From NCBI GenBank assembly GCA_000196815.1, contig FP929003.1, positions 1,511,501 through 1,575,500 on the forward strand: DNA of 64,000 nt, given 5' to 3'. A program made the position numbers and the translations under genes. Positions 1 to 64,000 of this stretch are shown here, in pieces. The notes below the pieces were generated by a model that saw nothing but the letters and a program-made list of their open reading frames with translations, ran no database searches and was not told where the DNA came from. Source of the stretch: Nitrospira defluvii (lineage in GTDB: Bacteria; Nitrospirota; Nitrospiria; Nitrospirales; Nitrospiraceae). The stretch's first letter is position 1. Every line of letters starts with the position of its first letter.

Positions 1-451
1 TGAACCGCTGGTGCCGTTGAAAGGTGTGGTCCAGTTTCATTTGGAGGTCGCGCTTTTCAACCGCTTCCTGGACGGAAAATAACAACTCGGTGATAAAGGC
101 GGGGGACCGTTTGAACAGGAGGAAGTCAGCGCCGTTTTGCAGCGCCTGGACGGCGGTTTGGGAATCGCTCTCATTCGTTTGGAGGAGGATGGCTGCATAG
201 GGAGCATTCCGACGAAGGCGGGAAAGAATATCGAGACCGCGTTCAGGGCGTAAGTCGTGATCGATGAGGATGATGTGCCATTCGCCTTGATGGCTGAATG
301 TCAGGGCTTCTTCGGATGAGTAGCCCGCTTCGATCCGGCAGCCGGGAAAAAACCCTCTCAGGCTGGAGGTCACCAGTTTGATTTCATCCGGTTGTTCGTT
401 GATGAGGAGGATGTTGAGGGACGGTTCAACGGGCGACATGGAGGATTTCAT
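1..451 (-). CDS. Response regulator receiver-domain protein (3' part cut by window edge)
   Basis: The reverse strand is open from an ATG at 451 (or 439) to the window edge. The visible 150 residues have receiver-domain features: an N-terminal hydrophobic strand (LNILLINE), an ILIDHD strand with the phospho-acceptor Asp, a DILSRLRR helix, and a late FLLFKRSP segment whose Lys fits the conserved switch lysine. Such domains take phosphate from a histidine kinase. The output domain, if any, lies outside the window. The start is uncertain because an AGGAA lies very close to the 451 ATG and nothing better precedes the 439 ATG. Confidence 0.75.
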   Translation of the reverse strand, partial: MKSSMSPVEPSLNILLINEQPDEIKLVTSSLRGFFPGCRIEAGYSSEEALTFSHQGEWHIILIDHDLRPERGLDILSRLRRNAPYAAILLQTNESDSQTAVQALQNGADFLLFKRSPAFITELLFSVQEAVEKRDLQMKLDHTFQRHQRF

Positions 452-840
452 GGTTCCTATGCAGGGGTATGATCGTTCTGCCTCGATGCCGCCGGGGGTA
501 CGCCTAGGACTTCACCACCGCACAGAGATGAACATAGGCTTGCTGTCAAAGGGACGATTGTGTCCTCAGGTAGTCGGTTGGAGTGCATGGTTGGTTCAAT
601 ATCATACACCTTGTTGAGAATCCCAGCCCGCTGCCTGAGGGGGCGCGTTTACTTCAGTAGGGGAGTGTGCTGTTCGGAGTGGGCAAAAGTGATCATGCTC
701 CACGAATACGGCGCAATTGTCGTTGGGGAGGGATTCGGAGCGAGGGGTTTGCCGGTCGGGTGATGCGCCGGAAGCTTGGGAATCGAACGGGATGCCCACC
801 GCAATCGTTGGACCGCGGTGGGCGGGGAACTCCCCTATGT
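452..840. other. Intergenic region with hairpins, no supported gene
   Basis: Several short open frames cross this stretch, but none has a ribosome site or a recognisable protein. A stem-loop at about 798-825 (CCCACCGC paired with GCGGTGGG) and a small GGGGAACTCCCC palindrome just after it lie beyond the stop of the reverse-strand gene that ends at 841. They could end its transcript, but no T-run follows. Confidence 0.5.
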
Positions 841-1842
841 CTAGCGTGCTGAGGCGGTGTTGGCAGATTGGGGGCACACGCCAGGGGTCATATACAGCAG
901 GTAATTTCCCATTCCATGCTGAATATTCGGGTTTTGAAGCGGGTGGTGGTGAACCATCACCATTTCATAGTCATCGCGTTTGGTTACCGTGAACCCTTTG
1001 TCATTCCGGTATACCTGATGGGGGCGAAAATCACGAAACGTGCCGTCCGCATCCACTTCGGGCACCGTTCGCAGGAGAGTTTCTCGCGAGGTTTTATTCT
1101 CCAGGGCAACCATCAGCAACTCATCGTGGCCGTGAGGGTAGGCAAATTTGACGCAGCCGTCCATATTGAATTTCAGGGGCGCTGAGAGGACCGAGACCCC
1201 GGGCTTGATTTCGATGCCTTCGTCGGTCTGGTCCGCGCCACGCTGGCCGAACTTGCTGTAGCAGACAATGTTGACGCCCACCTGGTAGACATCCATTTCC
1301 TGCACCTTCGTGCCTTTCGGCGCGACATACATCGTGAAACGGGCCATCACGTCTTTTGTCGGTGGAGCTTTGTGGTAGAACGCCACAACGGACATGAGGT
1401 TTTGCCCTTTTCCCAGCTTGACTCCGTACCCGTCCGGAAAACGTGCTTCCGTCATTTCCAACCCGGCACCAGCGAAGAACAGCGGCTCGCCGTCGCATGA
1501 CACGCTCGGCTTGTCGTTGTTCAGCATGAGAATATGATGGAGGTAGTTCTTCGGCAGCGGCTGGCCGTCCTTCGTGAAGACCTCGGACTTATAGCCGATC
1601 ATGTAGGTATCGTCCGGCAACTGGAAGACCTTCTTGGGCATGCTGGACGCCAGATCGCCGTCATGGCCGGTCGGCAAATCGACCGGTCCGAACGTGAGCG
1701 TGACCGTGTGATCATCGATGGCAATCTTCGTGTCGCCTAAACTCGGCATGGTAGGAATGACATGGTGATCGTGGCCACCGTCGGCATAGACCGTACTCGT
1801 GACCATCAGCAGCATAACCATCAATAGCAGCACACGATTCAT
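841..1842 (-). CDS. Exported PHM-like copper-binding protein
   Basis: This is a 333-residue protein with a signal peptide (about residues 1-20) followed by a His-rich start (DGGHDHH). The layout resembles the copper type II ascorbate-dependent monooxygenase (PHM/DBM) fold: an adjacent pair H102-H103 in YLHHILML, an H-x-H at 237-239 in YPHGHDELL followed by an LENKTSRETLL strand, and a C-terminal His/Met-rich part (HHH at 298-300, then HGMGNYLLYM). In PHM the HH pair binds CuH, and HxH plus a Met binds CuM. Enzyme activity is not shown; it may only bind copper. A GAGGAGG lies before the ATG. It stands alone, upstream in reading direction of no partner. Confidence 0.6.
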   Translation of the reverse strand: MNRVLLLMVMLLMVTSTVYADGGHDHHVIPTMPSLGDTKIAIDDHTVTLTFGPVDLPTGHDGDLASSMPKKVFQLPDDTYMIGYKSEVFTKDGQPLPKNYLHHILMLNNDKPSVSCDGEPLFFAGAGLEMTEARFPDGYGVKLGKGQNLMSVVAFYHKAPPTKDVMARFTMYVAPKGTKVQEMDVYQVGVNIVCYSKFGQRGADQTDEGIEIKPGVSVLSAPLKFNMDGCVKFAYPHGHDELLMVALENKTSRETLLRTVPEVDADGTFRDFRPHQVYRNDKGFTVTKRDDYEMVMVHHHPLQNPNIQHGMGNYLLYMTPGVCPQSANTASAR

Positions 1843-1914
1843 AGCCCCTCCTCGTTATAACAGACCGGCCGTCCGTGAGTGTGTATGAGAGAATGTCGGG
1901 AAATAGGCCACCCG

Positions 1915-2826
1915 TTAGGGAGCCGTCGGTGGCGGGGTCAGTCGTTTCCACAGGTACGTACCGCCATGTTGCCGGGGCGGAATATTGTCTCTGGTGCCGA
2001 CACGCACGTACCACCAGATTCCCTTGGCTTCGGTGCCGTCCTCCGAAATCACGACTTCAAACGCGCCTTCGCGGTCATTGCCGGTCTGTTTCCAGGTCCC
2101 CTGCCAGCGCCGGTCGTTGAAGCTGGTGGTGGCGAACTGTCCCCCTTGCCAGGTGTAAGGACCGTTGCCCTGCGCGTCCAGAGTGGCGACGTATTTCTTA
2201 TTGTCTTCGACTTCAGTGACTTCCCATTCGCCGCTCAAGTCCGCGCCATTCGGCCCCGGCGCCGGATTGTCGGCCACGCGACGCACTAGGGGGCCGGGGG
2301 CAGCCAGTGCGATCCCCATTCCGGTATCGGGCTGTCTGGTGGATTCGTGCCAGGTCACGAGGATCCAGGTGCCATCCCGTCGTTCCATCACCCCTGTCTC
2401 ACGCAGTGGAAGCACCATGCGTTGGGTCAGGTCCGTTGCGTTGAGATACCGGATGTAGTCGAGTTCCATTGCGAACCAGGCGATATCACCCTTGCGCCAG
2501 AATTGCAGGTAGGTGATGGGAAGTTCCAGTTTGGCGACCGAGGTAAACTCGGTGTGCATGTCGGCGGCCAAAGCCGTCCATCCTACGTATTTGTGTCCGT
2601 CGATCGTGTAGCCGACGGCGTCGGCGTCGTGAGACATATACTTCGACATGGTGGGCAGATCACGATCGGCGTTTGCTTGCACGATGAGGCGCAGAGTGGC
2701 TTCTGCATCGAGCGGCTCCTTGGCCGCTGCAAGGGAGCCCCCCAGGATGCTCATGAGGGAACCGATGAGGAGGCAGTGCCGCAACGAAGCGAGGCGGGAT
2801 CGACGTTCAATGGGCTGAAAGTGCAT
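1915..2826 (-). CDS. Exported NTF2/SnoaL-like protein with C-terminal beta domain
   Basis: This 303-residue protein has a basic N-terminus and a hydrophobic stretch ending in LAAAKEP, so it is probably exported. Residues about 40-180 look like an NTF2-like (SnoaL_3) cone fold, with ATLRLIVQANADRDLP, a central YLQFWRKGDIAWFAME strand pair and RRDGTWILVTWHES. NTF2-like proteins of this type bind small ligands or act as scaffolds. The rest (GEWEVTEVEDNKKYVA, YTWQGGQF, GIWWYVRVG) is beta-rich and resembles lipocalin-like sheet segments. The substrate is unknown. No clear ribosome site precedes the chosen ATG. Confidence 0.55.
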   Translation of the reverse strand: MHFQPIERRSRLASLRHCLLIGSLMSILGGSLAAAKEPLDAEATLRLIVQANADRDLPTMSKYMSHDADAVGYTIDGHKYVGWTALAADMHTEFTSVAKLELPITYLQFWRKGDIAWFAMELDYIRYLNATDLTQRMVLPLRETGVMERRDGTWILVTWHESTRQPDTGMGIALAAPGPLVRRVADNPAPGPNGADLSGEWEVTEVEDNKKYVATLDAQGNGPYTWQGGQFATTSFNDRRWQGTWKQTGNDREGAFEVVISEDGTEAKGIWWYVRVGTRDNIPPRQHGGTYLWKRLTPPPTAP

Positions 2827-2912
2827 AGAGATATAGGGAAATATGTGGACGAATGCCTCGTGATTTTACGAGGCGACGATTTCGCGAGGCTACCTGGTGC
2901 CTCAAGTTGGTG

Positions 2913-3719
2913 TCAATGGATATTTGTCTGATCGGGTATCTCAGTAATGGTGCACGCCACCACCGTGACGTTGTCGATTCCCCCCGCATCGAGCGCTGTT
3001 TGAATCAGTGCCTGGGTGGCAAGAGAAGGGAGATGCTGATGAGGCCTCACGGTCTGCAGCACGCGTTCGTCGGTCAACATTTTTGTGAGGCCGTCTGAGC
3101 AGAGCAGCAGGAGGTCTCCATCGAGAAGATCGAAGACGAACAGGTCGCGTTCCAAGTGAGGGGCAAGGCCCATGGCGCGGGTGAGCACATGGCGGTTCGG
3201 GCGGCGCGCGGCCTGCGCAGGCGTGAGGCGTCCGTCACGGACGTACTCATCAATCAGGGTATGGTCCCGAGTCAGTTGCGTGAGGGTGCCGGCTCTGACC
3301 AGATAGGCCCGGCTATCGCCGACGTTCAAAACAAGTAAGCGTGGCTTGGGTAGCGGCAGGAGATGGGCCATCACGAGTGTCGTGCCCATGCCGTGTAGCG
3401 ACGGGTGCTGAGCGGCATGGGCGAGAACGGAGGCATGGGCCTGCTCCGCCATGGTTGTAAGACGGGAGGTTGCGTGCTCTTCTGCGTCACGGCCGGGGGC
3501 AGTTGCAGTTCCCTCGAGAGTCGGCGCCAGTTCGGCGAGGGAGTCCATCACGAGACGGCTGGCCACATCTCCCCCCGGGTGGCCTCCCATTCCGTCGGCC
3601 ACCGCCCAGAGGCGATGTCGATTTTCGACGAGGTAGGTGTCCTGATTTGTGGGACGGACCAACCCGCGGTCCGTCTGCCCGAACGCGGTCCATGCCCATC
3701 TGGTCTTTTGTGTGCTCAC
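2913..3719 (-). CDS. PP2C-type serine/threonine protein phosphatase
   Basis: This 268-residue protein carries the ordered PP2C metal-binding motifs: VRPTNQDTYLV near residue 22, VADGMGGHPGGD, LNVGDSRAYLV, LLLCSDGLTKML and GGIDNVTVVAC. The aspartates in these motifs bind the two Mn/Mg ions that activate water for hydrolysis of phospho-Ser/Thr. There is no signal peptide or membrane segment, so it acts in the cytosol. It starts with GTG one base after the TAG of the exonuclease gene upstream, so the two are very probably co-transcribed and translationally coupled. A partner kinase is not in the window. Confidence 0.92.
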   Translation of the reverse strand: MSTQKTRWAWTAFGQTDRGLVRPTNQDTYLVENRHRLWAVADGMGGHPGGDVASRLVMDSLAELAPTLEGTATAPGRDAEEHATSRLTTMAEQAHASVLAHAAQHPSLHGMGTTLVMAHLLPLPKPRLLVLNVGDSRAYLVRAGTLTQLTRDHTLIDEYVRDGRLTPAQAARRPNRHVLTRAMGLAPHLERDLFVFDLLDGDLLLLCSDGLTKMLTDERVLQTVRPHQHLPSLATQALIQTALDAGGIDNVTVVACTITEIPDQTNIH

Positions 3720-3720
3720 G

Positions 3721-4494
3721 CTATCCGGCCGGTGTCAATGACGGGGGACCATAGCGCAGGGAGAGCCGGTCATAGAGCCAATCCGCCAATGGTTCAAGAT
3801 TTCTGGTATCGGCAGCGTTGTAACGGACGAGTTGATCGAGCGCCGCCTCGTCGCCTGCGTGATATTGGTGCCAGAGACGAACCGCTTCCATCCCGTCGAG
3901 AGTCAGCAGATCGGAGTCCCGCGCGATGTCCAGCTCGCGCTCGATGTGCTTGAGGCCTCCCTGCAGGCCCACGCGTCTGGCGGCGAAACACAGATCGAAG
4001 TGAGGAATCGACACCCGCAGGCCCTTGAAGCAGGCTTGGAGGTAGGGGATATCGAAGACGCTGCCGAAAAACGTGATCAGCAAGTCGGCTTGGTCGAGTT
4101 CTTCCTGGATGACGTCACGCGACAGATCGTCACCGTTGATCAGGGTGCGCATACGTCCCTGGCGATAGAGCCCGACGAGGGTCACCTGCCCATCGCGGGC
4201 GGACAGCCCGGTCGTTTCGATGTCGAGATAGAGCGCCCGTGGGCCGAAAGTCGGGAACAGTCGCCAGTGATCCCGGGTATGCAGGCAGTCGGCAAAGTAC
4301 CGGGCGTTGCGGCGGTCGAGTTGCTCCTGCGCCGCCGCGAGGTCGACATCGTACAGGACTTTGCGTGAGGGTGAGATGCCGGGGAGGTTCGGCTCACGGA
4401 GAAAGGTCGCCCAATCGGCGATGCCGCTTTCCCAGAGTCGACGCTCCGTGGATGGGCCGATGCCTTTCAGATGAACGAATGTCGAGGTCAACAT
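3721..4494 (-). CDS. YprB-like RNase H-fold 3'-5' exonuclease
   Basis: This 257-residue protein has a short helix-hairpin-helix start (LKGIGPSTERRLWESG) followed by a DnaQ/RNase H-like fold. The three acidic exonuclease motifs are visible: ALYLDIETTGLS (Exo I, D-x-E), TFFGSVFDIPYL (Exo II) and VRYNAADTRNLEPL (Exo III, YNxxD). This matches the PF13482 family, expected to degrade single-stranded or structured nucleic acid. I chose the ATG at 4494 over an in-frame upstream start because the family begins near the HhH segment; a GGAGGGAG lies about 15 bases upstream. It overlaps nothing and is coupled to the PP2C gene downstream. Confidence 0.82.
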   Translation of the reverse strand: MLTSTFVHLKGIGPSTERRLWESGIADWATFLREPNLPGISPSRKVLYDVDLAAAQEQLDRRNARYFADCLHTRDHWRLFPTFGPRALYLDIETTGLSARDGQVTLVGLYRQGRMRTLINGDDLSRDVIQEELDQADLLITFFGSVFDIPYLQACFKGLRVSIPHFDLCFAARRVGLQGGLKHIERELDIARDSDLLTLDGMEAVRLWHQYHAGDEAALDQLVRYNAADTRNLEPLADWLYDRLSLRYGPPSLTPAG

Positions 4495-4626
4495 AACGCG
4501 GGTCGCGATCTCCCTCCGCCGGGATTGTAGCCTTGATTTCAAGGGATAAACAAGTTAGAGTCCGCGACTGGTGCGGAGTTTCGTGTGCTTGAGTTGTGCA
4601 GTGTAGCACGGTATAGATGAGGGAAC

Positions 4627-5037
4627 ATGACCACGAATGGATCGGCGAAACGTATTCGAATCAAGGTCGGCGGGATACAGTTGGAGGCGGAGTTAAAAGG
4701 CACGAGAACGGCTGAAGAACTCTACCGGGCGCTGCCCGCTGAAGGACCATTGAATGTCTGGGGCGAAGAGTTCTATTTTAAGATTCCCGGGGTGAAGGAT
4801 CATCGCGAAACAGCGACCACGCAGGTCAAGGTCGGTGACGTAGCCTTCTGGGGTGCCGGACAGGTGTTGGCCATTTTCTTCGGGCGTACGCCGATGAGTA
4901 TGGGGGCCGATCCCGTTCCGGCCGACCGGGTCAATGTGGTGGGTCGTGTCGTGGGGGACGCGGCGGCGCTACGGCAGGCGATGAATGCCAGCACAATCCG
5001 GGTCGAACGGATTGAACAGGGATCGTCGATCGGATAG
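4627..5037 (+). CDS. Cyclophilin-like fold protein
   Basis: This 136-residue cytosolic protein matches the small cyclophilin-like beta-barrel family (TM1367 type, PF04126/PF18050). Typical features are IRIKVGGIQLEAEL at the N-terminus, RTAEELYRALP, WGEEFYFKIP, VKVGDVAFWGAG and LAIFFGRTPMS. The cyclophilin fold is retained, but the peptidyl-prolyl isomerase active-site arginine and aromatic cluster is not obvious, so isomerase activity should not be assumed. It is divergent from the exonuclease gene and directly precedes the two DUF507 genes. Confidence 0.8.
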   Translation: MTTNGSAKRIRIKVGGIQLEAELKGTRTAEELYRALPAEGPLNVWGEEFYFKIPGVKDHRETATTQVKVGDVAFWGAGQVLAIFFGRTPMSMGADPVPADRVNVVGRVVGDAAALRQAMNASTIRVERIEQGSSIG

Positions 5038-5094
5038 GCTCATTAGGATGGATCCGGTGAACGGCACTGGGGTGTCGACGGGGAGATTTCTGGG

Positions 5095-5376
5095 ATGAGG
5101 CTGGCAAAAGAGCGGGTCCATCATATGGCGGAATCAGTGATTGCACGGCTCCACGAGCTGGGCTACCTGGAGGTCACCGGAGATCGAAAGGCGCTTCGGG
5201 ATTCGTTGGAACAGACGATGACGGAAGAGCTCGCAGTCGAAGATCGCCTCAATGCCGAAGTGCGCCGGATGATGCAACCCTATGAGCGGCAGATCGAGCA
5301 GGGACAGGTCGATTACCAGAAGATGTTCACGATGATCAAGCAAAAGCTGGTGCGTGAACGGGGCATCATTCTCTAG
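5095..5376 (+). CDS. DUF507 family protein (first copy)
   Basis: A 93-residue, highly helical and charged protein. It resembles the DUF507 family, with MRLAKERVHHMAE, a central LRDSLEQTMTEELAVEDRLN and the C-terminal pattern MQPYERQIEQGQVDYQKMF. Family members are usually paired and their role is unknown. A GGGGAG sits about 10 bases before the ATG. The next gene is a diverged second copy, so the two probably form a heteromeric pair. Confidence 0.85.
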   Translation: MRLAKERVHHMAESVIARLHELGYLEVTGDRKALRDSLEQTMTEELAVEDRLNAEVRRMMQPYERQIEQGQVDYQKMFTMIKQKLVRERGIIL

Positions 5377-5448
5377 GTGCTGCCCGGTGTGTGAATCTTT
5401 GTCATATGAACGCGCAGAATCCCGCCACTCAGATCCGGAGTCCACTTC

Positions 5449-5724
5449 ATGATCAGCGACGATAAAGCCAGCCATCTTGCCCACCTCGCTCTCGGCGCCT
5501 TGAAAAAGAGCCCCTCTTGCCGGTTCACTGAGGATGATGGGAAGGTGCTGCGCGAAATCAAACGGGTGGTGGCCGCAGAGTTGTTGTTGGAAAGCGAGAT
5601 CGATAAGAAAGTACGGGCCAAACTGGGGTCCTACTCACGACAAATCGTGGAGGGGAGTCCGGAGTGGGACGTGATGTACCGGAAAACAGCTGAGGAAGAA
5701 CAAAAAAAGCGCGCCAAGCCCTGA
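5449..5724 (+). CDS. DUF507 family protein (second copy)
   Basis: A 91-residue helical protein related to the preceding gene. The shared plan is an N-terminal MISDDKASHLAHLAL helix, a VLREIKRVVAAELLLESEID segment and a YSRQIVEGSPEWDVMY end, matching YERQIEQGQVDYQKMF in the first copy. The C-terminus ends in a short basic tail (EEEQKKRAKP). Its 72-base distance from the first copy and same direction suggest one transcript. No function is known for the family. Confidence 0.85.
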   Translation: MISDDKASHLAHLALGALKKSPSCRFTEDDGKVLREIKRVVAAELLLESEIDKKVRAKLGSYSRQIVEGSPEWDVMYRKTAEEEQKKRAKP

Positions 5725-5759
5725 TCCGGCATGGCGAGCGATTTCGACGAGGTTGCGCG

Positions 5760-6200
5760 ATGAGAGTTGCTGTATGGGCAGTGTTTTTCGTGATGGCGGT
5801 GTCGTTGCCCGCCTGTACTCATTCCAAACCGCAGCCGCTGGTTCCATTGGAATTGGCCTATGGGGTCAAGGGTGACGCCATCGCTCTGAACAATCAGGGG
5901 ATGCAAGCCTATCTGGCCGGACAGGTTGCGGAAGCCAAGAATTTCTTCGGCCAGGCCATCAAGGCGGCGCCGGATTCCGGCCAGGCCCATTACAATTACG
6001 CGCTCGCTCTGAACGCGTTGGGGCAAACGGACCAGGCACGTCTGGAGTTTATTGAGGCCGCAAATTTAGCTCCCGGAGATAAGGTGATCTGGGATTCTCC
6101 CGCGTTACGCCCCTTCGGCAGCCCCCAGGCACAAAAGGGGCCGGCCAGGGAACACCCCTATGGGACACAGCGTCCGGTGATCGGCAGCGGACCGCGCTGA
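5760..6200 (+). CDS. TPR-containing lipoprotein
   Basis: A 146-residue protein with a lipoprotein signal peptide (VFFVMAVSLPAC, Cys about residue 20) and two tetratricopeptide units: ALNNQGMQAYLAGQVAEAKN and SGQAHYNYALALNALGQTDQ. TPRs mediate protein contacts, so it probably sits on the periplasmic face of a membrane as an adaptor. The C-terminal 40 residues are low complexity and end the second repeat early. It lies between DUF507 and bcp, which gives no clear pathway link. Confidence 0.75.
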   Translation: MRVAVWAVFFVMAVSLPACTHSKPQPLVPLELAYGVKGDAIALNNQGMQAYLAGQVAEAKNFFGQAIKAAPDSGQAHYNYALALNALGQTDQARLEFIEAANLAPGDKVIWDSPALRPFGSPQAQKGPAREHPYGTQRPVIGSGPR

Positions 6201-6239
6201 TCGGGTGACACGCAGAGTTGTAGTGGAGAGGATTGAGAC

Positions 6240-6707
6240 ATGGCAGATGAATTAGACGTGGGGGCGAAGGCGCCGGATTTCTCCTTGCCGGACCAGGACG
6301 GCAGCACCGTGACGCTGAAAGGCCTCAAAGGCAAGCAGGTGGTGCTCTATTTTTATCCTAAGGACGACACCTCGGGTTGTACGAAAGAGGCCTGCGACTT
6401 CCGAGACTCCCTCGCGCCGATCAAAAAGGCCGGGGCGGTGGTGCTCGGAGTCAGTAAGGACGGGAAAGCCTCGCATCAGAAGTTTATCGCCAAGTACGGT
6501 TTGCCCTTCGCGTTGTTGAGCGACGAAGAGGCCGAGGTCTGTAAGGCCTACGGAGTGTATAAAGAGAAGAGCATGTACGGCCGGAAGTACCTGGGCATCG
6601 AGCGAAGCACGTTTGTGATCGATGCCACGGGTCGGATCAAGGCCCTGTTCCGGAAGGTGAAGGTACCCGGCCATGTCGATGAAGTGCTGGCGGCGCTGAA
6701 GGCCTAG
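6240..6707 (+). CDS. bcp: Thioredoxin-dependent peroxiredoxin Bcp/PrxQ
   Basis: A 155-residue AhpC/TSA-family peroxiredoxin of usual length for Bcp. The active site is visible in YFYPKDDTSGCTKEACDF: the peroxidatic Cys (SGC) and the resolving Cys five residues later (ACDF), the PrxQ spacing. The thioredoxin-fold strand VVLYFYPKD and the ERSTFVIDATGRI segment are also typical. It reduces hydrogen peroxide and organic peroxides in the cytosol, using thioredoxin as reductant. A GGAGAGGA ribosome site precedes the ATG. Confidence 0.95.
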   Translation: MADELDVGAKAPDFSLPDQDGSTVTLKGLKGKQVVLYFYPKDDTSGCTKEACDFRDSLAPIKKAGAVVLGVSKDGKASHQKFIAKYGLPFALLSDEEAEVCKAYGVYKEKSMYGRKYLGIERSTFVIDATGRIKALFRKVKVPGHVDEVLAALKA

Positions 6708-6738
6708 TCGTGATCCACCATACTGGTCGACTGCTTGG

Positions 6739-6990
6739 TTGAATGACATGGATCCGCTGGAAAAAACCTCTCATGCCTGCCGTGCTGCCGCGCTTTCTCT
6801 CGTGCCGGGGCTGGGACATCTCTACATCGGAGAAAAGCGCGGCGGTCCTCTGCTCCTGGCCGGAGTGCTGCTGATCGTCCTCTGGATGGCGCTGTTCTCG
6901 TTCGCTCTCGTGCCGTTGATCGGGCTGGTGCTGTTTTGTGTGGGAGATACCTATCTCACCGTCAGCCGCGATCGCGGTCTCCTCGCCTAA
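6739..6990 (+). CDS. Small TM2-like membrane protein
   Basis: An 83-residue protein with one amphipathic N-terminal segment containing LSLVPGLGHLYIGEKRGG and two hydrophobic helices (PLLLAGVLLIVLWMALFSF and VPLIGLVLFCVGDTY). The PGLGHLY-x-G motif before two helices is typical of small TM2-like and DUF-type membrane proteins. Starts at 6739 and 6748 are both possible. It ends 40 bases before the next gene and may be in the same transcript as bcp. Confidence 0.65.
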   Translation: MNDMDPLEKTSHACRAAALSLVPGLGHLYIGEKRGGPLLLAGVLLIVLWMALFSFALVPLIGLVLFCVGDTYLTVSRDRGLLA

Positions 6991-7030
6991 CCAAGCCGAT
7001 CGTCCTCAGAAAAGGAACGTGGACCGTATC

Positions 7031-7879
7031 ATGGCAGAATGGGTTCGTCTCGGGTCACGCATGTTCCTCCTGCTGCTGCTCTTCGGCTGGACGACGGCGG
7101 GCACCGGCGAGGCTGCCGAGAAGGTGCAGGGTATCCTGACCGTACAGGATGTGTTGACGTTGCCGAATCACCCGGTTCGTATCGAGGCCCAACTCGGCGG
7201 GAAGGCTCCAGGGGGAAGTTTCCTGTGGGGAGGCGTTGGCTTGCACCTGTCTATCGACGGCAAGCCGGTAGCGACGGCGAAGACTAACGACAGCGGGCAC
7301 GCCTCGTTCGATTACCTTGCGAAGATGCGGGGCACGTACACGATTGCGGTATCGGTCGATGACGCGGCGTCCGTTGCGGCGGACCATAGTGACGCGACGC
7401 TCTGTGTGTGGGAGCGCCGGCGTCCGATCATTCTCGTCGAACTGGCCGCCCTCATCCAGCCGGGAGCTTCCGCCTCGACGGGAACGACGGCTGATTCATC
7501 CTTGCAGCCCCTGTCCGATGCCGCCGACGAATTGTCGCGACTCACGCAGTATTACTACAACGTGGTCTATGTGACGGGCGGCGAACAGCCGCCGGCGGAG
7601 ATTGCCGCGATCGGGAATGTCCGTCGATGGTTGGCCTCTCATAAATTTCCGCCGGGTTTCGTGGCACCGGCGTCAGAAGCACTGGGCGCCACGCTGGAGA
7701 CTTTCAAGCAGGCCGGCTGGGCGACTATGAAAACCGGCATTGTCCGCACGCGGTCGTCGGCAGAAACGCTGCTGCAGCATCGATTCGAGGTGGTGGTGGT
7801 CCCGGAGTTGCCCAAAGGCGAGATGCCGAGAAAAGCCAAGGCGGCAAAAGAGTGGAAAGACGTCAGAAAGAAGTTGTGA
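7031..7879 (+). CDS. Exported protein with Ig-like and LNS2/HAD-like domains
   Basis: A 282-residue protein with a signal peptide (MFLLLLLFGWTTAGTGEA). Residues about 25-125 look like a bacterial Ig-like strand domain (GVGLHLSIDGKPVATAKT, FDYLAKMRGTYTIAVSV). Residues about 130-270 begin with RRPIILVELAALI and continue with YYYNVVYVTG and VRRWLASHKFPPGF, which resembles the LNS2/phosphatidate phosphatase-like HAD domain. The catalytic DxD of active HAD enzymes is replaced (VELAAL), so phosphatase activity is doubtful. The start at 7031 has an AAAGGAAC upstream; a longer in-frame start would overlap the previous gene. Confidence 0.55.
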   Translation: MAEWVRLGSRMFLLLLLFGWTTAGTGEAAEKVQGILTVQDVLTLPNHPVRIEAQLGGKAPGGSFLWGGVGLHLSIDGKPVATAKTNDSGHASFDYLAKMRGTYTIAVSVDDAASVAADHSDATLCVWERRRPIILVELAALIQPGASASTGTTADSSLQPLSDAADELSRLTQYYYNVVYVTGGEQPPAEIAAIGNVRRWLASHKFPPGFVAPASEALGATLETFKQAGWATMKTGIVRTRSSAETLLQHRFEVVVVPELPKGEMPRKAKAAKEWKDVRKKL

Positions 7880-8063
7880 GGGGTGTCGGAGAATGTGAGC
7901 GCGCGCGAGCGTCGCAGGGGTGTTTGATTTGCACGTGGCCTGTGAGCGTGAGCGAGAAGGTATCGCCGGCATTCGTGGCGAGAGGGCGATTCACTCCCGG
8001 GGCGAATCATGGTATGTTCAGCGCCCCACAGAGTGCTATTTCATTGAAGGAGCAGGAGCCGGT

Positions 8064-8843
8064 ATGTTGTTAGAAGGGAAAAAGGGTCTGATCATCGGTG
8101 TCGCCAACAAGCACAGCATCGCCTGGGCGATCGCGCAGGCTGCGGCGCGAGAAGGCGCGCAGATGCTGTTCAGTTATCAGAACGAACGATTGCGTGAAAA
8201 CGTCGAGGAGTTGGTGCAGACCCTGCCGGGAGCGTCGGCCTGCGTGTGCGATGTCGGAGACGACAGGCAGATCGATGCGATGATGAAACAGGCTGCCGAG
8301 AAGCTGGGGCGGTTGGATTTTGTGGTGCATTCCCTGGCCTTTGCTCCTCGGGAAGAGCTTACCGGAGAATTCGTCAATACCACTCGCCAGGGATTTGCGA
8401 CGGCCCTTGATGTCAGCGCCTATTCCCTCGTGGCCGTCACGCGGGCGGCGATGCCGTTGATGACGGAAGGCGGATCGGTCGTGACGCTGACCTATCTCGG
8501 CAGCGAGAGGGTTGTGCCGCACTACAATGTCATGGGCGTGGCGAAGGCGGCGCTTGAAGCGACGGTGCGGTACTTGGCTCACGACTTGGGCCCGAAGAAT
8601 ATCCGGGTGAACGCCGTTTCTGCCGGTCCGATCAAGACGCTGGCGGCGCGTGGCGTGTCCGGTATCAGCAAGATGGTCGATCATCATCGCGCGTTCGCTC
8701 CATTGCGTCGGGCGACGGAGCAGGGCGAGGTCGGCGATACGGCCTTGTTCCTCGTGAGTCCGTTGGGGCGCGGTATCACCGGAGAGGTGATCTACGTCGA
8801 TGGGGGTTATCATATTCTGGGGTCATTGGCTTCCGTGGATTAA
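8064..8843 (+). CDS. fabI: Enoyl-[acyl-carrier-protein] reductase (NADH), FabI
   Basis: A 259-residue short-chain dehydrogenase/reductase that matches FabI. The nucleotide-binding start is LIIGVANKHSIAWAIAQAA with the FabI-specific SIAWA. The catalytic Tyr-x6-Lys is YNVMGVAK, preceded by TYLGSE containing the second FabI tyrosine. The C-terminal GEVIYVDGGYHILG is characteristic. It reduces trans-2-enoyl-ACP in the last step of each fatty acid elongation round. The start at 8064 is preceded by GAAGGAGCAGGAG; the open frame further upstream lacks family similarity. Confidence 0.96.
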   Translation: MLLEGKKGLIIGVANKHSIAWAIAQAAAREGAQMLFSYQNERLRENVEELVQTLPGASACVCDVGDDRQIDAMMKQAAEKLGRLDFVVHSLAFAPREELTGEFVNTTRQGFATALDVSAYSLVAVTRAAMPLMTEGGSVVTLTYLGSERVVPHYNVMGVAKAALEATVRYLAHDLGPKNIRVNAVSAGPIKTLAARGVSGISKMVDHHRAFAPLRRATEQGEVGDTALFLVSPLGRGITGEVIYVDGGYHILGSLASVD

Positions 8844-8856
8844 GAAGCCCTGGGGG

Positions 8857-9801
8857 ATGTCCCCACAGTTCTTGTCGCAGGCCTTGCCTGATCGAGCCGA
8901 TCTCATAAGGCGGCCTAGGCTGGGGTTTCTCGGCTCGTTCTTCTTGACCCTCTTCATTGTTCTTCTCACCCTTGGCCTGGCCATACCCTCCTTCTCTGCC
9001 GATCTCTCCGATCGGGAGGAGGACGGGTTGCTGGGTGACGTCCTGTCCGTCGAAACCAGAGAGAGCCTGCTGGTGCAAACCGATCGGTACGATCCGGTCG
9101 GTCGCCTCATCGAGCGCGTTCAGAGCGGCGTGGAGACCTCTCAGGGATTATGGCCGCTTCGATTCGTTTATATCTACGACCAGGCAGGAAGACGGACTGC
9201 CGAGGTTGTGCAGGATGCGCGGGGTGCTGTGGTGAAAGAGACGCGCTCGGTCTACGACGACCGCGGGAATCGTTCCGCCGAACTCGCGGCCTGGGGCGAC
9301 GGCACGTTTGAGAATGTCTCCCTGTATGAATACGACGACGAGCATCGACGAGTCAGAGGGCTTCACTTTAATGGCGTGCGGGTGATCAATCGAAATCTGT
9401 ATGCCTTCGACCCTGCCGGACGGCTGGTGCGTGAGCGGTTCGAACGAAACTATCACTACAATGCAGCCGGGGCTCAGGTTGTCATGACCGATCGGTTCGA
9501 CACCGGGTATGAAGTCGCCATCGTCTATGATGAGCGGGGGCAGGTACGCGAAAAGATTGTGTCCGATCTCCGCGGCCGCCGGCAAGGTCGTTCGGAGTTT
9601 CAATACGACGAACATGGCACTCAGGTCGAAGAGCGCATCGTCAATACCAACGGGCAGGTCACCGAACGAAAAGTCTACCGCTACGAATATGATGCCGTCG
9701 GAAACTGGACTACGGAAACGTTGCAGTGGTGGGAGGTCACCGATGGCCGCGAGACGCTCAAGGAGTCCCACGTTCGCGAGCGGAATATTTTGTACTACTG
9801 A
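8857..9801 (+). CDS. Exported YD/RHS-repeat-like protein
   Basis: A 314-residue protein with a signal anchor (LGFLGSFFLTLFIVLLTLGLA) and then six or more YD-repeat-like units, for example YDPVGRLIERVQSG, YDQAGRRTAEVVQD, YDDRGNRSAELAAW and YEYDAVGNWTTETLQW. YD repeats form beta-coil shells in RHS and teneurin proteins. This short version lacks the RHS core and a toxin C-terminus, so it is better seen as a small extracytoplasmic repeat protein of unknown role. The start at 8857 has a GGGGG just upstream; it begins 13 bases after fabI stops. Confidence 0.65.
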   Translation: MSPQFLSQALPDRADLIRRPRLGFLGSFFLTLFIVLLTLGLAIPSFSADLSDREEDGLLGDVLSVETRESLLVQTDRYDPVGRLIERVQSGVETSQGLWPLRFVYIYDQAGRRTAEVVQDARGAVVKETRSVYDDRGNRSAELAAWGDGTFENVSLYEYDDEHRRVRGLHFNGVRVINRNLYAFDPAGRLVRERFERNYHYNAAGAQVVMTDRFDTGYEVAIVYDERGQVREKIVSDLRGRRQGRSEFQYDEHGTQVEERIVNTNGQVTERKVYRYEYDAVGNWTTETLQWWEVTDGRETLKESHVRERNILYY

Positions 9802-9817
9802 TTCCCATCACCATTCT

Positions 9818-10336
9818 TTGCGTAGGCGATGCCCTAGCCGGTTCTCCCTGTTGACTGCTTTCATGGCCATCATGTCGGCCTGGATCGTTGGCGGACGCGA
9901 GGCCCGGGACGGGGATGACCCTGCGCCGATTACGACCGGCGGACCACTCCGGATAGCCAGCGACAACGTCTGATACTGTGCGGACTCCGAAAATCGGATC
10001 GCCATGGGGGAGGCCAGTCGTTGGGCAACAACACTGGATCTGCGGCGTGCCATTCCACGCCGCGATGTGGCTTCGAGCGGGTATGGTCTTGCAGAGCCGA
10101 GGCGGGAGTCTCTTGTCTCTATCCCTGCCTGTGGCTCTTCAGCTCCATCAATCAATGACAGCGAGGCCCGCCCTGTGACGCTCAACCTCAACGGAACGGG
10201 TGAGTCGTTCTCGGCAAAGTGGATCGACGTGGAGGCGCACAGAGCAATTCGCGTTGAACCTCTTCATGGACGGGGGAGACTGGTCACTGTGCCGTTTCCA
10301 TGCGCGACACTGCTCCATCTCAAGACACGGCCCTAG
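9818..10336 (+). pseudogene. Possible exported-protein gene with an in-frame TGA
   Basis: A reading frame from a TTG at 9818 gives a signal-peptide-like start (basic LRRRCPSRF, then LLTAFMAIMSAW). It meets a TGA at 9971-9973 and continues open in the same frame to 10336, with YCADSENRIAMGEASRW directly after the stop and a beta-like end (LNLNGTGESFSAKWIDVEA). The continuous frame suggests one former gene broken by a nonsense change. No ribosome site is seen and no family was recognised, so this is tentative. The rest, 10337-10607, shows nothing coding. Confidence 0.3.
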
Positions 10337-10613
10337 CCGATTTCAAGCAGCTCTCGCGCAGAGACATATTGCAGCCGGGACGTATGTCGGTTTGCGTCCG
10401 TCGCAAGCTGAGAGCGGTCGGTCGACCGTCCCCTTAGGGGGATGTCTAGACCTCTGTTCCAACCTGGTGTCGGTTGTTTCCCCCCCCGGCAGTGGTCGGC
10501 CGCTCCAACCTCGTGGCCATTCGAATCCCCCGCACTCTGGCGAATTCCTGGGCGTTTACTTTTTCGTCCCCTCCGCGTCTAACCCACAGACGATCAATGA
10601 AGGGGGGATGCCG

Positions 10614-11051
10614 ATGTCACAATCAAAAACCATGTCTCTGTTGTTGGCCCTGGTCCTGGGGCTGTCAGGCTGTACGACGACGTTGATTCATGACGAGGTG
10701 AAGCGGCCTGTGGCGACAGAACGACATTGCGCAGGAAGCGAATGGGCGGATAACTCGTCGGTTGCGGTGTTGCCGGTTCCGGTGGTGGCATTCTTTGTGC
10801 CGCATTTTGATCTCAACAAGATCAGCAGCGAGCCCTATCTCGGTCGATGCGGTGATAGTACCCGGGTTGTGAATCGGGAGGTTTCGGTCAGTCGAGCAGC
10901 CTGCATTCCGGCTGGTCTCACTCGGATTGTGACCTTGGGTGTCTGGCAATGGTGTCCGTCGCACATTTCATGGACGGCGGATCTCCTACCTGAGAGCCCG
11001 AATCCCGCTGGGGCGATGCACGAGGCGTCTGCAGGCGGACGCAGGCTGTAA
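10614..11051 (+). CDS. Lipoprotein of unknown function
   Basis: A 145-residue protein with a clear lipoprotein signal (LLLALVLGLSGCTTT). The mature part has five further cysteines (HCAG, GRCGD, RAACIP, WQWCPS) that could form disulfides in the periplasm. The last 30 residues are low complexity. I preferred the ATG at 10614 to the one at 10608 because AAGGGGGG lies at a proper distance from it. No domain was recognised. Confidence 0.55.
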   Translation: MSQSKTMSLLLALVLGLSGCTTTLIHDEVKRPVATERHCAGSEWADNSSVAVLPVPVVAFFVPHFDLNKISSEPYLGRCGDSTRVVNREVSVSRAACIPAGLTRIVTLGVWQWCPSHISWTADLLPESPNPAGAMHEASAGGRRL

Positions 11052-11108
11052 GCGGGATTTCCCACGAGGTATACCGGAGCGGCAACATCAGCGACCAGGA
11101 GTGAGTGT

Positions 11109-11738
11109 ATGACCAGCGCGGCACACAGCGTTCGGATAGCGATATTGATAGGAATGTTTGCGGTGGGCACGGTTCAGGCGTCGATGGTAGGGGAGGGAAA
11201 CTCCCGAACGAGCAGCGAGATTGTCGACACGACTATGCGTTTGCGGTTGGTGTCGGAGCGGCAGGGGGAGGGGGCTGAAGACCTGCAGTCCCGGGACCGT
11301 TCGCGGCGGGGCGATGATGGATACGATGATCGGCACAGCGGCAAACGCCGTGGGTCAGGTTCGCCGACTAGCGGCTCCGGCTCGTTCAACAGCGGACCGG
11401 GGAATAGCGGCGGTCATGGCCGACGGGGCGGAGATGATTCGAGGGGGATTCGGGCCGGAGATGTGAGGCAGGAAGATCGCCGGGAGGATCGTCAGATGGA
11501 CCGGCGTGACAATCGTCAGGAAGGCAGGCGGCTGGATCATCGCGAGAATCGTCCGGCCAACAGCGGCGGCGAGCTTCGAGGGCTTGATCGGGCCAACCAC
11601 GTGGCGGATGACCACGGCCAACGGGGCCGTGACACTGCTCGTGCAGTCCAACTCGACCGGAGGAGTCGTATCGAGCGAGTCGAGCCGCCCGACCATTCGC
11701 GACGCCCCGAACGGCCTGAGCGATCGGGCCGAAACTAA
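11109..11738 (+). CDS. Secreted Arg/Asp/Gly-rich low-complexity protein
   Basis: A 209-residue protein with a signal peptide (IAILIGMFAVGTVQA) and a mature part dominated by R, D, G and S. The middle contains EDRREDRQMDRRDNRQEGRR-like heptads similar to the gene at 15709-16014. The composition predicts a disordered, highly charged polypeptide in the periplasm or outside the cell. AGGAGTGAG precedes the ATG. Function is unknown; a repetitive DNA composition could inflate the frame, but the signal peptide and ribosome site support a gene. Confidence 0.55.
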   Translation: MTSAAHSVRIAILIGMFAVGTVQASMVGEGNSRTSSEIVDTTMRLRLVSERQGEGAEDLQSRDRSRRGDDGYDDRHSGKRRGSGSPTSGSGSFNSGPGNSGGHGRRGGDDSRGIRAGDVRQEDRREDRQMDRRDNRQEGRRLDHRENRPANSGGELRGLDRANHVADDHGQRGRDTARAVQLDRRSRIERVEPPDHSRRPERPERSGRN

Positions 11739-11952
11739 CGGCCACCATCGAGGAGAAGTATCCCACCGTAAATTGATCGAGTGTGGGGAGGTGCGGGCTT
11801 CTCGCTCGCATCGCGCGACGCATGTTCCTCGTCGGCCGAAGGCTTGAAGGAATGAGGGCGGTCGGTTAGGTTGTGCCTTTTGTACTTTGAAACCAGAATA
11901 CGTAGGTCGACCGAGTCGGAGGGGAGCTCCGGCAGAAAGTGGAGGCACAGGG

Positions 11953-12876
11953 ATGGGTGTGTGGGGCCGTGGTGTAGCGGGGGGTGTCTTGTGTTGTTTC
12001 GGGGCCGCGACGATCGGACTTGCTGTGGAAACCACGGATCAAAGCCCTCAGCCGCCAAGTCGGAACTGGCAGATTGGATTCACACCGAGTTACGCCACCG
12101 GAAATTTCGGCACCAGCTCGACCAGCAGCTTTCTCTATGCACCCTTATCCATGCGTCGTCTCTTTAAGGACGGCGACATGACGGTGATCGTTCCGTTTGT
12201 TACGTCGACCACTGACGGTCGGACGACGATCGTCGGTGGATCTGCCACGCGGGTGGATGACAGTTCAAAGAGCGGATCGAGTGGAAGCGGCTCCGATGAC
12301 GACGGCGGATGCAGTGGCAAAGGGCAATCGGGATCGGGGAAGGACCGGGTCTGTGGTTTGACCACCCGAGGGCCCGGTCAAAAAGTCACGACATCCGGGC
12401 TCGGCGACGTTATCATTAAGGGGCGCTATTATGTCGCGGAGGAGGGGGATGTGATGCCCCTGATTGCCCTGACGGCCCGGGTCAAACTGCCGACCGCTAA
12501 TGAGCAACTCGGGCTGGGGACCGGCGCATTGGACTATGGATTCGGTGTTGAGCTGTCCAAGATGTTCGGGGAAAACTGGATTGGCTTCCTGGATGCCGGA
12601 TACAACATCATCGGCGATCCGGACGGCCTCCCGTTTCAGAATCAGCATTGGTACGATGTGGGCGCGGGATACTTCGTGACCAAGGATTTCCTGGTCAGCG
12701 CGTATTTCGAGGAGTATCGAGCCATTGTGCCGGGGTTTGTGAATGCACGCGACGTCTTTCTTGCCACGAACTATACGGTCTCTTCCGCCTGGCGATTGAA
12801 CAGCGGTGTGACCGTCGGGGTCTCCAATGGAGCTCCGGATTATGCCTTTTCCGTCGGCGCCAGTTACCGCTTTTGA
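11953..12876 (+). CDS. Outer-membrane beta-barrel protein, phenol-degradation MetA-like family
   Basis: A 307-residue exported protein (signal segment VAGGVLCCFGAATIGLAVE) that resembles the PF13557 outer-membrane barrel family. Features are NWQIGFTPSYATGNFGT, the GLGDVIIKGRYYV strand, ALTARVKLPTANE, and a C-terminal strand ending YAFSVGASYRF with terminal Phe, as needed for BAM insertion. A Gly/Ser/Asp-rich insert (about residues 100-135) with two Cys may be an external loop. The start at 11953 has GGAGG seven bases upstream. It directly precedes the sigma factor gene, so it may be a target of that regulator. Confidence 0.75.
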   Translation: MGVWGRGVAGGVLCCFGAATIGLAVETTDQSPQPPSRNWQIGFTPSYATGNFGTSSTSSFLYAPLSMRRLFKDGDMTVIVPFVTSTTDGRTTIVGGSATRVDDSSKSGSSGSGSDDDGGCSGKGQSGSGKDRVCGLTTRGPGQKVTTSGLGDVIIKGRYYVAEEGDVMPLIALTARVKLPTANEQLGLGTGALDYGFGVELSKMFGENWIGFLDAGYNIIGDPDGLPFQNQHWYDVGAGYFVTKDFLVSAYFEEYRAIVPGFVNARDVFLATNYTVSSAWRLNSGVTVGVSNGAPDYAFSVGASYRF

Positions 12877-12966
12877 GCGGGGCCGGTGTCTGTGTACGAA
12901 TGCACCTGGCAGCTCGTCAGAGTGGGTAGCATGACTCAGGGATGGCGGCCGGGTTGACACGAAACG

Positions 12967-13563
12967 GTGGACATGCCGGTTGAGCCACAGGCGGGATGCG
13001 ATGAGGCGAGACTCATTGCTCGAAGTCAGCAGCAGGATCATGAGGCCTTCGGCCGACTGGTTGATCGATATGCCGGGGTGATCGTCAACCTCGCCTATCG
13101 AATGGTGGGGAATCGCGCCGATGCGGAGGATCTGGCGCAAGATGCGTTCCTAGCGGCGTTCAAGGCACTGCCGATGTTTCGTGCCGATTCCAAGTTTTCG
13201 ACCTGGCTCTATCGGATTGCTGCGAACAAGTGCAAGGATTGGCTGCGGGCCAAACACGTGGATCCCGTGGATGTGGATGATCATGAGGCCGTTGTGGCTC
13301 AGGTGGTCGAGACGCATACGCCGGAACGCCTTCTGTCTCAGCATCAAGTGGCGCAACATCTGGATGGGGCCATCCAGCGCCTTCCTCCGCTTTATCGAGA
13401 GGCCTTTGTGCTGAAGCATGTCGAGGGGCTGAGTTACGAAGACATGCAGGAATTGCTCGGCGTGCATGCCGATACGTTGAAAATGCGGGTCTACAAGGGG
13501 CGAGTGCAGTTGAGCCGCGAGTTGTCGGAATGGAATGACAGGCAGTCGCCCATACCGAGGTGA
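12967..13563 (+). CDS. ECF-type RNA polymerase sigma factor (RpoE-like)
   Basis: A 198-residue sigma-70 family factor with the two ECF domains. Sigma-2 covers about 15-85, with EAFGRLVDRYAGVIVNLAYR, the DAEDLAQDAFLAAFKAL helix and KFSTWLYRIAANKCKDWLR. Sigma-4 covers about 125-185, with RLPPLYREAFVLKHVEGLSYEDMQELLG followed by TLKMRVYKGRVQLSREL. It directs RNA polymerase to stress-type promoters. The start is GTG 12967 or ATG 12973; a strong ribosome site is absent. The stop overlaps the next start (GTGA), linking it to a membrane protein that is its likely anti-sigma factor. Confidence 0.92.
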   Translation: MDMPVEPQAGCDEARLIARSQQQDHEAFGRLVDRYAGVIVNLAYRMVGNRADAEDLAQDAFLAAFKALPMFRADSKFSTWLYRIAANKCKDWLRAKHVDPVDVDDHEAVVAQVVETHTPERLLSQHQVAQHLDGAIQRLPPLYREAFVLKHVEGLSYEDMQELLGVHADTLKMRVYKGRVQLSRELSEWNDRQSPIPR

Positions 13564-13565
13564 TC

Positions 13566-14246
13566 ATGGATGAGCAGGACGTGTTGATCCAGCGGTTTCT
13601 CGATCAGGATCTGACGCCCGATGAGCGCGTGCAGTTTCTTGAACAGGTGGATGCCGACCCAAGAATGCGTCGTGCGTGGTTGAATCTTGAGATGGTGGTT
13701 GCTGAAACCGAGCGTCTTCCGCGGATCGCCCCGTCGCCGCACTTTACGACGCGTGTGCTGGCGGCTCTTGATCCTGAATCGAAGAGTTTCCTCGACCGGC
13801 TCGTGGGGTGGATGACTGTTCCTCGGACCTTACAATGGAACGTGGGCGGCGCCATGGCGGTGGCTGTTGCGGCGATCCTGGCGGTGGAAGGGTTGTTGTG
13901 GCTGGCACCCGCACGCATTGTGGAGGTCCCGTTCAGCAGTCCGTCGGCTCAGCCGGTCTCGCTCGAGTCGGCGTCGACCACGTATGTGCGAATGGTGTTG
14001 GTGCAGCCCGGGGCAAGTTCCGTCTCGGTCGCCGGGGATTTCAACGGCTGGAATCCGGACCGCACGAACATGAAGCGGTCCGACGGCGGAGTCTGGACGA
14101 CGACGATTCGATTAAAGCCGGGGCGGTATCAGTACATGTTCGTGATAGATGGGAAACGATGGCTGGCGGATCCGCTCGCGGCGGAAGATACGGGTGACGG
14201 GTTCGGCTCGAAGAATGCGGTGCTTGATGTCGGCACAACCCTCTAG
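13566..14246 (+). CDS. Probable anti-sigma factor with periplasmic CBM48 domain
   Basis: A 226-residue protein. Residues 1-75 are a cytosolic helical segment (LIQRFLDQDLTPDERVQFLE) like zinc-less anti-sigma domains, residues 93-114 a membrane helix, and residues about 140-224 a glycogen-binding/CBM48 domain (VSVAGDFNGWNPDRTNM, GVWTTTIRLKPGRYQYMF, VIDGKRWLADP). The topology puts the CBM48 domain in the periplasm. By position and plan it should hold the sigma factor inactive until a periplasmic signal, perhaps a glycan, is sensed; this is inference. A GTG at 13560 overlapping the sigma stop is an alternative start. Confidence 0.75.
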   Translation: MDEQDVLIQRFLDQDLTPDERVQFLEQVDADPRMRRAWLNLEMVVAETERLPRIAPSPHFTTRVLAALDPESKSFLDRLVGWMTVPRTLQWNVGGAMAVAVAAILAVEGLLWLAPARIVEVPFSSPSAQPVSLESASTTYVRMVLVQPGASSVSVAGDFNGWNPDRTNMKRSDGGVWTTTIRLKPGRYQYMFVIDGKRWLADPLAAEDTGDGFGSKNAVLDVGTTL

Positions 14247-14299
14247 GGACCTGTTCCAAACGCTTGCATCACTCTCAGCGCTTCGATACTCTCCGTACG

Positions 14300-14659
14300 A
14301 TGCTGATGGTGATGCGAGCAATCGTAAGTCTGACGACCTTGATCTGGCTGACGGGCTGTGCGGCGACGCGTGTTCAGGAGGTTCCCATACCGGTGCCGGG
14401 AGGCGTGCGGTTTGTGGTGTCTGTTTCGGCGGCCGAAACAGTCGCGGTCGTGGGGTCGTTCAACGGGTGGTCGCCCACGGCCCATATCATGACTCGGGTG
14501 GGATCGAAGGGCTTCTGGTCGGCGGTCGTGTCTCTGCCGAGCGGCGAACATGCGTTTATGTATCTGGTCGATGGAACGACGTGGGTGGTGCCTCCGGCGG
14601 CGGAAGATTTTGTGACGGACGGTTTCGGGAACACCAACGGTGTAGTGACAGTCCCATAG
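14300..14659 (+). CDS. CBM48-domain lipoprotein
   Basis: A 119-residue lipoprotein (LTTLIWLTGCAATR) whose mature part is one CBM48-like domain (VAVVGSFNGWSPTAHIMTRV, GFWSAVVSLPSGEHAFMYL, VDGTTWVVPP, DGFGNTNGVV). It is closely related to the CBM48 end of the preceding anti-sigma protein, down to the DGFGxxN end, so the two arose by duplication. It may be a free periplasmic ligand-binding partner of that sensor. Three in-frame ATGs lie close together (14300, 14306, 14312) and the exact start is uncertain. Confidence 0.7.
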   Translation: MLMVMRAIVSLTTLIWLTGCAATRVQEVPIPVPGGVRFVVSVSAAETVAVVGSFNGWSPTAHIMTRVGSKGFWSAVVSLPSGEHAFMYLVDGTTWVVPPAAEDFVTDGFGNTNGVVTVP

Positions 14660-14669
14660 GGATGGTCTG

Positions 14670-15497
14670 ATGCGAATCCGGGTCAAGGGCGTTATTCTAG
14701 CGGCGGTGTGTCTCAGCGCAGTCGATCCGGCCTGGGCGGATTCGATCTCGGCCCAGGACCGTGATGAAATCGCGAGGCTTCGATCAGCGCGTGGGTTCGC
14801 AGCAGAAGAGACGAGCCCGTTGCTCGAACAGGTGAACAAGGCCGGAGAACGAGGCCTTCCCGTTGAGCCGCTGGCGAATAAGGTGAAAGAAGGATTGGCA
14901 AAAGGGATCGACCCTAAGCGCATCGATCCGGTCCTACGGCAAATGGTGACCCATTTTGAATCGGCGCAGGAGGTGTTGCGGGAGGCCGGCACGCGCGGGG
15001 TGGCCGAAGGGAATCGTCGGGTTGCCGTCGAAGCCTTGGCGGAAGCTTTTTCACGTGGCGCCACGGCCGAAGAAGTGCGAGAGCTCACGCGCCTGTCGCA
15101 GGATGGAAAGCAGAGGGTGACGCAAGAATCGTTGGCTGCAGCAGCCAAGAGTCTGGCGGTCATGAAAGAAGGAAAGATTGCCTCGAAAGAGGGCGTGGCC
15201 TTGGTCGGCGAAGGGATGCGCCAAGGGTACAAGCCTTCGGAGTTGCTCGATCTGAGCCGCGAAGTCAAACGGCGTGGGGGTGAGTTTCGGGAGGGGCGAG
15301 CCAATATCCGGTCGCTCCAGGAGCGGGTGCGTCGTGGTGAACGGGGAGATCGACTGTTTCGAAATGAGCATGGCGATTCCGGCGGCGGCGATCACGGGGA
15401 TCGCGGAGGAAATGCCGATCATGGGGAGCGCGTAAGAGACGATCGCGGGGGACGCTCTGAGCGGAGTGGGGGCGGCCACGGCGGACGGGATCATTAG
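14670..15497 (+). CDS. Exported helical protein with charged Gly-rich tail
   Basis: A 275-residue protein with a signal peptide (GVILAAVCLSAVDPAWA). Residues 25-225 are helical and repeat motifs such as VEPLANKVKEGLAKGI, VAVEALAEAFSRGATAEEV and VALVGEGMRQGYKPSELL, with about 40-residue spacing. The last 50 residues are rich in G, D, R and H. No enzyme family was recognised. It begins 10 bases after the CBM48 lipoprotein and probably shares its transcript, which places it in the sigma-factor cluster. Confidence 0.65.
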   Translation: MRIRVKGVILAAVCLSAVDPAWADSISAQDRDEIARLRSARGFAAEETSPLLEQVNKAGERGLPVEPLANKVKEGLAKGIDPKRIDPVLRQMVTHFESAQEVLREAGTRGVAEGNRRVAVEALAEAFSRGATAEEVRELTRLSQDGKQRVTQESLAAAAKSLAVMKEGKIASKEGVALVGEGMRQGYKPSELLDLSREVKRRGGEFREGRANIRSLQERVRRGERGDRLFRNEHGDSGGGDHGDRGGNADHGERVRDDRGGRSERSGGGHGGRDH

Positions 15498-15650
15498 CGG
15501 ACGAAACAGGGGATGGAACGAGTCAGGGGCTGCTCCGAAAGGAGTGGCCCTGCTTGTTTAGGGCCTCTCGCGGTGTTGTTCAGGCGCTGACCGTAGGTCC
15601 TCACGGTGGGGATCTCGGGCGGGTTGGCTTGCGTGTGTGGTATTGCGCAT

Positions 15651-15686
15651 AAGAAAACGGCGTCAGGACTGATCTCCTGACGCCGT
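15651..15686 (-). terminator. Rho-independent terminator
   Basis: A perfect 12-bp stem (ACGGCGTCAGGA with its complement) is followed on the reverse strand by TTTTCTT. It lies just past the stop of the reverse-strand gene that ends at 15709. Read forward it lacks a T-run, so it serves that gene. Confidence 0.85.
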
Positions 15687-15708
15687 CTGTGCTGGTGGGA
15701 GTAGAGAC

Positions 15709-16014
15709 TTAGCGGAAGCGGGCACCCCGATCGGCGCGGCGGTCTTCTTGGCGGACATGCTGCCGGTCCAGCTGGTGATCCGCCCGGCGATCCTGCTGTC
15801 GATCCATTTGCCGATCCTGCTGTCGATCGGCTCGTCGATCCTGTTGTCGGTCTTCCCGGCGATCGTTTTGCCGGTCTTGCTGCCGATCGGCGCGGCGGTC
15901 TTCCTGCCGAATGTCGAGTTGCGCAAGTGCGATCGACGGGATCACCGCCGGTGCCGTGACGGCTACAACCAGGCCGGCGATCAATCCTGCTTTCAGCATC
16001 GTGTGATTCATCAT
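15709..16014 (-). CDS. Exported protein of Asp/Arg/Gln repeats
   Basis: A 101-residue protein with a signal peptide (LKAGLIAGLVVAVTAPAVI, cleavage after ALA). The mature part is almost entirely repeats of the pattern DRR-ADRQQ / DRRxDRQ, about seven residues each, such as QEDRRADRQQDRQNDRRE. Such chains are extended, disordered and zwitterionic. AGGAGGAGAT lies right before the start. The DNA repeats with a period near 21 bases. The role is unknown; metal or polyanion binding is only a guess. Confidence 0.7.
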   Translation of the reverse strand: MMNHTMLKAGLIAGLVVAVTAPAVIPSIALAQLDIRQEDRRADRQQDRQNDRREDRQQDRRADRQQDRQMDRQQDRRADHQLDRQHVRQEDRRADRGARFR

Positions 16015-16573
16015 ATCTCCTCCTTCTGTGAGAGAGTGTGGTGTTAGTGCGATGGGTGGTTGTTTTTGAAGGGCGCCGCTCCGGCTCTCTCATCCGACGG
16101 CACGCTCCAATCAACCTGTCATGGAGTAAGACGGCGGGAGAAAGGAAAAGTAAACGGATGCTACGGAGTGAATCCGGAGAAATGAGTTCTGTGCCAGTGG
16201 TGCGACAGGTTCGAAGTGGTAAGTGGTGCATGACGACGCCGCAGTCCCACGGCTGAAAATGTTCCCCATATCATAGGACCATGAGTGCCTCGGATGATCT
16301 TCGTAGCTGGTGCGTTGATGGAATGCCGAAGTCAATGGATGGGGTAGGCGGCGCCGCTATGGCCGGAGCTTCAAAAAAGCAGCCGGTCAATATTTTTATG
16401 ACGTACCGATGTGAGGTCGGAGCTCCGGAGTGGGGGCGGTTCAGGCCGAAGTTTATTTGTCGGCTGCTCGGAAATGTAGCGGATCCCTATGACCTAAACC
16501 CCGAAAAGTAGACCAAGGGCCGCTTGAGGAACGGTCGGCGGCGTGGTCTCCTGCACCCAAGGATGTCCTGGTG
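16015..16573. other. Intergenic region without a supported gene
   Basis: Small open frames here (for example 16281-16511) lack ribosome sites and recognisable content. The stretch from about 16488, beginning TGACCTAAACCCCGAAAAG, may be the left end of the IS remnant that follows, but a matching right inverted repeat was not found. Confidence 0.4.
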
Positions 16574-16922
16574 ATGGCGCGACGACGCGGACATACACAG
16601 GCACAGACTCTGGCCGCCTCGCGCCAGGCCGAGAGTGGAACGACGGTCGCAGAAATTTGTCGCGCGGTGGGCATCAGCGAGCAGACGTTCTACGGGTGGA
16701 AGCGCAAATACGCGGGCTCGGGTTGAGCGAACTGCGTGCGCTCCGGCAGTTGCGTGAAGAACAGGCCAAGCTAAAACGGCTGGTGAAGGATCTCTCGCTT
16801 GATCGCCATATGTTGCAGGAGATTGTCCGAAAAAAGCTCTAAGTCCTCGGGACCGTCGGGTGCAGGCCCGCTGGGCGCACATGACCTATCAGGTCAGTGA
16901 GCGCCGGATTTCGTACTATTAG
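16574..16922 (+). pseudogene. IS3-family transposase remnant (OrfA frameshifted, OrfB truncated)
   Basis: The first frame from ATG 16574 encodes an IS3 OrfA helix-turn-helix start (GTTVAEICRAVGISEQTF, YGWKRKYAG) and stops at 16726. The adjacent frame continues the same protein with LSELRALRQLREEQAKLKRL and LSLDRHMLQEIVRKKL to 16842, so one base has been lost near 16719. A short OrfB start follows (LSPRDRRVQARWAHMTYQ, VSERRISYY) and ends at 16920-16922; the DDE catalytic region is missing. It cannot encode an active transposase. Confidence 0.8.
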
Positions 16923-17079
16923 TCGGTTATGTTGACCGTCAGCTTGGGCCGTCCGGCGTTTGGAACGAACCCGAACGAGAGTGGCGCGGGGAGAGAAAAG
17001 TGCGTCACCCACTTCCCTTCTGCGCGAGAGAGTGGGGCGGGGCGGGACCTGACTGCTATCTCACCGCAGTGAACCGGCG

Positions 17080-18537
17080 CTAGAATGACTCTATGTGCTT
17101 CAGCACTTCTTCCCCGACCAGCCTGTGCCCGGCTTCGTTGTAGTGGGCATAGCGTCGAAAGGGAAACAGCGCCATGGGGTCAGGGTGGGTAGCAAACACG
17201 GGGTGCAAGTCCACCACGTGCAGGTTGAGACGTCGGGCGATGCCAAGCACCCGATCCCGGTCTTTACTGGCCAGTTCTGGGATTCGATACCGCTCCCAGG
17301 TGGGCAAATAGACAAATACGAGGCGCCCGTTCCACGTTTCGGCGGTGGTCCGGGCTTCCGCGAGAATGCGCTCGAACAATTGCAAGTCCCCCGCGGTTGC
17401 CGGTGCTCCACGCTGGCTAAGATGCTTGAGCAATTCGGCCGGCAAGCCCTGCTCGACAGGGCGTCGCTCATAAAACGACTGGAGAGCCTGGCGGAGATGG
17501 TGCAACTTGACGATGGCCTCGAACGGCACGGGCGCCGGGGACGTCGCCTGAGCGATGGCGGTATCCAGATAGCGCCGCAACGCCTGATCGATTTCAGGTT
17601 GCCGTTCGAATAGATGCTGTGAGAAGGGGGAGGACACGTACTTCATCAACAGCGGGGAGTTCTTCTCCCATCCGTCGAGATCCCGCAGGTCATTTCCTTC
17701 GTAGTAGAACCACAGCACCAGTTTGGGCTTCAGAGTCGGTCCATATTCCTTAAGCGTGGCCAAACTGGTCAGCGGGCCATGACTGTTCACACCCAAATTC
17801 ACCGTAGCCGGATGTTGCGCTCGGATGACGGCGACAAATCCTTTCTCCGAAGGAACGCAGACACCATGAGTATACGAGTCGCCCAGCGCGACAATTTCGG
17901 CCGGTCGCCGCTCCCAAATACCGCGGGGATTGTGGAAGCCATGCTCATCGCTTTCATAAACGATATATTCGCCGCTTTCGTTGCAAAAGACCGTCGTGGT
18001 CATGCCCATGCCCGCGACGGGCAAGAATTCCCCACGTTGGCCGGCGAGGACGGATCGGATATGTTCTCCGGAGGACGGCGCGAATAAAACCATGGGAAAC
18101 ACATCCGGATACGCCATGACCCCGTGTGCCCGCATATCCAAGACCACTTCCAATCGTGATCGGGTATCAAATGTCCGATGAGTCTCCTGCACCGTCTTCA
18201 TGCGCTCGGCCGCAACCCGCACGTTTCCATCCTGGGGAAAGCTGAGCCACGCATGAGCTCCCAGGGAGGTGATCGCTGAGCCGGAGTAAGTCAGCAGCAA
18301 TTCGGCCCCATACACACTGACGAGGGTCGACAGGCCGAGGAGCGCGATGTTGATCTTGAAGGATGCCGGCAATCGCACGCTGAATCCCAACATCACCGCG
18401 AGCGCGAGCATGACCAGATAGTGAAGGGACAGTCCGTGACGCCAAACCAGAACTGCGAACAGCGCCATGCAGAGCATGGCCCCCCACATGAGCAGGAGGC
18501 CGGCGAGCCGGCCTAATCCAGGCTCCAGAGGTGTCAT
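17080..18537 (-). CDS. Membrane-anchored SGNH/GDSL hydrolase
   Basis: A 485-residue protein with three or so N-terminal membrane helices (residues about 8-85) and a large soluble SGNH hydrolase domain. The nucleophile motif is IVALGDSYTHGV, the oxyanion Asn is in YYEGNDLRDLD, and the C-terminal Asp/His pair appears in HYNEAGHRLVGEEVL. Related proteins deacylate or acylate polysaccharides and lipids in the periplasm. It lies beside glycosyltransferase genes on the same strand, which fits modification of an exported glycan. Confidence 0.78.
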   Translation of the reverse strand: MTPLEPGLGRLAGLLLMWGAMLCMALFAVLVWRHGLSLHYLVMLALAVMLGFSVRLPASFKINIALLGLSTLVSVYGAELLLTYSGSAITSLGAHAWLSFPQDGNVRVAAERMKTVQETHRTFDTRSRLEVVLDMRAHGVMAYPDVFPMVLFAPSSGEHIRSVLAGQRGEFLPVAGMGMTTTVFCNESGEYIVYESDEHGFHNPRGIWERRPAEIVALGDSYTHGVCVPSEKGFVAVIRAQHPATVNLGVNSHGPLTSLATLKEYGPTLKPKLVLWFYYEGNDLRDLDGWEKNSPLLMKYVSSPFSQHLFERQPEIDQALRRYLDTAIAQATSPAPVPFEAIVKLHHLRQALQSFYERRPVEQGLPAELLKHLSQRGAPATAGDLQLFERILAEARTTAETWNGRLVFVYLPTWERYRIPELASKDRDRVLGIARRLNLHVVDLHPVFATHPDPMALFPFRRYAHYNEAGHRLVGEEVLKHIESF

Positions 18538-18646
18538 GCGTTGCTCCTGCCCTCGTGCGCGGACAGATCCGGTTTGCCAGAGGTATGAAGGTCCCTCACG
18601 GAATCGTTCGGCCGATCTGAGGGATCCCTGTCCTTCCGAGACGCCA

Positions 18647-19852
18647 TCACTTCCCGTGCCGTGCCAAGATCGTTTCTATCGTCGTTCGATAGGCGTGCTC
18701 GAAGTGTTCGGGCCTATGTTTGGCGGCCGCGGTCTCCCACGCGTTCCGGGATCGGCGACGCAATTCGTTGCCTGGCATCTGGGCGATCGCCCGTATCTCC
18801 TGCATGATGTGTTCGATCGACGTGTCCTTGACGAGCACGCCGTAATCCTCGACATCCACGGACGCTTCATAGGTCACCATGGGGATCAGCCCTGCAGCCA
18901 TCGTCTCGATGACAGCCGCGGCTCCGGCTTCCGAACAGGAAAGAAACACGTGCGCGATGGATTGTTCCAAAATCTTGTGAAACTCGTCGCCGGACTTATC
19001 GAGCCAGCCGACGTATCTGATGTTTGGCGTGTGGAAGAGTTCGCGGCGATACGCAGCCGCAAACTCCGGTTCATTCTCCACCGGCCCCACGGCAGTGAGG
19101 TGACAGTCGGGCAATTGCACGAAGGCCTCAAGGACCAGGTCCAGACCCTTGTGGACCATTCCGCGGCTGCCGTACCACAAAAAGCGGTGGCGACAGGCCT
19201 CGAAATCTTTGTCTTCGAACCAGGGCCACGTCGTTTGCGTGATGGAGGGCAGGCGAAACATCGGCTTGCCGGAGTAGGCATAGGTGTTGATCGTGAACTC
19301 ATTCCCGCAGGTGGTGAGGTAGTGCGCATGGTCGATGCCCAGATGGGGCGTCTCCAATCGGTTGGCCGGAACGGTGATGCCCTTGCGCTGTTGGAACGCC
19401 AACATGCGGTTCATTTCGGCCACGTTCTGAAAGACGGCCTGTGCGGTATCACAGTGAAAGATCTTGATGCACCGGTCGGGCAGGTAGGGCTTGAGCCGTT
19501 GCAAATTGAACCGGACATCCACCACCACATCGTACGGTTTCCATGGAATAAATCTCTGATTCTCACAGTGAATGGCATCGACGTCATAGCCCAGATCGAG
19601 GAAGGTTTGAGCCATCACCATGCCTTTATAGTAGCTCGGGTGGCTGATGGGAATGGGCTCACCACGCTGTTTGAACAAGAAGCCTTCATTGTTATAGGAG
19701 ATGAGGACATGTCCCTTTGCGGTCCCCGCGGTGCGCAAGGAGACGACGCCGCCGCGGAACTTTCGCCCCACACCGCGAACGGCCATGATCGCTTCACGGC
19801 ACCAGAGCACTGATTGAAAGCGCTGGAGATAGCGCCGGATTCGTTTCAGCAT
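18647..19852 (-). CDS. Family 1-like glycosyltransferase
   Basis: A 401-residue GT-B glycosyltransferase. The C-terminal half has FLWYGSRGMVHKGLDLVLEA, LTAVGPVENEPEF, IRYVGWLDKSGDEF and CSEAGAAAVIETMAAGLIPM, where the E-x-G-like segment binds the sugar nucleotide phosphates. It transfers a sugar from a nucleotide donor to a lipid or glycan in the cytosol. The start at 19852 has AGAGGG upstream and overlaps the stop of the preceding gene by seven bases, so both are in one operon. Confidence 0.85.
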   Translation of the reverse strand: MLKRIRRYLQRFQSVLWCREAIMAVRGVGRKFRGGVVSLRTAGTAKGHVLISYNNEGFLFKQRGEPIPISHPSYYKGMVMAQTFLDLGYDVDAIHCENQRFIPWKPYDVVVDVRFNLQRLKPYLPDRCIKIFHCDTAQAVFQNVAEMNRMLAFQQRKGITVPANRLETPHLGIDHAHYLTTCGNEFTINTYAYSGKPMFRLPSITQTTWPWFEDKDFEACRHRFLWYGSRGMVHKGLDLVLEAFVQLPDCHLTAVGPVENEPEFAAAYRRELFHTPNIRYVGWLDKSGDEFHKILEQSIAHVFLSCSEAGAAAVIETMAAGLIPMVTYEASVDVEDYGVLVKDTSIEHIMQEIRAIAQMPGNELRRRSRNAWETAAAKHRPEHFEHAYRTTIETILARHGK

Positions 19853-20847
19853 CGGTCCCTCTGCCATCCCTCGGGGATCGGCCATCCGACTTGTCGCCAC
19901 CCGTCGACAGCGGCAATCCACTGGTGCGAGTTCAGCTGCTGGGCATCGACATGATGCATGCCGCCCTGGGTCCAGAGCCTCCAGCTTGGGCCGAACAATG
20001 GTCCATATGAAGCGGGACGCTCACGATAGGTTGAAGGCGTCAGCTCCGTAATCTCGAAGGCCCGCACCCTGGTTCCATAGACCGGGAAGCAGTCTTGCGC
20101 AAATCGGAGGAGGCGATGCCCGTCTCGCACGACTCGGCCGGCCGGTCTCGCAATGTGCGGGTTCGCCTGGATAATCGGGGACAGCGGATGCTCCTCCCAG
20201 GGTCCTCGAAGGGCAGGGGCCTGGTAGAGCCGAAGCGTGTCGTGAGCGAGGGCGGGATTGGTCTCGGTGAATAACCACCAGCGATCATCGCTCATGAAGA
20301 TCGAGCTGTCGGCAAATCGATGCCCTTGGATCAAGATGTCGGTGCACACCCAATCCGTCGGAAACGTTGTCGCTTCGTAGAGGCGCACGCTCTCCGCTTG
20401 GTGGGTTTCAGGAATCATGTAGTATCGCCCCTGCCATTCAAAGACATACGGGTAGGAGAGATGAAAAGACTCTCGTAGCACGATCTTCTGATAGGTCCAG
20501 GCGAAACCATCCTGGCTCGTGGCCCAGGCGATTTCTCCCCGGTCGCTATCGAAGTTATAGACTTCGAAAAACATGTGCCAGAGATTGCCGACGCGAATCA
20601 GGAAAGGATCCGCGACGAACAACGCCCTCACGTCAGAAACCGAGTACCGGGTCAGGACCGGATTGGCGGTGCCTTGAGCATGGCGAAGTCGCAAGGGCGA
20701 TGCCCCGGTCACGATCCCGATGGACCATTCCTGATGAATGGGGCCTCGTGGGCCCAGCAACCGATCCGCGATCTTCGAAGGACAATGCTCGCGGATGTTT
20801 CGCTTGGCATACCATTTTACAATCTGACGAATTGCCGCTGCGGTCAT
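19846..20847 (-). CDS. GINT1-like five-bladed propeller protein (putative glycosyltransferase-associated)
   Basis: A 333-residue protein with repeated beta-propeller blades: ALFVADPFLIRVGNLWHMFF, GEIAWATSQDGFAWTY, YPYVFEWQGRYYMIPE and DRWWLFTETNP. This is the bacterial relative of the N-terminal part of glucosamine inositolphosphorylceramide transferase 1 (PF24793). The ADPF and Y-P-x-VF motifs resemble glycosidase family 43/68 propellers, so a glycan-binding or transferring role is likely. GGAGGG precedes the ATG. It overlaps the glycosyltransferase gene, supporting a shared glycan pathway. Confidence 0.7.
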   Translation of the reverse strand: MTAAAIRQIVKWYAKRNIREHCPSKIADRLLGPRGPIHQEWSIGIVTGASPLRLRHAQGTANPVLTRYSVSDVRALFVADPFLIRVGNLWHMFFEVYNFDSDRGEIAWATSQDGFAWTYQKIVLRESFHLSYPYVFEWQGRYYMIPETHQAESVRLYEATTFPTDWVCTDILIQGHRFADSSIFMSDDRWWLFTETNPALAHDTLRLYQAPALRGPWEEHPLSPIIQANPHIARPAGRVVRDGHRLLRFAQDCFPVYGTRVRAFEITELTPSTYRERPASYGPLFGPSWRLWTQGGMHHVDAQQLNSHQWIAAVDGWRQVGWPIPEGWQRDRC

Positions 20848-21364
20848 GCACCCTCCGTCACGGACAGCGTGGAGAACTGCGTTTGCCCAGTCTCATGAGC
20901 ACAGATCGAGAGCGTCGCTCCGTTGCGACGTGATTTCGGCGGTCGGTCCGGCAACATGTCAAGTTGCACCCGCGCATGGTGTTCGTTGGGCATACGAGTT
21001 AATCTCGCGCTGATCGAATGATCCGATGAAACCCCACTCCAAATTTCAATCGTGAGAGCTGATACGTTGTGGTGAGTGTGCCTTCAGGATACGCGCGATA
21101 TCCCTCTGATAGGAGAAGGCAGAAATTGGATATCAGGTGTGCCGATTGGCGTCAACTTGATTTTAGCCTGAACGGCCCCTTGGGTCGTTCCCGGGGCCGG
21201 CCGTGAATCCCGCCCGTGCTGTTCGATAGGAAACTCGGTTACGCAGGGGCTCCGTGAATCGGCAATCGAACAAGAAGAGAATGCCGCATTTCGTACTGTC
21301 GGGCGACTGGTCCGGTTCAGGATTACGAACGTCCGTGTTGAGCCTGAGACGATCCTGGCGGAAA
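20848..21364. other. Intergenic region, possible degraded coding sequence
   Basis: Nothing here has a start codon and ribosome site. A forward frame at about 21170-21375 reads like protein (ESAIEQEENAAFR, VGRLVRFRITNVRVEPETI) but has no start and runs into the end of the opposing gene. It may be a gene fragment. There is no terminator-like hairpin with a T-run. Confidence 0.3.
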
Positions 21365-21955
21365 TCAGCGTGTGGGCAGGCTATTGTGCTCCCAGTAGTC
21401 CCGGGCAAACCGATCGATCATCCGATCAAGGTCCTTTTCGAATCGTTCCCTGGTGGCTGTGCTTGCATCGATGACCTCAGGAAACAGGTCCATTCCACCA
21501 AAACTGATCCCATCCGTATAAACCTTCGGCTCCCGCTCTCGAATGGCTCGTTCTCGCAGCTCAAAGCTTCTGACATACAAGAGTTTGTCGGGACAGTCGG
21601 GTATTTCCTTGGCCAGCAACGTAACGATAAGCCGTGGGTTCTTCAGTGGTTTGGGCTCCTTCGTACCTGACGAAATCCCTACTAACTTGTGCTCTGCAAG
21701 CCGCGTAAACATGTGATGCATCAGGTGATCATTGTCCTGACGACCATCGCGGGTTTGAACAGCGATGAGTGAGGAGATTTCGACGTTCGAAAATTCAAGG
21801 TTTTTCAATGCGGGTACGTCTCCCCATTCAGAACCGTGAACCTTCGAGAGAGACAACGCCAGTACAGCGACAAGAACTGTAGAGGAGATGGGAATCGTTC
21901 GACGTACATAGTGCTTGATTAGGTGGGGGCGAGCTTCAAGACATTGGCGAGGCAT
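21365..21955 (-). CDS. Exported protein of unknown function
   Basis: A 196-residue protein with an N-terminal export signal (ISSTVLVAVLALSLSKVHG). The mature part has a mixed alpha/beta pattern (LEFSNVEISSLIAVQT, RLIVTLLAKEIPDCPD, VYTDGISFGGMDLFPE). No family was recognised. The ATG at 21955 is chosen because AAGGAGGA lies seven bases before it; an ATG at 21961 would touch that site. Confidence 0.6.
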   Translation of the reverse strand: MPRQCLEARPHLIKHYVRRTIPISSTVLVAVLALSLSKVHGSEWGDVPALKNLEFSNVEISSLIAVQTRDGRQDNDHLMHHMFTRLAEHKLVGISSGTKEPKPLKNPRLIVTLLAKEIPDCPDKLLYVRSFELRERAIREREPKVYTDGISFGGMDLFPEVIDASTATRERFEKDLDRMIDRFARDYWEHNSLPTR

Positions 21956-22055
21956 TGGCATTCCTCCTTAGCTGAAAGGTGAGAAGCGAGTCCGGCAGGA
22001 AACTCCCACCAACTGACGCTGGTTCGGCGCGTCAGGGTTGAGCCGCTGCTCTCCG

Positions 22056-23153
22056 TTAAGGCGTCAGCGGCCCCGCGATGGGGCTGCCGGGTTTGGCCTC
22101 GATCGCGGGCCCAGCGCCTTCTTGCGGCAGGATGCGGAAATGCGTCACGGCGAAGGAGACGGCCTGCCCCACGGTAAAATGGCAGCGACGAAATTCTTCC
22201 TTGTTCATGCGTGACCGGAGAATCAACCCGTCCGGGGTTTCAATTTCGAGCCGGTACGCCACGCCGAGGAAGTAGATGTGCCGTAGCTTTGCCTGCTGAC
22301 GGTATCGCGCGGGATCTTCCGCCACCTTCACGTAATAGGGACGAAATCCGACTTGGAGCGTCTGACCGTCGGAAAAGCCCGGGGCAGGGAATTCGAGCGA
22401 GCCGACCTGGACCTGCCCGTGCCGTACGACGCCGGCCACGATATTCATCGAACCGATAAAGCGGGCGACGAACTCAGTGGCGGGTTCTTCGTAGACATCA
22501 GCGGGGGATCCGGCCTGCTCCAATTTGCCTTTGGAGAACACGATGATGCGGCCGGACACTTCCATCGCCTCTTCCTGATCGTGTGTCACGAACAGGCTGG
22601 TGACGTTCAGGTCCGTATGCAGGCGGATGAGCCACTCACGCAACTCCTGCCGCACCTTCGCATCGACGGCCCCGAAGGGTTCGTCCATCAATAGCACCGA
22701 CGGACGCGGAGCCAGCGCGCGGGCGATGGCGACACGCTGTCGTTGGCCGCCGGATAGTTGGTGCGGATACCGACCACCCAGTCCTTCGAGGCTCATGAGC
22801 GCGAGCAGTTCCGTGATGCGCTGGTCGATATCACGCCGGTTCCACTTTTTGATTTTGAGACCGAAAGCGATGTTGTCGAAGACGGTCAGATGTTTGAACA
22901 GCGCGTAGTGCTGGAAGACGAAGCCGATGTTGCGTTCCTGCACGGTGAGGTCGTTCACCCGCTTGCCGTCGATGAAGATATCGCCGGCGGTCGGAACTTC
23001 CAGGCCGGCGATCAATCGCAGCACGGTCGTTTTTCCGCTGCCGCTTGGTCCGAGCAGACCGAGCAATTCACCTTCGTTGACGACGAACGAGACGCCTCCC
23101 ACTGCCGTGGCTGAACCGAACGTCTTCGTGAGCCCGCGTACTTCGATCTTCAC
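22056..23153 (-). CDS. cysA: Sulfate ABC transporter ATP-binding protein CysA
   Basis: A 365-residue ABC ATPase with Walker A GPSGSGKTT, Q-loop FVFQHYALF, signature LSGGQRQRVAIARAL, Walker B VLLMDEPF and H-loop VTHDQEEAM. The C-terminal third is the TOBE-like regulatory domain of CysA/CysA-type importers (VQVGSLEFPAPGF, VGFRPYYVKV). It powers sulfate or thiosulfate import with the two permeases upstream. It starts four bases after cysW stops and is last in the operon. Confidence 0.93.
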   Translation of the reverse strand: MKIEVRGLTKTFGSATAVGGVSFVVNEGELLGLLGPSGSGKTTVLRLIAGLEVPTAGDIFIDGKRVNDLTVQERNIGFVFQHYALFKHLTVFDNIAFGLKIKKWNRRDIDQRITELLALMSLEGLGGRYPHQLSGGQRQRVAIARALAPRPSVLLMDEPFGAVDAKVRQELREWLIRLHTDLNVTSLFVTHDQEEAMEVSGRIIVFSKGKLEQAGSPADVYEEPATEFVARFIGSMNIVAGVVRHGQVQVGSLEFPAPGFSDGQTLQVGFRPYYVKVAEDPARYRQQAKLRHIYFLGVAYRLEIETPDGLILRSRMNKEEFRRCHFTVGQAVSFAVTHFRILPQEGAGPAIEAKPGSPIAGPLTP

Positions 23154-23157
23154 TGGC

Positions 23158-23967
23158 TTACTGCGCTCCCGCTTCCGCTACCGTCGTTTCAGCGCGTGCC
23201 TTGGCGATCTCCAGCACGGTCAGGATCGCAAAGGAGACGGCCAACAGGGTCAATGCGACGGCGTTTGCCGCCACATAGTTGAAATCGACGTAACTTTGAT
23301 AAATGTGCAACGTGGCGGTCTGCGTGAGCAACAAAATATTTCCCGAAACCACGAGGACGGCGCCGAATTCGCCGATCGCCCGCGCCACGGTGAGGGTCGC
23401 TCCATAGACCAGGCCCCATCGGAGAGCCGGCAGGGTGACCTTGAGAAATACCTGCCATTCACCGGCCCCCAACGTTCGTGCCGCTTCCTCTTCTTCGGTC
23501 CCGAGTGTTTGCAGTAACGGTGTCAGCTCACGCACCATAAATGGAAAGGTGACGAACAGGGTCGCCAGAATCATGGCCGGCAGGGCAAACAATACCTTGA
23601 TCTGTGCCTGCCCGAAAATCGTGCCCAGCACGGTGTCCGGGCCGAACAGCAAGATGAGCATGAAGCCCGCGATGACGGGGGAGACCGCAAACGGCAGGTC
23701 GATCACGCCGCTCACGAGGCTGCGGCCCCAAAACTTCTGCCTCGCCAGCACCATCGCCGTCATGGTGCCGAAGATCACGTTCAGCACCAGCACGATCAGA
23801 GTGATTTCTGCCGTGAGGGTGAAGCCGTGCAACGCCTCCGGCCTCGAGATCTCGGTCCAGAATGCCGTCAGCCCCTCGCTGAAGCTTTGGCTCGCCATAT
23901 AGAGGATCGGTCCCACCAGCAGGACGAGGAAGTAGAGCCAGACGATCCCGATCAACAACCAACGCAT
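23158..23967 (-). CDS. cysW: Sulfate ABC transporter permease CysW
   Basis: A 269-residue inner-membrane permease with about six helices and the EAA loop EEAARTLGAGEWQVFLKVTL that docks to CysA. Other CysW features are IDLPFAVSPVIAGFML and ARAIGEFGAVLVVSGN. It forms the translocation pore with CysT. I chose the ATG at 23967 because GGGAG lies seven bases before it; an ATG at 23973 is too close to that site. Confidence 0.92.
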   Translation of the reverse strand: MRWLLIGIVWLYFLVLLVGPILYMASQSFSEGLTAFWTEISRPEALHGFTLTAEITLIVLVLNVIFGTMTAMVLARQKFWGRSLVSGVIDLPFAVSPVIAGFMLILLFGPDTVLGTIFGQAQIKVLFALPAMILATLFVTFPFMVRELTPLLQTLGTEEEEAARTLGAGEWQVFLKVTLPALRWGLVYGATLTVARAIGEFGAVLVVSGNILLLTQTATLHIYQSYVDFNYVAANAVALTLLAVSFAILTVLEIAKARAETTVAEAGAQ

Positions 23968-24015
23968 GCACATGCTCCCATCTCAACCATGCCCGGCTCT
24001 GCCGGATTCATCGTC

Positions 24016-24897
24016 TCAGATTGCCGCGGTCGGCACCACTGACTCGGAGTCGCGAGGATCCTTCTGCCGGGTCCATTGAAACAATCTTGGCAACCGTTCC
24101 CCGGGACGACGGGTCAACCGTTCCAAGAGCAGGAGAACCAGAAAGGAGATCAGTAAAATCAGCACCGAGACGGAGGTAGCCGCCTGCGGGTTGTAGCTCT
24201 CGATCTCCCCATACACATAGACGGAAGCGACCTGCGTCTTCATCGGAATATTGCCCGCCACGATCACGATGGACCCGAATTCGCCGAGCGCCCGCACGAA
24301 GGTGAGGAAGACGCCGGTCAGCAGACCGGGCAGGATCGACGGGACCGTGACTTTCCAGAAGGTGAGCCAGGGGCTGGCTCCCAACGTGAAGGCGGCTTCT
24401 TCCTGATCGCGTTCGAGGCCCATTAGCACCGGTTGCAGAGAGCGGATGGTAAACGGCATGGTCACAAACACCATCGCCAGGATGATCCCGGGCTGGTTGT
24501 AGAGCACCGCCATCCCGCCCTGTTGAAGCCAGGTGCCCAGCAGGCTGGTCGGTCCATAGATCGCGGCGATCATGAGGCCGGCAACCAGGGTCGGAATGGC
24601 AAAGGGCAAATCAACGAGCGCGTTAAGGAGCCACCGGCCCGGGAATTCGTAGCGTACCAGCACCAGCGCCGACAAGGTGCCGAACAGGGCATTGATGGCA
24701 GTTGCAATGGCGGCGGTTTCCACGGTGAGCCACAGCGCTGCCGCAGCTTGAGGAGCCGACAGATCCTGGATGAACCGGTCCCATCCGGCCGCGAACGATT
24801 GATGCGCCAGCGCCGCGAGGGGCAAGAAAATCAGCACGAGCACATAGCCGACTGCGGCAGATCGTAAGGCCAGGCTGAGCAAGAGATGGGCCGTCAT
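24016..24897 (-). CDS. cysT: Sulfate ABC transporter permease CysT (CysU)
   Basis: A 293-residue permease with six predicted helices. The typical CysT segments are LVDLPFAIPTLVAGLMIAAI, the EAA loop EEAAFTLGASPWLTFWKVTV and VRALGEFGSIVIVAGNIPMK. It pairs with CysW in the inner membrane to import sulfate. It lies 42 bases upstream of cysW. A ribosome site before 24897 is weak. The C-terminus is a polar cytoplasmic tail of about 30 residues (LTRRPGERLPRLFQWTRQKD). Confidence 0.92.
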   Translation of the reverse strand: MTAHLLLSLALRSAAVGYVLVLIFLPLAALAHQSFAAGWDRFIQDLSAPQAAAALWLTVETAAIATAINALFGTLSALVLVRYEFPGRWLLNALVDLPFAIPTLVAGLMIAAIYGPTSLLGTWLQQGGMAVLYNQPGIILAMVFVTMPFTIRSLQPVLMGLERDQEEAAFTLGASPWLTFWKVTVPSILPGLLTGVFLTFVRALGEFGSIVIVAGNIPMKTQVASVYVYGEIESYNPQAATSVSVLILLISFLVLLLLERLTRRPGERLPRLFQWTRQKDPRDSESVVPTAAI

Positions 24898-24999
24898 ACG
24901 AGCGTTCTACCTTACTGGTTACGGTCACGCCTGTTCGACAGGCACCATTGCTATCGTTGGTCGTGATGATTCTTCAGGAATCATTTTCTCAGGAGGCTG

Positions 25000-26055
25000 C
25001 TATTTCTTTGTCACGTCCTCGACGATCTTAGTCCAGAGGCCTTGCGCGCCGAACAGCTTGTTGCTCACCTGATCCCAGCCGCCGAGCTCTGCAATCGTGA
25101 AGAGTCGAGCCGGTTGCGGGAGTGTGGCGGCCGGGGTACCGGCATGCTTGTCCAACGGGCGAAATCCCAATTCAACGAAGGCAGCCTGTGCCTCCGGTCC
25201 GTGGAGGAATGCGACGAACGCGTCTGCGAGATCCCTGGCCTTATGGCGGTCGGCATAGGTGTCGACGACCGCCGCCGGGTTTTCGATCCAGACGGTTTCG
25301 GCCGGCACGATGATTTCATAGGGCCGGCCGCTCTTTACGCGCGGCAGCAACTCGTTTTCGTAAGTCACGATGACATCGCCGACTCCGCGTTCGAACGTGG
25401 TCACCGATTCCCGTCCGCTCTTGTCCATCACCTTGACGTTGCGTTGGACACGGGTCAGTAAGTCCACGGCCTGCGAGGCCGCCGCATCTGCAGCGACCGG
25501 TTTTCCCCCGCCGCGTTGCTCCGCCAGTTTCAGGCCGGCGCCATAAATCGCGATCACATCCCACATCGCGCCGCCGGATGTCTTGGGATTCGGGTAGAGC
25601 ACTTCCACGCCGGGGCGCGCGGCATCGTCCCATCCCTTGATGCCCTTGGGATTACCCTTGCGGACACCGAGAGCCACGACCGACGCGGAGATCATGCCCC
25701 CGTGGGGAGCCTTTCGCCAATCATGGGTAATCAATCCGGCCTTGACGATCTGATCGACATCACCTTCCAACGAGAGCACGGCGACATCGGCATCGAACCC
25801 TCCGATGATAGCCCTAGCCTGGGCGCCCGAGGCTCCATACGAGCTACGCACACGCACGTCCTGCCCGGTTTTTTGTTTCCAATGTCGTTGAAAGGCCGGG
25901 ATGATGTGTCGTTCGTAGGCTTCTTTCGGCACGCTGTAGGCGGCCAGGATGAGATCACGGGTTTCGGCGGCCTGCACCGGGGCAGTGGCCAGAAGGAGCA
26001 TGGTCAAGCAGGCGCCGAGTGCAAGGCCCAAAATGGTGTGTGTCTGACGAGTCAT
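25000..26055 (-). CDS. sbp: Periplasmic sulfate-binding protein
   Basis: A 351-residue exported protein (signal LGLALGACLTMLLLATAPVQA) of the Sbp/CysP family. It shows LILAAYSVPKEAYE, SSYGASGAQARAIIGGFDAD with the sulfate-coordinating SGAQ loop, LGVRKGNPKGIKGWDD, PNPKTSGGAMWDVIAI and VGDVIVTYENEL, all typical of the family. It captures sulfate (or thiosulfate) in the periplasm and passes it to CysTWA. It sits 22 bases after the Rrf2 regulator gene and about 100 bases before cysT. Confidence 0.93.
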   Translation of the reverse strand: MTRQTHTILGLALGACLTMLLLATAPVQAAETRDLILAAYSVPKEAYERHIIPAFQRHWKQKTGQDVRVRSSYGASGAQARAIIGGFDADVAVLSLEGDVDQIVKAGLITHDWRKAPHGGMISASVVALGVRKGNPKGIKGWDDAARPGVEVLYPNPKTSGGAMWDVIAIYGAGLKLAEQRGGGKPVAADAAASQAVDLLTRVQRNVKVMDKSGRESVTTFERGVGDVIVTYENELLPRVKSGRPYEIIVPAETVWIENPAAVVDTYADRHKARDLADAFVAFLHGPEAQAAFVELGFRPLDKHAGTPAATLPQPARLFTIAELGGWDQVSNKLFGAQGLWTKIVEDVTKK

Positions 26056-26077
26056 AGCGGGTCGCGGCTCCTTCCAC

Positions 26078-26503
26078 CTATTTCGAATGGGCGAATCGAC
26101 TCAATGTGTAATGGTCGAGAATGTTCGCGATGGCATCCCGTACCTCACCCATGGCCTGTTGGAGCGGGCACGAAGGTTTAGCCGCGTAGGGGCAGTCCGC
26201 GCACTTCTGGTAGGCGGTCTTGCTGACGCAGCTGATCGGGGCGAGGGGGCCATCCAGAATACGGATGACCTGGCCGAGCGTGATGTCTTCCGGTGATTTA
26301 ATGAGGGAATAGCCGCCCCGGACTCCTCGACGACTGGCCAGCAGGCCGGCGCGTTTCAGCGCGAGGAGGATCTGCTCCAGGAATTCCACCGGGATATTCT
26401 GCCGTTCTGCAATTTCATGGCGCTGGAGGACGCGCCCGCCATAGGTCTCGCACAGTTCGAGCAGTGCGCGGAGGCCATATTCACTCTTCTTGGAGAATTT
26501 CAT
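26078..26503 (-). CDS. Rrf2-family transcriptional regulator
   Basis: A 141-residue regulator with the Rrf2 winged helix: MKFSKKSEYGLRALLEL, HEIAERQNIPVEFLEQILLA and LKRAGLLASRRGVRGGYSLI. The C-terminal part has four cysteines in SCVSKTAYQKCADCPYAAK and PSCPL, so it may bind an iron-sulfur cluster or sense redox, as IscR and related proteins do; CymR-type sulfur regulators lack them. First gene of the sulfate operon, so it probably controls it and itself. The target operator was not identified. Confidence 0.88.
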   Translation of the reverse strand: MKFSKKSEYGLRALLELCETYGGRVLQRHEIAERQNIPVEFLEQILLALKRAGLLASRRGVRGGYSLIKSPEDITLGQVIRILDGPLAPISCVSKTAYQKCADCPYAAKPSCPLQQAMGEVRDAIANILDHYTLSRFAHSK

Positions 26504-26894
26504 GGCGTGCGTAGTTGTCTAGTGAGTTGCTCAAGATTTCGAAGAATAAACCTTGCGGATATCCTGATTCAAGCGCCTTGTGGCGGAGTCTCTCCGCTTA
26601 GCCATTTAGTCTTGAATGAACAGGCCGATGAACAGCAGCCGGTGGTCCAGCACAAGGCGAGTTAGAGCGATCCAAGAATACAATTGGTGAATCTTCTGCG
26701 GCGCCCGGTCGAAGCCCGGCTTACAGTGACCGACCTATCGAACCAGGATTTCGCCGAGGTGGAGTACGCGGAGTTGGCCTGGAATCAGGCTGTGGACAAT
26801 CGCGCGGACATGTCAGTGAGGGGAGAACGGCGTTCTTCATCAGTCCCAACGACGTAGCTCAGCCGCCGCTTCAGGGGGCGTTTGGAACGACTGG
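26504..26894. other. Intergenic region upstream of the sulfate operon
   Basis: This holds the sulfate operon promoter region, not resolved. A nested inverted repeat at about 26571-26624 has outer arms TTCAAG/CTTGAA and an inner perfect GCGGAG-TCT-CTCCGC hairpin at 26584-26598. It may be a regulatory structure; attC identity was considered and rejected. A frame from 26684 (start GTG) to about 26858 reads VEARLTVTDLSNQDFAEVEY but has no family or ribosome site. Confidence 0.4.
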
Positions 26895-27197
26895 TTAACC
26901 ATCTCCCTTCAACCGTTTCCTGATCCATAACGGATTCCTTCGGCAATCCAATACGGCATGCACACGAACCACAGTATTTCCCTCCACGCTGTAATAGATG
27001 GCAAAGGGGAACCGCTTGGAGAGGCAACGGCGATGACCGTAGATGACTTGATGAATTCCGGCGTAAACGAGAAGGGAATCAATGTCTGAGAATAAGCAGT
27101 CTAGGAAGTAGGTCCCAAGACCAGCTTCCCGGCCTTCATAAAAGTGGAAACCCTGGACTAAATCATCCTGGGCTTCGTCCAGAAGCTCGATTCTCAC
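26895..27197 (-). CDS. ParE/RelE-superfamily toxin
   Basis: A 100-residue protein with the ParE fold pattern: VRIELLDEAQDDLVQGFHFY, a long helix up to FLDCLFSDIDSLL, then RCLSKRFPFAIYYSVEGNTV and VHAVLDCRRNPLWIRKRL. ParE toxins poison gyrase and RelE toxins cut mRNA; which applies here is not evident. The GTG start overlaps the antitoxin stop (GTGA), giving coupled translation. A longer in-frame ATG exists at 27236 inside the antitoxin gene, but the GTG start fits the family better. Confidence 0.82.
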   Translation of the reverse strand: MRIELLDEAQDDLVQGFHFYEGREAGLGTYFLDCLFSDIDSLLVYAGIHQVIYGHRRCLSKRFPFAIYYSVEGNTVVRVHAVLDCRRNPLWIRKRLKGDG

Positions 27198-27412
27198 GAA
27201 AGCTTGTTTCGGATGTCCGCTTTGGCGGTCTCCCAATCAATGAATCGAGATTGCCCCTCGGCGAGCCGCTGGCGGCGTTCATCGAGGATGTCCTTGTGCC
27301 AGGCAGGAGACTCAATAGCCTCTGGGGTGCGGGCGAGGTCTTCCCATAGAGACTCCATCGCAGCAAGCTTCTCTTGAAGGCTCATGGCTTTAAGCGGGAG
27401 GTTGAACGACAT
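27194..27412 (-). CDS. Addiction-module antitoxin (Unstab_antitox family)
   Basis: A 72-residue protein of the PF09720 family, recognised by LSLQEKLAAMESLWEDLAR-like start (here MSLQEKLAAMESLWEDLAR), the PAWHKDILDERRQRLAEG motif and the WETAKADIRNKL end. It neutralises the ParE-like toxin encoded just downstream and normally represses the pair. The ATG at 27412 is six bases from a TATACT box, so a leaderless transcript is possible; a GTG at 27436 is an alternative start. Confidence 0.85.
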   Translation of the reverse strand: MSFNLPLKAMSLQEKLAAMESLWEDLARTPEAIESPAWHKDILDERRQRLAEGQSRFIDWETAKADIRNKLS

Positions 27413-27418
27413 AGGTTC

Positions 27419-27446
27419 AGTATACCTCAGCACCAAACAGATTCAA
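27419..27446 (-). promoter_or_regulatory. Sigma-70-like promoter of the toxin-antitoxin pair
   Basis: On the reverse strand a TTGAAT -35 box (27446-27441) is 16 bases from a TATACT -10 box (27424-27419). The antitoxin ATG begins six bases after the -10 box. Confidence 0.5.
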
Positions 27447-27533
27447 ATCCCTTTACCTATCGTCCCCGGTGATCGGCCTCGGCGAGCGAGCCAGCGGTTC
27501 GATTGAACATGAGGCAGGCTGAAACAAATACTT

Positions 27534-28079
27534 TCATTGACAGTCCGTGTCCTTCGCACCGCATTCTTTGCATTTCGTATGCGGAAATGAACTTTCTGGA
27601 ACGCGACCGAACAATAGTTCAGCGTTCTCCTGAAAAAGATGGTAGCAGTAATCAAAAACACCCTGAATGTTTAGCTGGGCGATGCCCCGGTTCTTTGGGT
27701 GATCCAAGTGATGGATAAGCGCGTTTGCGTATTTCCGCAGCGCCGCTAATTCGGGAAATAACCGTGAGCGGATTACGTTAATGCCTAAGGTCGTCTCTCG
27801 ACACTTCGCGCAGGGAATTGCGGGATCCTCGACGATACAACTTTGAATCTGCCGCATCAGATACGTGTCTGCCGAACGCGTGGCGAGTGCAACGACGTAA
27901 GCACTCGATAGCTTTTCCATCCAATCGCGGCCACTTGAGAAGGTGTCGTAAGCTCGTAGTGCAGTAGTTCTCTGAACGATTGCCATTGCAACTTGTACCG
28001 CTGGCCCTTCACCCGCTCTCAGGCCTACGGCATCAATGGGCTTCGGCGAAAAAGCCAAATTGTCGGTGGTCGCATCCAT
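27534..28079 (-). CDS. Cassette gene: unknown protein with zinc-like cysteines
   Basis: A 181-residue protein that starts six bases after the attC site at 28085-28162, as expected for an integron cassette gene. It is helical (VQVAMAIVQRTTALRAYDTF) and has a CAKC motif mid-way and a CKECGAKDTDC tail that could bind zinc. LRKYANALIHHLDHPKN resembles the motif region of HEPN/AbiU2-type proteins, but the Arg-to-His spacing is not canonical, so this is weak. No attC was recognised downstream. It has lower GC than the neighbouring metabolic genes. Confidence 0.65.
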   Translation of the reverse strand: MDATTDNLAFSPKPIDAVGLRAGEGPAVQVAMAIVQRTTALRAYDTFSSGRDWMEKLSSAYVVALATRSADTYLMRQIQSCIVEDPAIPCAKCRETTLGINVIRSRLFPELAALRKYANALIHHLDHPKNRGIAQLNIQGVFDYCYHLFQENAELLFGRVPESSFPHTKCKECGAKDTDCQ

Positions 28080-28084
28080 TTAAA

Positions 28085-28162
28085 TCCTAACGTGCGACAT
28101 GACCGGCATGACGCGGCAGGCTTCGCCTATCGTGTCATGTCCGCTCGATGGAGGGGTTAGCC
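28085..28162 (-). other. Integron attC site (78 bp)
   Basis: Read on the reverse strand, it begins at GGCTAAC and ends at GTTAGGA, the outer core pair, and contains the CCCCTCCATCGAGCGGAC-type arm common in environmental attC sites, with the partner arm GGTCATGTCGCACGTTAGG. The arms pair into an imperfect hairpin with unpaired bases. The end of the cassette gene at 28135-28446 is read from this site and closes with NPSIERT, a C-terminal tail known from attC read-through. Confidence 0.85.
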
Positions 28163-28446
28163 ACCACCGCCCAACAGCATGCTGTAGTAGTCCTTTCGAC
28201 TACGAGCGTTCCCGGAGGAACGCCTGACCGAGACAAGTGATGCCGTACTCGCTGCCGTCGACCATAAGATGGGCGGCTCTCTTCATAAAGCCTATTCAGT
28301 AGCGTTGCACCGGATCGCGCGTATGCTTTCGCTTCTGCCCTTTGACTGAGCGTAGATGTCTTCCCCTCGATCCAAGCGCAAAGTTTTCGTGGCGTTCTTG
28401 GCAGCACCATGTCGGTCGGATCGAGGATGAACTCGAATAAGTTCAT
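28135..28446 (-). CDS. Cassette gene: small unknown protein, probably frameshifted
   Basis: A 103-codon frame that starts four bases after the attC site at 28450-28511 and whose last codons are encoded by the next attC (ends NPSIERT). Residues 1-60 look like a real protein (MNLFEFILDPTDMVLPRTP, LCAWIEGKTSTLSQRAEAKA). After LNRLYEESRP the frame turns basic and unnatural, while another frame reads HLMVDGSEYGITCLGQAFLR and stops at 28200. One base gained or lost near 28285 would explain it. No family was recognised. Confidence 0.55.
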   Translation of the reverse strand: MNLFEFILDPTDMVLPRTPRKLCAWIEGKTSTLSQRAEAKAYARSGATLLNRLYEESRPSYGRRQRVRHHLSRSGVPPGTLVVERTTTACCWAVVANPSIERT

Positions 28447-28449
28447 AAA

Positions 28450-28511
28450 GACCTGACGCTTGAACTCAGTCGCGCGGCGAAGCAGCGTCGGCGTGAGTGA
28501 ATTGTTAGGGC
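28450..28511 (-). other. Integron attC site (about 61 bp, aadA-type)
   Basis: Read on the reverse strand it begins CCCTAACAATTCACTCACGC, has a central GACGCTGCTTCGCCGCGCG hairpin and ends TTCAAGCGTCAGGT. Order, spacing and sequence closely follow the short attC class of class 1 integron cassettes such as aadA1. The 3' core is GTCAGGT instead of GTTRRRY, so recombination efficiency may be reduced. It overlaps the TAA stop of the nuclease-like gene at 28505. Confidence 0.9.
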
Positions 28512-28894
28512 TCAACAAACAGCCCATCAACAAGCTTCTGTGAGATGACGAACGGTGCCATGTCAGTCTCACAGTTGACGCGGAGTCCGACAAGTTGGTT
28601 TTTTGCTACCAAGTACACTTTGGTTTGGTCTAGCAACAGCTCAGTGTCGTGTTCGTGCAGCTTGACGAGTGCGACTAGATGATACTTTTCTGGAAGATCG
28701 AGCGGAGTATGAAACTGGTTTGTGCAGGTCTTGACCTGGATCGTTTTGACCGCGTAACCCTTGAGCGCGATTAGATCATTGCCGCTGTCTTTTATTGGAG
28801 CAGCGGCTTGTACTCCATATTGAAGCAGGCGGGTCTGCACAAGCAGCTCTCCGATTGTGCCTTTGACCATGTTTTCAGATATCGGATTAGCCAC
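28505..28894 (-). CDS. Cassette gene: PD-(D/E)XK nuclease-like protein
   Basis: A 129-residue protein resembling the PDDEXK_5 family. The fold signs are KGTIGELLVQTRLLQYG with the Glu helix, SGNDLIALKGY with the metal-binding Asp, and AVKTIQVKTC with the Q-x-K variant of the third motif. Such proteins cut or bind DNA and are frequent integron cargo. It starts a few bases after the attC core at 28902 with a GTG; an in-frame ATG at 28870 is an alternative. The TAA stop lies within the next attC. Activity is not established. Confidence 0.7.
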   Translation of the reverse strand: MANPISENMVKGTIGELLVQTRLLQYGVQAAAPIKDSGNDLIALKGYAVKTIQVKTCTNQFHTPLDLPEKYHLVALVKLHEHDTELLLDQTKVYLVAKNQLVGLRVNCETDMAPFVISQKLVDGLFVEP

Positions 28895-28901
28895 GGGTTG
28901 A

Positions 28902-28979
28902 GCCCTGACAATTGAATATATTGAAGAGCATGGTACGCGGGTACTGCGTGCCGGCTCTCCCACAATTCAAATGTTGGTT
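28902..28979 (-). other. Probable integron attC site (about 78 bp)
   Basis: Read on the reverse strand it begins CCAACATTTGAAT and ends ATTCAATTGTCAGGGC. Outer arms TTGAAT/ATTCAA and inner arms GAGAGC..GCTCTTC and GGCACGC..GCGTACC pair with small bulges, the layout of a folded attC. Its 3' core GTCAGGG matches that of the site at 28450. The 5' core is divergent, so this site is less certain than the other two. The gene it would close is not recognised. Confidence 0.65.
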
Positions 28980-29421
28980 TATAGGCTTATCAGCTCTATT
29001 CCCCACACAGGGGAGCTTGCTATGCGAACGATAATACCGTGATAGGTGTGCAGGACTCAATGTGATTGGCGGCAATACGTCCACGATCCGGAATTTGATG
29101 AGCAGGTGAGGAGGATCCCTCGATGCGTGCTGAAAGAGATGCCTGACGGACAGAGGAATGGGTGAATAGGCAACAGTGCGCTCATCCGAGCGCCCGAAAC
29201 ACCAGCCCCAGAGGATTTCTGACACCAGTCTGCCCTCTAGATTCACGTAGCTTGTGGCGGAGGCAACAGAGTCGAACCGCGCGTCCGTTGTAGCAGCATC
29301 GCCTATGCAACTCATTGAAATCGGAGCTTCAGTTTCTTGACACCCTGTAACCGTTCTTGCTAGCTTCAGCCTGTTTTTCATCAGCCACCACCAGCAGCCT
29401 GCTGCTAGATCTGGATACCCG
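28980..29421. other. Non-coding stretch with a tmRNA 3'-end-like sequence
   Basis: No supported gene. On the reverse strand, 29288-29256 reads GGACGCGCGGTTCGACTC then TGTTGCCTCCGCCA, close to the 3' end of tmRNA (a GGACG, T-loop TTCGACT and final CCA). The T-stem is degenerate and no 5' half or ALAA tag frame is present, so it is not an intact gene. tmRNA 3' ends are common island attachment sites, so it may be a fossil att site. Confidence 0.35.
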
Positions 29422-30342
29422 GTGAATTTCCAAGACCTCATTTTGACCCTGCATCGCTTTTGGGCCGACCGCGGGTGTGTCGTTCACCAACCCTATGATT
29501 TGGAAATGGGCGCGGGAACTTTCCATCCCGCCACGTTCCTCCGTTCGCTCGGTCCGGAGCCCTGGCGAGCCGCCTATCCGCAAGCCTGTCGACGGCCGAC
29601 CGACGGGCGATACGGCGAAAATCCTAACCGCATGCAGCACTACTACCAATATCAGGTGGTGCTGAAACCGGCCCCCGATAATATTCAGGGCCTCTATCTG
29701 GAGAGCCTGAAACAGCTGGGCATTGACCCGAAGAAACACGACATCCGGTTTGTACAGGACGACTGGGAGTCCCCCACGCTCGGCGCCTGGGGGTTGGGCT
29801 GGGAAGTCCGGCTCGACGGCATGGAGATTACCCAGTTCACCTATTTTCAGGAGATCGGCGGGATTCCGCTCAATCCCATCACCGGCGAAATCACCTATGG
29901 TACCGAACGTATTGCGATGTACCTGCAGCAGGTCGATAACGTCTATGACCTGGCCTGGACCGACGGGGTGAGCTACGGCGATGTGCATCACCGCAGCGAA
30001 GTCGAGTTCTCGCGCTACAACTTTGAAGAGGGGGAGGTGCCCATGCTCATGGCCACCTTCCAGGCGTTCGAGGGCGAATGCCAGCGGTTGCTGGACAAGA
30101 AGCTGACGCTGCCGGCCTACGACTACTGCATCAAGACCTCGCACATGTTCAATCTGCTGGATGCCCGCGGGGCGATCAGCGTCACCGAACGGACCTCGTA
30201 CATTGCCCGCGTGCGGGCGCTGGCGCGTCGTTGCGCCGAATCGTACCTGGCCGATCGCGAAGCCATGGGACATCCCTTGATCAAGCAATCGGCTCAGACC
30301 GGCAAGCGTACCGGCGTTCATTCACCCGTTCCAACCAAGTAA
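29422..30342 (+). CDS. glyQ: Glycyl-tRNA synthetase alpha subunit
   Basis: A 306-residue GlyQ of usual length, with [38 protein letters not shown]-type start, [39 protein letters not shown] and [20 protein letters not shown], the class II catalytic segments. With GlyS it forms an alpha2beta2 enzyme that charges tRNA-Gly in the cytosol. It starts with GTG and has a weak ribosome site. The glyS gene follows after 20 bases. Confidence 0.95.
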
Positions 30343-30362
30343 TCCGCAGGCAGTACCTGACG

Positions 30363-32555
30363 ATGCCATCCAAAAAGACCATGACCAAAACTGCCTCACG
30401 CTCCAAGGTTGCCAAATCCGCTAAGGCTCCGGTGACCACAGAATTGCTGTTGGAAATTGGAACGGAAGAATTGCCCTATCAGTTCGTCGCTCCGGCCATG
30501 CGTGCGCTGCAGCAATCGACTGAGACCCTGCTGAAAGACCTGCGCCTCACCTACGGCGCCGTCCGCACGATGGGCACCCCGCGGCGGCTGGTGCTGTTGA
30601 TCGAAGGACTGGCCCGGCAGCAGGCGTCGGCGGTCAAAGAAGCCATGGGGCCTTCCAAGTCGGTGGCGTTTGACCAAAATGGGCAACCCACCAGAGCGGC
30701 CGTTGGTTTTGCCGCCGGTCAGGGCATTCCCGTTGAGGATCTGCAGGTGCGGCAGACGCCCAAGGGCGAGTACCTCTTTGCAGTGAAGCAGGAAAAGGGA
30801 CAGGCGGTGGCGGCAGTCCTGATACAGGCCTTGCCGCAACTGTTGGGAAAACTGTCGTTTCCCAAAGCCATGCATTGGAACCAGACCGGGGTGCGCTTTG
30901 CGAGGCCGGTGCGCTGGCTGGTGGCGTTGTGCGGCGGGAAGGTGCTCCCGATTCAGTTCGCCACGATCAAGGCCGGCAATCTGAGTCACGGCCATCGGGT
31001 GCTGGGCGCCAAGGTGTCCAGCCCGAAGGGCTTCGCGGTGAAGTCGATTGCGCACTATCTGAAGGAGACCGAACGGCATGGGGTGATTGTGGATCAGGAG
31101 CGGCGGCGCACGATGATCCTCGACCAGTTGGCCTCGCTCGCCAAGTCGGCTCGCGGGCATCTGCACCAGGACGACGATTTGCTGGAGCAGGCCGTCTACA
31201 TGGTGGAGTCTCCGCTGACGATTCTAGGTTCCTTCAAGCCGCATTATCTTTCGCTCCCGAAAGAAATCCTCATGACTTCCATGAAGGAGCATCAAGGCTA
31301 TTTCTCCCTGGTCGATCAGAAGGGTGCGCTGCTGCCGAATTTCCTCGCCGTCACCAACATGAAGTTGTCGAACATGCAGCTGATCCGTGAAGGGAACGAG
31401 AGGGTCCTGGCGGCGCGGCTGGCCGATGCCAAGTTCTTCTTCGATGAAGATCGCAAGACCTCGTTGATCGATCGCGTAGCGAAACAGCTGGCGGTGACGT
31501 TCCACCAGAAACTCGGCAGCCTGCATCAGAAAACGCAGCGTGTGGTGGCGATGGCGGCTCATGTGGCCGGGCAACTCGGCGACGAGCGACTGGTTCAGGA
31601 TTGCCGGCGCGCGGCCGAACTCAGCAAGGCCGATCTCTTGACCGGGATCGTCGGGGAGTTTCCGACTCTGCAGGGGCTCATGGGCGGGGAATATGCCAAA
31701 CATGACGGCGAATCTCCGGTGGTCAGCGCGGCGATCCGTGAGCAGTACATGCCTCGCGCCATGGAAGGGGAGTTGCCTGAGTCGCTCGCGGGAAAAGTAC
31801 TGTCGTTGGCGGACCGATTGGACAGCATCGCGGGATTTTTTCTCGTGGGCCTGGTCCCGAGTGGATCCGAAGATCCCTTTGCCCTCAGACGTCATGCCAC
31901 GGCCATTGTGCGCATCGTGATCGAGAGCAAGCTGCGGCTGAATCTCGCCCAGGCGGTGCGGGCGGCGCAGGACGTGTTGAGCGGCCAGAATGTGGCAGCG
32001 GCGCCCCAGTCAGGCAAAGCCGGGGCTCCCGATGTCATCGGTTTTCTGTTCGAACGTGTGCGTTTCTACGGAAAGAGCGCGCATCAATTACGGGACGATG
32101 TGATGGAAGCCGTGCTGAAGTCGGCCGACCGCCAGACCATCGACCTGACCGACCTCTTCGACAAGATGAAGGCGCTGCAGCAGATCACCGTGCGGGCGGA
32201 GTTCGATCCGCTGATCGTCGGATTCAAACGCGCTCACCGGTTGACCGAGAAGGAACAGTGGGACCGCAAGCCGGTGGAGTCCGGTCTGTTTCGAGAGGCC
32301 GCCGAGCCCGCCTTGCATCAGACCGTGCAGAGCAGTCATCAGGAGTATGCGGCGGCGATGGGCGGCGGGAAGTACGGGGAGGCACTCGATGTGCTGGTTC
32401 GCATGAAGGGTCCGATCGACGACTTCTTCAATGCGGTGATGGTGAACGCCGAGGACCCGGCGGTGCGCGGGAACCGGCTCTCGCTGTTGAAGAGCGTCGA
32501 CGATTTGTTCATGTCATTCGCTGATTTCTCCCAGATTATGGTACAAGGGACATAG
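30363..32555 (+). CDS. glyS: Glycyl-tRNA synthetase beta subunit
   Basis: A 730-residue GlyS, slightly longer than usual because of about 22 basic N-terminal residues (MPSKKTMTKTASRSKVAKSA) before the family start TTELLLEIGTEELPYQF. Other landmarks are YGAVRTMGTPRRLVLLI, FPKAMHWNQTGVRFARPVRW, GEFPTLQGLMGGEYA, LADRLDSIAGFFLVGLVPSG and the C-terminal anticodon-binding domain ending VMVNAEDPAVRGNRLSLL. It binds tRNA-Gly and edits or positions it for GlyQ. An in-frame ATG at 30381 could give a shorter form. Confidence 0.95.
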   Translation: MPSKKTMTKTASRSKVAKSAKAPVTTELLLEIGTEELPYQFVAPAMRALQQSTETLLKDLRLTYGAVRTMGTPRRLVLLIEGLARQQASAVKEAMGPSKSVAFDQNGQPTRAAVGFAAGQGIPVEDLQVRQTPKGEYLFAVKQEKGQAVAAVLIQALPQLLGKLSFPKAMHWNQTGVRFARPVRWLVALCGGKVLPIQFATIKAGNLSHGHRVLGAKVSSPKGFAVKSIAHYLKETERHGVIVDQERRRTMILDQLASLAKSARGHLHQDDDLLEQAVYMVESPLTILGSFKPHYLSLPKEILMTSMKEHQGYFSLVDQKGALLPNFLAVTNMKLSNMQLIREGNERVLAARLADAKFFFDEDRKTSLIDRVAKQLAVTFHQKLGSLHQKTQRVVAMAAHVAGQLGDERLVQDCRRAAELSKADLLTGIVGEFPTLQGLMGGEYAKHDGESPVVSAAIREQYMPRAMEGELPESLAGKVLSLADRLDSIAGFFLVGLVPSGSEDPFALRRHATAIVRIVIESKLRLNLAQAVRAAQDVLSGQNVAAAPQSGKAGAPDVIGFLFERVRFYGKSAHQLRDDVMEAVLKSADRQTIDLTDLFDKMKALQQITVRAEFDPLIVGFKRAHRLTEKEQWDRKPVESGLFREAAEPALHQTVQSSHQEYAAAMGGGKYGEALDVLVRMKGPIDDFFNAVMVNAEDPAVRGNRLSLLKSVDDLFMSFADFSQIMVQGT

Positions 32556-32569
32556 CGGATGGTGAGCGT

Positions 32570-33088
32570 TTGGACTCTACGTCAGAGAGCCTCCCTGAGT
32601 CACCCGAGGCGAGTGCCGCGGCCCAACTGAGGGCGACCAAGGTCCGGCGGTTTGCGTCCGGCATCAGCGTCGTCATGATGGTGGTGTGCAACGCGGTGTT
32701 CCTCTTCGGCATCTGGGTGACCGGCGTCAACTTCGAACGGCTGGTGCGGACACCGGATATCTATGACTCCAGACAAGACATTTGCTTGCGACTGGCCTAC
32801 CAACATGTCCCCGGTTCGGAGAACCCGGTGCAGTTCTGCTCGGAGTGGCTCAATCTCGCCGATCCCACCGGGAAGACCCATACGTTTCAAAAAGACGCAC
32901 AACTCAAACAGGGCGCAGACGGAAAATTCTATTTCGATTATGGACCGTTCGTGGACTACCGACTGTTTGCGGTCGGCGCGTTCGTGGTGGGGATCATCGT
33001 GTGCGGCATTCGGGTGACCAGGCACGTGGTGAACCGCTACCGCATGCGACTGGAAGCCGCCGCCCGCCATTCGGTTCCGACTCATTGA
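32570..33088 (+). CDS. Two-helix membrane protein of unknown function
   Basis: A 172-residue protein with two membrane helices (ISVVMMVVCNAVFLFGIWV and YRLFAVGAFVVGIIVCGIRV) and an external loop of about 75 residues holding two cysteines (DICLRLAY, VQFCSEWL). The start is TTG at 32570 with GGTGAG four bases before it; no in-frame ATG lies near. It sits between glyS and ppdK on the same strand, 15 bases after glyS, so it is probably in their transcript. Confidence 0.7.
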   Translation: MDSTSESLPESPEASAAAQLRATKVRRFASGISVVMMVVCNAVFLFGIWVTGVNFERLVRTPDIYDSRQDICLRLAYQHVPGSENPVQFCSEWLNLADPTGKTHTFQKDAQLKQGADGKFYFDYGPFVDYRLFAVGAFVVGIIVCGIRVTRHVVNRYRMRLEAAARHSVPTH

Positions 33089-33113
33089 CCTCATAGCACA
33101 AGGAGAGCGTCGC

Positions 33114-35963
33114 GTGGCCAAGAAATACGTCTATTATTTCGGAGATGGGAAAGCCGAAGGCACCGGCAACATGAAGGAACTGCTCGGCGGCAAAGGCGCC
33201 GGACTGGCCGAGATGACGAATCTGAAAGTGTCCGTTCCCCCCGGCTTTACGATCTCCACCGAGGCCTGCGTCGAATACTACAAACGCGGCAAGGCCTATC
33301 CCCCCGGCATGATGGACGAAGCACTGCACGCCCTGAAGCGGATCGAACGGTCGATGAAGGCCGGTTTCGGCGATCCGGACAATCCCTTGCTGGTGTCCGT
33401 GCGCTCCGGCGCCCGCGCCTCCATGCCCGGGATGATGGATACCGTGTTGAACGTCGGCTTGACGACCAAGACCGTGCACGGCCTGGCCCTCAAGACGAAG
33501 AATGAGCGGTTTGCGCAGGACAGTTACCGCCGTTTCATCGGCATGTTCGGCAGCATTGTGATGGGGGTCAATCGCGAGCATTTCGAGGACATCCTCAAGC
33601 ATAAGAAACGGGATCTCGGGGTCACGCAGGACACGCACCTCGATGCCAAGGCGCTCAAGGAACTCGTCGTCAGCTTCAAGGAGTTGGTGAAAGAAGAAAC
33701 CAAGCGGGATTTTCCCGATGATCCGCTCGAACAGCTGCGGATGGCAATCAACGCTGTGTTTTCCTCCTGGTACGGTGCGCGCGCCGTTACGTATCGCCGG
33801 CTGTACAACATTCCCGAAACCTGGGGCACCGCGGTCAACGTGGTCGCCATGGTGTTCGGCAACATGGGCGAAACCAGCGGCACCGGCGTGGCGTTTACGC
33901 GCGATCCCGCGACCGGACAGCGGAATTTCTTCGGCGAGTGTTTGACGAACGCGCAAGGCGAAGACGTCGTCGCCGGTATCCGGACCCCGCTGCCCGTCAA
34001 GGAACTCGAAAAGTTCATGCCGCAGGCGTATCGGGATCTCGAAACGACCTACAAAAAACTCGAGCGCCATTACCGCGACATGCTCGACCTGGAGTTCACG
34101 ATCCAGGAAGGCAAACTCTATATGCTGCAGACCCGCGTCGGGAAACGCACGGGTGTGGCGGCTGTCCGGATTGCGGTGGATATGGTGAAGGAAGGCCTCA
34201 TTACCAAAAAAGAGGCGCTCCAGCGCATCGGACCCGATCAATTGGCCCAGTATCTCTATCCGATTTTCGACGCGAAGGAAGAATCACGTTGCACGCCGCT
34301 CGGTAAGGGATTGCCGGCCGGTCCCGGTGCTGCCGCCGGAAAACTCGCGTTGACGGCGGATCGTGCGGTTGAGATGAAAGCCGCGGGCAATCGCGTGGTC
34401 CTTGTCCGGCAGGAAACCAGCCCGGACGATATTCACGGCATGAACGCCGCGTTAGGTTTTCTGACTGCGCGTGGCGGCATGACGTCACACGCGGCCGTCG
34501 TGGCCCGGCAGATGGGCAAAGTTTGCGTGGCCGGCTGTGAAGCCATTGAGGTGTTGGATAGTCAATCGGTGCGGATCGGGACCCAGGTGTTTCGCGAAGG
34601 CGAATACCTGTCGGTCAACGGTTCGACCGGCAACGTGTATGGCGGCGACATTCCCGTCGTGGAGTCCGAAGTCATCCAGGTGCTGCAGGGTAAGATGGAA
34701 GCCTCGGCCTCCGAGAAGTACCAATTGTTCGAGTCGGTGCTGAAGTGGGCCGACGGCGTGCGCAAACTGAAGGTCCGGGCGAATGCGGATGTGCCGGATC
34801 AGGCCCGCATCGCCCGAAGCTTCGGCGCTGAAGGTATCGGCCTCTGCCGCACGGAACATATGTTCTTTGCCGAAGACCGTATCCAGATCATGCAGAAGAT
34901 GATTCTGGCCAGGAAGCGCGAAGAGCGGGAAATGTATCTGGATCAGCTCCTGCCGCTCCAGAAGCAGGATTTCATCGGCCTTTACCGTGAGATGAAAGGT
35001 TATCCCGTTACGATTCGTCTGCTCGATCCGCCCCTGCACGAGTTCCTGCCCAAGCGTGAAGACCTGATGGTCGAAATCGCTCAGCTTGAACTGACCAGCG
35101 GCGCGCCGACGGTGTTGGAGGAAAAGAAACGGTTGCTGGCTCGTGTGGAAGAGCTGCATGAGTTTAACCCCATGCTGGGTCTGCGCGGCTGTCGTCTCGG
35201 GATTACGATGCCGGAAATTACCAAGATGCAGGCGCGCGCGATCATCGAAGCGGCCTGCGAGTTGGCGAAAGAAGGCACGAAGATTGTGCCGGAGATCATG
35301 ATTCCCTTGGTCGGCATGGTCTCGGAAATGAAGGCGCAGAAGGATCTCGTCCGCGAAGTGGCCACGGACACGATGAAGCGCTACGGGGTGAAGCTGTCAT
35401 ACCTGGTCGGTACCATGATCGAATTGCCGCGCGCCGCCGTGACCGCCGATCGTATCGCGGAAGAGGCCGAGTTCTTCTCTTTCGGTACGAACGATTTGAC
35501 GCAGACGACCTTCGGGTTCTCCCGCGACGATGCCGCGAAGTTCATCGATTTCTATAAGACAGCCAATATTCTCGACAGCGATCCGTTTGCGGTGCTGGAC
35601 CGGGAAGGTGTCGGTTCACTGATGCGCACGGCCATCACCGGCGGGCGCAAAACCCGTCCCACGATCAAGTTGGGCATCTGCGGCGAACACGGCGGCGATC
35701 CCAGCTCCGTGGAATTCTGTCATCAACTGGGCCTGGACTATGTGAGTTGCTCACCCTACCGGGTCGGCATCGCGCGATTGGCTGCGGCGCAGGCAGCTTT
35801 GGCGCAGGAAGAAACGGAAAAAGCCAAGCCGAAGAAAATCCAACCGAGCGGCAAGCGGGTGGCGAAATCCAAACCGGTCAAGAAGGCCGCGACGCCTGCG
35901 CCGGCGAAGAAACGACCTGTGGCCAAGCGCGCGGTCCGTCGCCCCAAGCGTACGAAACGGTGA
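33114..35963 (+). CDS. ppdK: Pyruvate phosphate dikinase with basic C-terminal tail
   Basis: A 949-residue PPDK that interconverts pyruvate, ATP and Pi with PEP, AMP and PPi. The nucleotide-binding start is FGDGKAEGTGNMKELLGGKG, the phospho-histidine is in ARGGMTSHAAVVARQMGKV, and the PEP/pyruvate barrel ends with LGICGEHGGDPSSVEFCHQ and YVSCSPYRVGIARLA. After residue 895 comes a Lys/Ala/Pro-rich tail of about 55 residues (KKAATPAPAKKRPVAKRAV) like histone H1-type tails, not part of the enzyme. GTG start at 33114 with AAGGAGAG upstream. In autotrophs it supplies PEP from pyruvate. Confidence 0.95.
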   Translation: MAKKYVYYFGDGKAEGTGNMKELLGGKGAGLAEMTNLKVSVPPGFTISTEACVEYYKRGKAYPPGMMDEALHALKRIERSMKAGFGDPDNPLLVSVRSGARASMPGMMDTVLNVGLTTKTVHGLALKTKNERFAQDSYRRFIGMFGSIVMGVNREHFEDILKHKKRDLGVTQDTHLDAKALKELVVSFKELVKEETKRDFPDDPLEQLRMAINAVFSSWYGARAVTYRRLYNIPETWGTAVNVVAMVFGNMGETSGTGVAFTRDPATGQRNFFGECLTNAQGEDVVAGIRTPLPVKELEKFMPQAYRDLETTYKKLERHYRDMLDLEFTIQEGKLYMLQTRVGKRTGVAAVRIAVDMVKEGLITKKEALQRIGPDQLAQYLYPIFDAKEESRCTPLGKGLPAGPGAAAGKLALTADRAVEMKAAGNRVVLVRQETSPDDIHGMNAALGFLTARGGMTSHAAVVARQMGKVCVAGCEAIEVLDSQSVRIGTQVFREGEYLSVNGSTGNVYGGDIPVVESEVIQVLQGKMEASASEKYQLFESVLKWADGVRKLKVRANADVPDQARIARSFGAEGIGLCRTEHMFFAEDRIQIMQKMILARKREEREMYLDQLLPLQKQDFIGLYREMKGYPVTIRLLDPPLHEFLPKREDLMVEIAQLELTSGAPTVLEEKKRLLARVEELHEFNPMLGLRGCRLGITMPEITKMQARAIIEAACELAKEGTKIVPEIMIPLVGMVSEMKAQKDLVREVATDTMKRYGVKLSYLVGTMIELPRAAVTADRIAEEAEFFSFGTNDLTQTTFGFSRDDAAKFIDFYKTANILDSDPFAVLDREGVGSLMRTAITGGRKTRPTIKLGICGEHGGDPSSVEFCHQLGLDYVSCSPYRVGIARLAAAQAALAQEETEKAKPKKIQPSGKRVAKSKPVKKAATPAPAKKRPVAKRAVRRPKRTKR

Positions 35964-37087
35964 GGTTGTCTTCCCGCGATCGTGAATACATGACCCTGGC
36001 TCTCCGCCTCGCGGCGAAGGGCCGGGGCTCCACCAGTCCGAATCCCATGGTCGGCGCATTGGTGGTGACCCGCGGCCGGATCGTCGGTCAGGGCTCCCAT
36101 CGCAAAGCCGGCGGTCCCCATGCAGAAGTCATTGCCCTGAGCCAGGCCGGCTCACGGGCCAAGGGCGGCACCCTCTACGTCACCCTCGAACCCTGCAGTC
36201 ATCTCAAAAAACGCACGCCTCCCTGTGTTCCGCTGGTCATGGCCTCCGGAGTTCGCCGCGTCGTGGTGGCCATGGTCGATCCCAACCCGCAGGTGAAGGG
36301 GAATGGGGTTGCGCAGCTGACGCGGGCAGGAATTCGCGTCGATGTGGGATGCTGCGAGGCCGAGGCGACGCAGCTCAATCAAGCCTATCTCCATTGGGTC
36401 AAGACCGGCCGCCCATTTACCATCCTGAAAGCCGGGATGACGCTGGATGGGCAGATCGCGACGGCGAGCGGCGAGTCTCAATGGATTACGGATGAGGTCT
36501 CCAGACAGCAGGCTCATCGCTTGCGGGCCGATGTAGACGCGATCCTGGTCGGGATCGGTACGGTGTTACGCGACAATCCACAGTTGACCGCCAGAGTGAC
36601 CGACGACCCGCCACGAACGACCGGGCGGCAGCCGTTACGCATCGTGGTCGATAGTCGATTGCGTATTCCCCTGAAGGCCAAGGTGCTGGAGCACCAGCAA
36701 ACGGCTCACACGTTGATTGCTACGACAGCGGCAGCTTCAGCGCGCAAGGTTGAGCGCTTGAGGAAGAGGGGGATCGATGTGTTGGTGTTACCGAAAGCCG
36801 GTGGCCATGTGAACCTGCCGGTGTTGTGGGCGCGTCTCGGTCAGCTCGGCGTCACAACGGTCCTGGTCGAAGGCGGCAGCGACCTGAACGCGGCGGTGCT
36901 GCAGGCGGGATTGCCCCAGCGATTGATGTGTTATGTCGCTCCGTTGCTGCTCGGCGGGCAGGATGCAAAAGGACTCTTCGGTGGACGGTCCCCGCGCCGA
37001 CTGCGGAGTGCCGTGCCTCTGAAGAATGTGCGCATCGAGCCGGTCGGGCGTGATATGTTGATACAGGCTGACTTCGAGACTCAATAG
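35960..37087 (+). CDS. ribD: Bifunctional riboflavin deaminase-reductase RibD
   Basis: A 375-residue RibD. The N-terminal deaminase domain has SPNPMVGALVV, the zinc-binding HAEVIAL and TLYVTLEPCSHLKKRTPPC. The C-terminal reductase domain has FTILKAGMTLDGQIATASGE, ADVDAILVGIGTVLRDNPQL, LRIVVDSRLRIPL and VLVEGGSDLNAAVLQ. It carries out the second and third steps of riboflavin synthesis in the cytosol. The GTG at 35960 overlaps the ppdK stop, so translation is coupled; an ATG at 35990 would cut into the conserved start. Confidence 0.94.
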   Translation: MRLSSRDREYMTLALRLAAKGRGSTSPNPMVGALVVTRGRIVGQGSHRKAGGPHAEVIALSQAGSRAKGGTLYVTLEPCSHLKKRTPPCVPLVMASGVRRVVVAMVDPNPQVKGNGVAQLTRAGIRVDVGCCEAEATQLNQAYLHWVKTGRPFTILKAGMTLDGQIATASGESQWITDEVSRQQAHRLRADVDAILVGIGTVLRDNPQLTARVTDDPPRTTGRQPLRIVVDSRLRIPLKAKVLEHQQTAHTLIATTAAASARKVERLRKRGIDVLVLPKAGGHVNLPVLWARLGQLGVTTVLVEGGSDLNAAVLQAGLPQRLMCYVAPLLLGGQDAKGLFGGRSPRRLRSAVPLKNVRIEPVGRDMLIQADFETQ

Positions 37088-37094
37088 GAGCGTC

Positions 37095-38426
37095 GTGCGA
37101 CATTCTTTCCGGCCCTTCGGCCGATTTCACCAACGCAGACTTTTCCTGCTTCCATTTCTTTTCTCGTGCCTGCTGTGGGCGGGCCTTTCGATTTCGGCCA
37201 CCCAGGCCGCGGAGGAGGGGGCCTCGACCGACCTGGCCGCGCAGGTCTGGCAATATCTCACGACCCAGAATGCCGAACAGCAGAGCACCATGCTCGCATC
37301 GATTGTGCAGCGGCCGGACGCCACGGTGCAGGCCGTGCAGGACCTGTTGCGCAAAGGTCCGCCACACGGGTTGCAGCCCGTAGGACTCTTGTCGGATGAG
37401 CAGATTGTCGTCCGCGAACGACCGTATCGGTTGAGCCTGTCCATCCCCCAGAGTTATGAACCCACCAGAGACTATGCCCTGATCGTCTGTCTCCATGGCG
37501 CGGGATTCACCGGCGAGGCCTACCTCGATCGGTGGAAATCCCGCTTGGGCGAAGGCTACATCCTGGCCTGTCCGACCTATCCTGCCGGCGCCTGGTTTAC
37601 CCGGCGCGCGGAAGATCTCGTGCTGGCGACCGTGCAGGCCGTGCAGCAGCGGTATCGAATCGATCCCAACCGGATCTTCCTCAGCGGCATGTCGAACGGC
37701 GGGATCGGCGCCTGGCTGATCGGCATGCATCATGCACCCCTGTTCGCCGGACTTGCGCCGATGGCCAGCGGGATCGATGACGTGTTGTTTCCGTTTCTGG
37801 AAAACCTCCGCACGACGCCGACCTATATCATTCATGGATCACAGGATCAGGTGATGCCGGTGGAGTTGAGCCGGAAGCTGGCGGAAGAACTGAAAAACCT
37901 GGGATACCCCTACATCTATCGCGAGCATGATCGCACCCACGCGATGGCCGGGGGCCACTTTTTCCCGCGTGAAGAACTTCCCGATCTGGTGAAGTGGTTC
38001 GACAATCAGCGGCGGACTCCTGTTCCAAAGGCGCTGACGGTGGTGCGTGACGCGAGCCATTTGCTGCCCTTCGGTTGGGTGCGGATCGATGCGACGGACC
38101 AGATCGCATCCTTTTCAGAGGATTTAGTCGATAAGCGCGACGACAGTATCCGGCAGCGCACCTATGCCAGGTTGATCGCACAGGTGACCGGACCGAATCG
38201 GATTGAGGTCAAGACCGATCGTGTCCGACAATACACGCTCTTCCTGAACGAAGACCTCGTCGATCTGTCGAAGCCGGTCGTCATCACCACCGATGGGCAG
38301 GTTTCTTTCGAGGGCATCATCACGCCGCAGGTCGACACGCTGCTGCGGCAGGCGCGGCTCAGGCAGGACCCCGGGCAACTCTATCCCGCTCATCTCACGC
38401 TCTCAGTGCCGCAACGGCCTTCATGA
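37095..38426 (+). CDS. Exported alpha/beta-hydrolase esterase
   Basis: A 443-residue protein with a signal peptide (LLPFLFSCLLWAGLSISATQA). The esterase core (about residues 115-310) shows the oxyanion strand ALIVCLHGAGFTGEAYL, the nucleophile FLSGMSNGGIGAWL, an Asp in IIHGSQDQVMPV and a His in AMAGGHFFP, the triad of PHB-depolymerase/CE1-like enzymes. N- and C-terminal extensions (a helical start and a beta-rich end from DASHLLPFGWVRIDATD) are of unknown role. It is placed between ribD and a gene of unknown function. GTG start at 37095. Confidence 0.8.
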   Translation: MRHSFRPFGRFHQRRLFLLPFLFSCLLWAGLSISATQAAEEGASTDLAAQVWQYLTTQNAEQQSTMLASIVQRPDATVQAVQDLLRKGPPHGLQPVGLLSDEQIVVRERPYRLSLSIPQSYEPTRDYALIVCLHGAGFTGEAYLDRWKSRLGEGYILACPTYPAGAWFTRRAEDLVLATVQAVQQRYRIDPNRIFLSGMSNGGIGAWLIGMHHAPLFAGLAPMASGIDDVLFPFLENLRTTPTYIIHGSQDQVMPVELSRKLAEELKNLGYPYIYREHDRTHAMAGGHFFPREELPDLVKWFDNQRRTPVPKALTVVRDASHLLPFGWVRIDATDQIASFSEDLVDKRDDSIRQRTYARLIAQVTGPNRIEVKTDRVRQYTLFLNEDLVDLSKPVVITTDGQVSFEGIITPQVDTLLRQARLRQDPGQLYPAHLTLSVPQRPS

Positions 38427-39229
38427 GCGGGTTCGGGCCGGTGGCGCGACGAGCCGGCCTGCTCGGGGTCGTGCTCACAACCGGGCTGACGGCCCTTGTG
38501 TCCGTCGGGCAAACTGAATCGGACCGGTGCTCCCTTCCCGTACACCATGCCGGTGTGGTCTTTCCGCTGGATCAAGTCGAGGTCGCGTGGGCTTGTCGAC
38601 TTGAGCCGATCGTCACGCATTACACCACCGCCAATAAGGTCGGGCCGCAGCGTACGCCCTTGCCACATCCGGTTTTTCTCTATCTCCTGGATCATCCCGT
38701 GATGGCCGCCATGTTGGTCAACCGCCTCGATCTCGGCCTGTATAAGGCCGAGCAGCGGGAGCAGGGAGAATTCTGGGCTACCGACGGGGAAGGCACGGAA
38801 GGGATCGTGCATCCCCTGTTTCGGGATCCTGCGACGCGGATCTACTACGTGGAAGGAAGCCATGACGGACGGTTTCTGCCGCGGGTGAGCGGCAAGGCGG
38901 TGGTCCTGTTGAGGCTGCATCCTGTGACCGACAACCGGGGAGTCGAATCGATCGACAGTACGATGGTCACTTACCTGCGACTCGACAATCGCTTCTTGTC
39001 GGGGATGCTGTCGCTGCTCCGTCCGCTGATCGGGAATGTGGTGAATCGTCAGCTTCTGAAAGCCTTCGATGCCGCACGACGGCTGGGGGGCGCGATGCGG
39101 GAACATCCCGGGCAGGTTCTCTTCGAAGCGACGGATCCTCCGGGCTTGCCGGACACTGAAGTCGCCTTCTTGAAAGCTGCCATCGCCGCGCTGCACAATC
39201 CTGCCGAGGCATCTCGGCCGCTGCCGTAG
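38423..39229 (+). CDS. Exported protein of unknown function
   Basis: A 268-residue protein with a hydrophobic start (RRAGLLGVVLTTGLTALVSV). The mature part is mixed alpha/beta (LPHPVFLYLLDHPVMAAMLV, TRIYYVEGSHDGRFLPRVSG, STMVTYLRLDNRFLSGML) and ends in VEVAFLKA-like helix. No family was recognised. Its ATG overlaps the esterase stop (ATGA), so the two are coupled and probably act together in the cell envelope. Confidence 0.65.
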   Translation: MSGFGPVARRAGLLGVVLTTGLTALVSVGQTESDRCSLPVHHAGVVFPLDQVEVAWACRLEPIVTHYTTANKVGPQRTPLPHPVFLYLLDHPVMAAMLVNRLDLGLYKAEQREQGEFWATDGEGTEGIVHPLFRDPATRIYYVEGSHDGRFLPRVSGKAVVLLRLHPVTDNRGVESIDSTMVTYLRLDNRFLSGMLSLLRPLIGNVVNRQLLKAFDAARRLGGAMREHPGQVLFEATDPPGLPDTEVAFLKAAIAALHNPAEASRPLP

Positions 39230-39243
39230 CGGCATTCGGACAC

Positions 39244-39843
39244 ATGGATCCCACCGAAACCGGACACAATTACGATGCACTCGCTGCGTGGTGGCTTGCA
39301 CAGATGCAAGACTCTACGTACGGTGTTGCCGCGCTGGAACGTGCCCTTACGTTTGTCGAAGAAGGCCGCGAGGCACTGGACGTCGGCTGTGGTTGTGAAG
39401 GGCGGTTTTTTAGAGCTTTGATGGAGCGACACTTCCACTGTACCGGTCTGGATATCTCCGGAGAAATGATCGCACTCGCAGCGAGACGATATCCCCAGGC
39501 GGTATTGGAGGTCGGAGACATATGTTCTTGGCGGCTTCCACAACGGTACGATGTGATCACGGCGTGGGACAGTACATTTCATCTTCCCTTGGACCGTCAG
39601 GAATCTGTGTTGCAGAAATTGTGTGAGGGGTTGTCCCGACGAGGCGTGCTGCTCTTCACTTGCGGTGGGGGTGAAGAACGAGGGAGCGTTCGCGGGGAGT
39701 TTGGCGGGAAGTCATTTGAGTACAGCTCGCTGGGCGTCCCCGAGTTTGCCCGGCTTCTCTGGCGTTTCGGCTGCGCGATCCAACACATGGAATATGATCA
39801 ATATCCTGAAAATCACGTGTACATGATCGCGAAGAAGCGCTGA
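39244..39843 (+). CDS. SAM-dependent methyltransferase
   Basis: A 199-residue class I methyltransferase. The SAM-binding motif I is ALDVGCGCEGRFFRALM, followed by GLDISGEMIALAARR (motif II acidic region) and VGDICSWRLPQRYDVITAWD. The full Rossmann core is present in the cytosolic protein. The substrate cannot be told. It follows the exported protein by 15 bases. An ATG at 39244 is the first in frame. Confidence 0.85.
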   Translation: MDPTETGHNYDALAAWWLAQMQDSTYGVAALERALTFVEEGREALDVGCGCEGRFFRALMERHFHCTGLDISGEMIALAARRYPQAVLEVGDICSWRLPQRYDVITAWDSTFHLPLDRQESVLQKLCEGLSRRGVLLFTCGGGEERGSVRGEFGGKSFEYSSLGVPEFARLLWRFGCAIQHMEYDQYPENHVYMIAKKR

Positions 39844-39927
39844 TGGCTGTATCGAGTCGGACATGCTCAGTGGGCTTGAGCATCAGCGGAATGTTCACAA
39901 GAAATCGTACATCACGATGAGACTTGC

Positions 39928-41103
39928 ATGACGACCTCGCGCAGCTTCTTCTATCTCTGCACCCTCGGCGTGTTCTGCTTCATCAGTTACAACCTCGTCC
40001 GCATGCCGGTCTTGTCCCTCTTTGCGGAATCGCTGGGGGCTGGCCCTGAGCGGATCGGTTTGATCGTGTCGGTTTCGACGATCACCGGCGTGTTGTTGAA
40101 ATTGCCCTCCGGCGCCCTCTCCGACATTTACGGACGCAAGATGCTGCTGCGTATCGGCGTCGTGGCGTTCGGATTGCCGCCGTTTGTATACCCGTTCATC
40201 TCGGACCTCAACGCGCTCACGGCGCTACGGTTTGTGCACGGCCTGGCTACCGCGATCTTCGCACCGAGTGCCCTGGCCACCGTGGCCGATCTCTACAAGG
40301 AACGGCGCGGCGCAGCGCTGGGGACCTACACGGCCTGCACCCAGTCCGGTTCGCTGCTCGGCCCGTTCCTGGGTGGCTGGTTGGCGTATACGGCGGGATT
40401 TCCCACTGCCTTTCTGACGGCCGGGGTGTTCGGCTGTATCGCGATCCTGATCTTTTTTAGCCTTCATCTGGATGAGCCGCCTCCACGCGTACGTGAGAAA
40501 GGCCTGGCGCCGGTCATGGCGGAGATGGGGAAGGGCTTTCTCGCCGTTGCGCGTAATAGAAAGGTGTTGATCACCAGCTCCACGGATGCCGCCAAGATGA
40601 TTGCCAACGGTGCGCTGATGGCATTCCTGCCCCTCTACGGACTCTCCATGGGACTGAATGCCGGTCAAGTAGGCCTGCTGTTCACTGTGCAGGCGTTCAC
40701 GTCGTTTTTCTCGAAGCCTGTGATGGGGCGCGTTTCAGACCGGATTGGACGGCAACCGTTGATCGTGCTCGGTCTGGTCATTTGTGCCATGACCTTCATC
40801 ACGATGCCCCATGTGGGGTCGTTCGCTCTGCTGCTGGTGCTGTCATCGGGGTTCGGGTTCGGGGAGGCGGTGGTCTCTTCCTCGTCCGCTGCGTTGGTGG
40901 CAGACAGTTCCGAATTCAAGCGGCTGGGGGCGGGGATGGGCATGCAGGGGACGGTGATGGATATCGGCCATGCCAGCGGGCCCCTGCTGGCCGGTCTGCT
41001 GATCGCCCATGTGAGTTATCAGGGAGCCTTTGCCGTGATTGCCGGGCTTCAGATCCTTGCAGCCATCGCCTTTTGGGCCACGATGAGAACTCTCTCGCGG
41101 TAG
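39928..41103 (+). CDS. MFS transporter
   Basis: A 391-residue integral membrane protein with 12 predicted helices. MFS motif A is visible as LSDIYGRKMLLRIG between helices 2 and 3 and repeated as GRVSDRIGRQPLIVLG in the second half. Drug/metabolite efflux of the DHA1-type is likely from the plan, but the substrate is unknown. It is followed by a TATAAT box and the short membrane protein. Confidence 0.88.
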   Translation: MTTSRSFFYLCTLGVFCFISYNLVRMPVLSLFAESLGAGPERIGLIVSVSTITGVLLKLPSGALSDIYGRKMLLRIGVVAFGLPPFVYPFISDLNALTALRFVHGLATAIFAPSALATVADLYKERRGAALGTYTACTQSGSLLGPFLGGWLAYTAGFPTAFLTAGVFGCIAILIFFSLHLDEPPPRVREKGLAPVMAEMGKGFLAVARNRKVLITSSTDAAKMIANGALMAFLPLYGLSMGLNAGQVGLLFTVQAFTSFFSKPVMGRVSDRIGRQPLIVLGLVICAMTFITMPHVGSFALLLVLSSGFGFGEAVVSSSSAALVADSSEFKRLGAGMGMQGTVMDIGHASGPLLAGLLIAHVSYQGAFAVIAGLQILAAIAFWATMRTLSR

Positions 41104-41112
41104 TGCTATAAT
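41084..41112 (+). promoter_or_regulatory. Possible promoter before the 35-residue gene and ribE
   Basis: A perfect TATAAT at 41107-41112 lies 54 bases before the small gene start. The -35 region at 17 bases (TGAGAA) is poor, so strength is uncertain. Confidence 0.35.
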
Positions 41113-41166
41113 GCCGCCGCTTTTCGCCCGGGGACGGCCACATTTTTCAAAAGGAAGCGGAGAAGA

Positions 41167-41274
41167 ATGGACACGGATTTTATCGAAACGCTGCAGCGCG
41201 GCATTGCTGTGGTGGGCGGCATTGGACTACTGGGGTTTTGTCTGTATCTCTTGAAGACTCGCAAGGGAGCGTAA
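41167..41274 (+). CDS. Short single-pass membrane protein
   Basis: A 35-residue gene, too short for standard calls. It reads MDTDFIETLQRG, then a membrane helix IAVVGGIGLLGFCLYLL, then a basic end KTRKGA. GGAAGCGGAG precedes the ATG and its stop is three bases before ribE, so it is translated from the same message. Acidic outside and basic inside fit an N-out single-pass protein. Such peptides often stabilise a larger membrane complex, here unknown. Confidence 0.6.
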   Translation: MDTDFIETLQRGIAVVGGIGLLGFCLYLLKTRKGA

Positions 41275-41277
41275 GCC

Positions 41278-41934
41278 ATGTTCAGCGGCATCGTGGAAGA
41301 GATGGGCGCGGTCTCCATTCTGAATAAGGGGCTGGCCGGCACGCGTCTGACCATCATCGCCTCGACGATCATGAGCGATCTCACCATCGGCGCCAGCGTG
41401 AGCGTCAATGGGACCTGCCTGACGGCGGTCGCCAGAACCGACCACGACTTCTCGGTCGATGTCTCCCCTGAAACCCTCGCGGTGACGACGCTTGGTGGTC
41501 TCACGTCCGGTTCGCCCGTGAATCTGGAACGCGCCATGAAGTTGAATGAGCGCATCGGCGGGCACATGGTGTCAGGCCACGTGGACGGGATCGGCGCTAT
41601 CCGCAGCCGGCATCAGGACGGGAATGCGCTGATTTTGGAGATTGAGGCGCCGAAGGAGATTGTGCGTCTCTGTGTCCCGAAGGGATCGATCACGGTCGAC
41701 GGCATCAGTCTCACCATCAACGAGGTGACCGAACGCTCGTTTGTCGTCTCGATCATTCCCCACACTGCAACAGTCACCACACTCGGACTGAAACAGGTGG
41801 GCGACAAGCTCAATTTGGAATCAGACCTGATCGGCAAATATGTCGAGCGCCTGCTCCAGGAGCGCGGTATCCTCCCGCCCAAACCAAGCCCGGTTATCGA
41901 TACGGATTATCTAAAAAGACGGGGATTGATCTAG
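41278..41934 (+). CDS. ribE: Riboflavin synthase alpha subunit
   Basis: A 218-residue enzyme with two lumazine-binding domains. It starts with the invariant MFSGIVEEMGAV, has SVNGTCLTAV and NLERAMKLNERIGGHMVSGH in domain 1 and SITVDGISLTINEV and NLESDLIGKYVERLL in domain 2. It dismutates two lumazine molecules to riboflavin. AGGGAG precedes the ATG. ribD lies 4 kb upstream, so the pathway genes are near but split by unrelated genes. Confidence 0.95.
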   Translation: MFSGIVEEMGAVSILNKGLAGTRLTIIASTIMSDLTIGASVSVNGTCLTAVARTDHDFSVDVSPETLAVTTLGGLTSGSPVNLERAMKLNERIGGHMVSGHVDGIGAIRSRHQDGNALILEIEAPKEIVRLCVPKGSITVDGISLTINEVTERSFVVSIIPHTATVTTLGLKQVGDKLNLESDLIGKYVERLLQERGILPPKPSPVIDTDYLKRRGLI

Positions 41935-41982
41935 CCGCTTGTCGATGCCACGATTCCTTCCCCTGCCGTAGCGCGCTCCCTC

Positions 41983-42501
41983 TCACTTCACCAGAAACGC
42001 CTTGGAATCTTCACCGGACGCGGTCGTCACGGTCATCATGGCCATGCCTCTGCGTCTGCCGGACGGCACGGTCGCGGTGATCTGGGTATCGTTGACGAAT
42101 GTGAATGCGGCGGGATACCCGGGACCGAAGGATAGTGAGCGCAGGCACTCGGCGGGACCGAATCCTCTGCCCGAGATCGTCACTTTCTCGCCTGCTTTGG
42201 CTTCATCCGGCGTGACCGATTGGATCTTCGGTGCTTCTCCGAAGCAGGCGTGCGCCTTGGCTGCCGTTTCTGCCGAAGTATACTTGGGGGCCTGGCCTTT
42301 GGCGGCGGCTGCCGGCTTCGCCTTCTGACTTCCGCTCTTTGCGGTCGCCTTTTTCTCGGGAGTCTTCTTTGCTGCTGGTGCGGCCTGTTCAGCCGGCTTT
42401 CTGGTGTCTTCGACGGCCGCGGCGGGGATGACCCCTCCCAGCAGCACAAATCCCATGACCGTCGACCACACCACACTCTGTTTCTCGCTCTGCCTCTGCA
42501 T
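41983..42501 (-). CDS. Exported Lys/Ala-rich protein with IPT/TIG domain
   Basis: A 172-residue protein with a signal peptide (VVWSTVMGFVLLGGVIPAAA), a Lys/Ala/Pro linker (KKTPEKKATAKSGSQKAKPA) and a C-terminal IPT/TIG Ig-like domain (IQSVTPDEAKAGEKVTISGR, GFGP, ITATVPSGRRRGMAMMTV). IPT domains are beta sandwiches found in cell-surface proteins. The start at 42501 has GGAGG upstream and the longer frame was rejected. It lies just downstream of acs. Confidence 0.75.
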   Translation of the reverse strand: MQRQSEKQSVVWSTVMGFVLLGGVIPAAAVEDTRKPAEQAAPAAKKTPEKKATAKSGSQKAKPAAAAKGQAPKYTSAETAAKAHACFGEAPKIQSVTPDEAKAGEKVTISGRGFGPAECLRSLSFGPGYPAAFTFVNDTQITATVPSGRRRGMAMMTVTTASGEDSKAFLVK

Positions 42502-42556
42502 GACCGGCCTCCATGCGCACAATACAAGATGATGCATTGACTGAAGACGAGTCGTC

Positions 42557-44446
42557 TCAGTCTTCGATCGTCGAAATGTCGCCCACGTCCTGTCCCAGTT
42601 CCTTGGCCTTGAGGACCCGCCGCATGATCTTGCCCGACCTGGTCTTCGGCAACGACGGCACGATGTCGATTTCTTGCGGCACCGCGATTTTCCCCAATTC
42701 CTTCAATACATGGTCTTTGAGCGACTGCACCAACTCTTTCGAGTCCTGATAGCCCTGTTTCAGGATGACGAAGGCCTTGATCGCTTCGCCTGCGGTGCGA
42801 TGCGGTTTGCCGATGACCGCCGCTTCGGCCACGGCCTCGTGGCTGACCAGCGCGCTTTCGACTTCCGCCGTGCCGATGCGGTTGCCGGCGACTTTGATCA
42901 CATCGTCTGCGCGACCCATGAACCACATGTATCCGTCGTTGTCTTTCCGGCAGACATCACCTGCCGTATAACAATTGGGGATGGTGCTCCAGTAGACCTT
43001 GTAGCGATCGGGGTCTTTGTAGATCGTCCGCATCATCGACGGCCAAGGCTTCTTGATGACGGCAAAGCCGCCGGCATTGTTCGGCAGGCTGTTCCCCTCC
43101 TTGTCCACCACGTCGGCCTCGATGCCGAGAAACGGTCGGGTGGCCGATCCCGGTTTCAGTGGCACGGACGGCAGGGGCGTGACCAGGATGGAGCCGGTTT
43201 CGGTCTGCCACCAGGTATCCATGATGGGCTTGTCGCTGCCGGTCACGCGGTAAAACCATTCCCAGGCTTCCGGGTTAATGGGTTCACCGACGCTGCCGAG
43301 GATGCGCAAGGTGGAGAGATCGTATTTCCTGGGCCAGTCCTCGCCGTACTTCATCAGGAGCCGGACCGCCGTCGGCGTGGTGTAGAAAATCGAAACGCCG
43401 TAGCGGGCGATGAGATCCCACCAGCGGCCGGGGTTCGGATAGTCGGGTTTGCCCTCGGCCATGAGGATCGTCGCGCCGTTCAGCAGCGGACCATAGACGA
43501 TGTAACTGTGGCCGGTGACCCAGCCCGGGTCGGCCACGCAGAAGTAGACGTCTTCCTCCTTGAGATCGAACACATATTTGGTCGTGATGTAGGTGCCGAC
43601 CATATAGCCGCCATGCACATGCACGACGCCTTTGGGCTTACCGGTGGTGCCTGAGGTATAGAGAATGTAGAGCGGAGTTTCCGCATCGAGCGCTTCTGCC
43701 TGGCAGACGGCGCTCTGTGTTTGCAGCCACTCGACCCAATCGATTTCTTTGGGTGCCGCGAGGGCGACGCCTGGAGATTCGCGTCGCACGACCACTACTT
43801 TTTCGACGGAAGGGCTGGTTCGCACGGCATCGTCGACGACGCCCTTGAGGTTGATGGTTTTCCCGCGATCGTACCCGACATCCGCCGTGATGACGACGCG
43901 CGCTTCGGCGTCCTGGATGCGGCTGGCAAGGGCCGGGGCGCTGAAGCCGGAATAGACCACGCTGTGGATGGCGCCGATGCGCGCGCAGGCCAGCATGGCG
44001 ACGACCTGCTCCGGGATTTTCGGCAGATAGATGGTGACGCGATCACCCTTTTGCAGGCCGAGCGCCTTGAGAGCATTGGCGCAGCGATTGACCTGGCGCA
44101 ACAGCTCTCCATAGGTGAAGATGCGCTCCTCGCCGTTCTCGCCGACCCAGATGATGGCGACTTTGTTGCGCCGCCACGTGTTCGCGTGGCGATCCAGGCA
44201 GTTATAGGCGATATTGCACGTCGCGCCGACGAACCATTTCGCCCAGGGGTAGTTCCAGTCGAGCACCTTGCTCCACGGCGAAAACCAATCCAGTTCCTTG
44301 GCCACACCGCCCCAGAACGCTTCCGGATCGGCGATGGAGGCTTTGTAGGCCTGGTCATAGTCCTGAATATGAGCGGCCGCCTTGGTCCTGGCGGTCGGCT
44401 GAATGACACGTCCTTCTTTCAGTAGGGTATCGATCTTCTCGTCCAT
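42557..44446 (-). CDS. acs: Acetyl-CoA synthetase (AMP-forming)
   Basis: A 629-residue adenylate-forming enzyme matching Acs. It has NIAYNCLDRHANTWRRNKVA, the P-loop-like YILYTSGTTGKPKGVVH, the DTWWQTETGSILVTPLP segment, GRADDVIKVAGNRIGTAEVE and the C-terminal PKTRSGKIMRRVLKA whose Lys is the acetylation-controlled residue. It activates acetate to acetyl-CoA through acetyl-AMP in the cytosol. I chose the ATG at 44446; one at 44455 is nearer to GGAGG. It is divergent from the caspase-like gene. Confidence 0.95.
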   Translation of the reverse strand: MDEKIDTLLKEGRVIQPTARTKAAAHIQDYDQAYKASIADPEAFWGGVAKELDWFSPWSKVLDWNYPWAKWFVGATCNIAYNCLDRHANTWRRNKVAIIWVGENGEERIFTYGELLRQVNRCANALKALGLQKGDRVTIYLPKIPEQVVAMLACARIGAIHSVVYSGFSAPALASRIQDAEARVVITADVGYDRGKTINLKGVVDDAVRTSPSVEKVVVVRRESPGVALAAPKEIDWVEWLQTQSAVCQAEALDAETPLYILYTSGTTGKPKGVVHVHGGYMVGTYITTKYVFDLKEEDVYFCVADPGWVTGHSYIVYGPLLNGATILMAEGKPDYPNPGRWWDLIARYGVSIFYTTPTAVRLLMKYGEDWPRKYDLSTLRILGSVGEPINPEAWEWFYRVTGSDKPIMDTWWQTETGSILVTPLPSVPLKPGSATRPFLGIEADVVDKEGNSLPNNAGGFAVIKKPWPSMMRTIYKDPDRYKVYWSTIPNCYTAGDVCRKDNDGYMWFMGRADDVIKVAGNRIGTAEVESALVSHEAVAEAAVIGKPHRTAGEAIKAFVILKQGYQDSKELVQSLKDHVLKELGKIAVPQEIDIVPSLPKTRSGKIMRRVLKAKELGQDVGDISTIED

Positions 44447-44673
44447 CGGTGCCATGCCTCCACAAAGCGCGGGCCTGTCCGGCGCGCGGGTCACATATCA
44501 CCGGCATTATGCGGACGGGGGAAAAGAACTGCAACCCTCAGCGCTTCTGTGAGCCGATCGCCGACGCAGGCAAAGACCGCATGGCGCAAGGCCGGAGCAC
44601 GCCTCCTTTCTTGACAGTCAGGAGGAGACGAGGGTACGCTGATTGCGTTGCACCTCACTGGATAAACCCCTTC

Positions 44674-46059
44674 ATGAGCTCGTCCACATTTCCCCATCTT
44701 CGTCGGAAGTTCGTATGCCTGGTGGCCATGTGCGCCGCTGGAACGGTTGGGATGCTCTCCATTGCCCACGCGCAGGTCGGAAAGCCGGAAGGCCTCTATT
44801 ACAAGTCCTGGGCGGTCGTGGTCGGTATCGAAAACTACCTGGTGGCGCCGAAGGTGCCCGGCGCGTTGGAGAGTGCGCATGCGGTGGCGGCGGCATTGCG
44901 AGGGCTCGGGTTCGATGAAGTGATCGAGCTGCAGGACAAAGAGGCCAGTTCCAAGCATCTGCTCCAGATTTTCAACGATTATTTACCTCGCAAGGTCGGG
45001 CGGCAGGATCGCGTGCTGTTCTTTTTTGCCGGGCATGCCGGGATTACCCAGGACTCTCAATCCAAAGAATTGGGCTATCTGGTTCCCTGGGATGCGCAAT
45101 TGAACAATCCCGCCAAAGCCATCACGTTCGAGCAGCTCAAGGAATTCAGCCGGCGGTCCGCTTCCAAACACATGTTGATGTTGTTCGACGCGAACATCCG
45201 GGGATGGGAGGTGACTGCGCCGCAGCCGCTTTCACTCGAAGGCCGTTTGTCGCCCGAAGATGAGACGGAAAAACGAGCCGTTCAGGTTCTGACAGCGGCC
45301 GAGAAAGAGGAGGCGATCGGACGGGCTGCGGGTCAGAGTGCCTTCGTCACGGCATTGGTGGCCGGTTTGAAGGGGGCTGGCGATCTCAACAAGAACGGCT
45401 GGCTCATGGCCAGTGAACTGGCAGCGCAGGTCAAGCAGGACGTGGAGGCGGCGACCAAGGGGGCCCAGCACCCGCAGTTCGTGCAGTTGGAGGGCGACGG
45501 GGACGTGATCCTGGTTGAAGGGCGAAAAGGCGCCTTTCAGGCCGGGAAGGAACCGACGAGTGAGTCGGACCGGATGAGGGAGGCCCGCATTCAATACGAA
45601 CAGGCCTTTGCATTGCTGCAGCAGCAAAAGTCGGCGGAAGAGGCGTTGGAACGGCTCAACCGCGCGATCGGCTACGATCCGTCCTTCGGCGATGCCTATG
45701 TGTTGAAGAGTTACATCCGTTTGGAAGTGCTGCCGAATCTTGAGGAGTCCCTGCTTGCCGCCCGCGCGGCGGTGCAACATGCGCCGCAGAACCCCGATTC
45801 CCACTACTCCCTGGCACTGGCCCTCGAAAGGAAGGGACAGTACCAGGAAGCCGAGCAGGCCATGCAGCAGGCATTAGTGGTGAATCCTGCCTACGGGGAT
45901 GTCTATTTCTCGCTCGGCGCGCTCTACGCCGACCATTTGAATGAACCGCAGAAGTCCGTCGACGCGTTCCGTCGATATCTGGAGTTGGGGGGACAAAGTG
46001 AACGTGCGATCCGCGCCGTTCAAGCCAATGAAGCTCCGGCTGAAAAGCCTGTTCCTTAA
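44674..46059 (+). CDS. Exported caspase-fold pseudopeptidase with TPR tail
   Basis: A 461-residue protein with a signal peptide (LVAMCAAGTVGMLSIAHA). Residues about 40-290 are a caspase (C14) domain: WAVVVGIENYL, GALESAHAVAAALRGLGF, and the catalytic His at 121 in LFFFAGHAG. The Cys position, normally after D-A or D-S, is Asn174 in LMLFDANIRG, so it cannot be a cysteine protease. Residues 310-450 are TPR-like (DSHYSLALALERKGQYQEAE, YGDVYFSLGALYADHLNEPQ). It is probably a periplasmic scaffold. The stop overlaps the opposing small gene by four bases. Confidence 0.8.
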   Translation: MSSSTFPHLRRKFVCLVAMCAAGTVGMLSIAHAQVGKPEGLYYKSWAVVVGIENYLVAPKVPGALESAHAVAAALRGLGFDEVIELQDKEASSKHLLQIFNDYLPRKVGRQDRVLFFFAGHAGITQDSQSKELGYLVPWDAQLNNPAKAITFEQLKEFSRRSASKHMLMLFDANIRGWEVTAPQPLSLEGRLSPEDETEKRAVQVLTAAEKEEAIGRAAGQSAFVTALVAGLKGAGDLNKNGWLMASELAAQVKQDVEAATKGAQHPQFVQLEGDGDVILVEGRKGAFQAGKEPTSESDRMREARIQYEQAFALLQQQKSAEEALERLNRAIGYDPSFGDAYVLKSYIRLEVLPNLEESLLAARAAVQHAPQNPDSHYSLALALERKGQYQEAEQAMQQALVVNPAYGDVYFSLGALYADHLNEPQKSVDAFRRYLELGGQSERAIRAVQANEAPAEKPVP

Positions 46060-46226
46060 TCCTTTCCCCCGCCTTTGAGATAACCCAATCCGATCTTCAA
46101 CGCCCGACGAGTAATTTCCGGCCAGCGGACCTGGGGGTATTCCGCCAACACGGCGGCGGCTTTGGGATCCTGGATATCGAGTTGAACCACTTTAATAATG
46201 CCGTCTTCAATCTGCACGTCAGCCAT
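46056..46226 (-). CDS. Small conserved-looking cytosolic protein (56 residues)
   Basis: A 56-residue protein (MADVQIEDGIIKVVQLDIQD, then an Ala-rich helix and WPEITRRALKIGLGYLKGGG). AAGGAGAC precedes the ATG at 46226. A much longer frame in the track is not supported. It is convergent with the caspase-like gene, whose TAA overlaps its stop. Function unknown; a DNA- or RNA-binding helix is possible given the basic end. Confidence 0.6.
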   Translation of the reverse strand: MADVQIEDGIIKVVQLDIQDPKAAAVLAEYPQVRWPEITRRALKIGLGYLKGGGKD

Positions 46227-46455
46227 GTGTCTGTCTCCTTCGTAAAACCTGTGTCTAGGTAGATGGATCGAGTCCGCCGTCAACCGAAACAGTCGTTGCG
46301 CGTTGACAGTGTTGGGGGTGCATGTTAGCATAAAATCTGCTTTTTTCGCCCAACTGTGTCGGGTGACAGTGAGCCACACACGTCTCTCTCCCATCAGTTT
46401 GCCACACACCACGAAGCCGTCAGCGTTCATCTGTGTTACACCAAGGAGGAATCGT

Positions 46456-47022
46456 ATGCGCAGAGTAGAGGGGGCTTTTTCCAAGTTCACCGGCAGCGCG
46501 TTGGCGCTCGTACTCCTCATCGGGCTGACTGCGTGCGGCGGTCCTCCGAACTGGGTCAAGAAGGGATCCGGCGCGTTCAACGAAAAGAGCGATAAGTCTT
46601 TTTATGGTGTCGGGTCGGTGGTGGGCGTGCGGAACGAGCCCTTAGCCTGGGACACGGCTGAGAACCGCAGCCGCGCGGAAATCGCGAAAACCTTCGAGAC
46701 CTACACGGCCTATCTCATGCGCGACTATGCGGCCTCAACGACGGCCGGCGATTTTTCCCGCAACAGTGAAGAACAGAACATCGAACGGGCGGTGAAGACC
46801 TTCTCGGCAGTCACCCTGAACGGTGTGAAGCCGATGGATCGGTACAAAGATGAGAAGTCCGGCACCTACTACGTCCTCACCAAGCTGAGTCTCGAAGACA
46901 TGAAGAACAATCTGGAGCAAGCGAAGGAGTTGAACGGCCAGGTCCGCGATTTTGTGCGAAAGAATGCCGACCGGTTGTTCGATCGTCTGGAGAAGGAAGA
47001 AGACAAGCGGGCGACGAAGTAA
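46456..47022 (+). CDS. LPP20-family lipoprotein
   Basis: A 188-residue lipoprotein (ALVLLIGLTACGG) of the LPP20 type. It has PPNWVKKGSGAFNEKS, the YGVGSVVG motif, an acidic AENRSRAEIAKTFETYTAYL helix and GVKPMDRYKDEKSGTYYVLT, all family features. AAGGAGGA precedes the ATG. It heads a run of four lipoprotein genes in the same direction. LPP20 proteins are outer-membrane lipoproteins of unclear function. Confidence 0.85.
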   Translation: MRRVEGAFSKFTGSALALVLLIGLTACGGPPNWVKKGSGAFNEKSDKSFYGVGSVVGVRNEPLAWDTAENRSRAEIAKTFETYTAYLMRDYAASTTAGDFSRNSEEQNIERAVKTFSAVTLNGVKPMDRYKDEKSGTYYVLTKLSLEDMKNNLEQAKELNGQVRDFVRKNADRLFDRLEKEEDKRATK

Positions 47023-47060
47023 CCGGACGTGCCGGTGCGCGCTGACCAGGAGGAGAGAGC

Positions 47061-47690
47061 ATGATCGAGTGGCGGGATCGTTCAGTGGGACGGAGCTTCG
47101 CGACCGCAGCGTTGCTCGTTGTGGCCGCGGCGGCAGGCGGATGCGGGCATGAAACAAAGGTGACGCGCGTCGATACCGGCATCGTCACGGACCTCAGCGG
47201 GCGCTGGAACGACACCGATTCACAAATGGTGGCTGAAGCCATGGTGCGAGAAGCCCTGGGCAATCCCTGGCTCGGCAATTTCACCAAGGGCAAGAATCGC
47301 CAGCCGGTCGTCATCGTCGGAACCGTCCTCAACAAGAGCCATGAACACATCAACGTGCAGACCTTCATCAGTGACCTGGAGCGTGAACTGACGAACTCGC
47401 AAAAAGTGACGTTCGTCGCCGGGAAGGGCGAGCGGGAAGAGGTGCGCGAGGAGCGGCGCGAGCAGGCCGTGCACGCCCGTGAAGACACGCAGAAAGCTCC
47501 GGGCAAAGAAATCGGCGCGGACTACATGATGCGCGGGAGCATCTCCACTATTCTGGATGAGCAGGATGGGGCCAAAGCGGTGTTCTATCAGATAGACCTG
47601 GAAATGGTGGATATGGAGAACAACGTAAAGGCCTGGTTCGGGCAGAAAAAAATCAAGAAAGTCGTCGAGAAGAAACGAACGATTTTTTAG
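47061..47690 (+). CDS. LpoB-like lipoprotein (penicillin-binding protein activator type)
   Basis: A 209-residue lipoprotein (LLVVAAAAGGCGHETK) with a LpoB/YcfM-like domain: VTDLSGRWNDTDSQMVAEAM, RQPVVIVGTVLNKSHEHINV, FISDLERELTNSQKVTFV and GKEIGADYMMRGSISTILDE. E. coli LpoB activates PBP1B at the outer membrane; the LpoB-like proteins of this cluster type in other phyla are uncharacterised, so a peptidoglycan role is inferred. A 38-base gap follows the LPP20 gene. Confidence 0.82.
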   Translation: MIEWRDRSVGRSFATAALLVVAAAAGGCGHETKVTRVDTGIVTDLSGRWNDTDSQMVAEAMVREALGNPWLGNFTKGKNRQPVVIVGTVLNKSHEHINVQTFISDLERELTNSQKVTFVAGKGEREEVREERREQAVHAREDTQKAPGKEIGADYMMRGSISTILDEQDGAKAVFYQIDLEMVDMENNVKAWFGQKKIKKVVEKKRTIF

Positions 47691-47728
47691 CCTGACGTAT
47701 TCTGTTGAGACGCCACTCCTCATCGACC

Positions 47729-47762
47729 ACGGCCTCCCTTCAGGGAGGCCGTTTCATTTCTC
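47729..47762 (+). terminator. Rho-independent terminator or attenuator
   Basis: A 10-bp stem (ACGGCCTCCC / GGGAGGCCGT) with a TTCA loop and a GTTTCATTTC tail lies 39 bases after the LpoB-like stop and only 9 bases before the next ATG. It may end the LPP20-LpoB transcript or attenuate the downstream pair. Confidence 0.75.
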
Positions 47763-47770
47763 TCCCGTGG

Positions 47771-49201
47771 ATGCGCGTGGTCTTCCTGGGTCTGTTGTGG
47801 ACCCTGTCCGGGTGCGGGTTCTCCGCCAATCATTATCTCCTCATCGATCAGAGTTTGTTGGCGAATGACCCCCGGCGGGCGGACGCCATCATGGCGCAAG
47901 CCGAATCCGAATACGGCTCGCGGAATCGTCTGCTGTACGACATGGATCGCGGGATGACGCTCCATCTGGCCGGGGACTATGCGCAGAGTAACAGCTTGCT
48001 GGAACAGGCTTCGCTCGAAGTGGAACGGTTGTACACCAGGACCATCCGCACGGAAACCGCCGCATTTCTGACCAACGACACCATGCTGCCCTATGAAGGC
48101 GACCCCTACGAGCACGTGATGATCAACGTCGTCAAGGCGCTCAACTACGCCGCGATGGGGCAGTTGATGGAGGCGGTCGTTGAGGCGCGGCAGATCGACC
48201 ATCGCTTGAACGTGCTGTCGGACAGCGCCAAAGAAAAAGACGGGTATCGGGAGGATGCGTTTGCCCGCTACCTGACTGGCGTCTTATACGAGGCGACGGG
48301 CGATCTCAACAATGCGTTCATCGCCTACCGGAAAGCCTACGACATTTATGAATCCACGCGTGCATGGGCACGGACGCCTATGCCGCCGATGCTTCGCGCA
48401 GATCTGCTTCGCACCACCGATGCCTTGCACATGACGGCTGAGTTCGAGGAGTATCGTCGGCAGTTTCCAGACACAGGATGGGTGTCGTTGCAGGGGCCAT
48501 CCGATCTCGCTCAGGTGGTGGTGATCGGCTATAATGGCCGCGCGCCGCGCAAGGAAGAGGTGCATCTCGATATTCCGATCAGCCTGAGCGCGCTGCAACT
48601 GGTCCTGCTGAATCGAGGCGTGATTCACGCGTCCAATCGTCAGGAACGGCGCGTGGCGGACAGTGTGTTGTACGGCTTGAACGGGCGTGTCGTGCGGGTG
48701 GCCCTGCCCCGGTTGGTGCCCCAAAAAACGCAGGTCTCGCACGAATCCATCACGCTGGTGCCGCGAAACGGAGAGCCGATCACCGGACAATCGCAGCTGA
48801 TGTATAACGGTACGGCATTGGCGGAAAAATCCCTGTCGGACCGCATGCCCGGAATCACCACGAAAGCCCTTGCGCGCGCAGCCGTGAAATTCACCGCAGC
48901 CGAAGCGGCGACCCGTGGATCCCAACATGCCGTGAACAAGGGAGATGCGGCGTGGGTCGGGCTCTTGGTGGGGTTGCTCACGCATGGTCTGGCGGTGGCG
49001 TCCGAAGTCGCCGATACGCGGAGTTGGCGGACCCTGCCGGACGAAATTCAGATTTCCCGCCTGTGGGTCCCGGCCGGCGAATACGAGAGTCGGATTCAAC
49101 CGGTACTTCGACACGGCGGAGCTCTCCAAGCCGGGGTGTCTCATCCGCTGGTCCTTCGCGCCGGGCATACCGTCTTCCTGATCGAACGGGTGGTGTTATG
49201 A
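47771..49201 (+). CDS. COG3014-like TPR lipoprotein
   Basis: A 476-residue lipoprotein (FLGLLWTLSGCGFS) with a helical N-terminal half that repeats TPR-like units (LLYDMDRGMTLHLAGDYAQS, YEHVMINVVKALNYAAMGQL, EDAFARYLTGVLYEATGDLN) and a beta-rich C-terminal half (LAQVVVIGYNGRAPRKEEVH, ITLVPRNGEPITGQSQLMY). It corresponds to the COG3014 family, often next to LPP20 and LpoB-like genes. The ATG at 47771 follows a terminator-like hairpin closely and has no clear ribosome site; a TTG further upstream would contain the hairpin. Confidence 0.78.
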   Translation: MRVVFLGLLWTLSGCGFSANHYLLIDQSLLANDPRRADAIMAQAESEYGSRNRLLYDMDRGMTLHLAGDYAQSNSLLEQASLEVERLYTRTIRTETAAFLTNDTMLPYEGDPYEHVMINVVKALNYAAMGQLMEAVVEARQIDHRLNVLSDSAKEKDGYREDAFARYLTGVLYEATGDLNNAFIAYRKAYDIYESTRAWARTPMPPMLRADLLRTTDALHMTAEFEEYRRQFPDTGWVSLQGPSDLAQVVVIGYNGRAPRKEEVHLDIPISLSALQLVLLNRGVIHASNRQERRVADSVLYGLNGRVVRVALPRLVPQKTQVSHESITLVPRNGEPITGQSQLMYNGTALAEKSLSDRMPGITTKALARAAVKFTAAEAATRGSQHAVNKGDAAWVGLLVGLLTHGLAVASEVADTRSWRTLPDEIQISRLWVPAGEYESRIQPVLRHGGALQAGVSHPLVLRAGHTVFLIERVVL

Positions 49202-50319
49202 AACTGAGCACGGGTCGAGGGCGAGGAATCGTTCTTTCCGCACTGCTGTTTGTGCTGGCCGGCTGCGGATGGTTCGGCGGGACGGCCCGTCCGTCGTGGA
49301 TCGATGGAGGAAGTCCTCAGTTTCCATCAGCGCAGTATCTCGTCGGAGTGGGCCAGGCCGATTCGCGACCGCAGGCAACGGAGCAGGCCTATGCCGCCGT
49401 TTCCAGAATTTTTAAAGCTGAGATCACGGCGCAGGCGAAAGACTGGGAATCGTACCTGGTGGTGGAGTCCCGCGGGCAGACGAGCACGGAGCGTCGCCTC
49501 ACCTTGGATAACGTCACCCGTGTGACGACCGACAAGGTCCTCGAAAATGTGCAGGTCCTGGATACCTGGTTTGACCAAAAGACGCGACAGTACTATGCTC
49601 TGGCAGGCATGAACCGGGCGCAAGCCGAAGCGGCGATGGTGGAGCGCCTCAATGAACTCGATCGCACGATTCAGACCGAAGTGACGGAAGCGCATCAGAC
49701 CCAGGACAAGCTCTCACGCGTGCGTAATCTCAAACGGGCTGCCAAGAATCTGGTGCTTCGCGAGGCCTACAATACCGATCTTCGCGTGGTGCGCTCCAAC
49801 GGTCAGGGCAATGCATCGCCCCATCGCGTGGCGGAATTGACCGCGGAATTGGAGCAGTTTCTTGCCAAGAATCTCCTCATGGCCGTCGTTCTGTCGGGCG
49901 ATCAAGCCGAACCGCTTGAACGCGCGCTCGTAGACGGACTCACGCAGGAAGGCTTCACGGTAGTCGGGGGTGGCGCCGGTGCCGGGCCTGCGGAATTGCT
50001 CATTACCGGATCGGTGCGTCTCTGGCCGATCGAGGTGAACGATCCCCATTTTCGGTACGTACGCTGGTGCGCGGAATCTGTGATCGAAGAGGTCGCGACC
50101 CATCGTGTGGTCGGAGCCCTGTCGAAAGGCGGGAAGGAAGGGCATGTCACGGAGCGCGAAGCGGCCGCCAAAGCGGTCCGTGTGATGCAGCAGGAGTTTG
50201 CGTCCGATCTGGCCCGGTCCGTGGCCGCGCATGTGTATGGAGAGAGGGATCTGCCGGCATCGGCCGCGACGCCGTCCGGTTGTCCGAAAGAGGCGGTGCA
50301 GCCGCCGGTCAGTCGTTAA
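49198..50319 (+). CDS. LPP20-like lipoprotein with repeat domains
   Basis: A 373-residue lipoprotein (IVLSALLFVLAGCGWFGG). After PSWIDGG it has YLVGVGQADSRPQATEQAYA and AEITAQAKDWESYLVVES, similar to LPP20-type proteins, then TRQYYALAGMNRAQAEAAMV, a helical middle and a C-terminal LpoA/B-like half (LLITGSVRLWPIEVNDPHF, YVRWCAESVIEEVATHRVV). Its ATG overlaps the stop of the COG3014-like gene (ATGA), so the two are coupled. The four lipoproteins probably work as one envelope complex. Confidence 0.72.
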   Translation: MKLSTGRGRGIVLSALLFVLAGCGWFGGTARPSWIDGGSPQFPSAQYLVGVGQADSRPQATEQAYAAVSRIFKAEITAQAKDWESYLVVESRGQTSTERRLTLDNVTRVTTDKVLENVQVLDTWFDQKTRQYYALAGMNRAQAEAAMVERLNELDRTIQTEVTEAHQTQDKLSRVRNLKRAAKNLVLREAYNTDLRVVRSNGQGNASPHRVAELTAELEQFLAKNLLMAVVLSGDQAEPLERALVDGLTQEGFTVVGGGAGAGPAELLITGSVRLWPIEVNDPHFRYVRWCAESVIEEVATHRVVGALSKGGKEGHVTEREAAAKAVRVMQQEFASDLARSVAAHVYGERDLPASAATPSGCPKEAVQPPVSR

Positions 50320-50353
50320 CGCGGTGAGTCAACCACAGGAGAGAGGAGCAAGG

Positions 50354-50602
50354 ATGCGTAAAATAGGGACCCGGAACGCGGGCGAGCAGGGCAACGGCGG
50401 GCGCCGGCTGTCCAGTCAGGCGATGAAGAAACGGTTGCGCGAACGGTTGACGGCAGACACGCAACAGGTGCTGAAGAGCGACATCGTGAGCATTTTTCGC
50501 AAACAGGGCTATTACGAGGAATTGCCATTGGATGAGTTGCAGGATCGCCTCTCCAAGCTCCAGTCGCCGTTGGCCGACAGTCTCTTGAAGGGGAGGGTGT
50601 AG
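50354..50602 (+). CDS. Small basic protein upstream of the PIN gene (possible antitoxin)
   Basis: An 82-residue protein with a disordered basic start and a helical end (AMKKRLRERLTADTQQVLKS, GYYEELPLDELQDRLSKLQS). No known antitoxin fold was seen, but the place and size (stop one base before the PIN gene) fit an antitoxin of a VapBC-type pair. A GAGAGGAG ribosome site precedes the ATG. Confidence 0.55.
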   Translation: MRKIGTRNAGEQGNGGRRLSSQAMKKRLRERLTADTQQVLKSDIVSIFRKQGYYEELPLDELQDRLSKLQSPLADSLLKGRV

Positions 50603-50603
50603 G

Positions 50604-51047
50604 ATGCCGTATTACTATTTCGATTCCACGGCGTTGGTGAAGCGGTACAGCATGGAACGCGGAACGCGGGTGGTGAACAAGCTCATGGTGAAACGGGGCA
50701 AAGTCGCGATTCTGCCCATGTGGAGCGTCACGGATTTTTACTCGGCCCTCTCGGTTCGCGCGCAGCAGGGTGAAATCACCAGAGACGACTGTTATTCGGT
50801 GCTGTACAAGTTCGAAATGGAAGCCTCGCAAGGGCTCTTCCAGTTCATTTCCCCGACGATGGAAACCTATCTGGCTGCGAAGGAGTTGATTCTGGACTAT
50901 CCGGCCTTGCGCTCGGCGCAGCTTCAACACCTGGCCCTGGCGTTGGAACTCAAGCCGCTCCGCCTGACGGTCGTGAGTGCGGATAAGCAGCTCTTGGCGG
51001 CCTGTCGTCCTGCGGGACTCCATATCATCAATCCCGAAGACGACTAG
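50604..51047 (+). CDS. PIN-domain protein (VapC-like) with altered active site
   Basis: A 147-residue PIN-domain protein. The first catalytic Asp is D7 in YYYFDSTALVKRY and the fourth is D127 in TVVSADKQLL. The second acid (often Glu) is D44 in WSVTDFYSALS. The third acid, normally in a RxxDAxHLA motif, is Q106 in RSAQLQHLAL. Such a loss should weaken metal binding and nuclease activity. It follows the small basic gene by one base; function as toxin or RNA-binding protein is open. Confidence 0.8.
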   Translation: MPYYYFDSTALVKRYSMERGTRVVNKLMVKRGKVAILPMWSVTDFYSALSVRAQQGEITRDDCYSVLYKFEMEASQGLFQFISPTMETYLAAKELILDYPALRSAQLQHLALALELKPLRLTVVSADKQLLAACRPAGLHIINPEDD

Positions 51048-51052
51048 CCGTA

Positions 51053-51179
51053 GCAGGATGCGGAAACAGCCCGCCAGCGGCGTTCTCGCTTCGTTCAGGC
51101 CCTCAACGTACCGCAAGGGTACGCCTCGGGCCTTCACTCGCTGCGGCCTTCCTGGACGGCCTGTTTGCGCATCCTGCAG
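51053..51179. repeat. Palindromic repeat element A (about 127 bp)
   Basis: The ends GCAGGATGCGGAAACAG and CTGTTTGCGCATCCTGC are inverted repeats with two mismatches. The interior is also palindromic (CGCTTCGTTCAGGCCC against GGGCCTTCACTCGC, with a GTACC-GCAAG-GGTAC centre). The sequence resembles short repeats I recall from Nitrospira genomes, probably present in many copies. Confidence 0.65.
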
Positions 51180-51318
51180 ACGATCCGTCCGTCAACGTGG
51201 CTAGTGAGTTACTCCCGACCGCTTGCGGGTAAAACAAGTTCTTCCGCAACCTTTCAGGGCGTGATGGCTAGGCAGGTTGCTAATGAGTAGCCTTTTTCAA
51301 CGGATGGCTGGCCAGGAT

Positions 51319-51477
51319 TATTCATGAATGCCGTCGCGAGGCGTTTGAGACCGACGCCCGCCGGGGCTTCTCGCACGTGAGGTCGACGCAGGCGTACGTG
51401 CGGTCCGTCGAGGAGGCCGAACGAGAACAGCCCCGCCGGGCGAGAGAATCGGACGACGGAGCAGGTATTCATGAATA
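51319..51477. repeat. Palindromic repeat element B (about 159 bp)
   Basis: Both ends carry TATTCATGAAT(A), an inverted repeat through its own symmetry, and inner arms CGCCCGCCGGGGCTTCTCG and CGAGAACAGCCCCGCCGGGC pair with each other. Its end sequence and size differ from element A, so it is a second family. No coding capacity. Confidence 0.6.
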
Positions 51478-51485
51478 GTCCGGGC

Positions 51486-52004
51486 TTAGGAGGGGCAGCG
51501 AAAGTCCCCCTGTATCGAATCCAACACGATCGACCAGTCTTCCATACTCTGCTGCGCCGCCTTCCGCCGAGGGGAGGCGGTGTTCTTCCCCTCCGTATCA
51601 TCCGGCTGGCTGAGAGTTTCCTGCGCATGGCGTAGTTCGAGCTGTGCCAGTTGAAGACTGCCGCAGACGCCGGCTGAGGCGGGCAGTTCCCCGCCGGCTC
51701 GCCGAAACAAGGCGATCGCCCGATACCCATGTTCCTGCGACCGATAGAGGTGCTCCGTGGCTGTGAAGGTCTGTCTTGGAGCGGGTTCGGTCTGCCGCTT
51801 GGAGAGTTGTGCCGCCATCAATGCCGCGCGTCCCATGCTCATCGCGGCAGTTTCCGCATCATCATTGCCCATGGCATCTTCCGCCTTCGCCCGGAGGCGG
51901 TCGAGTTCCGCCTCTTCTCCCATGACCTGAGCCTGGCCGTTGAGCGCCATACAGACGACGAGTGCCGCCGCCAGGAGTTGGCCCGCCACGACAGTCCGCC
52001 GCAT
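51486..52004 (-). CDS. Exported helical protein of unknown function
   Basis: A 172-residue protein with a signal peptide (LLAAALVVCMALNGQAQV) and a helical mature part (EEAELDRLRAKAEDAMGNDD, TAAMSMGRAALMAAQLSKRQ, SLQLAQLELRHAQETLSQ) with one Cys pair (GVCGS, FRCPS). It begins 38 bases after the HEAT-repeat gene on the same strand. No family was recognised. The start at 52004 lacks a clear ribosome site. Confidence 0.55.
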   Translation of the reverse strand: MRRTVVAGQLLAAALVVCMALNGQAQVMGEEAELDRLRAKAEDAMGNDDAETAAMSMGRAALMAAQLSKRQTEPAPRQTFTATEHLYRSQEHGYRAIALFRRAGGELPASAGVCGSLQLAQLELRHAQETLSQPDDTEGKNTASPRRKAAQQSMEDWSIVLDSIQGDFRCPS

Positions 52005-52042
52005 GGCCGACCGGCCGAAGCAGAGGAAGAAGGCGGAGCCGG

Positions 52043-53119
52043 CTATTGCACGTGTTCCCAGGTGTCGATCTGTTTGATGCTCCAATTGACGGCTTCTTTC
52101 AGTTTGACCAGGTTGGGATCGGCGTCGTTTTCGTGCACGCGATAGAGCGATTTCTGGAGTTCAAACAGCGGCTCATAGGCCCGCATGTCCGGTAGTTTGC
52201 CGAGCGCCCAGGCGACCTCGGTTTTTACGGCGACATCCTCGGTATTCAACGTCTCGAGCAGGGGATCCACGATCGTGAAGTCTCCGTGCAAAGCGCCGAC
52301 GATGCCCAGGGCTTTCGCCGCCGGCGCGCGTAAATCCGGGGGGCCGGATTTCATCGTCTTGATGAGCACCGGGATCGTGTCTTTCTGGCCGATATTGCCC
52401 AGCGCCAGGGCCGAGGCTTTGGCGATACTGCGATCGGCTCCATTGAGTCCGTCGAGGAGGCGAGGGATCGCTTTCACGGAGAACAGGTCGCCGAACAGGG
52501 CCACCAGCTTCACCTTGCGCGCGACCGGAGTCTTGGGATCGTCGTAAAGGCGGAACAGGCGCGCTTCCTGCCCCCATTCAGCGGTGATGAGCGCGGGGAA
52601 ATCGTACTCTTCCAGGCGCGCTTGTAACTTGGCCATCGCGTAGGCCGTGGGATCGCCTGTTTTGGCGAGAGTGGCCGCGGCTTGGGCATCGTCGAAGTCA
52701 GTCCGGACCTCTTTGCGCCAGGCCATTTTTTTTCCGTTGAGGAGATAGCCGAGTTGGCAGGCAGGCCCTTTCCAGATTCGTGATGGAGCGTCCGGAAGGT
52801 CGGCATCGCTCCCCATCGTGGTGGTGCCTTCCCAGGTCTTTCGTTGCTCGCATTTGATCTTCAGCTCCACATCGTGCGGTTGGGCCGGATCGGTCACGGT
52901 CGTGTAGTCGAATTCTTTCATGCGGGTGACGACCACGTCGACCAGGGGTTTGGCGTCGAGGCTGCCCTTGTCCGAGAGGGCAATCACATCGACCAACACG
53001 CGATCGATGCGTTCCAGTTGGCTCTTTTGTTCGGCGGTTAAGGCGTCGCGGCGGGCCCAACTCTGGTCCCCCAGGAGTACCAGTGCCCCCAGGGTGATGA
53101 GCGAAAGGATGCATCTCAT
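52043..53119 (-). CDS. Exported HEAT-repeat protein
   Basis: A 358-residue protein with a signal peptide (ILSLITLGALVLLGDQSWA). The N-terminal half has a helix-strand domain with one Cys pair (KIKCEQRKTW, GPACQLGY). The C-terminal third consists of HEAT repeats: KAIPRLLDGLNGADRSIAKA, ALALGNIGQKDTIPVLIKTM, AAKALGIVGALHG and VAWALGKLPDM. HEAT repeats bind partner proteins, so it is probably a periplasmic adaptor. It is followed by the small exported gene on the same strand. Confidence 0.7.
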   Translation of the reverse strand: MRCILSLITLGALVLLGDQSWARRDALTAEQKSQLERIDRVLVDVIALSDKGSLDAKPLVDVVVTRMKEFDYTTVTDPAQPHDVELKIKCEQRKTWEGTTTMGSDADLPDAPSRIWKGPACQLGYLLNGKKMAWRKEVRTDFDDAQAAATLAKTGDPTAYAMAKLQARLEEYDFPALITAEWGQEARLFRLYDDPKTPVARKVKLVALFGDLFSVKAIPRLLDGLNGADRSIAKASALALGNIGQKDTIPVLIKTMKSGPPDLRAPAAKALGIVGALHGDFTIVDPLLETLNTEDVAVKTEVAWALGKLPDMRAYEPLFELQKSLYRVHENDADPNLVKLKEAVNWSIKQIDTWEHVQ

Positions 53120-53197
53120 GTCTGCTCCATTCTTATGAAAAGACGATGATCACGAACCCTGCCGTCACTCTATACAACCACTTCCGGCTGTTGCAAG

Positions 53198-53227
53198 TTG
53201 CGCCTGTCAGGGAGCCGTCCGTATAAT
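53198..53227 (+). promoter_or_regulatory. Strong promoter just upstream of proC
   Basis: TTGCGC (53198-53203) and TATAAT (53222-53227) are 18 bases apart. The proC ATG begins six bases after the -10 box, so transcription should start at or near the ATG and the mRNA may be leaderless. Confidence 0.65.
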
Positions 53228-53233
53228 CGCGCC

Positions 53234-54064
53234 ATGTTGACGGGGACACGAATCGCGTTCATCGGCGGGGGCAATATGGCTGAGGCGCTGCTGGCAGGTC
53301 TCCTGCGCAAGGGCGTGGCGGCCGCTGAGCACCTCACCGTCAGCGATCCCGATGGTCATCGCCGGGCGCTGCTGGCGGAGCGATTCGGGGTCGCCGTCCA
53401 TGCCGACAACCGGACGGCGGCGCACGGCGCGGAGCTCGTCGTGTTCTGTGTCGAACCGCAGGTGCTCGACGCCGTCCTGGATGAAGTGGTTTCAAGTCTC
53501 CAGTCCCGGCCCCTCGTGATATCCGTTGCAGCCGGGTATCCCATCTCCCGATTACAAGCTCATCTCGGGACAGCAACCAGACTGGTCCGTGCCATGCCGA
53601 ACACGCCCTCGACCATCGGAGAGGGGGTGACGGCGGTCAGTCTCGCGCCGGGGTTGTCGTCCGAAGATCAGGACCGGACACGATGCCTCTTCGAATCGGT
53701 CGGCAAGGTGGTTGTGGTGGAAGAGCGGTTGATGGATGCCGTGACCGGATTGAGCGGAAGCGGACCGGCCTACGTGTTCGCCATGATCGAAGCGTTGGCC
53801 GACGGCGGCGTGCTGATGGGATTGCCAAGGGGCACCGCGCAAGTGCTGGCGGCGCAGACAGTAGCCGGTGCGGCGCGTATGCTGCTGGAGCAGGGGACAC
53901 ATCCGGCTGTGTTGAAAGATCGCGTGGCTTCGCCGGGCGGCACCACGATTGCGGGACTGTCCAGCCTGGAGCAGGGGCGGCTGCGCGCGACCTTGATGTC
54001 GGCAGTGACTGCTGCGGCCCAGAGATCACAGGAACTGGGAAAAGAAGAGAGCCATCACCTCTAA
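53234..54064 (+). CDS. proC: Pyrroline-5-carboxylate reductase
   Basis: A 276-residue ProC that makes proline by NAD(P)H-dependent reduction of pyrroline-5-carboxylate. It has the Rossmann start IAFIGGGNMAEALLAGLL, RAMPNTPSTIGEGVTAV, DAVTGLSGSGPAYVFAMIEA and RVASPGGTTIAGLSSLEQG, the family signature. It is cytosolic. No ribosome site precedes the ATG, in line with the adjacent -10 box. The 64-residue gene downstream shares its direction and a 15-base gap. Confidence 0.95.
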   Translation: MLTGTRIAFIGGGNMAEALLAGLLRKGVAAAEHLTVSDPDGHRRALLAERFGVAVHADNRTAAHGAELVVFCVEPQVLDAVLDEVVSSLQSRPLVISVAAGYPISRLQAHLGTATRLVRAMPNTPSTIGEGVTAVSLAPGLSSEDQDRTRCLFESVGKVVVVEERLMDAVTGLSGSGPAYVFAMIEALADGGVLMGLPRGTAQVLAAQTVAGAARMLLEQGTHPAVLKDRVASPGGTTIAGLSSLEQGRLRATLMSAVTAAAQRSQELGKEESHHL

Positions 54065-54079
54065 CAAGGAGTGCGTCTC

Positions 54080-54274
54080 GTGCAATATTGGGTGAAAGTC
54101 GTGTTTGCCGACAATCAGGAATTACTGGTGAAAGATGCGATTCGTCACACGATCAGCGAAGACATGGAAGTGCTGGAAGTTGATTCGGCCAAGGAAGTGA
54201 TCATCGTCCCCATGAAACAGATTAAGTACATCGCCTGCGATGCCACGGTGTTCGCGCAAAAATCAAAGGCTTAG
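54080..54274 (+). CDS. Small protein gene used as island insertion site
   Basis: A 64-residue protein of unknown function (VQYWVKVVFADNQELLVKDA, EVLEVDSAKEVIIVPMKQIK, ending FAQKSKA) with alternating beta strands. The GTG at 54080 lies eight bases after AAGGAG; a GTG at 54071 overlaps that site. The last 17 or so codons are the attL of the 5.7-kb element that follows, and a second, diverged copy of this 3' end lies at 59878-59930. The stop overlaps the opposing integrase stop. Confidence 0.75.
   Translation: MQYWVKVVFADNQELLVKDAIRHTISEDMEVLEVDSAKEVIIVPMKQIKYIACDATVFAQKSKA
54230..54274. other. attL: 3' end of target gene at the island border
   Basis: This 45-bp segment and 59887-59930 share TGCGATGC, ACG and TTCGCGCA blocks in the same order and encode CDATVFAQKSKA and CDATMFAQKAKA, both followed by a stop. 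They flank the element and are the probable crossover zone. Confidence 0.75.
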
Positions 54275-55505
54275 CGATTTTCATGAGCCTTGGTCACGGT
54301 TCCAAAACCGATTGTTAGCGTATCCAGCTTATCGACCGCTTGTCGATTCCCGCCTGGGATCAGAGGTCCGTAGGTGTCACAGGTGATGGTAATCGAGGCA
54401 TGGCCCAGTTGTTCTTGGACGTATTTTAAGTTCTCGCCATTCGCGATGAGTCGGCTTGCATAAGTATGGCGAACGCTGTGCATATCGAGTCGTCACAGTC
54501 CCGCTTTCGCCACCATGGGAAACCAGAGTTTGTACCGCAGCCAATTTTCGGCCATATAACTGGGCTCCCGCCTGGTTCCGCCAAGATTACCTGGAAAGAG
54601 GATTTCAGGCGCTGCCTGTCCAGCGGCTGCCGCCTCCAGATCCTGTAACTCGATCCATTCTGTCAGAGCCTTCGCGAGACCCTTGGACATGTCCACCCGC
54701 CTGGCTTTACCGTTCTTGGGTGTGCCCAGGATTCCCCGCGACCAGTTCCGTTGAACGTAGATTGATCGGCTGTGAAAGTTCAGATCGCCGCGATGGAGTC
54801 CAAGCACCTCTCCGGCTCGCAGGCCGGTGCGAAAGAAGGTCAGGGCCATCGGGTAAAACAGCGGGCGTTCGCGTCAGATCGTTTCCAGCAACAGGCCTTC
54901 CTCTTCGGGGGTGAAGATCGCGAGTTCGGATTCCTCGATGGTCGCCGGCCGTTTCAACAGTTTGCGGAACGGAGGGCAGGATTATGGGTGATCAGGCCAT
55001 CCTCGACGGCTTCGGTCAACACCGCACTGAGCGTCAAGAGTGCATTCAGCGCCGTATCGAAATCCAAACCCATTTCCAGCAGCCCTGCGGCCCATGCTTT
55101 GATGCGGGGTCGTGAGATGGCAGAGCGTTGAGAAGTTCCGAAGGCGGGCAGGGCATGTTTTCGTAATCGCGACTCGTATGTCTTGATCGTCGTAATCTTC
55201 TTGCCGCGTGCCGGTTGATTTTTGAGCCACGTCACGAAGTAATCTTTCAGCAGGATTGATTTGGTTTTCTTCGGTTTGGGGAAGAGTTTTCCCTCTCGTG
55301 CTTCGGCCTTCAACTTGCCATACAGCGTGCGTGCTTGGCTTTTTGTCTCGCACTTGCGCCATGTCTGGCGCCCCTCTTCATAGACACGCACCCACCAGCC
55401 TTCTCGGCCTTTCCGTTGGGTGATCCCTCTATCCTTGCCCTCTTTACAATGGCAAGCCCTCCATGGGCTCCGGTCGTCTGGATCATGGCCTATCAGCCCA
55501 GCCAT
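54271..55505 (-). pseudogene. Tyrosine-recombinase integrase, decayed
   Basis: Reading on the reverse strand from about 55505: an N-terminal AP2-like/arm segment (GREGWWVRVYEEGRQTWRKC), a core-binding SAM-like part (IKTYESRLRKHALPAFGTS), and a catalytic domain with RTGLRAGEVLGL (Arg I), HSVRHTYASRL (H-x-x-R), LGHASITITCDTYG (His, Tyr). Three lesions break it: a frameshift near 54966 (after NPALRS), a TGA near 54875 (ETI*RERP) and a TGA near 54493 (AGL*RLDMHS); both stops look like CGA to TGA. It cannot make a full integrase. Confidence 0.85.
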
Positions 55506-55808
55506 CGTTCTCGAAACCGCCTGAGCCGCTATGTCATCAGCCAGTACGTTCAGGATCAATGCGGCTACGTGAATATGTGCTGGTCTTGGAAACGGTCCCT
55601 TGGGTTTCCCATCAGTCGGCTGTGGGAAGAGATGCGGCACCAATGGTCCCCCAGGAACGCCTATCGCCGGATCAGGGGAGAGATCGAAATCCCGCACATT
55701 GTTTTTATCAAGACCTGGGAGGATCTGCTCTCGGGGCATCCGATTTGGTTTAGCGGGACTATTTTGCAACTGGTGTTGGGAAAGGGGCTGGTTTGTCAGG
55801 AGGTGTAA
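55485..55808 (+). CDS. Island gene: unknown basic/aromatic protein
   Basis: A 107-residue frame (MAYQPSHRSRNRLSRYVISQ, WSWKRSLGFPISRLWEEMRH, PHIVFIKTWEDLLSGHPIWF). It looks like true protein but has no clear ribosome site, and its first 20 bases overlap the 5' end of the opposing integrase remnant. Its stop is two bases before the next gene, supporting a small operon. No family was recognised. Confidence 0.5.
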   Translation: MAYQPSHRSRNRLSRYVISQYVQDQCGYVNMCWSWKRSLGFPISRLWEEMRHQWSPRNAYRRIRGEIEIPHIVFIKTWEDLLSGHPIWFSGTILQLVLGKGLVCQEV

Positions 55809-55810
55809 GG

Positions 55811-56044
55811 ATGATCTGGCACCGATGTAGTCTCAAACTGCCAAGCCTGTTTGGTCCGGCCTGTTGTGGACGGGAAGCGACCACGTACGACCGTGCGCGG
55901 AAAGCCTGGCTCTGTCCGGAACATACGAAGGAACGATTGTGTGAGTTCTGCCAACTCGAACGAGCCTGGGTACGGTTCTGTTACGGGGAGCACGACGTGA
56001 TGTGTGAGGTCTGGCTCTGTGCGGATTGTGCAGGGTTCAGGTAG
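55811..56044 (+). CDS. Island gene: small cysteine-rich zinc-finger-like protein
   Basis: A 77-residue protein with eight or so Cys/His residues in pairs: PACCGREA, LCPEHTKERLCEFCQLERA, RFCYGEH, VWLCADCA. The spacing fits one or two small zinc ribbons. GTCAGGAGG lies eight bases before the ATG. It is coupled by position to the preceding gene. Such proteins often act on nucleic acids in mobile elements, but no function is claimed. Confidence 0.65.
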   Translation: MIWHRCSLKLPSLFGPACCGREATTYDRARKAWLCPEHTKERLCEFCQLERAWVRFCYGEHDVMCEVWLCADCAGFR

Positions 56045-56081
56045 CAGCACTGAAGGTTCGTCGCGCAGTGTTCCTACAAGC

Positions 56082-56116
56082 GAAAAGGCCAAGGGGCGTT
56101 CTCACCCCTTGGCCTT
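56082..56116 (-). terminator. Rho-independent terminator
   Basis: A 12-bp stem AAGGCCAAGGGG / CCCCTTGGCCTT is followed on the reverse strand by TTTTCG. It lies just after the stop of the lipoprotein gene at 56140. Confidence 0.8.
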
Positions 56117-56139
56117 ACCGTGTTCACCACACCGGCGCG

Positions 56140-56610
56140 TTAATCTCTGTCTCTACCATGGCCTTTCCCTTTCCCATTCCCTCGTCCGCGCCCTGGGTTG
56201 TCGGGACGACCATTGCCCTTGTACTTCACCTTGTGCTCTTCATAGTAGAGGTAGGGTCTATCAGTCTCTAACTCAAGGCTGACGTAGTTGCTTCTATCAA
56301 GCATGAGGGTCGAAGGCAGCGTCATCCCGACCTGCCAACTTCCTCCGTTCATGTAGAAATAGCTCCCGGTACTGACGTTCACATAGACGCCGCTCGCTGG
56401 ATAGTACTGATAGCGATACCGGACTTCTTTCGCTCGCCGCCCATGAGCCGGCGCCCATGAAGGCGGGCCACCTCGAGGAGTCGCGACGATCACCGGTTCC
56501 GGCGCAGGATTCCCCACCGATACGCCCACTCCGACATTCGGGTTTCTTCCGTCCATCGCACATCCGGCAAGGAGCAGGGTTCCGATTCCTGTCAGCAGTA
56601 CCTTCTTCAT
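56140..56610 (-). CDS. Island lipoprotein with basic Gly-rich tail
   Basis: A 156-residue lipoprotein (VLLTGIGTLLLAGCAMDG). The middle has a beta-like core (YRYQYYPASGVYVNVSTGSY, YFYMNGGSWQVGMTLPS, LDRSNYVSLELETDRPYLYY). The C-terminal 30 residues are rich in G, K and R (KYKGNGRPDNPGRGRGNGKG). AGGAGGAA precedes the ATG at 56610; the longer open frame upstream is not supported. It is convergent with the two small genes and ends in its own terminator. Confidence 0.7.
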   Translation of the reverse strand: MKKVLLTGIGTLLLAGCAMDGRNPNVGVGVSVGNPAPEPVIVATPRGGPPSWAPAHGRRAKEVRYRYQYYPASGVYVNVSTGSYFYMNGGSWQVGMTLPSTLMLDRSNYVSLELETDRPYLYYEEHKVKYKGNGRPDNPGRGRGNGKGKGHGRDRD

Positions 56611-57470
56611 TCCACGTTCCTCCTGATCTGCATGAGACGAGGCGCAGGCGTTTCCAGCGTCCCGCCGGCCCCTTTCCCGAGAGAACATCCGCCGAACCAT
56701 CATCGGACCTGTAGAGCAAGCGCAATGCCCTCTTCTCTCTGATGGTGCAGTGGGGACATGGTTGGAGAGACGATCTATGTAATGGGCTGATATTCCAATA
56801 TGTTTGAGGCTCTGTCTTGAGGAGGTCTCTTCAAGCAAACGTGTCGGGACCTGAGCGAGGACGCTGACTCGAACAATATTTGTCGTTTTCAGACAAACGT
56901 GCGCAGGAAAGCCGATGTTAATCGAGAGAGGTGTGCGTCGAGGGCATATGCATTGATGACCGTTGGTGCTGGATGGTGTTGGCCGCTGATTCCGATGCGA
57001 ACCGCAAGAGCGGTGGCGTCACTCGGAATCAGGGGCCGCTGTGGCGGGGAACTAGCGAACGGCTCCTCGATCCAGAAGGCGGCGATGCGTCACCTTGGCC
57101 GCCCCTCTGTTTGATCGTTGAGTACAGGCACAGAGAATAAAGGGATACTGAAACCATGGGGAGATTCGTTACGCAAAGATTCCGCCCAACGAGGCCCCCC
57201 GGCCGTTCCGGACCACTGGACCGGACGGCCGGGGGGCGGGGGCGCAGCCCCCGCTTCACTTGATCTATATAGTCAAAATAGCACGTGAGCATGTCGAGGC
57301 AGAGAAGAGGGGACTGCAGGACCCGAAATGCGCCGTGGACAGGTGGGTTTACAATCCTAGATAGCGAGAGCGAGTGTGTACTCTCGACTGTCAATGGCTT
57401 TGGGCGTATCCTCTTCCTGGTCCACAAAGAAATGATTTTGTTCTTCTACTGTCTCAAAGGAGATCCATCG
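56611..57470. other. Long non-coding stretch with strong palindromes
   Basis: No gene supported. The stretch contains the promoter regions of the flanking operons (a TATATAG-type AT-rich box near 57266) and the palindromes listed next. Several short open frames, such as 56899-57114, lack ribosome sites. Confidence 0.5.
57195..57254. repeat. Tandem GC-rich palindromes
   Basis: First a long inverted repeat at 57195-57236 with arms CCCCCCGGCCG and CGGCCGGGGGG (extended inward by TCCGG/CCGGA and GTCC-type bases with a one-base bulge), then a hairpin GCGGGGGC-GCA-GCCCCCGC at 57236-57254. No T-run follows, so they are not classical terminators. They sit about 220 bases upstream of the small exported gene. 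Confidence 0.7.
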
Positions 57471-57866
57471 ATGAAATCCTATTCTGTCTGCCTAAGCTCG
57501 ATTTGGAGCAACATTATGTTAGCTTGTTCATTATGGGTCTTGGGCTGTGCGCAGGGCGGCTCAGGGATCGCAACAGGGGACTGTGCTGTCGCAACAGGAG
57601 GCCTAGCAACTATCACCGTCTCCCCTGAGCTTCACGTCTCGCTCGGAGACTCGGCAATTGCAGCCGCTTCCCGTGCCGTGGGACTCTATCTCACCAAACT
57701 TCCAGGACCAATTGGTGCAATCGAAACGAAGCAAGCAACAGCCACCGCACTGGATGCCGCCGAACAAGCAAAAGGTACTCCACTGACCGCCGCTGAAAAG
57801 CAGGAATTAGAAGATCGCGCCCGGGTGGCGATTAGCACGTATAAAGTACAGTGCGGCAAACTATGA
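57471..57866 (+). CDS. Island lipoprotein-like protein of unknown function
   Basis: A 131-residue protein with a signal segment (NIMLACSLWVLGCAQGGSG; Cys near residue 26). The mature part is helical (VSLGDSAIAAASRAVGLYLT, ATALDAAEQAKGTPLTAAEK) with Cys at GDCAV and VQCGK. AAAGGAG precedes the ATG. Its stop overlaps the next ATG (ATGA), so it is translationally coupled to the TPR lipoprotein. Confidence 0.65.
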   Translation: MKSYSVCLSSIWSNIMLACSLWVLGCAQGGSGIATGDCAVATGGLATITVSPELHVSLGDSAIAAASRAVGLYLTKLPGPIGAIETKQATATALDAAEQAKGTPLTAAEKQELEDRARVAISTYKVQCGKL

Positions 57867-59458
57867 ATCCTGTCGCTCGACTAGCGTTAGCGGGGCTGCT
57901 CCCCATACTCCTCATGGTCGGATGTGCAACAGGCGGGCTGGGGACTGGGACTGAACATGGAATAGGGGTCGGGGGCGCGGGGGTAGTCAATATTGGTGGC
58001 ACCTATTACTCCGGGATTCCCCCAGAGGAATTCCAAAATGTGGCCACTGAATTAGGGGTGACGAAGATCGCTCTCGAGAATTTCCTAAAAGATCTGGGCG
58101 AGAAGAAGGTTCCTCCCGAGGAGTACGATCGGAAGCTTCGCGATATAGCGAAGCGCCACAAAGATCTCCAAGCTGAGTTGCACGGCTTCACATCTGACGA
58201 TTCCGAAGTTGTGACTCTAATGCGTCAGGCCGTCGAGGCACTGAAAGTAGGCGAGGTTGATCGATCAGAAGTCCTCCTTCATAAGGCACGCGAAAAGGAC
58301 ATCGACGCAGCCAAGCGATCGCAGTTCGTGTCGAATAGTCGCCTACGTTCAGCTGCCGCAACGACGAAACAACTCGGAGATCTGAAGATGACTCAGCTCG
58401 CCTATGCTCAAGCGGCAAACTATTACCGCGAGGCTATTGATTTCCTCCCCACGGGAACAGAAACGATTCGAGGTGAGTATTTATTCGCGTCGGGGATTGC
58501 ATTGTATTATTCAGGCAATTTTGAAGGGGCGGAAACGTCTTTCACTGAGGCTTTGTGGATCCAGGAGAAAGTCTTCGGCAATGAGCATCAGGAAGTGGCG
58601 AGAACCCTCAACAACCTGGCGAACGTTTACATGTACCAAGCCCGCTTCACCGACGCTGAGTCCCTCTACCGGCGGTCCCTGGTGATCACCGAGAAAGTCC
58701 TCGGAAAGGAGAACCCGAAAGTAGCGGCAACCCTCACCAACCTGGCACATATGTCCTTGGACCAGGGCCGTTTCACCGAGGCCGAGTCCCTCAACCAGCG
58801 GGCCCTGGCGATCGAGGAGAAAGTTTTCGGGAAAGAGCATCCTGGGGTTGCGAATACCCTCAACAACCTGGGGAATGTCTACTGGAGCCAGGGCCGCTTC
58901 ACCGAGGCCGAGTCCCTCTACCAGCGGGCCTTGGCGATCCGGGAAAAACTCCTCGGCAAAGAGCATCCGGACGTGGCTAAAAGCCTTATCGGTTTAGCGA
59001 ATGTCTACTGGAGCCTAGGCCGTTTCACCGAGACCGAGTCCCTCTACCAGCGGGCCTTGGCGATCCGGGAAAAACTCCTCGGCAAAGAGCATCCGGACGT
59101 GGCTAAGAGCCTTATCGGTTTAGCGAATGTCTACTGGGGCCTAGGCCGTTTCACGGAGACCGAGTCCCTCTACCAGCGGGCCCTGGTGATTCAGGAGAAG
59201 GTCCTCGGCAAAGAGCACGCGGAGGTAGCGACCTCCCTCAATAGCCTGGCGGGCGTATACTTTGGCCAGGGTCGCTTCACCGAGGCCGAGTCCCTCTACC
59301 AGCGGGCCTTGGCGATTCGGGAAAAGCTCCTCGGGAAAGAGCATCCGGACGTGGCTAAGAGTCTAGAGGACTATGCTAAACTGCTTCGGAGAGTAAGACG
59401 GGACGCGGAAGCGGAACAGATGGAGTTAAGAGCGAAGGCGATCCGTGTAAGACGCTAG
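57863..59458 (+). CDS. TPR (kinesin light chain-like) lipoprotein
   Basis: A 531-residue lipoprotein (LPILLMVGCATGGLG) with a Gly-rich linker, a helical part (residues about 60-190) and seven 42-residue TPR_10/TPR_12-type repeats, such as FTEAESLYQRALAIREKLLG followed by KEHPDVAKSLIGLANVYW. Such arrays bind other proteins. The DNA of the repeats has a 126-bp period, and two neighbouring units (about 58906-59157) differ at only a few bases, so the array expanded recently. Placed at the outer-membrane inner face by its lipobox. Confidence 0.85.
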   Translation: MNPVARLALAGLLPILLMVGCATGGLGTGTEHGIGVGGAGVVNIGGTYYSGIPPEEFQNVATELGVTKIALENFLKDLGEKKVPPEEYDRKLRDIAKRHKDLQAELHGFTSDDSEVVTLMRQAVEALKVGEVDRSEVLLHKAREKDIDAAKRSQFVSNSRLRSAAATTKQLGDLKMTQLAYAQAANYYREAIDFLPTGTETIRGEYLFASGIALYYSGNFEGAETSFTEALWIQEKVFGNEHQEVARTLNNLANVYMYQARFTDAESLYRRSLVITEKVLGKENPKVAATLTNLAHMSLDQGRFTEAESLNQRALAIEEKVFGKEHPGVANTLNNLGNVYWSQGRFTEAESLYQRALAIREKLLGKEHPDVAKSLIGLANVYWSLGRFTETESLYQRALAIREKLLGKEHPDVAKSLIGLANVYWGLGRFTETESLYQRALVIQEKVLGKEHAEVATSLNSLAGVYFGQGRFTEAESLYQRALAIREKLLGKEHPDVAKSLEDYAKLLRRVRRDAEAEQMELRAKAIRVRR

Positions 59459-59886
59459 CTTGAATTTCAAAAGCGAATGGACGCTCTGGTGGGTTGTGCT
59501 CATTTTGCGCTCAACTCCACCTCATTCAGGCCGATGCCAGCCCACTCCGGCCAAATTTCACTATTTTTTCTAAATCTTGGTTCTAGTAGGCCTGAGTAAA
59601 GTCTTGATCGCGCTTTCTAAAACGCGGGTCGGATGGTTCGAGGCATCTCAAGCCGGAGAGTTCGCAAGTTGTACAATTCCGGGAGCCATTCCGTGCTTCA
59701 AACCGCAAATGTTTTTCTGTTTCTAAGTAGTTTCTTGGTCACGGTTTTGGTCACGGTTCCAGGTCAAATTTGGTCCTAAATAGTCGTAACCGAGTCTGAG
59801 CGTTTATGGCCATTTTCTCTTTATATTTCATAGGCTAGCGATCATAAATCGCAAGCAGTCGCAATTTGGGCCTTTCGAATAAGTCC

Positions 59887-59930
59887 ATCGCTGCGATGCG
59901 ACGATGTTCGCGCAGAAAGCGAAAGCATAA
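59887..59930. other. attR: displaced original 3' end of the target gene
   Basis: Encodes CDATMFAQKAKA and a TAA, homologous to CDATVFAQKSKA and TAG at attL, with synonymous and a few replacement changes. A one-base gap occurs just before the conserved block. Similarity extends about 9 bases further upstream. Confidence 0.75.
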
Positions 59931-59977
59931 GGTTCTGCAGGTGAGCTATTCACGGCTGGAAATGCGATAAGCGGGGG

Positions 59978-60008
59978 GCGAGGCTGCAGGCTTCGCCTCA
60001 TTTTTTTG
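59978..60008 (+). terminator. Rho-independent terminator (probably the target gene's own)
   Basis: A GCGAGGC..GCCTC hairpin with a TGCAGGCTTC-type loop is followed by ATTTTTTTGG. It lies 48 bases after the attR copy of the target stop, which suggests it ended the proC/small-gene transcript before the island came in. Confidence 0.75.
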
Positions 60009-60113
60009 GGGGGCAGCGGCGATATGGCGGAATGCCCGGAGGAATCTCAACGCTACTCGGCTGGATCACATCGGTGGAAATGCGGGGCACGCATTCTTCT
60101 TGGCAAATTCCTC

Positions 60114-60458
60114 TCAGGTCCCCCGCACCGACCTCATCGGTCGCGCATGTGATTCTTCGTCGGTTCCCAAGGCCTCATGGCAAATCCGGGAATCCGTCGA
60201 TGCCTTAACCTGTTCCAGAATGCTCTGCGACACCAGCAGCTGCTTGAGTTGGTCCGGGGTGGGGAGGCTGTCCAACACGACGGCGGCGCAAACTGCCAGG
60301 GTCCGTTCCACCTGGTTGTTCAAAATAATCTTGAACTTCGTATCCGCCAACGGATCTCTTCGGGGAACCACCGCCTCCACGATATAGGGGGCAGGATATC
60401 CGGCAGCCAGAAATTCCCGAATGACTTGTACCTTCCTCTGAGCGTAATCGTCTGTCAT
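60114..60458 (-). CDS. Conserved-looking protein of unknown function
   Basis: A 114-residue cytosolic protein (DYAQRKVQVIREFLAAGYPA, YIVEAVVPRRDPLADTKFKI, VLDSLPTPDQLKQLLVSQS). The N-terminal 40 residues look like a helix-strand pair; no family was recognised. GGACGAG lies before the ATG. It is on the same strand as, and downstream of, the glycosyltransferase gene at 60662, with a 200-base gap. Confidence 0.6.
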   Translation of the reverse strand: MTDDYAQRKVQVIREFLAAGYPAPYIVEAVVPRRDPLADTKFKIILNNQVERTLAVCAAVVLDSLPTPDQLKQLLVSQSILEQVKASTDSRICHEALGTDEESHARPMRSVRGT

Positions 60459-60661
60459 CGTTGCTCGTCCTTCTGTTTCCTCGCGAATGCGTGTGTCGTC
60501 GGCGCTCTGTGATGCAACCTGTGCCGGAATCCTACGCCAATCGGCGGGAGGGCGGCAAGATGCTCATCGGCCATGATTGGCCAGGTAGAAGTATCGCGGC
60601 CACCTCCGGAGTCGCAGAAGGAGGTTCTTTGCGCAGGCTCGCCCGGGTCATCTCTCGCTCG

Positions 60662-61894
60662 CTACACCCGGTCTCCGACGGGATCCCACTCATGGTCGCG
60701 TTCGACCGCGCCGATCAAGCGTTCGAAAATGTCGGGAATGGCGCCCGTCACCCGGCTCCAGTTGGAGATCATCGGCACGCCGAGTGGATCGTCCAGAAAC
60801 GCTTCGGTGGCGATCTTCATGCCCTTGAGAAAGACTTCGACGGCCATCCGTTCTTCGTGCCGGTCGAACTGCAGGCTGTTGATGGCCGCGTCATTCTGAT
60901 AGCGGGTGATCGCTTCCTGCGCGGTTTGTAGATATGTTGCTCGCAGGGTTTTCAACACGGCCTCCGACAGCACCACGCCTTCACTCGCGAGATTTCTGAA
61001 GAGGGACTTGGTGATATCCACGCACATTTTCTGCAGCCCTTGCTCGGCGTTGTCGGCCGACAGGCCCTGGTGTTTGTGTTCGTAGGCATCGGCGATGTCG
61101 GCCTGGCAAATCCGCCGGAGCGCGCAGTTGCGATAGATCTCGGAGAGGACTCCGACCTCCAGTCCCCAGTCGCCGGGAACCCGGTTGATCCAGGCAAGAT
61201 CCCGCACCATGGCGAACTCACCGGCCAGGGGATAACGAAAACTATCCAGGAAGGTGAGCAGCGGATGCGAGCCGGCCACCTGCTGGAGGCTTCGGATGAG
61301 CGGGGTGAGGTACAACCTGGTGACACGGCCGTGGAGGCGATTCGTGACCCGGCTGTAGTAGCCCTTGCAAAATTCGTAGCCGAGATTGGTATTGACGATC
61401 GGATAACAGAGTCTCGCCAGATATTCCCGGTTGTAACTGAGAATGTCACAATCGTGGAGCGCGATGACGTTGCTTTGTCCGCGAGCCAACACATAGCCGA
61501 AGGCCATCCAACAGCCCCGGCCCTTGCCTTGCAGCCCTGTGTCGATTTCCGCGTGGGCCAGCAGTTTGAGGATGTCCTGAATGCCCGTCCCATCGTTCCA
61601 GACGATCCGCACCCGCTGCGGCAGCACCGAGAAGAATTGTTTGGCCAGCCGGAACTCCAGGGCCGAGGCGCGATCCAGGGAGATGACGATTTCGTTGACG
61701 TACCGGATGTCTTTCAGCACCTGCACAATGTGCTTCAGCGCGGGGTTCTCAAGTTCCGAATACAGCGAGGGGAGGACGAGGGCGATCGGGTTGGTCGCCG
61801 CGTGCCGTTCCAGTTCCTTTTCGAGTTGTTCCAGATTGGAGGCGCCCAGACGGTGCAAGACCGTCACGAGCCCGTTCTGATGAAAATCCGACAT
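60662..61894 (-). CDS. GT81/GpgS-like glycosyltransferase
   Basis: A 410-residue GT-A glycosyltransferase of the glucosyl/mannosyl-3-phosphoglycerate synthase type. It has LVLPSLYSELENPALKHIVQ, VNEIVISLDRASALEFRLAK, LQGKGRGCWMAFGYVLARGQ with the conserved GKG-x-A loop, the donor-binding ALHDCDILSY (D-x-D-like) and FAMVRDLAWINRVPGDWGLE. The product is likely glucosylglycerate or a related compatible solute precursor; a different acceptor is possible. AGGAGGGAAC precedes the ATG at 61894. Confidence 0.82.
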   Translation of the reverse strand: MSDFHQNGLVTVLHRLGASNLEQLEKELERHAATNPIALVLPSLYSELENPALKHIVQVLKDIRYVNEIVISLDRASALEFRLAKQFFSVLPQRVRIVWNDGTGIQDILKLLAHAEIDTGLQGKGRGCWMAFGYVLARGQSNVIALHDCDILSYNREYLARLCYPIVNTNLGYEFCKGYYSRVTNRLHGRVTRLYLTPLIRSLQQVAGSHPLLTFLDSFRYPLAGEFAMVRDLAWINRVPGDWGLEVGVLSEIYRNCALRRICQADIADAYEHKHQGLSADNAEQGLQKMCVDITKSLFRNLASEGVVLSEAVLKTLRATYLQTAQEAITRYQNDAAINSLQFDRHEERMAVEVFLKGMKIATEAFLDDPLGVPMISNWSRVTGAIPDIFERLIGAVERDHEWDPVGDRV

Positions 61895-62024
61895 GTTCCC
61901 TCCTGTGTCGGGTTTGGAGCGGATGATAGAAAGCAAATGACCAGTGCGGCAGGGAGGCGCCCTCCACGCGGGAGGCGGACACCCACCGTGCCGGGTGGTC
62001 GAATTTGCTGAGGGGAGATCGCGA

Positions 62025-63320
62025 CTACTGAGCCGGAGGCATCGCCTTGCTGGTCACAACCGACTTCACGATCTTGGCTCGCTTCACAGACTCAAGGAAG
62101 CGGTCCGGAGGTTCCGGATTCGGCAAGTTCACTTCAACGGAATACCAGCCCGACTTCATCGGTCCCTTTTTGATGCCGTTCAGTTCCTGGACCAGATCCT
62201 CGATGCTCTTCTCGGTTGTGCCGTCTTGAAACGCCACCCAGAACATGAAGGCCTGACGGTCTGCCTCCCGGATGTTATCCGCGACCGGGGTCGCCATGGG
62301 CGCTTCTTTCGGCAGGTCCCCCTTGGCCACGACGGTGGGTTTAGGCGCCGCGTTGGCCTTGGCGACTTCAAGCGAGGTGAGGGCCAGGCGGGCATGTAAC
62401 TCCCGATTGCGGCTCTCCAGCATGGCGACCTGCTTGATCAGCGTTTCATTGACCGACTTGACCGACTTCAGATCCTGCCGCACGAGGTCGCGGTCGGCTT
62501 CCGCGGCATTCACCGCGACACGCAGGCCGGTTTCTACCTCCTGGGCGACATCGGTCTTGACTGTCTTGAGGTCTTCCTGGACGGAGACGACTTGTGTGTT
62601 GAGTTTTTGTTGCGCATGGGCGACGGTATCGACAAGGGCATTCAGCTGGGCGATCCGGTCCTGTTCCGACCGGGACACGGCAACGGCTGCTGCCTGTGCC
62701 TCAAGCAGTTGCGCCAGTTGCTGGTGTACACGATCGATCTGTTCCTGCGTGGATTGCCTGGCCGCCAGTTCTTCTTCAACCTGATGCGCCCGGTCTTCGG
62801 CGTTGAGCCAGTTCGGGACCCGTTCAGCCAATAGCGCCACGACTCCCACGGCCAGCACGATTTGCGCGAAGGCCGTCGTTATGGTCCAGACGGGAGTTCT
62901 GGCTGCCGCGGTCGAGGATGTTGCGGAGGCGAATCCGATCGACGACGCCAGGTTCGTCCACCAGCCGGGGGCGGCTGCGTACTGGAGCTTGAGCGATCCG
63001 CCGTCGAAATGGTTCTGGACCTGAATGGCAACGCTGCCCTTGCCGATTGGGACGCAAACACTTTTCTGGCCGGCTTCGGGAGCGACGCAGCCTCCGACCA
63101 GCACACCGGACTCGTTCCGGATCTCGAGGTGTTGAATACTCCGCTCGCGGGCCGTGTAGGAGAAGGACGGATCGGTGTGGGCGCAATTCAGCGTCCCGAC
63201 GCGTTCGTGGTTGACCAGTACCTGGAGGAATTCCGGACGTTCCTCACCCGCGCGACGCGGCTGATCATCCAGGGCGTCAAGCAGATGTGCGCGATAGTCG
63301 TTGAGCTCTGGTGTTTCCAT
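62025..63320 (-). CDS. Membrane protein with beta N-terminus and periplasmic coiled coil
   Basis: A 431-residue protein. Residues 1-130 are soluble beta-rich (FLQVLVNHERVGTLNCAHTD, KSVCVPIGKGSVAIQVQNHF). A membrane helix lies at about 150-175 (TAFAQIVLAVGVVALLAERV). Residues 180-330 are a long coiled coil with heptads such as EEELAARQSTQEQIDRVHQQ and TDVAQEVETGLRVAVNAAEA. The last 100 residues have a small domain with MKSGWYSVEVNLP. It begins within 45 bases of the end of the sigma-like gene, so they may be one operon. No family recognised. Confidence 0.7.
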   Translation of the reverse strand: METPELNDYRAHLLDALDDQPRRAGEERPEFLQVLVNHERVGTLNCAHTDPSFSYTARERSIQHLEIRNESGVLVGGCVAPEAGQKSVCVPIGKGSVAIQVQNHFDGGSLKLQYAAAPGWWTNLASSIGFASATSSTAAARTPVWTITTAFAQIVLAVGVVALLAERVPNWLNAEDRAHQVEEELAARQSTQEQIDRVHQQLAQLLEAQAAAVAVSRSEQDRIAQLNALVDTVAHAQQKLNTQVVSVQEDLKTVKTDVAQEVETGLRVAVNAAEADRDLVRQDLKSVKSVNETLIKQVAMLESRNRELHARLALTSLEVAKANAAPKPTVVAKGDLPKEAPMATPVADNIREADRQAFMFWVAFQDGTTEKSIEDLVQELNGIKKGPMKSGWYSVEVNLPNPEPPDRFLESVKRAKIVKSVVTSKAMPPAQ

Positions 63321-64000
63321 GGTGCCGTCCCCCCCGATCCCCTCCAAAGAGAGCCAAGACGCCTCCCTTTTTCAGCGGATGTATATGGAGATTGACCTGC
63401 GGCTTTAACCCGCTGCTGACCTCGGCTTGCCGGCGATCTGCAACTTCCAGGAAGCAGTCGCGGCAAAAGGCCAAATGCCAGACGCGGTAATCGTGGCCGT
63501 AGTCATCGTGAAATAGTTGACCCCACTTCTGTTCGGACAGGCAGGGGTAGTGCTCCGGTTCGCTCTTTCGATAATGTGACTGCAAGACCGGCATCAGCCG
63601 ATCCACTTCGTGGTTCAGGTGGTCGGGTCTGGTGCGTAATTCCTGCTCCAGCACCTCGATTTCCGATCCACTCAACCCGGTTTCGTTCATCGTGCGTTGC
63701 CACCCCGTTTGGCGCCACCGCTCGAAGTTCTTATAGACCCGCTGGCTTTCGGCCTGTCCAAACCCTAACAATTTCACCACATGGGCCTGACTGAACCCAT
63801 AGAAGTGATAGAACAGGGCGATCAGGGCGTCGCGGCTCACGACGGCGCGAGAGGCCAGTCCATCGAGAAACCGTCCCACCGGGGTCAGAAGCTCTTTGTG
63901 ATAACAGAGCGGATCCGGCTGACTGAACGATTTGGCGATCAGGCTGTCCAGAAGGAAAAAGGGGCGGCAGGGCACTTCGGTGCGACCGAAGACCACAAAC
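63277..64000 (-). CDS. Sigma-factor-like helix-turn-helix protein, 5' end outside window
   Basis: At least 240 residues, open to the right edge, so its start is missing. The segment LIALFYHFYGFSQAHVVKLL / GFGQAESQRVYKNFERWRQT resembles sigma-70 region 4 or a similar HTH, preceded by a helical stretch. The C-terminal half has CLSEQKWGQLFHDDYGHDYR and AFCRDCFLEVADRRQ, with a Cys pair. It overlaps the next gene by about 44 bases. A regulatory role is likely but the family is unclear. Confidence 0.55.
   Translation of the reverse strand, partial: FVVFGRTEVPCRPFFLLDSLIAKSFSQPDPLCYHKELLTPVGRFLDGLASRAVVSRDALIALFYHFYGFSQAHVVKLLGFGQAESQRVYKNFERWRQTGWQRTMNETGLSGSEIEVLEQELRTRPDHLNHEVDRLMPVLQSHYRKSEPEHYPCLSEQKWGQLFHDDYGHDYRVWHLAFCRDCFLEVADRRQAEVSSGLKPQVNLHIHPLKKGGVLALFGGDRGGRHHGNTRAQRLSRTSA

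Follow-up and report, generated by a model that had tools for sequence, protein, structure and literature searches.

Evidence for a decaying array of integron gene cassettes without a neighbouring integrase between the rrf2 and glyQ genes of Nitrospira defluvii

Overview

The window analysed here, a stretch of 64,000 nucleotides (positions 1511501-1575500 of the single-contig, 4,317,083-bp genome), carries an insert between the gene of an Rrf2-family regulator and glyQ, which diverge from its two sides. We conclude, with a probability of roughly 93%, that this insert is a genuine, decaying CALIN, i.e. integron gene cassettes without a neighbouring integrase, and that it holds four cassettes, all on the minus strand: a PD-(D/E)XK-like nuclease, a truncated gene, a 181-residue protein of unknown function and an antitoxin-toxin pair (Table 1). 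We make this assignment because two clear sites reach the threshold of two attC sites that IntegronFinder 2 applies to CALINs (PMC9024848), and because sister genomes gain or lose cassette-sized units at attC cores. The CALIN proposed by a sequence-only reading is thus upheld in the main, with one of its three sites diverged, and a fourth, degenerate attC and the toxin-antitoxin cassette, both overlooked there, have to be added. CALINs are a known kind of element, of which Ca. N. inopinata has already provided examples in this phylum; the cargo found here is mostly uncharacterised.

Table 1. Features of the insert, in window coordinates.
Feature	Positions	Strand	Description
Right border repeat	29238..29268 (approximate limits)		Degenerate copy of the imperfect direct repeat; recognised by aligning four occupied with four empty sites
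attC_C	28902..28979	-	Imperfect palindrome, attC-like but diverged, that opens the array; R' core GTCAGGG (28903-28909)
Cassette gene 1	28505..28894	-	PD-(D/E)XK-like nuclease, 129 aa; GTG start at 28894; upstream core ends at 28903
attC_B	28451..28510 (about 28450-28511)	-	Belongs to cassette 1; short, of the aadA type; R' GTCAGGT (28451-28457)
Cassette gene 2	28135..28446	-	Frame of 103 aa; ATG at 28446; upstream core ends at 28451
attC_A	28085..28162	-	attC of cassette 2; R' GTTAGGA at 28085-28091
Cassette gene 3	27534..28079	-	Protein of unknown function, 181 aa, seven Cys; ATG at 28079; upstream core ends at 28085
attC relic of cassette 3	27455..27520 (approximate limits)	-	GCCTAACCTCATAGTCAACCGG in G172 aligns with GCCTGCCTCATGTTCAATCG in the window
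Cassette 4	26895..27412	-	Unstab_antitox antitoxin (27194-27412) and ParE-like toxin (26895-27236)
attC_D	26843..26900	-	Degenerate attC closing cassette 4, directly behind the ParE-like gene
Left border repeat	26562..26588		Left copy of the imperfect direct repeat (CCTGATTCAAGCGCCTTGTGGC); 22-23 bp identical between the left flank in the window and the right flank in G015

Identification of the attC sites

Two covariance models were used: R1, built from 19 sites outside the window (drawn from integrons of plasmids, from a Desulforapulum plasmid and from a single integron of the same genus), and R2, built from 45 matches taken from other genomes of the genus. Searching the window with R1, filters off, we obtained attC_B as the top match (38.2 bits, E 2e-7; 45.3 bits with R2) and attC_A as the second (32.7 bits, E 5e-6; 35.0 bits with R2); the two lie about 290 bp apart and are among seven R1 matches at E<=10 across the 4.3-Mb genome. 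The third match is attC_D (26847-26897; 15.5 bits, E 0.09; 13.5 bits with R2), whose ortholog in a genome of the same genus (G019, L110:827-878) reaches 37.0 bits (E 5e-7) with every modelled pair kept. Neither attC_C nor the relic behind cassette 3 is matched by R1 or R2 in the window. Hence, of the three sites claimed from the sequence alone, our own models recover A and B as significant, minus-strand and equally oriented, and leave C unmatched. All the sites lie on the minus strand with genes between them, and the genes start 4-8 bases after the cores for all three genes for which such spacing had been claimed.

The pairing of R'' with R' and of L'' with L', with an unpaired base, is found at A and B (significant, with several pairs broken) and, via the G019 ortholog, at D; it is not found at the unmatched site C. 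Two of the R' cores have GTC in place of GTT. The middle site had been likened to the attC of aadA1-type cassettes, and we observed that attC_B matches 1,325 plasmid records by blastn (best E 4e-9), many of these plasmid cassette attCs being about 84-86% identical over 56-57 bp, while attC_A has the arm stretches CCATCGAG and TCATGTC in common with aacA4-type attCs.

Folding energy, which had been suggested as a check, was rejected as an attC test for want of discrimination: A, B and D do not fall significantly below their shuffles (z -1.22, -0.86 and +0.91), so that folding energy is not the evidence for these sites, and the bottom strand of attC_C folds better than most shuffles (z -2.85; 3/200). 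The strict RYYYAAC...GTTRRRY pattern was likewise rejected as an attC finder, as it misses every site. Rfam yields no family at the gathering threshold in the window, and nothing beyond chance matches in this region. Homology with a second genome of the genus, G009, stops at attC_C, where the G009 ortholog retains an R'-like GTTAGAT. Because it folds better than most shuffles and bounds an 806-bp block that the window has and G009 lacks, we regard attC_C as probably a diverged attC.

Contents of the cassettes

The nuclease-like protein of cassette 1 is 80% identical to a protein of a Pseudohongiella MAG and 41-48% identical to proteins of six other MAGs, including Candidatus Methanoperedens. 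The family shares the motifs GTxGE and PIKDSGNDLIA and, in most members, IQVKT (that is, a conserved E, a conserved D and mostly a QxK). The AlphaFold model has a mean pLDDT of 82; the top Foldseek matches are SPARDA nucleases, I-Ssp6803I and Hjc, all at E above 0.001 (1.8e-3 or worse), and the match to Pfam PDDEXK_5 is below the cut-off. I-Ssp6803I and the PDDEXK_5 nucleases resemble the protein in being among its best fold matches and in the QxK variant of the motif carried by most members, and they differ in that, besides these sub-threshold scores, the family found here consists of stand-alone proteins of 115-132 residues. The homology with Pseudohongiella starts just upstream of the gene start and stops where the attC begins; the Pseudohongiella gene lies among further attC-like repeats, together with one weak model match, and among the MAG loci of the homologs only those of Pseudohongiella and of a Nitrospira MAG contain a match to the attC model. 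No homologs were found in phages, and none but weak ones in plasmids. The same nuclease gene stands in two apparent cassette arrays, one in a nitrifier and the other in a gammaproteobacterial MAG. That this small GTxGE...PIKDSGNDLIA...QVKT family is cargo that moves between phyla via integron cassettes, with a defence or selfish role, is an idea to which we would give long odds.

The small gene noted earlier in the middle of the array is indeed a small open reading frame with an ATG start, and looks like a truncated piece: its residues 6-60 match part of a 232-residue frame in genome G343 with 51% identity, no other strong match was found, and cassette gene 2 is probably what truncation left of a larger protein. 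Apart from its own genome, 3 of the 346 genomes searched in the phylum encode complete homologs of the 181-residue protein of cassette 3 (87%, 87% and 79% identity), one more match being weak, and the homology begins at the attC core in all three of G009, G172 and G271, two of which belong to other genera. No credible homologs were found in viral contigs or plasmids, and the single-sequence structure prediction (mean pLDDT 41) is unusable.

In cassette 4, the antitoxin matches PF09720 (E 1e-15) and the toxin matches ParE_toxin below the cut-off (E 0.003). We read the pair as a cassette too, because attC_D in its G019 form reaches 37.0 bits and loses none of the modelled pairs. The DNA of the pair is about 97% identical to that in G019 and 98% to that in the Nitrospira MAG_266, as against 91% and 85% for glyQ; being more alike between genomes than glyQ, the pair appears to have been transferred between lineages. 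PADLOC matched no cassette protein. Promoter-like sites are present on the minus strand before the array (29060-29031) and before the antitoxin gene (27446-27419), their count being no higher than expected by chance.

Variation of the insert among related genomes

We measured the gap between rrf2 and glyQ in 25 genomes of the genus, including that of the window, in which both genes lie on one piece; outside this count are G006, whose contig ends before glyQ, and G001, G007 and G024, for which no close rrf2 ortholog was obtained. Of the 25, 21 have an empty gap of about 190-255 bp and four a filled one, namely the window (2,918 bp), G009 (2,146 bp), G019 (1,351 bp) and G015 (1,117 bp); the gap is also filled in MAG_266 (L134), which comes from another collection. 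Aligning the window with G009, we observed that the two match over insert positions 1-1600 and again from 2407, the missing 806 bp consisting of the nuclease cassette plus the truncated-gene cassette and ending at the cores of attC_C and attC_A. Since 17 bp stand between the two GTTAG cores of G009, that genome is not a clean excision product, nor simply the window minus two cassettes. The deletions that set the inserts of G019 and MAG_266 apart have their ends away from attC cores. In a tree of rrf2 and glyQ the occupied genomes do not form one clade, a pattern that would fit either losses or transfer.

Search for an integrase

With the TIGR02249 cut-off of 265 bits as the criterion for IntI, no protein of the genome qualifies, and no intI stands next to the array. 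The reported absence of intI from the window was confirmed, the sole tyrosine recombinase found there being a broken, phage-type one at about 54271-54849 (within the stretch 54271-55769, minus strand, downstream of a proC-like gene), which at 26 bits is not an IntI. A tblastn search with three intact IntI proteins of the genus detects nothing credible as a relic, either in the insert of the window or in L110, L114, L119 and L134, and the same search does find a relic at 3.17 Mb. The earlier suggestion of a whole-genome search for intI thus leads to no IntI over the cut-off and to this relic, 1.63 Mb away from the array: a broken C-terminal piece (L130, about 9541-9701) that lies near two attC matches and shows 96% identity, across 23 residues, to one of the intact IntI proteins of the genus. 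The surrounding locus (L130:8409-9701, genome 3.168-3.170 Mb), in which the two attC sites flank a gene of 110 codons, looks like a decayed integron.

Four of 29 genomes of the genus (G021, G028, G016 and G001) have an IntI over the cut-off, and in some genomes of the genus attCs lie nearby; in the integron of G021 (L027), intI and the downstream attCs are on the same strand. Elsewhere in the genome of the window there is a second array (L131:8041-9847, genome 3.816-3.818 Mb), in which each of the HigB/HigA-like and VOC-like genes has an attC behind it, and single attC matches occur at 2870923-2870987, 2878436-2878528 and 4230024-4230082.

Origin of the array

From these observations, we propose that the cassettes were most likely assembled by an integron integrase, which would have used the bottom strands of the attC sites in their folded form and would later have added or removed some cassettes at the array. 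Parts of the array are in decay, attC_D and the attC of cassette 3 being degenerate, gene 2 probably truncated and attC_C diverged, and no integrase stands at the array now; every cassette ends in an attC, or the relic of one, and the diverged attC lies in front. In favour of a CALIN we count the model matches of A, B and the G019 ortholog of D, the rrf2-glyQ gap that is empty in most genomes and filled in a few, the attC-like repeats around the Pseudohongiella gene, the relatives that have intI with attCs nearby, the core-to-core difference of 806 bp, the homologies that start at cores and the intI relic beside attCs; against it we count the unrecognised attC_C, the two GTC cores, the unclean state of G009 and the deletions off the cores in G019 and MAG_266. 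Points that we infer are the identity of the integrase, its action in trans, the first entry of the insert as a whole and any recombination of the sites at present.

Capture of cassettes by an integrase in trans, suggested in the sequence-only reading, we rate as plausible; the genome itself has just an intI relic elsewhere, while relatives have intI over the cut-off. One account along these lines, to which we give somewhat less than even odds, is that the cassettes entered singly at a secondary chromosomal site: the integrases of the four relatives, the relic in the same genome and the attC matches scattered across it agree with this, but the whole insert lies between copies of an imperfect direct repeat (about 22 bp), and IntI insertion at a secondary site is not expected to produce such a repeat. 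GATTCAAGC of this repeat is present once in most empty sites. Moreover, the four occupied sites have flanks in common, about 320 bp long towards rrf2 and at least 200 bp long towards glyQ, and these look like an older insert that either received the cassettes or arrived together with them. It is less likely, perhaps a one-in-four matter, that a complete chromosomal integron once stood here and lost its intI and attI, leaving the array as the remainder; part of the 5' flank, with the promoter-like site at 29060-29031, is common to the window and G009, but the tblastn search of the five inserts argues against a lost intI. Finally, one could hold that the array does not derive from an integron and that its sites are palindromes arisen by chance, ends of transposons or terminators, citing the unexceptional folding energies of A, B and D and the failure of attC_C in the models. 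This view is contradicted by the E-values, the identity of attC_B to plasmid cassettes and the homology breaks at cores, and we consider it extremely improbable.

Relation to known systems

Having set out these alternatives, we return to the CALIN as the reading that we prefer, and as a case in which cassettes are gained, lost and left to decay at a single chromosomal position across nitrifiers of the Nitrospira type, whose integrons are little described in the searchable literature; among the papers on Nitrospira integrons that our search covered, which leaves most subscription journals outside, we recognised none that describes the rrf2-glyQ locus. The array resembles class 1 integron cassettes in the aadA-type sequence of attC_B and the arm stretches that attC_A has in common with aacA4-type attCs, and differs from them in that no resistance gene was recognised in its cargo. 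With the integrons of G021, G028, G016 and G001 it has small cassettes and attCs matching the same model in common; those genomes, unlike this one, have an IntI over the cut-off, and in G021 intI is on the strand of its downstream attCs. The genome of Ca. N. inopinata is smaller, at about 3.3 Mb. It is there that the IntegronFinder 2 survey places both of the two CALINs of the phylum (PMC9024848). Set side by side by description, those loci and the array share at least two attC sites in one orientation between small genes with no intI near; they belong to another genome, and it is for the array in the window that cassette-sized differences among sister genomes are seen.
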